Origin: Candidatus Mcinerneyibacteriota bacterium
GTDB lineage: Bacteria; AUK180; JAQVHJ01
Assembly (NCBI GenBank): GCA_030630935.1
Contig: DAOVMD010000118.1
Coordinates: 1 to 8,253 of the forward strand
Direction: 5' to 3'
Length of the DNA: 8,253 nt
Positions 1 to 8,253 of the stretch are shown in pieces. The position numbers and the translations under genes were made by a program. Position 1 is the first letter of the stretch. The number at the start of each line of letters is the position of its first letter. The notes below the pieces were generated by a model. That model did no database searches and had not been told where the DNA came from. It worked only from the letters and a program-made list of their open reading frames with translations.

Positions 1-14
1 CAGTAACTTTAAAA

Positions 15-153
15 AAGAGTATTACATTAAATAATACAAAAACTCCGTGACTGCAGTTTACCCCGTTTTTTCGGGGTGGTGAAAAAAGCATTCAAATGTT
101 TCTTGAAGCAGTAAAGGTTATAAACAAGAGTATTATATTAACTTATACAAGAA
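15..153. repeat. Imperfect 28-bp direct repeat pair
   Basis: Two copies of a 28-bp AT-rich sequence lie at 15-42 and 126-153. Each begins AAGAGTATTA, and they match at 24 of 28 positions by eye. The start-to-start distance is 111 bp. They lie downstream of dnaJ in a region with no reading frame. The function is unknown. They could be a degenerate intergenic repeat or remnants of a duplication. With only two copies and low complexity, chance similarity is not excluded. Confidence 0.4.
60..77. other. Short GC hairpin downstream of the dnaJ operon
   Basis: ACCCCG (60-65) and CGGGGT (72-77) form a perfect 6-bp stem around a TTTTTT loop. Neither strand has a T-run directly after the stem, so it does not meet the usual form of an intrinsic terminator. 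It lies about 185 bp beyond the dnaJ stop codon. It may be a weak terminator or an unrelated hairpin. Confidence 0.35.
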
Positions 154-200
154 TATAGAAATTGAGATGTTAAAGAACTGATTTATATATATACTTATAG

Positions 201-246
201 GGTAGTTTTATTTTTCATATTCTTTCATAACATTTTTCACACTACC
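201..246 (-). other. Weak dyad directly after dnaJ
   Basis: GGTAGT (201-206) and ACTACC (241-246) are inverted 6-bp arms around a 34-nt AT-rich loop, beginning about 15 nt after the dnaJ stop. The stem is short, the loop long, and no clear U-tract follows. This is at best a weak 3' end structure for the chaperone operon transcript. Confidence 0.25.
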
Positions 247-260
247 TTATTATATTAAAT

Positions 261-1376
261 TTATAAACCTGTTTCTTTTAATTTCTTAATTAATTCTTTT
301 TGTTCTTCTGTCAATTTTTTCGGGAACTTAACAAGCACTTTTATAATTAAATCACCTCGTTTCCCTTGTGACGGAACTCCCTTTCCCTTGATTCTTAATT
401 TCGAGTTGGGCTGAGTTCCTGATGGTATCTTCATCTTGATCCTACCATCCATTGTTGGGACATTGATCTCGGTTCCCAATAATGCATTTACTAAAGTTAT
501 TGAAATTTCAACTTCTAAATTAAGACCATTCCTCTTAAACGTTGAGTGAGGTTGAACAAATATCCTTATAATTAAATCACCTGGCGGACCATTATTTATT
601 CCAAGAGCTCCTTTACCTTTTAAGCGAATCTTACTATTATTCTCAATGCCCCGTGGGATCTTTACCTTTATTGTTTTAAGAGTCACCAGTTTCCCTGCAC
701 CATTACATTTCTTACAGGGGGTTTCGATAATCTCACCCTTACCCTGACAGGCCGGGCAAACATAACTTGTTGCAAATGGTCCCTGATTAACAGAGATTGT
801 TCCTCTCCCCTGGCATTGGGAACATGAATTCTTTTTTGAACCGGGCTCCGCACCACTTCCATTACATTGCTCACATATACTTTCTGTTTCAAGTTTCAAG
901 AATTGATTTCCACCTTTAATCGCAGTTTCAAATGGAATTGTTATACTTGAAAGAATATTTTTCCCTCGTTGGGGAGCATGAGTTTGGGAGCTTGAAAAAT
1001 CTCCCAGGTCAAAAAACTGTGAGAAAATATCCTGGAATGAACCTCCTGTGTTTTTATAACTCTTTCGTCTTTTTCCCGCACTAAAATTCTTGAGAATATC
1101 CTCATAACTCATACCGCCGGAGCCGCCGGGAGCGGAACCGCCAAAATTAAATTGGCTGCCGTACTGTCGAATCATATCATATTTTTTTCTCTTTTCAGGA
1201 TTGGAAATAACATCGTGAGCTTCATTGATCTCCTTGAACTTCTCTTCTGCCTGTTTGTCCCCGGGATTTTTATCAGGATGATATTTCCTTACAAGCTTCA
1301 GATATTTCTTCTTGATCTCTGCGGGAGTAGCTTTCTCTGGTACTCCTAAAATTTTATAATAATCTTTTACTGCCAT
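261..1376 (-). CDS. dnaJ: Chaperone protein DnaJ (type A Hsp40)
   Basis: DnaJ is the cytoplasmic co-chaperone that binds unfolded clients, delivers them to DnaK and stimulates DnaK ATP hydrolysis. The 371-residue protein has the full type A layout and the usual family length. The J-domain spans about residues 5-70, with the essential HPD at 33-35. A Gly/Phe/Ser-rich linker follows at about 73-130. The zinc-binding region has four CXXCXGXG repeats at 168-175, 185-192, 207-214 and 221-228, all cysteines intact. The C-terminal client-binding domains run from about 230 to 352. The ATG at 1376 is followed by the typical DYYKILGV start. Its ribosome binding site is weak (GAG at 1386-1388, 9 nt away), which suggests coupling to htpX, whose stop is 36 bp upstream. 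It is the last gene of the operon. The family assignment is certain. Confidence 0.98.
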   Translation of the reverse strand: MAVKDYYKILGVPEKATPAEIKKKYLKLVRKYHPDKNPGDKQAEEKFKEINEAHDVISNPEKRKKYDMIRQYGSQFNFGGSAPGGSGGMSYEDILKNFSAGKRRKSYKNTGGSFQDIFSQFFDLGDFSSSQTHAPQRGKNILSSITIPFETAIKGGNQFLKLETESICEQCNGSGAEPGSKKNSCSQCQGRGTISVNQGPFATSYVCPACQGKGEIIETPCKKCNGAGKLVTLKTIKVKIPRGIENNSKIRLKGKGALGINNGPPGDLIIRIFVQPHSTFKRNGLNLEVEISITLVNALLGTEINVPTMDGRIKMKIPSGTQPNSKLRIKGKGVPSQGKRGDLIIKVLVKFPKKLTEEQKELIKKLKETGL

Positions 1377-1412
1377 TAAAATTCACTCTTTTTATAATTA
1401 ATACGGATTCTT

Positions 1413-2246
1413 CTAAATCATCTCCTTTAATTTAGTTATTCTCTCTTCAATCGGGGGATGAGTTCTAAAAAGATTCCCTAAAAAATTCTTCTTTAACGGG
1501 CTTGCAATAAAAAAATGTGCCGTGTTTCTTGCCTTATGCAAATCAGCCTGGGAATGCTGTGATATTTTTGCTAATGCATTTGCTAAATACATTGGGTTCC
1601 CTGTAATCCGGGCACTGCCGATATCAGCAGCATATTCTCTTGACCTGGATATTGCAAGTTGAATCAAAACAGCGACTATAGGTGCGAGAATGAAAAGTGC
1701 TAAGCTCCCGATGAGAGTACCCAAACCCCGTTTTCTACCACCGGCAAAAATTAAACTAAATCGAAGAATATATGCAACTGAAGAGACTATCCCAGCCATT
1801 GTTGCAGCTATCATATGAATTAGAATATCCCAATGTTTAATATGCGAGAGCTCATGGGCAATTACACCTTTTAGTTCGTTCTCGTCCAGGTTCTGAATTA
1901 AACCCTGAGTCAAACAAACCACACCGTGTGAAGGGTTTCTCCCTGTTGCAAATGCATTGGGAGATTTATGAGGAGAAACAAAAATCCTCGGAGTCGGGAT
2001 CTCGGCTTTTCTTGATAACTCATCAACCATCAAATATATTTCAGGTCTTGAACCATGGTCAACTTCCGTTGCTTTGTACATCTTTAAAATTATTTTATCA
2101 GAGAACCAATATGAAAAGAGATTTATGATTACTACAAATAATAACATAAATGCAAATCCATATAATCCACCAGCATAATAACCAACTACTAAAAGCAGGC
2201 AAGTTAAAAACATCAATAATATAAATGTCTTAATAAAATGTCTCAT
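1413..2246 (-). CDS. htpX: HtpX-type membrane zinc metalloprotease (M48B)
   Basis: HtpX is an inner-membrane protease that degrades misfolded membrane proteins. The 277-residue length fits the family. Two hydrophobic segments lie near the N-terminus (about 5-26 and 28-48). The zinc motif HELSH is at 131-135, and the third ligand is the Glu of SREYAAD (about 204). NAFATGR at 97-103 is a family signature. Two further hydrophobic stretches (about 139-165 and 178-200) flank the active-site region. The C-terminal THPPIEERI is typical of HtpX. The ATG at 2246 is preceded by an unusual GGGGG (2253-2257, 6 nt away) as probable ribosome binding site. It starts 50 bp after dnaK and is followed closely by dnaJ, placing a membrane quality-control protease inside a cytoplasmic chaperone operon. 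All catalytic residues are present. Confidence 0.97.
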   Translation of the reverse strand: MRHFIKTFILLMFLTCLLLVVGYYAGGLYGFAFMLLFVVIINLFSYWFSDKIILKMYKATEVDHGSRPEIYLMVDELSRKAEIPTPRIFVSPHKSPNAFATGRNPSHGVVCLTQGLIQNLDENELKGVIAHELSHIKHWDILIHMIAATMAGIVSSVAYILRFSLIFAGGRKRGLGTLIGSLALFILAPIVAVLIQLAISRSREYAADIGSARITGNPMYLANALAKISQHSQADLHKARNTAHFFIASPLKKNFLGNLFRTHPPIEERITKLKEMI

Positions 2247-2268
2247 CGAATACCCCCAGGTTGAAAAT

Positions 2269-2290
2269 CGGGGGAGTAAAAACTCCCCCG
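2269..2290 (-). promoter_or_regulatory. 9-bp GC-rich hairpin between dnaK and htpX
   Basis: CGGGGGAGT and ACTCCCCCG form a perfect 9-bp stem with a 4-nt loop, starting 6 nt after the dnaK stop codon. On the transcript the stem is followed only by AUUUUC, so it could be a leaky intrinsic terminator or an mRNA-stabilising/processing stem. The CCCCC of its 3' arm could alternatively pair with the GGGGG that serves as the htpX ribosome binding site at 2253-2257. The structure is seen directly; its role is inferred. Confidence 0.7.
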
Positions 2291-2296
2291 TAATTT

Positions 2297-4246
2297 TTAT
2301 TCTATCTCTTCATAATCAGCATCAATTACATTATCATCATCCTGATCTTTATCCTTCCCTTTTTCCTGCTCTGGTCCCGGACCTGGACCTGGACCTGCAT
2401 CTCCACCTGGTGGCGGCTGCTGACCCGGCTGAGGACCTGCTTGCTGATAAAGTCTTGAGGAGATATCAAACATTTTCTTTTTAATTGCTTCAGCAGATGA
2501 TTTAATCTCTTCTGCATCTTCACCCTTAACCTTCTCTTTTAATCCCACAATTAAATCTTCAAGTTCCTTTTTCTCAGCATCACTCATCTTCTCACCAAGA
2601 TCTTTTATCTGCTTCTCCGTTTGATAAATCATTGAATCGGCCATGTTTCTCGATTCAATCAGTTCTCTTTGCTTTTTATCAGCTTCCGCGTTCTTCTCCG
2701 CTTCCTTTGTCATCTGATCAATCTCTGCATCACTTAAACCGCCGGAAGCTTGAATCTTAATGCTTTGCTCCTTCCCGGTCGCTAAATCCTTTGCACTAAC
2801 TGTTAAAATTCCATTTGAATCAATATCAAATGAAACTTCAATCTGAGGAACTGCCCGGCGAGCCGGTGGGATTCCTGTTAACTGGAAACGGCCAATGGTC
2901 TTATTATAAGTTGCCATATCACGTTCACCTTGAAGAACATGAATATCTACCGTGGTCTGATTATCATCTGCAGTAGTAAATATCTCACTCTTACGAGTTG
3001 GGATTGCAGTGTTCTTCTCAATTAATTTTGTGTTTACTCCACCAAGGGTCTCGATACCCAGGGATAACGGTGTAACATCAACAAGGACAATATCCTTCAC
3101 ATCACCAGCGAGGACTCCACCCTGAACTGCTGCGCCAACCGCAACAACTTCATCAGGGTTAACACTTTTATTTCCAGGCTTTCCAAAAATCTTCTCAACA
3201 ATCTTCTGGACTGCAGGCATACGAGTCATGCCGCCAACTAAAAGAATCTCATCAAGTTCTGAAAACTTTAAACCAGAATCCTTAATCGCGGTCTTACAGG
3301 GTTTAACAGTTCTCTCAATTAAATCATCAACTAACTGCTCTAACTTGCTCCTGGATAATTTCACCATTAAATGCTTCGGTCCATTTGCATCCGCTGTAAT
3401 ATAAGGAATATTTATATCTGTCTCTAATTTAGAAGATAATTCTATCTTGGCTTTTTCAGCATTCTCCTTTAATCTCTGCAAGGCCATGGGATCCTTCCTT
3501 AAATCAATTCCTTCTTGCTTGATAAATTCTTCCGCAATAAAATTTATGATCCTCTGGTCAAAGTCATCACCACCTAAATGCGTATCACCATTCGTGGCCT
3601 TGACCTCAAAAACAGTCTCACCTTCTTCGGAACCAAGCTCCAAAATCGAGATATCAAATGTTCCACCACCAAGGTCAAATACCGCAATCTTCTCATCCTT
3701 CTTTTTGTTAAGGTTAAAAGCAAGAGCTGCAGCAGTCGGTTCATTTACAATTCGCATTACTTCTAAACCAGCAATCTTACCCGCGTCTTTTGTTGCTTTA
3801 CGCTGGGAATCATTGAAATAAGCCGGAACCGTTATAACCGCTTTATCAACTGCCTCACCAAGATAATCCTCTGCAACTGATTTCATCTTTTGTAAAATTA
3901 ATGCCGAGATCTCCTGGGGTGTATATTTCTTACCACCAATATTTACAACTGCATTACCGTTCTTGTCCTTATCAACTTTATAAGGAACTAACTTTATCTC
4001 TTCCTTGACTTCCTTGTATTTCCTACCCATGAACCTCTTAATTGAAAAGATTGTGTTCTGGGAATTCGTAACCGCTTGACGCTTTGCGGTTACACCAACT
4101 AAACGCTCACCACTAGATGAAAACGCAACTATGGATGGAGTCGTGCGTGTGCCTTCCTGGTTAACAATAACCTTTGGCTCACCAGCTTCCATAACAGCTA
4201 CACATGAATTGGTTGTTCCAAGGTCAATTCCTATTATCTTACCCAT
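2297..4246 (-). CDS. dnaK: Chaperone protein DnaK (Hsp70)
   Basis: DnaK is the ATP-driven cytoplasmic Hsp70 that binds and releases unfolded polypeptides with DnaJ and a nucleotide exchange factor. The 649 residues cover the whole family. The nucleotide-binding domain (1 to about 385) has [10 protein letters not shown] at 5-14, the catalytic Lys70, [10 protein letters not shown] at 191-200 and VGGMTRMP at 337-344. The interdomain linker IVLVD is at 386-390. The beta substrate-binding domain follows, then a helical lid to about 600. The tail (about 602-649) is unusual: Gln/Pro/Gly-rich with repeated GP dipeptides, then a Lys/Asp stretch, ending in the familiar acidic DADYEEIE. A hexamer repeat (ACCTGG type, 2381-2397) encodes part of the GP run. 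The start is fixed by AGGAGG at 4255-4260, 8 nt before the ATG. It lies 89 bp after hsp20. No grpE is present in the window. Confidence 0.99.
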
Positions 4247-4272
4247 TTGTTATACCTCCTTTTGAGTGAAAG

Positions 4273-4294
4273 TCCGGGGACTTTTGTCCCCGGA
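4273..4294 (-). promoter_or_regulatory. 9-bp GC-rich hairpin in the hsp20-dnaK gap
   Basis: TCCGGGGAC and GTCCCCGGA form a perfect 9-bp stem around a 4-nt loop. The stem ends 12 nt before the AGGAGG of dnaK. No U-run follows on the minus-strand transcript, so it is not a standard terminator. It may stabilise or define the 5' end of a processed dnaK mRNA, or reduce read-through from hsp20, which would set different hsp20 and dnaK levels. The stem is seen; its role is inferred. Confidence 0.7.
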
Positions 4295-4335
4295 AAATTT
4301 ATTTCTTTGAACTTCCTAGTAATCCCCTCAATTTT

Positions 4336-4749
4336 TTATTGAAGATCAATCTTGATCTCTTTTGGTTTGGATTTCTCTGACTTGGGAAGCTCAAGAATTA
4401 ATATACCATCTTTAAAGTTTGCCTTAATATTTGAACTGTCAATCTCAGACGTTAATCGGAAAAACCTCTGAAACCGACCGTAAGAACGCTCTTTCAATAA
4501 AGAATCAGTACCTTCTTCAAGCTTTTCAACCTTCTTCTCTCCACTAATCGTAATAACATCTTCAAGAAGTGTAATGTTAAGAGCATTCTTATCTACACCG
4601 GGAACCTCTACCTGGATAACTATCGACTCCTTCGTCTCTGAAATATCTACAGCAGGATTCCAAACATTCTCACCTGAAAAATTTTTGAACCAGGGAGAGT
4701 GATTAAAGAAATCTGTGTCCTTTAAATGATGAAAGTTTCTAATAAACAT
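4336..4749 (-). CDS. hsp20: Small heat-shock protein, Hsp20 / alpha-crystallin family
   Basis: This is an ATP-independent holdase that forms oligomers and keeps denaturing proteins soluble for DnaK/DnaJ. From the ATG at 4749 it has 137 residues, usual for the family. A short aromatic N-terminal arm (1-28) is followed by the alpha-crystallin domain (about 30-122), which contains the signature ANFKDGILILELPK at 110-123. The C-terminal extension carries the IXI anchor as IKI at 132-134. A longer frame opens at 4845, but the 4749 start is preferred: AAGGAGG lies 5 nt upstream, the extra 32 residues resemble no Hsp20 arm, and the longer version would overlap the promoter element at 4802-4817. It is the first gene of the chaperone operon, 89 bp before dnaK. 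Confidence 0.96.
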   Translation of the reverse strand: MFIRNFHHLKDTDFFNHSPWFKNFSGENVWNPAVDISETKESIVIQVEVPGVDKNALNITLLEDVITISGEKKVEKLEEGTDSLLKERSYGRFQRFFRLTSEIDSSNIKANFKDGILILELPKSEKSKPKEIKIDLQ

Positions 4750-4754
4750 AATTA

Positions 4755-4761
4755 CCTCCTT
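4755..4761 (-). promoter_or_regulatory. Ribosome binding site that fixes the hsp20 start
   Basis: The minus strand reads AAGGAGG here, and the GGAGG is 5 nt before the ATG at 4749. This strong site supports translation from 4749 rather than from the in-frame ATG at 4845. Confidence 0.9.
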
Positions 4762-4798
4762 TACTTTTTTATGTTTTCTCTCAAAGAACACTTTCTTA

Positions 4799-4817
4799 TT
4801 GGCAATCTCTGTGCCAA
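4799..4817 (-). promoter_or_regulatory. Sigma-54 (RpoN) promoter candidate upstream of hsp20
   Basis: On the minus strand the element reads TTGGCACAGAGATTGCCAA. TGGCAC (4816-4811) is followed after 5 nt by TTGC (4805-4802), giving the diagnostic GG-N10-GC spacing of -24/-12 promoters. Predicted transcription would start near 4790, leaving a leader of about 40 nt that contains the hsp20 ribosome binding site. Sigma-54 promoters require an activator ATPase bound upstream. The same bases form a perfect 6-bp palindrome (TTGGCA-N7-TGCCAA), so a repressor operator is the main alternative. No sigma-32 promoter and no CIRCE element was found here. Confidence 0.65.
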
Positions 4818-4853
4818 CTTTATTGATTTTATCAGTACCTACCACTATCTCTC

Positions 4854-4881
4854 ATTATATTGGGCTTATTTTTTCTGTCTC
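4854..4881 (-). promoter_or_regulatory. Possible sigma-70 promoter upstream of the sigma-54 element
   Basis: The minus strand has a perfect TATAAT (4859-4854) preceded at 16 bp by GAGACA (4881-4876), which matches the -35 consensus at 4 of 6 positions. Transcription would begin near 4847, upstream of the sigma-54 candidate, and would give the chaperone operon a basal level. The poor -35 keeps confidence modest. Confidence 0.4.
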
Positions 4882-5368
4882 TTCAACAACACCTGAACCC
4901 TATCCTTACTTATAGCTGTTTCATTATGATACTTATGTGTCGTTTTGCTATATCGCTTCATGCCTTTTGTGTTGTTTTGATACAGTCTTTTAAATAGATT
5001 GCATTCAGCTTCGCTGTAGAAAGCAGATATCAAAGAACAGAGAGCAGAGAACAGTCGTTTTAAAGTTTTTAAATAGTAGAACAAGGTTTATTTTAGTTTA
5101 ATTTCCCCGTTCGTGTTTGTGGTTTGAGACGTGATTTGTAAGATGCTCCTTTTTACAGGAGCAAACTCAAACTGATTACCCTAACAGTGATTTATTAGAT
5201 TCAAAAATATTCTTTATTATTAAATATCATAATTGGAGCTTTAGTTTTTATCGGTATTATTCAAGTAGTTTCTTTTATGGAAATCAATTTAGTACAATTT
5301 GTTTTTTTTAATTATGAATAGACTAATTTGCAAAATTTTTAATTGTAACATGAATTTTTCATTTGAAT
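4882..5368. other. Non-coding spacer between the restriction-modification module and the chaperone operon
   Basis: No convincing gene is seen in this stretch of almost 500 bp. A 72-codon frame (4866-5084, minus) starts with TTG, lacks a ribosome binding site and resembles no family I know. The region holds a purine-rich tract with two AGAACAG copies (about 5033-5054), an 8-bp dyad AACAACAC/GTGTTGTT (4885-4892 and 4969-4976) and a nested hairpin (5122-5172). The left arm of a 12-bp inverted repeat also lies here (5194-5205). The dyad sits 70-160 bp upstream of the sigma-54 candidate, where activators often bind, but it could be chance. Confidence 0.5.
5122..5172. other. Nested hairpin structure
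   Basis: An outer 7-bp stem, GTTTGAG (5122-5128) with CTCAAAC (5166-5172), encloses an inner perfect 7-bp stem, TGCTCCT (5144-5150) with AGGAGCA (5157-5163), loop TTTTAC. The internal loop is asymmetric: 15 nt on one side and 2 nt on the other. TGTAA (5137-5141) and TTACA (5153-5157) could form a competing stem. No U-tract follows on either strand, so a terminator is unlikely. It could be part of a structured RNA or a mobile-element end. No known RNA family is recognised. Confidence 0.5.
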
Positions 5369-5373
5369 CTAAT
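5194..5373. repeat. 12-bp inverted repeat bounding 180 bp at the 3' end of the nuclease gene
   Basis: ATTAGATTCAAA (5194-5205) and TTTGAATCTAAT (5362-5373) are exact reverse complements, with 156 bp between them. The right arm overlaps the last codons and stop of the nuclease frame (stop at 5369-5371). No matching target duplication flanks the unit and no gene lies inside. It may be a miniature element end, a remnant of insertion, or a long-range 3' UTR stem. In such AT-rich DNA chance is possible but less likely at 12 bp. Confidence 0.45.
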
Positions 5374-6112
5374 CTTGTGAAATTAAAATTACATCAGAGA
5401 CAGCAGTATATTGTTCACCATTCCATTCAAAGTTGACATTATGTATATTATCCTTTGAAAATTTATCCAAGTATTCATATATTTTATCTACTAATAACTG
5501 CTTTGCTCTTTTTAATTTCCAAGATTCAAAATTATTACTTTTTTTCACAAGAATTAGGAATAGACGATTACTTGAATCAAATCTTCTTGCTCCCTGATTT
5601 TCATATAACCATCTTATCAAAGATTCTGGGTTTTCACTAATTTCTTCTAATAATCCATTTCTAAAATCATCTAATTCTTGAATTAATTGTTGACAATTTT
5701 CTGCAGGGTTATCTTTAACCATTGCCCATAAAGTTTCAGTTAATCTGCTACCTAAGCTATTATCAATTGGTATATCATTTAATCTTGAAACTTTTTTTAA
5801 TAAAGTAGACTCTGGTTTTAATCTTGAATCTTTTCTTTTATATTTCACATAACCTTCTGGCAGATAAGTTACTTTTAAATCAAATGGTATATTATCAATA
5901 AAGAAATCGATTTTTTTTATTAATCCAACTGCAGGTAATACTCTTTCATGGTCTTTTAAAATATCCTCAATAATTATTGATGTCCAATGATTATACCAAG
6001 AACATATTACATATCCTCTCAAACTATTATGAATATCGTTTTCTATTGCTATTAATAATTCATCATACAAAACAATCTTTTTTACATATTTATCTACAAT
6101 AGTTTTTTCCAA
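5369..6112 (-). CDS. PD-(D/E)XK-type restriction endonuclease, C-terminal portion
   Basis: This is the probable nuclease partner of the methyltransferase. Counting from the TTG at 6112 (247 residues), the segment IDFFIDNIPFDLKV holds Asp69, then Asp78 and Lys80. This D-X8-D-X-K arrangement, on predicted strands after a helix with Glu49/Asp50, fits the PD-(D/E)XK metal site. An aromatic SWYNHW motif (38-43) precedes it. The rest is helical and charged and names no specific family, so the recognition site is unknown. The start is doubtful: TTG has no ribosome binding site at a proper distance, and the same frame is open upstream for 24 more codons to the TAA at 6185-6187. The frame therefore looks like the larger 3' part of a gene broken by a nonsense codon. 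It is strongly AT-rich, like the methylase, and unlike the chaperone genes. Confidence 0.65.
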   Translation of the reverse strand: MEKTIVDKYVKKIVLYDELLIAIENDIHNSLRGYVICSWYNHWTSIIIEDILKDHERVLPAVGLIKKIDFFIDNIPFDLKVTYLPEGYVKYKRKDSRLKPESTLLKKVSRLNDIPIDNSLGSRLTETLWAMVKDNPAENCQQLIQELDDFRNGLLEEISENPESLIRWLYENQGARRFDSSNRLFLILVKKSNNFESWKLKRAKQLLVDKIYEYLDKFSKDNIHNVNFEWNGEQYTAVSDVILISQD

Positions 6113-6184
6113 ATTATTTTGATATAGCCCACCCCAATTAAATACATGAACCTGATATAATTGACTAATTAAATTTTCTTCATT

Positions 6185-6451
6185 TTATCGTCTAAGCCTT
6201 CTTTTGGAGTCATATAACTCTCTAATTACACTATTTATTTTTGTATCTGATATTTCATTATTATAAAAATACTCAAGCAATTTCCTAGTCTTTATATTTG
6301 AAATATCTAAATCTATACTATCAGCTAAATATTCCATTTGATCTTTTCTAGATAATGATCTTAACTTTAGAAATTTAAGACCAGCAGATGTTTGAGATAA
6401 CTCTCTTATTTTGTTATTTTCAAATTTTTTCTTAGCTTTATTAAAATTCAT
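6185..6451 (-). CDS. 88-residue basic helical protein, likely N-terminal part of the endonuclease
   Basis: I do not recognise this protein as a stand-alone family. It is rich in Lys, Arg, Asn and Leu, looks all-helical, and has no transmembrane segment or cysteine. It ends in the very basic SKRRLRR directly before the TAA. Its ATG overlaps the methyltransferase stop as ATGA, and AAAGGA lies 11 nt upstream (6463-6468), so translation is probably coupled to the methylase. It is not a convincing controller (C) protein: those have a clear helix-turn-helix and usually precede the nuclease with their own operator. The preferred view is the N-terminal domain of the nuclease that continues in the same frame beyond the stop. 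A small independent accessory subunit remains possible. Confidence 0.55.
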   Translation of the reverse strand: MNFNKAKKKFENNKIRELSQTSAGLKFLKLRSLSRKDQMEYLADSIDLDISNIKTRKLLEYFYNNEISDTKINSVIRELYDSKRRLRR

Positions 6452-7929
6452 TTTTCTGTATATCCTTTCTCTGGTACTTCAAATGACCATTTTGGTATAT
6501 TAACAACTGTATCCTTTATCTTATCTTTATTTCCTTTTGAAAAAATCAATGCTAAATCATGTGTGAGCCCACCTTTTCTATTATCTTGGACAACTGATCG
6601 TGCTGAATAAGCACAAGGAAAGTAACCTATGTAATTCATTTTTATCCCACGACATTTTTCTAGTAAAAGATCAAAAAACTCCCAACTCTCAGGTTTTTTA
6701 GCATTAAAGATTAAAACAAATACACCGTTTTTTGATAATATATTTTGGATCAATCTAACAAAATTTATCATATCGCTTTTATAAAGATCTTTAGTTTTAT
6801 CTCTTTCTTTTGCATTCGACACTACAATTTCATCATCATAATTTATTTCATGTCCTAAAATAGTATTCCACATACTACTTAGTTCTAAATAAGGAATTCT
6901 ATCACTATGAGGTGGATCAGTTACAATTAAATCAATGGAGTTGTTGGGAAATTTACTTAATATCTTTTGACACGGTTGATCTAACAATAAACATTCGTAG
7001 TTTGATTGGGATTTAAAAAACTTATTTATATTTGAAGTTATTTTAACATCGATACTTTCATCATCATCATAAATAGCTTTAATCAATTTCTTAAGCCTTC
7101 TTTCAAAGCAGTTCCATACATTTATTTCAAAATGTGTTTTTGGTTTCCAATACCCAATAACCCAACTACCAACTTCAATCTTTTTTTTCTTATTTTTACT
7201 TCTATTCATAATCGCAAATACCATTTTACTCATTTGTCCAGAAGCTGCTGTCAAGCATAATTTCAGTGGCAGTTGCAAATGTTGTGGTTCTTCATTAATA
7301 ATATCTATTAACAAATCAATGTTTCTTAATGCTCTCTTTGTAAAGATATCATAAATATTCATATCATTTTTTGTATTAATTCTTGAATTATGAAAAGATT
7401 TGAATTTACTTAAGTGTTTGGTTTTGTAATTATCAAAAGATTGAATTAGCACAAAATCTTTCTTATCTGGAGATTTAATAGTTTTATTTCTTTTTTTTAA
7501 ATACCATACTTCTAAAATAGAATTTCCCTCCCATAAATAATGGGATGCTGTTTCTGTATTTGTTCTGTAACTTGAATTTATTTTTTCTTTCACTTTATTC
7601 TCAATTCTTTGATAAGAATTTTTTATTTCATTTATATCTGGAGGGGCTAATATTGTTTTTGTCAAATCAATACAAAAAGGGTTAATATCTATTCCAATAA
7701 CTTTTCGATTTAATTTTATTGCTTCACGAACTGTTACACCAGAACCGACAAAGGGATCTAATATTATACTATTTTCTGAAGACAAATTGGATATTAAATA
7801 ACTAATTAACTCATAAGGTTTTTTGCCCCAATACTTATGAAAAGCATAAAAACCTTTATATCCTTTAGGTTTAATTATTAATTTTTCAATTTCACTATTA
7901 GTTTTTGGAATTAGCTCTAATTGCTTCAT
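6448..7929 (-). CDS. DNA methyltransferase (N4-cytosine/N6-adenine type) of a restriction-modification system
   Basis: This enzyme should transfer a methyl group from S-adenosylmethionine to an exocyclic amino group in a specific DNA site, protecting host DNA. In its 493 residues HKYWGKKP (31-38) corresponds to the motif X region. DPFVGSG (58-64) is SAM-binding motif I, and VIGIDINP (77-84) is motif II. Catalytic motif IV is TDPPH (337-341), followed by SDRIPYLELSSMW. Motif I before IV with about 270 residues between suggests an alpha-like order, with the target-recognition region in the middle. His341 replaces the usual aromatic residue of DPPY/F/W. Adenine versus cytosine specificity cannot be decided. 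The ATG at 7929 is the only plausible start, since an in-frame TAA lies just upstream; AGAGGA is 12 nt away. It is the first major gene of the module and overlaps the next frame by 4 bp. Confidence 0.93.
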   Translation of the reverse strand: MKQLELIPKTNSEIEKLIIKPKGYKGFYAFHKYWGKKPYELISYLISNLSSENSIILDPFVGSGVTVREAIKLNRKVIGIDINPFCIDLTKTILAPPDINEIKNSYQRIENKVKEKINSSYRTNTETASHYLWEGNSILEVWYLKKRNKTIKSPDKKDFVLIQSFDNYKTKHLSKFKSFHNSRINTKNDMNIYDIFTKRALRNIDLLIDIINEEPQHLQLPLKLCLTAASGQMSKMVFAIMNRSKNKKKKIEVGSWVIGYWKPKTHFEINVWNCFERRLKKLIKAIYDDDESIDVKITSNINKFFKSQSNYECLLLDQPCQKILSKFPNNSIDLIVTDPPHSDRIPYLELSSMWNTILGHEINYDDEIVVSNAKERDKTKDLYKSDMINFVRLIQNILSKNGVFVLIFNAKKPESWEFFDLLLEKCRGIKMNYIGYFPCAYSARSVVQDNRKGGLTHDLALIFSKGNKDKIKDTVVNIPKWSFEVPEKGYTEK

Positions 7930-7945
7930 TAACTTATTTTATCCT

Positions 7946-8035
7946 CTACTGTATGAACCTAATGCTCTTATAATAAATATATTTACCATTATAATAAGAT
8001 ACAAAAATGTTTAATTTTTCAATAAAATCTTTCAT
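7946..8035 (-). CDS. Possible 29-codon leader ORF before the methyltransferase
   Basis: An ATG at 8035-8033 sits almost exactly at the predicted start of transcription from the promoter at 8041-8069, so it would be leaderless. The frame encodes 29 residues beginning MKDFIEKL, rich in Tyr, Ile and Lys. Its TAG stop (7946-7948) overlaps the AGAGG used by the methyltransferase. Translation could therefore affect access to that ribosome binding site. A short AT-rich frame of this size can occur by chance, and no homology is known to me. Confidence 0.25.
   Translation of the reverse strand: MKDFIEKLNIFVSYYNGKYIYYKSIRFIQ
7967..7998. repeat. Imperfect inverted repeat in the methyltransferase leader
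   Basis: CTTATAATAA (7967-7976) and TTATAATAAG (7989-7998) pair as inverted arms with one central mismatch and a 12-nt loop. The dyad lies between the promoter and the methyltransferase start. It could be an operator for autoregulation or simply AT-rich symmetry. The minus strand also reads TATAAT inside the right arm, but no matching -35 is spaced correctly. Confidence 0.3.
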
Positions 8036-8040
8036 AATTT

Positions 8041-8069
8041 ATTATACCTTAAAAATCCTTCAAAGTCAA
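8041..8069 (-). promoter_or_regulatory. Sigma-70 promoter for the restriction-modification operon
   Basis: On the minus strand TTGACT (8069-8064) and TATAAT (8046-8041) are separated by exactly 17 bp. The -35 matches the consensus at 5 of 6 positions and the -10 at all 6. Transcription should start near 8034, about 105 nt before the methyltransferase ATG, and probably continues through the overlapping downstream frames. Confidence 0.8.
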
Positions 8070-8253
8070 GTTCTTATTCTAATCAAATCTTAACTCAAAT
8101 CAAATTTCAACAATATATTACTACTCAATTTTTACTACTGCCTTACCCCCATTTTTTTGTATTAGATATTTGTAAGTATTAAACTATTGGATAAAAATGT
8201 CGAATTATTTTTTGAAATTCATTTTTTGAAATTCTTAAGAAATGTTGATATAA
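8070..8253. other. Non-coding AT-rich right edge with a tandem 14-mer
   Basis: No gene is seen from 8070 to the window end; with the leader, the gene-free stretch starts at 7930. A 14-bp unit ATTTTTTGAAATTC is present twice in perfect tandem (8207-8220 and 8221-8234). The second copy runs into the palindrome TTCTTAAGAA (8232-8241). A C-run after CCTTA (8146-8150) is the only GC-rich spot. The next gene upstream lies outside the window. Confidence 0.5.

Follow-up and report, generated by a model that had tools for sequence, protein, structure and literature searches.

The window analyzed here, a stretch of 8,253 nucleotides from a genome of Candidatus Mcinerneyibacteriota (G000; 3.16 Mb, 80% complete), contains a chaperone locus on the minus strand, with a predicted sigma-54 promoter in front of its first gene, hsp20. 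In the direction of transcription, the features of this locus are:

4921..4941, minus strand: candidate binding site for an activator, GACACATAAGTATCATAATGA, ~100 nt 5' of the promoter, proposed from the alignment of the G000 and G001 promoters
4854..4881, minus strand: weak sigma-70-like site, GAGACA-N16-TATAAT (10 of 12 consensus positions), a possible secondary promoter
4801..4817, minus strand: predicted sigma-54 -24/-12 promoter element TTGGCACAGAGATTGCC, exact match, conserved in all seven genomes of the phylum; predicted +1 at ~4790
4336..4749, minus strand: hsp20, small heat-shock protein, 137 aa (PF00011, E 2.3e-21)
4273..4294, minus strand: strong hairpin between hsp20 and dnaK, without a long T run in G000 and with a T run in G001
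2297..4246, minus strand: dnaK, 649 aa (NF001413/TIGR02350, above the cut-off)
2269..2290, minus strand: strong hairpin between dnaK and htpX
1413..2246, minus strand: htpX, M48 metalloprotease, 277 aa (PF01435; the best NCBIfam matches are HtpX)
261..1376, minus strand: dnaJ, 371 aa (TIGR02349, above the cut-off)

Upstream of the chaperone locus, the minus strand (5369-7929) encodes a DNA methyltransferase (N6_N4_Mtase), followed downstream by two small unassigned ORFs; together these are probably a restriction-modification or defense set. Downstream of dnaJ, at positions 20-150, the similar stretches GAGTATTACATTAAATAATACAA and GAGTATTATATTAACTTATACAA are located on either side of a CCCCG-T6-CGGGG hairpin.

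The predicted promoter element upstream of hsp20

The sequence-only reading had placed a TGGCAC-N5-TTGC element with the exact GG-N10-GC spacing in front of hsp20, and this was confirmed as an exact minus-strand match at 4816-4802 (TTGGCACAGAGATTGCC with its flanks, 4817-4801). The ATG of hsp20 (4749) lies ~53 nt past the -12 element, with AGGAGG just 5' of it, so that a transcript starting near 4790, as predicted, would carry a 5' UTR of ~41 nt. An alternative GTG start at 4845, which would make the element coding, was rejected: the N-terminal extension is not kept (with the extended protein as the query, the match in G001 starts at residue 28), and the strong ribosome binding site before the ATG at 4749 also speaks against it.

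Within the window, matches to the element with up to two mismatches are at the chance level (3 found vs 3.6 expected from shuffles), so the window alone is no proof of a promoter. The exact TGGCAC-N5-TTGC sequence, in turn, occurs 5 times in G000, compared to 0 occurrences of the reversed control. A chance match of a degenerate motif, with which the count in the window would agree, is nevertheless a practically negligible explanation, given that the match is exact, has the right orientation and distance, and recurs at the orthologous locus of all seven genomes of the phylum.

In the window, the element also forms a perfect inverted repeat, TTGGCA-N7-TGCCAA, as expected if it were the palindromic operator of a repressor that merely resembles a sigma-54 promoter. 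However, the repeat is broken at the orthologous loci of G001 (TTGGCACGGGCATTGCAATA), G003 (TTGGCACACAGTTTGCACAA) and G005 (TTGGCACGATGGTTGCTATA), where TGGCAC-N5-TTGC is exact, which removes the operator reading and makes it highly improbable. Another alternative is that the sigma-70-like site at 4881-4854 is the main promoter and the sigma-54 element a minor or conditional one. The 10 of 12 matches to the consensus are compatible with such an arrangement, as are the tandem housekeeping and sigma-54 promoters of the chlamydial hrcA-grpE-dnaK operon (PMC8762339), but sites of this quality are found in the window at the chance level (2 vs 2.6 expected from shuffles), and the -35 box is not conserved in G001 whereas the sigma-54 element is. 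We therefore consider a leading role of the sigma-70-like site unlikely.

A search for the sigma-54 machinery, as the sequence-only reading had called for, found it encoded in the genome. The rpoN gene is intact in G000, coding for a 479-aa RpoN with a canonical region I and the RpoN box ITKYREQMG, and there are 11 strong matches to the sigma-54 activator domain (about a dozen genes). The characteristic loop takes the form GSFTGA in one activator each from G000 and G001, and GAFTGA in the f2 genomes. Two further sigma-54 elements of G000 have apparent counterparts in G001, one before a gene for an ABC-transporter-like ATPase and the other before a short sigma-70-like gene; therefore, sigma-54 apparently is in ordinary use in this organism. 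With both rpoN and activators present and the element kept in relatives, the proposed sigma-54 reading gains support, and the element very probably functions as an RpoN-dependent promoter of hsp20.

Further details were noted for other sigma-54 elements in these genomes. The element before the gene for a 115-120 aa protein (G000:C226:3318, G001:C395:3605) is kept in both genera; the similarity of this protein to sigma-70 factors is limited to their front part, and it weakly matches the RpoH profile. Prepilin-like genes, with a type IV pilin signal, are found behind sigma-54 elements in several genomes of the phylum (G004:C12, G006:C312, G001:C421).

Conservation within and beyond the phylum

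The collection used contains seven genomes of the phylum, G000-G006. Conservation of the -24/-12 element upstream of hsp20 or dnaK in relatives, which had been suggested as a check, was found in all seven, at the orthologous place. The element precedes hsp20-dnaK-htpX-dnaJ in G000 and G001, which share this gene order, and hsp20-dnaK-dnaJ in G003, G004 (with two tandem hsp20 genes) and G006. In G002 and G005, hsp20 is internally deleted, leaving between the promoter and dnaK a short remnant that lacks the alpha-crystallin core; the distance from the element to dnaK is 259 nt in G002 and 209 nt in G005. A search for a second hsp20 gene elsewhere in these two genomes found none. The boundaries of the two deletions differ, and they look independent. 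Alignment of G000 with G001 shows identical -24 and -12 blocks separated by a differing N-spacer. Such retention of the element beyond its surroundings at orthologous loci is, in our view, the decisive evidence for the predicted sigma-54 promoter.

Outside the phylum, the element was scored, out of 13, upstream of hsp20 at 20 loci taken from diverse genomes. Scores of 12-13, which shuffled sequences attained in 0 to 0.3% of cases, were clearly set apart from the rest; two loci, L002 and L020, were underscored, the scanned stretch having missed their promoter. The element precedes hsp20 in G013 and G023, and in G007, the sole representative of its own, different phylum in the collection, it is found before hsp20, directly before dnaK and before groES. 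Ignavibacteria appeared negative under the strict GG-N10-GC pattern, but relaxing the -12 part revealed a TTGT variant in nine loci: TTGGCAC-N5-TTGTA, with TTGGCAT in one locus, occurs in all nine, ~60-80 nt before hsp20, and eight of these loci also have dnaK further downstream. Because TTGT at -12 departs from the consensus, the evidence from Ignavibacteria is weaker; TTGT might be a lineage-specific form of the -12 element.

Probable extent of the operon and proposed division of chaperone control

The sequence-only reading had extended sigma-54 control from hsp20 to the entire hsp20-dnaK-htpX-dnaJ set, a proposal for which the evidence points both ways. On the one hand, the promoter is kept before dnaK where hsp20 is no longer intact; its survival after the loss of hsp20 in G002 and G005 argues that it also serves dnaK. 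On the other hand, strong hairpins occupy the hsp20-dnaK and dnaK-htpX gaps in both G000 and G001, with differing sequences. If these are terminators or transcript boundaries, the sigma-54 promoter would serve hsp20 only, and dnaK, htpX and dnaJ would be transcribed mainly from other promoters. The presence of the hairpins in both genera of the family favors this possibility, in particular in G001, where the first hairpin is followed by a T run in a terminator-like arrangement (TTTTTATTATTTTTT) and may stop much of the transcription. Against it, the hairpins in the window have no proper T run, the promoter was kept 209-259 nt before dnaK in G002 and G005 despite the reduction of hsp20 to a remnant, and G007 has the element immediately before dnaK. 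On balance, we regard restriction to hsp20 as rather unlikely, and the sigma-54 promoter probably serves dnaK and the genes behind it as well. Because of the strong hairpins, co-transcription of all four genes is rated only as likely, and a reasonable reading is that partial termination or mRNA processing would yield more Hsp20 than DnaK.

The usual regulators of chaperone operons had been described as not visible. For HrcA/CIRCE, this holds at hsp20-dnaK-htpX-dnaJ but not for the genome, which has both, with CIRCE at groEL. HrcA is encoded in six of the seven genomes of the phylum, the exception being G001 (72% complete), and CIRCE with at most one mismatch was detected in six of the seven, the match in G004 having three mismatches. 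In the five genomes in which its location was examined, CIRCE is found at groEL or groES-groEL, and the sole CIRCE of G000, with up to three mismatches allowed, lies upstream of groEL on contig C280. Control of hsp20-dnaK-htpX-dnaJ by HrcA/CIRCE was thus rejected, CIRCE being present only at groE(S)L. CIRCE stands directly before groEL, with no groES in between, in G000 and G001, and the other family of the phylum has the groES-groEL order.

Sigma-32 control was likewise rejected: no match to RpoH above the TIGR02392 cut-off was obtained in the eight genomes searched, including G000 at 80% completeness. A 278-aa RpoD/RpoS-like sigma factor is encoded in G000. Given the confinement of CIRCE to groE(S)L and the lack of RpoH matches above the cut-off, we propose that chaperone control in this phylum is split, with HrcA apparently governing groE and sigma-54 governing hsp20, dnaK and dnaJ. 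Compared with HrcA/CIRCE regulons, G000 is similar in having CIRCE at a chaperone gene, groEL, and differs in having none at hsp20-dnaK-htpX-dnaJ.

Activator candidates and relation to known systems

Sigma-54 promoters stay inactive unless an ATP-driven activator is present; the proposed promoter would therefore tie hsp20-dnaK-dnaJ to a specific sensor. In the alignment of the G000 and G001 promoters, a second conserved block lies ~100 nt upstream (4921-4941 in the window), and in G001 this block takes the form of an inverted repeat of 11 bp, CAATATGATAC-N5-GTATCATATTG. The half-sites are of the TGTATCA type in G000 and of the TGTCA type in the other genomes. In eleven chaperone promoters, TGTCA, a motif picked after looking at the sequences, occurs 15 times compared to 4.3 +/- 2.0 in shuffled sequences, and 19 other sigma-54 promoters contain it 5 times. 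The Ignavibacteria promoters played no part in the choice of the motif; they contain 18 occurrences vs 5.2 +/- 2.2 in shuffled sequences, a count that is not independent because these sequences are related. The Ignavibacteria sites are mostly located at ~-124 and ~-54, 70 bp apart. Taken together, these patterns suggest that an activator site is likely to exist upstream of the chaperone promoter.

No activator gene linked to the chaperone locus was found. Among the activators of G000, the one on contig C376 belongs to the only group with reciprocal best hits in all seven genomes compared, G007 included. Because it occurs together with genes for a sensor kinase, a coiled-coil protein and envelope-type proteins, it looks like part of an envelope two-component system, and it is only a candidate for the chaperone locus.

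Under the model we favor, sigma-54 RNA polymerase would wait in a closed complex on the -24/-12 element of the hsp20 promoter until remodeled by an activator ATPase bound ~100 nt upstream, the signal presumably being protein-folding or envelope stress. Transcription of dnaK, htpX and dnaJ would follow by partial read-through past the intercistronic hairpins, and groE would be regulated apart by HrcA/CIRCE, the core chaperones of the phylum being divided between a repressor circuit and a sigma-54 activator circuit.

Several known systems resemble this arrangement in part. A sigma-54 promoter before a small heat-shock gene, as here, was reported for E. coli ibpB (Kuczynska-Wisnik et al. 2001, as cited in PMC4316790); the E. 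coli promoter is internal to a sigma-32 operon, whereas the element described here heads hsp20-dnaK-htpX-dnaJ in a genome with no RpoH above the cut-off. In Chlamydia trachomatis, hrcA-grpE-dnaK has tandem sigma-66 and sigma-54 promoters (PMC8762339), so that, similarly, a dnaK operon has a sigma-54 promoter in an organism that lacks a typical heat-shock sigma factor, but the chlamydial HrcA also represses the dnaK operon, unlike the present case, with CIRCE confined to groE. The consulted passages of the D. vulgaris sigma-54 regulome report (PMC4641369) list no such operon. A further precedent is a 2025 survey (PMC12316311), which for Bacteroidota and Planctomycetota found an enrichment of Hsp20, DnaK, DnaJ, GrpE and GroES/EL downstream of predicted sigma-54 promoters. 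That survey likewise places chaperone gene groups behind predicted sigma-54 promoters; it covers other phyla, consists mainly of statistical enrichment of orthologous groups, and includes neither the present locus, nor retention of the promoter after hsp20 loss, nor the split with CIRCE. The phylum-wide conservation, the persistence of the promoter where hsp20 was lost and the recurring half-sites provide independent support for its prediction of sigma-54 control of chaperones in several phyla. The locus described here is thus a well-supported further case of a recently recognized kind; what distinguishes it is the clean separation from HrcA control.

The arrangement would place core folding machinery under a specific sensor, instead of a heat-labile repressor or sigma factor. 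With the element conserved across the phylum, the promoter kept after the loss of hsp20, and half-sites shared with Ignavibacteria, the missing activator becomes a well-defined target. More tentatively, a dedicated activator acting on TGTCA-type half-sites might sense unfolded protein and, via sigma-54, run the hsp20/dnaK/dnaJ branch in several phyla. If so, these phyla would comprise that of G000, Ignavibacteria and the G007 lineage, and this would be a type of heat-shock control beside alternative sigma factors and the HrcA, HspR and CtsR repressors.
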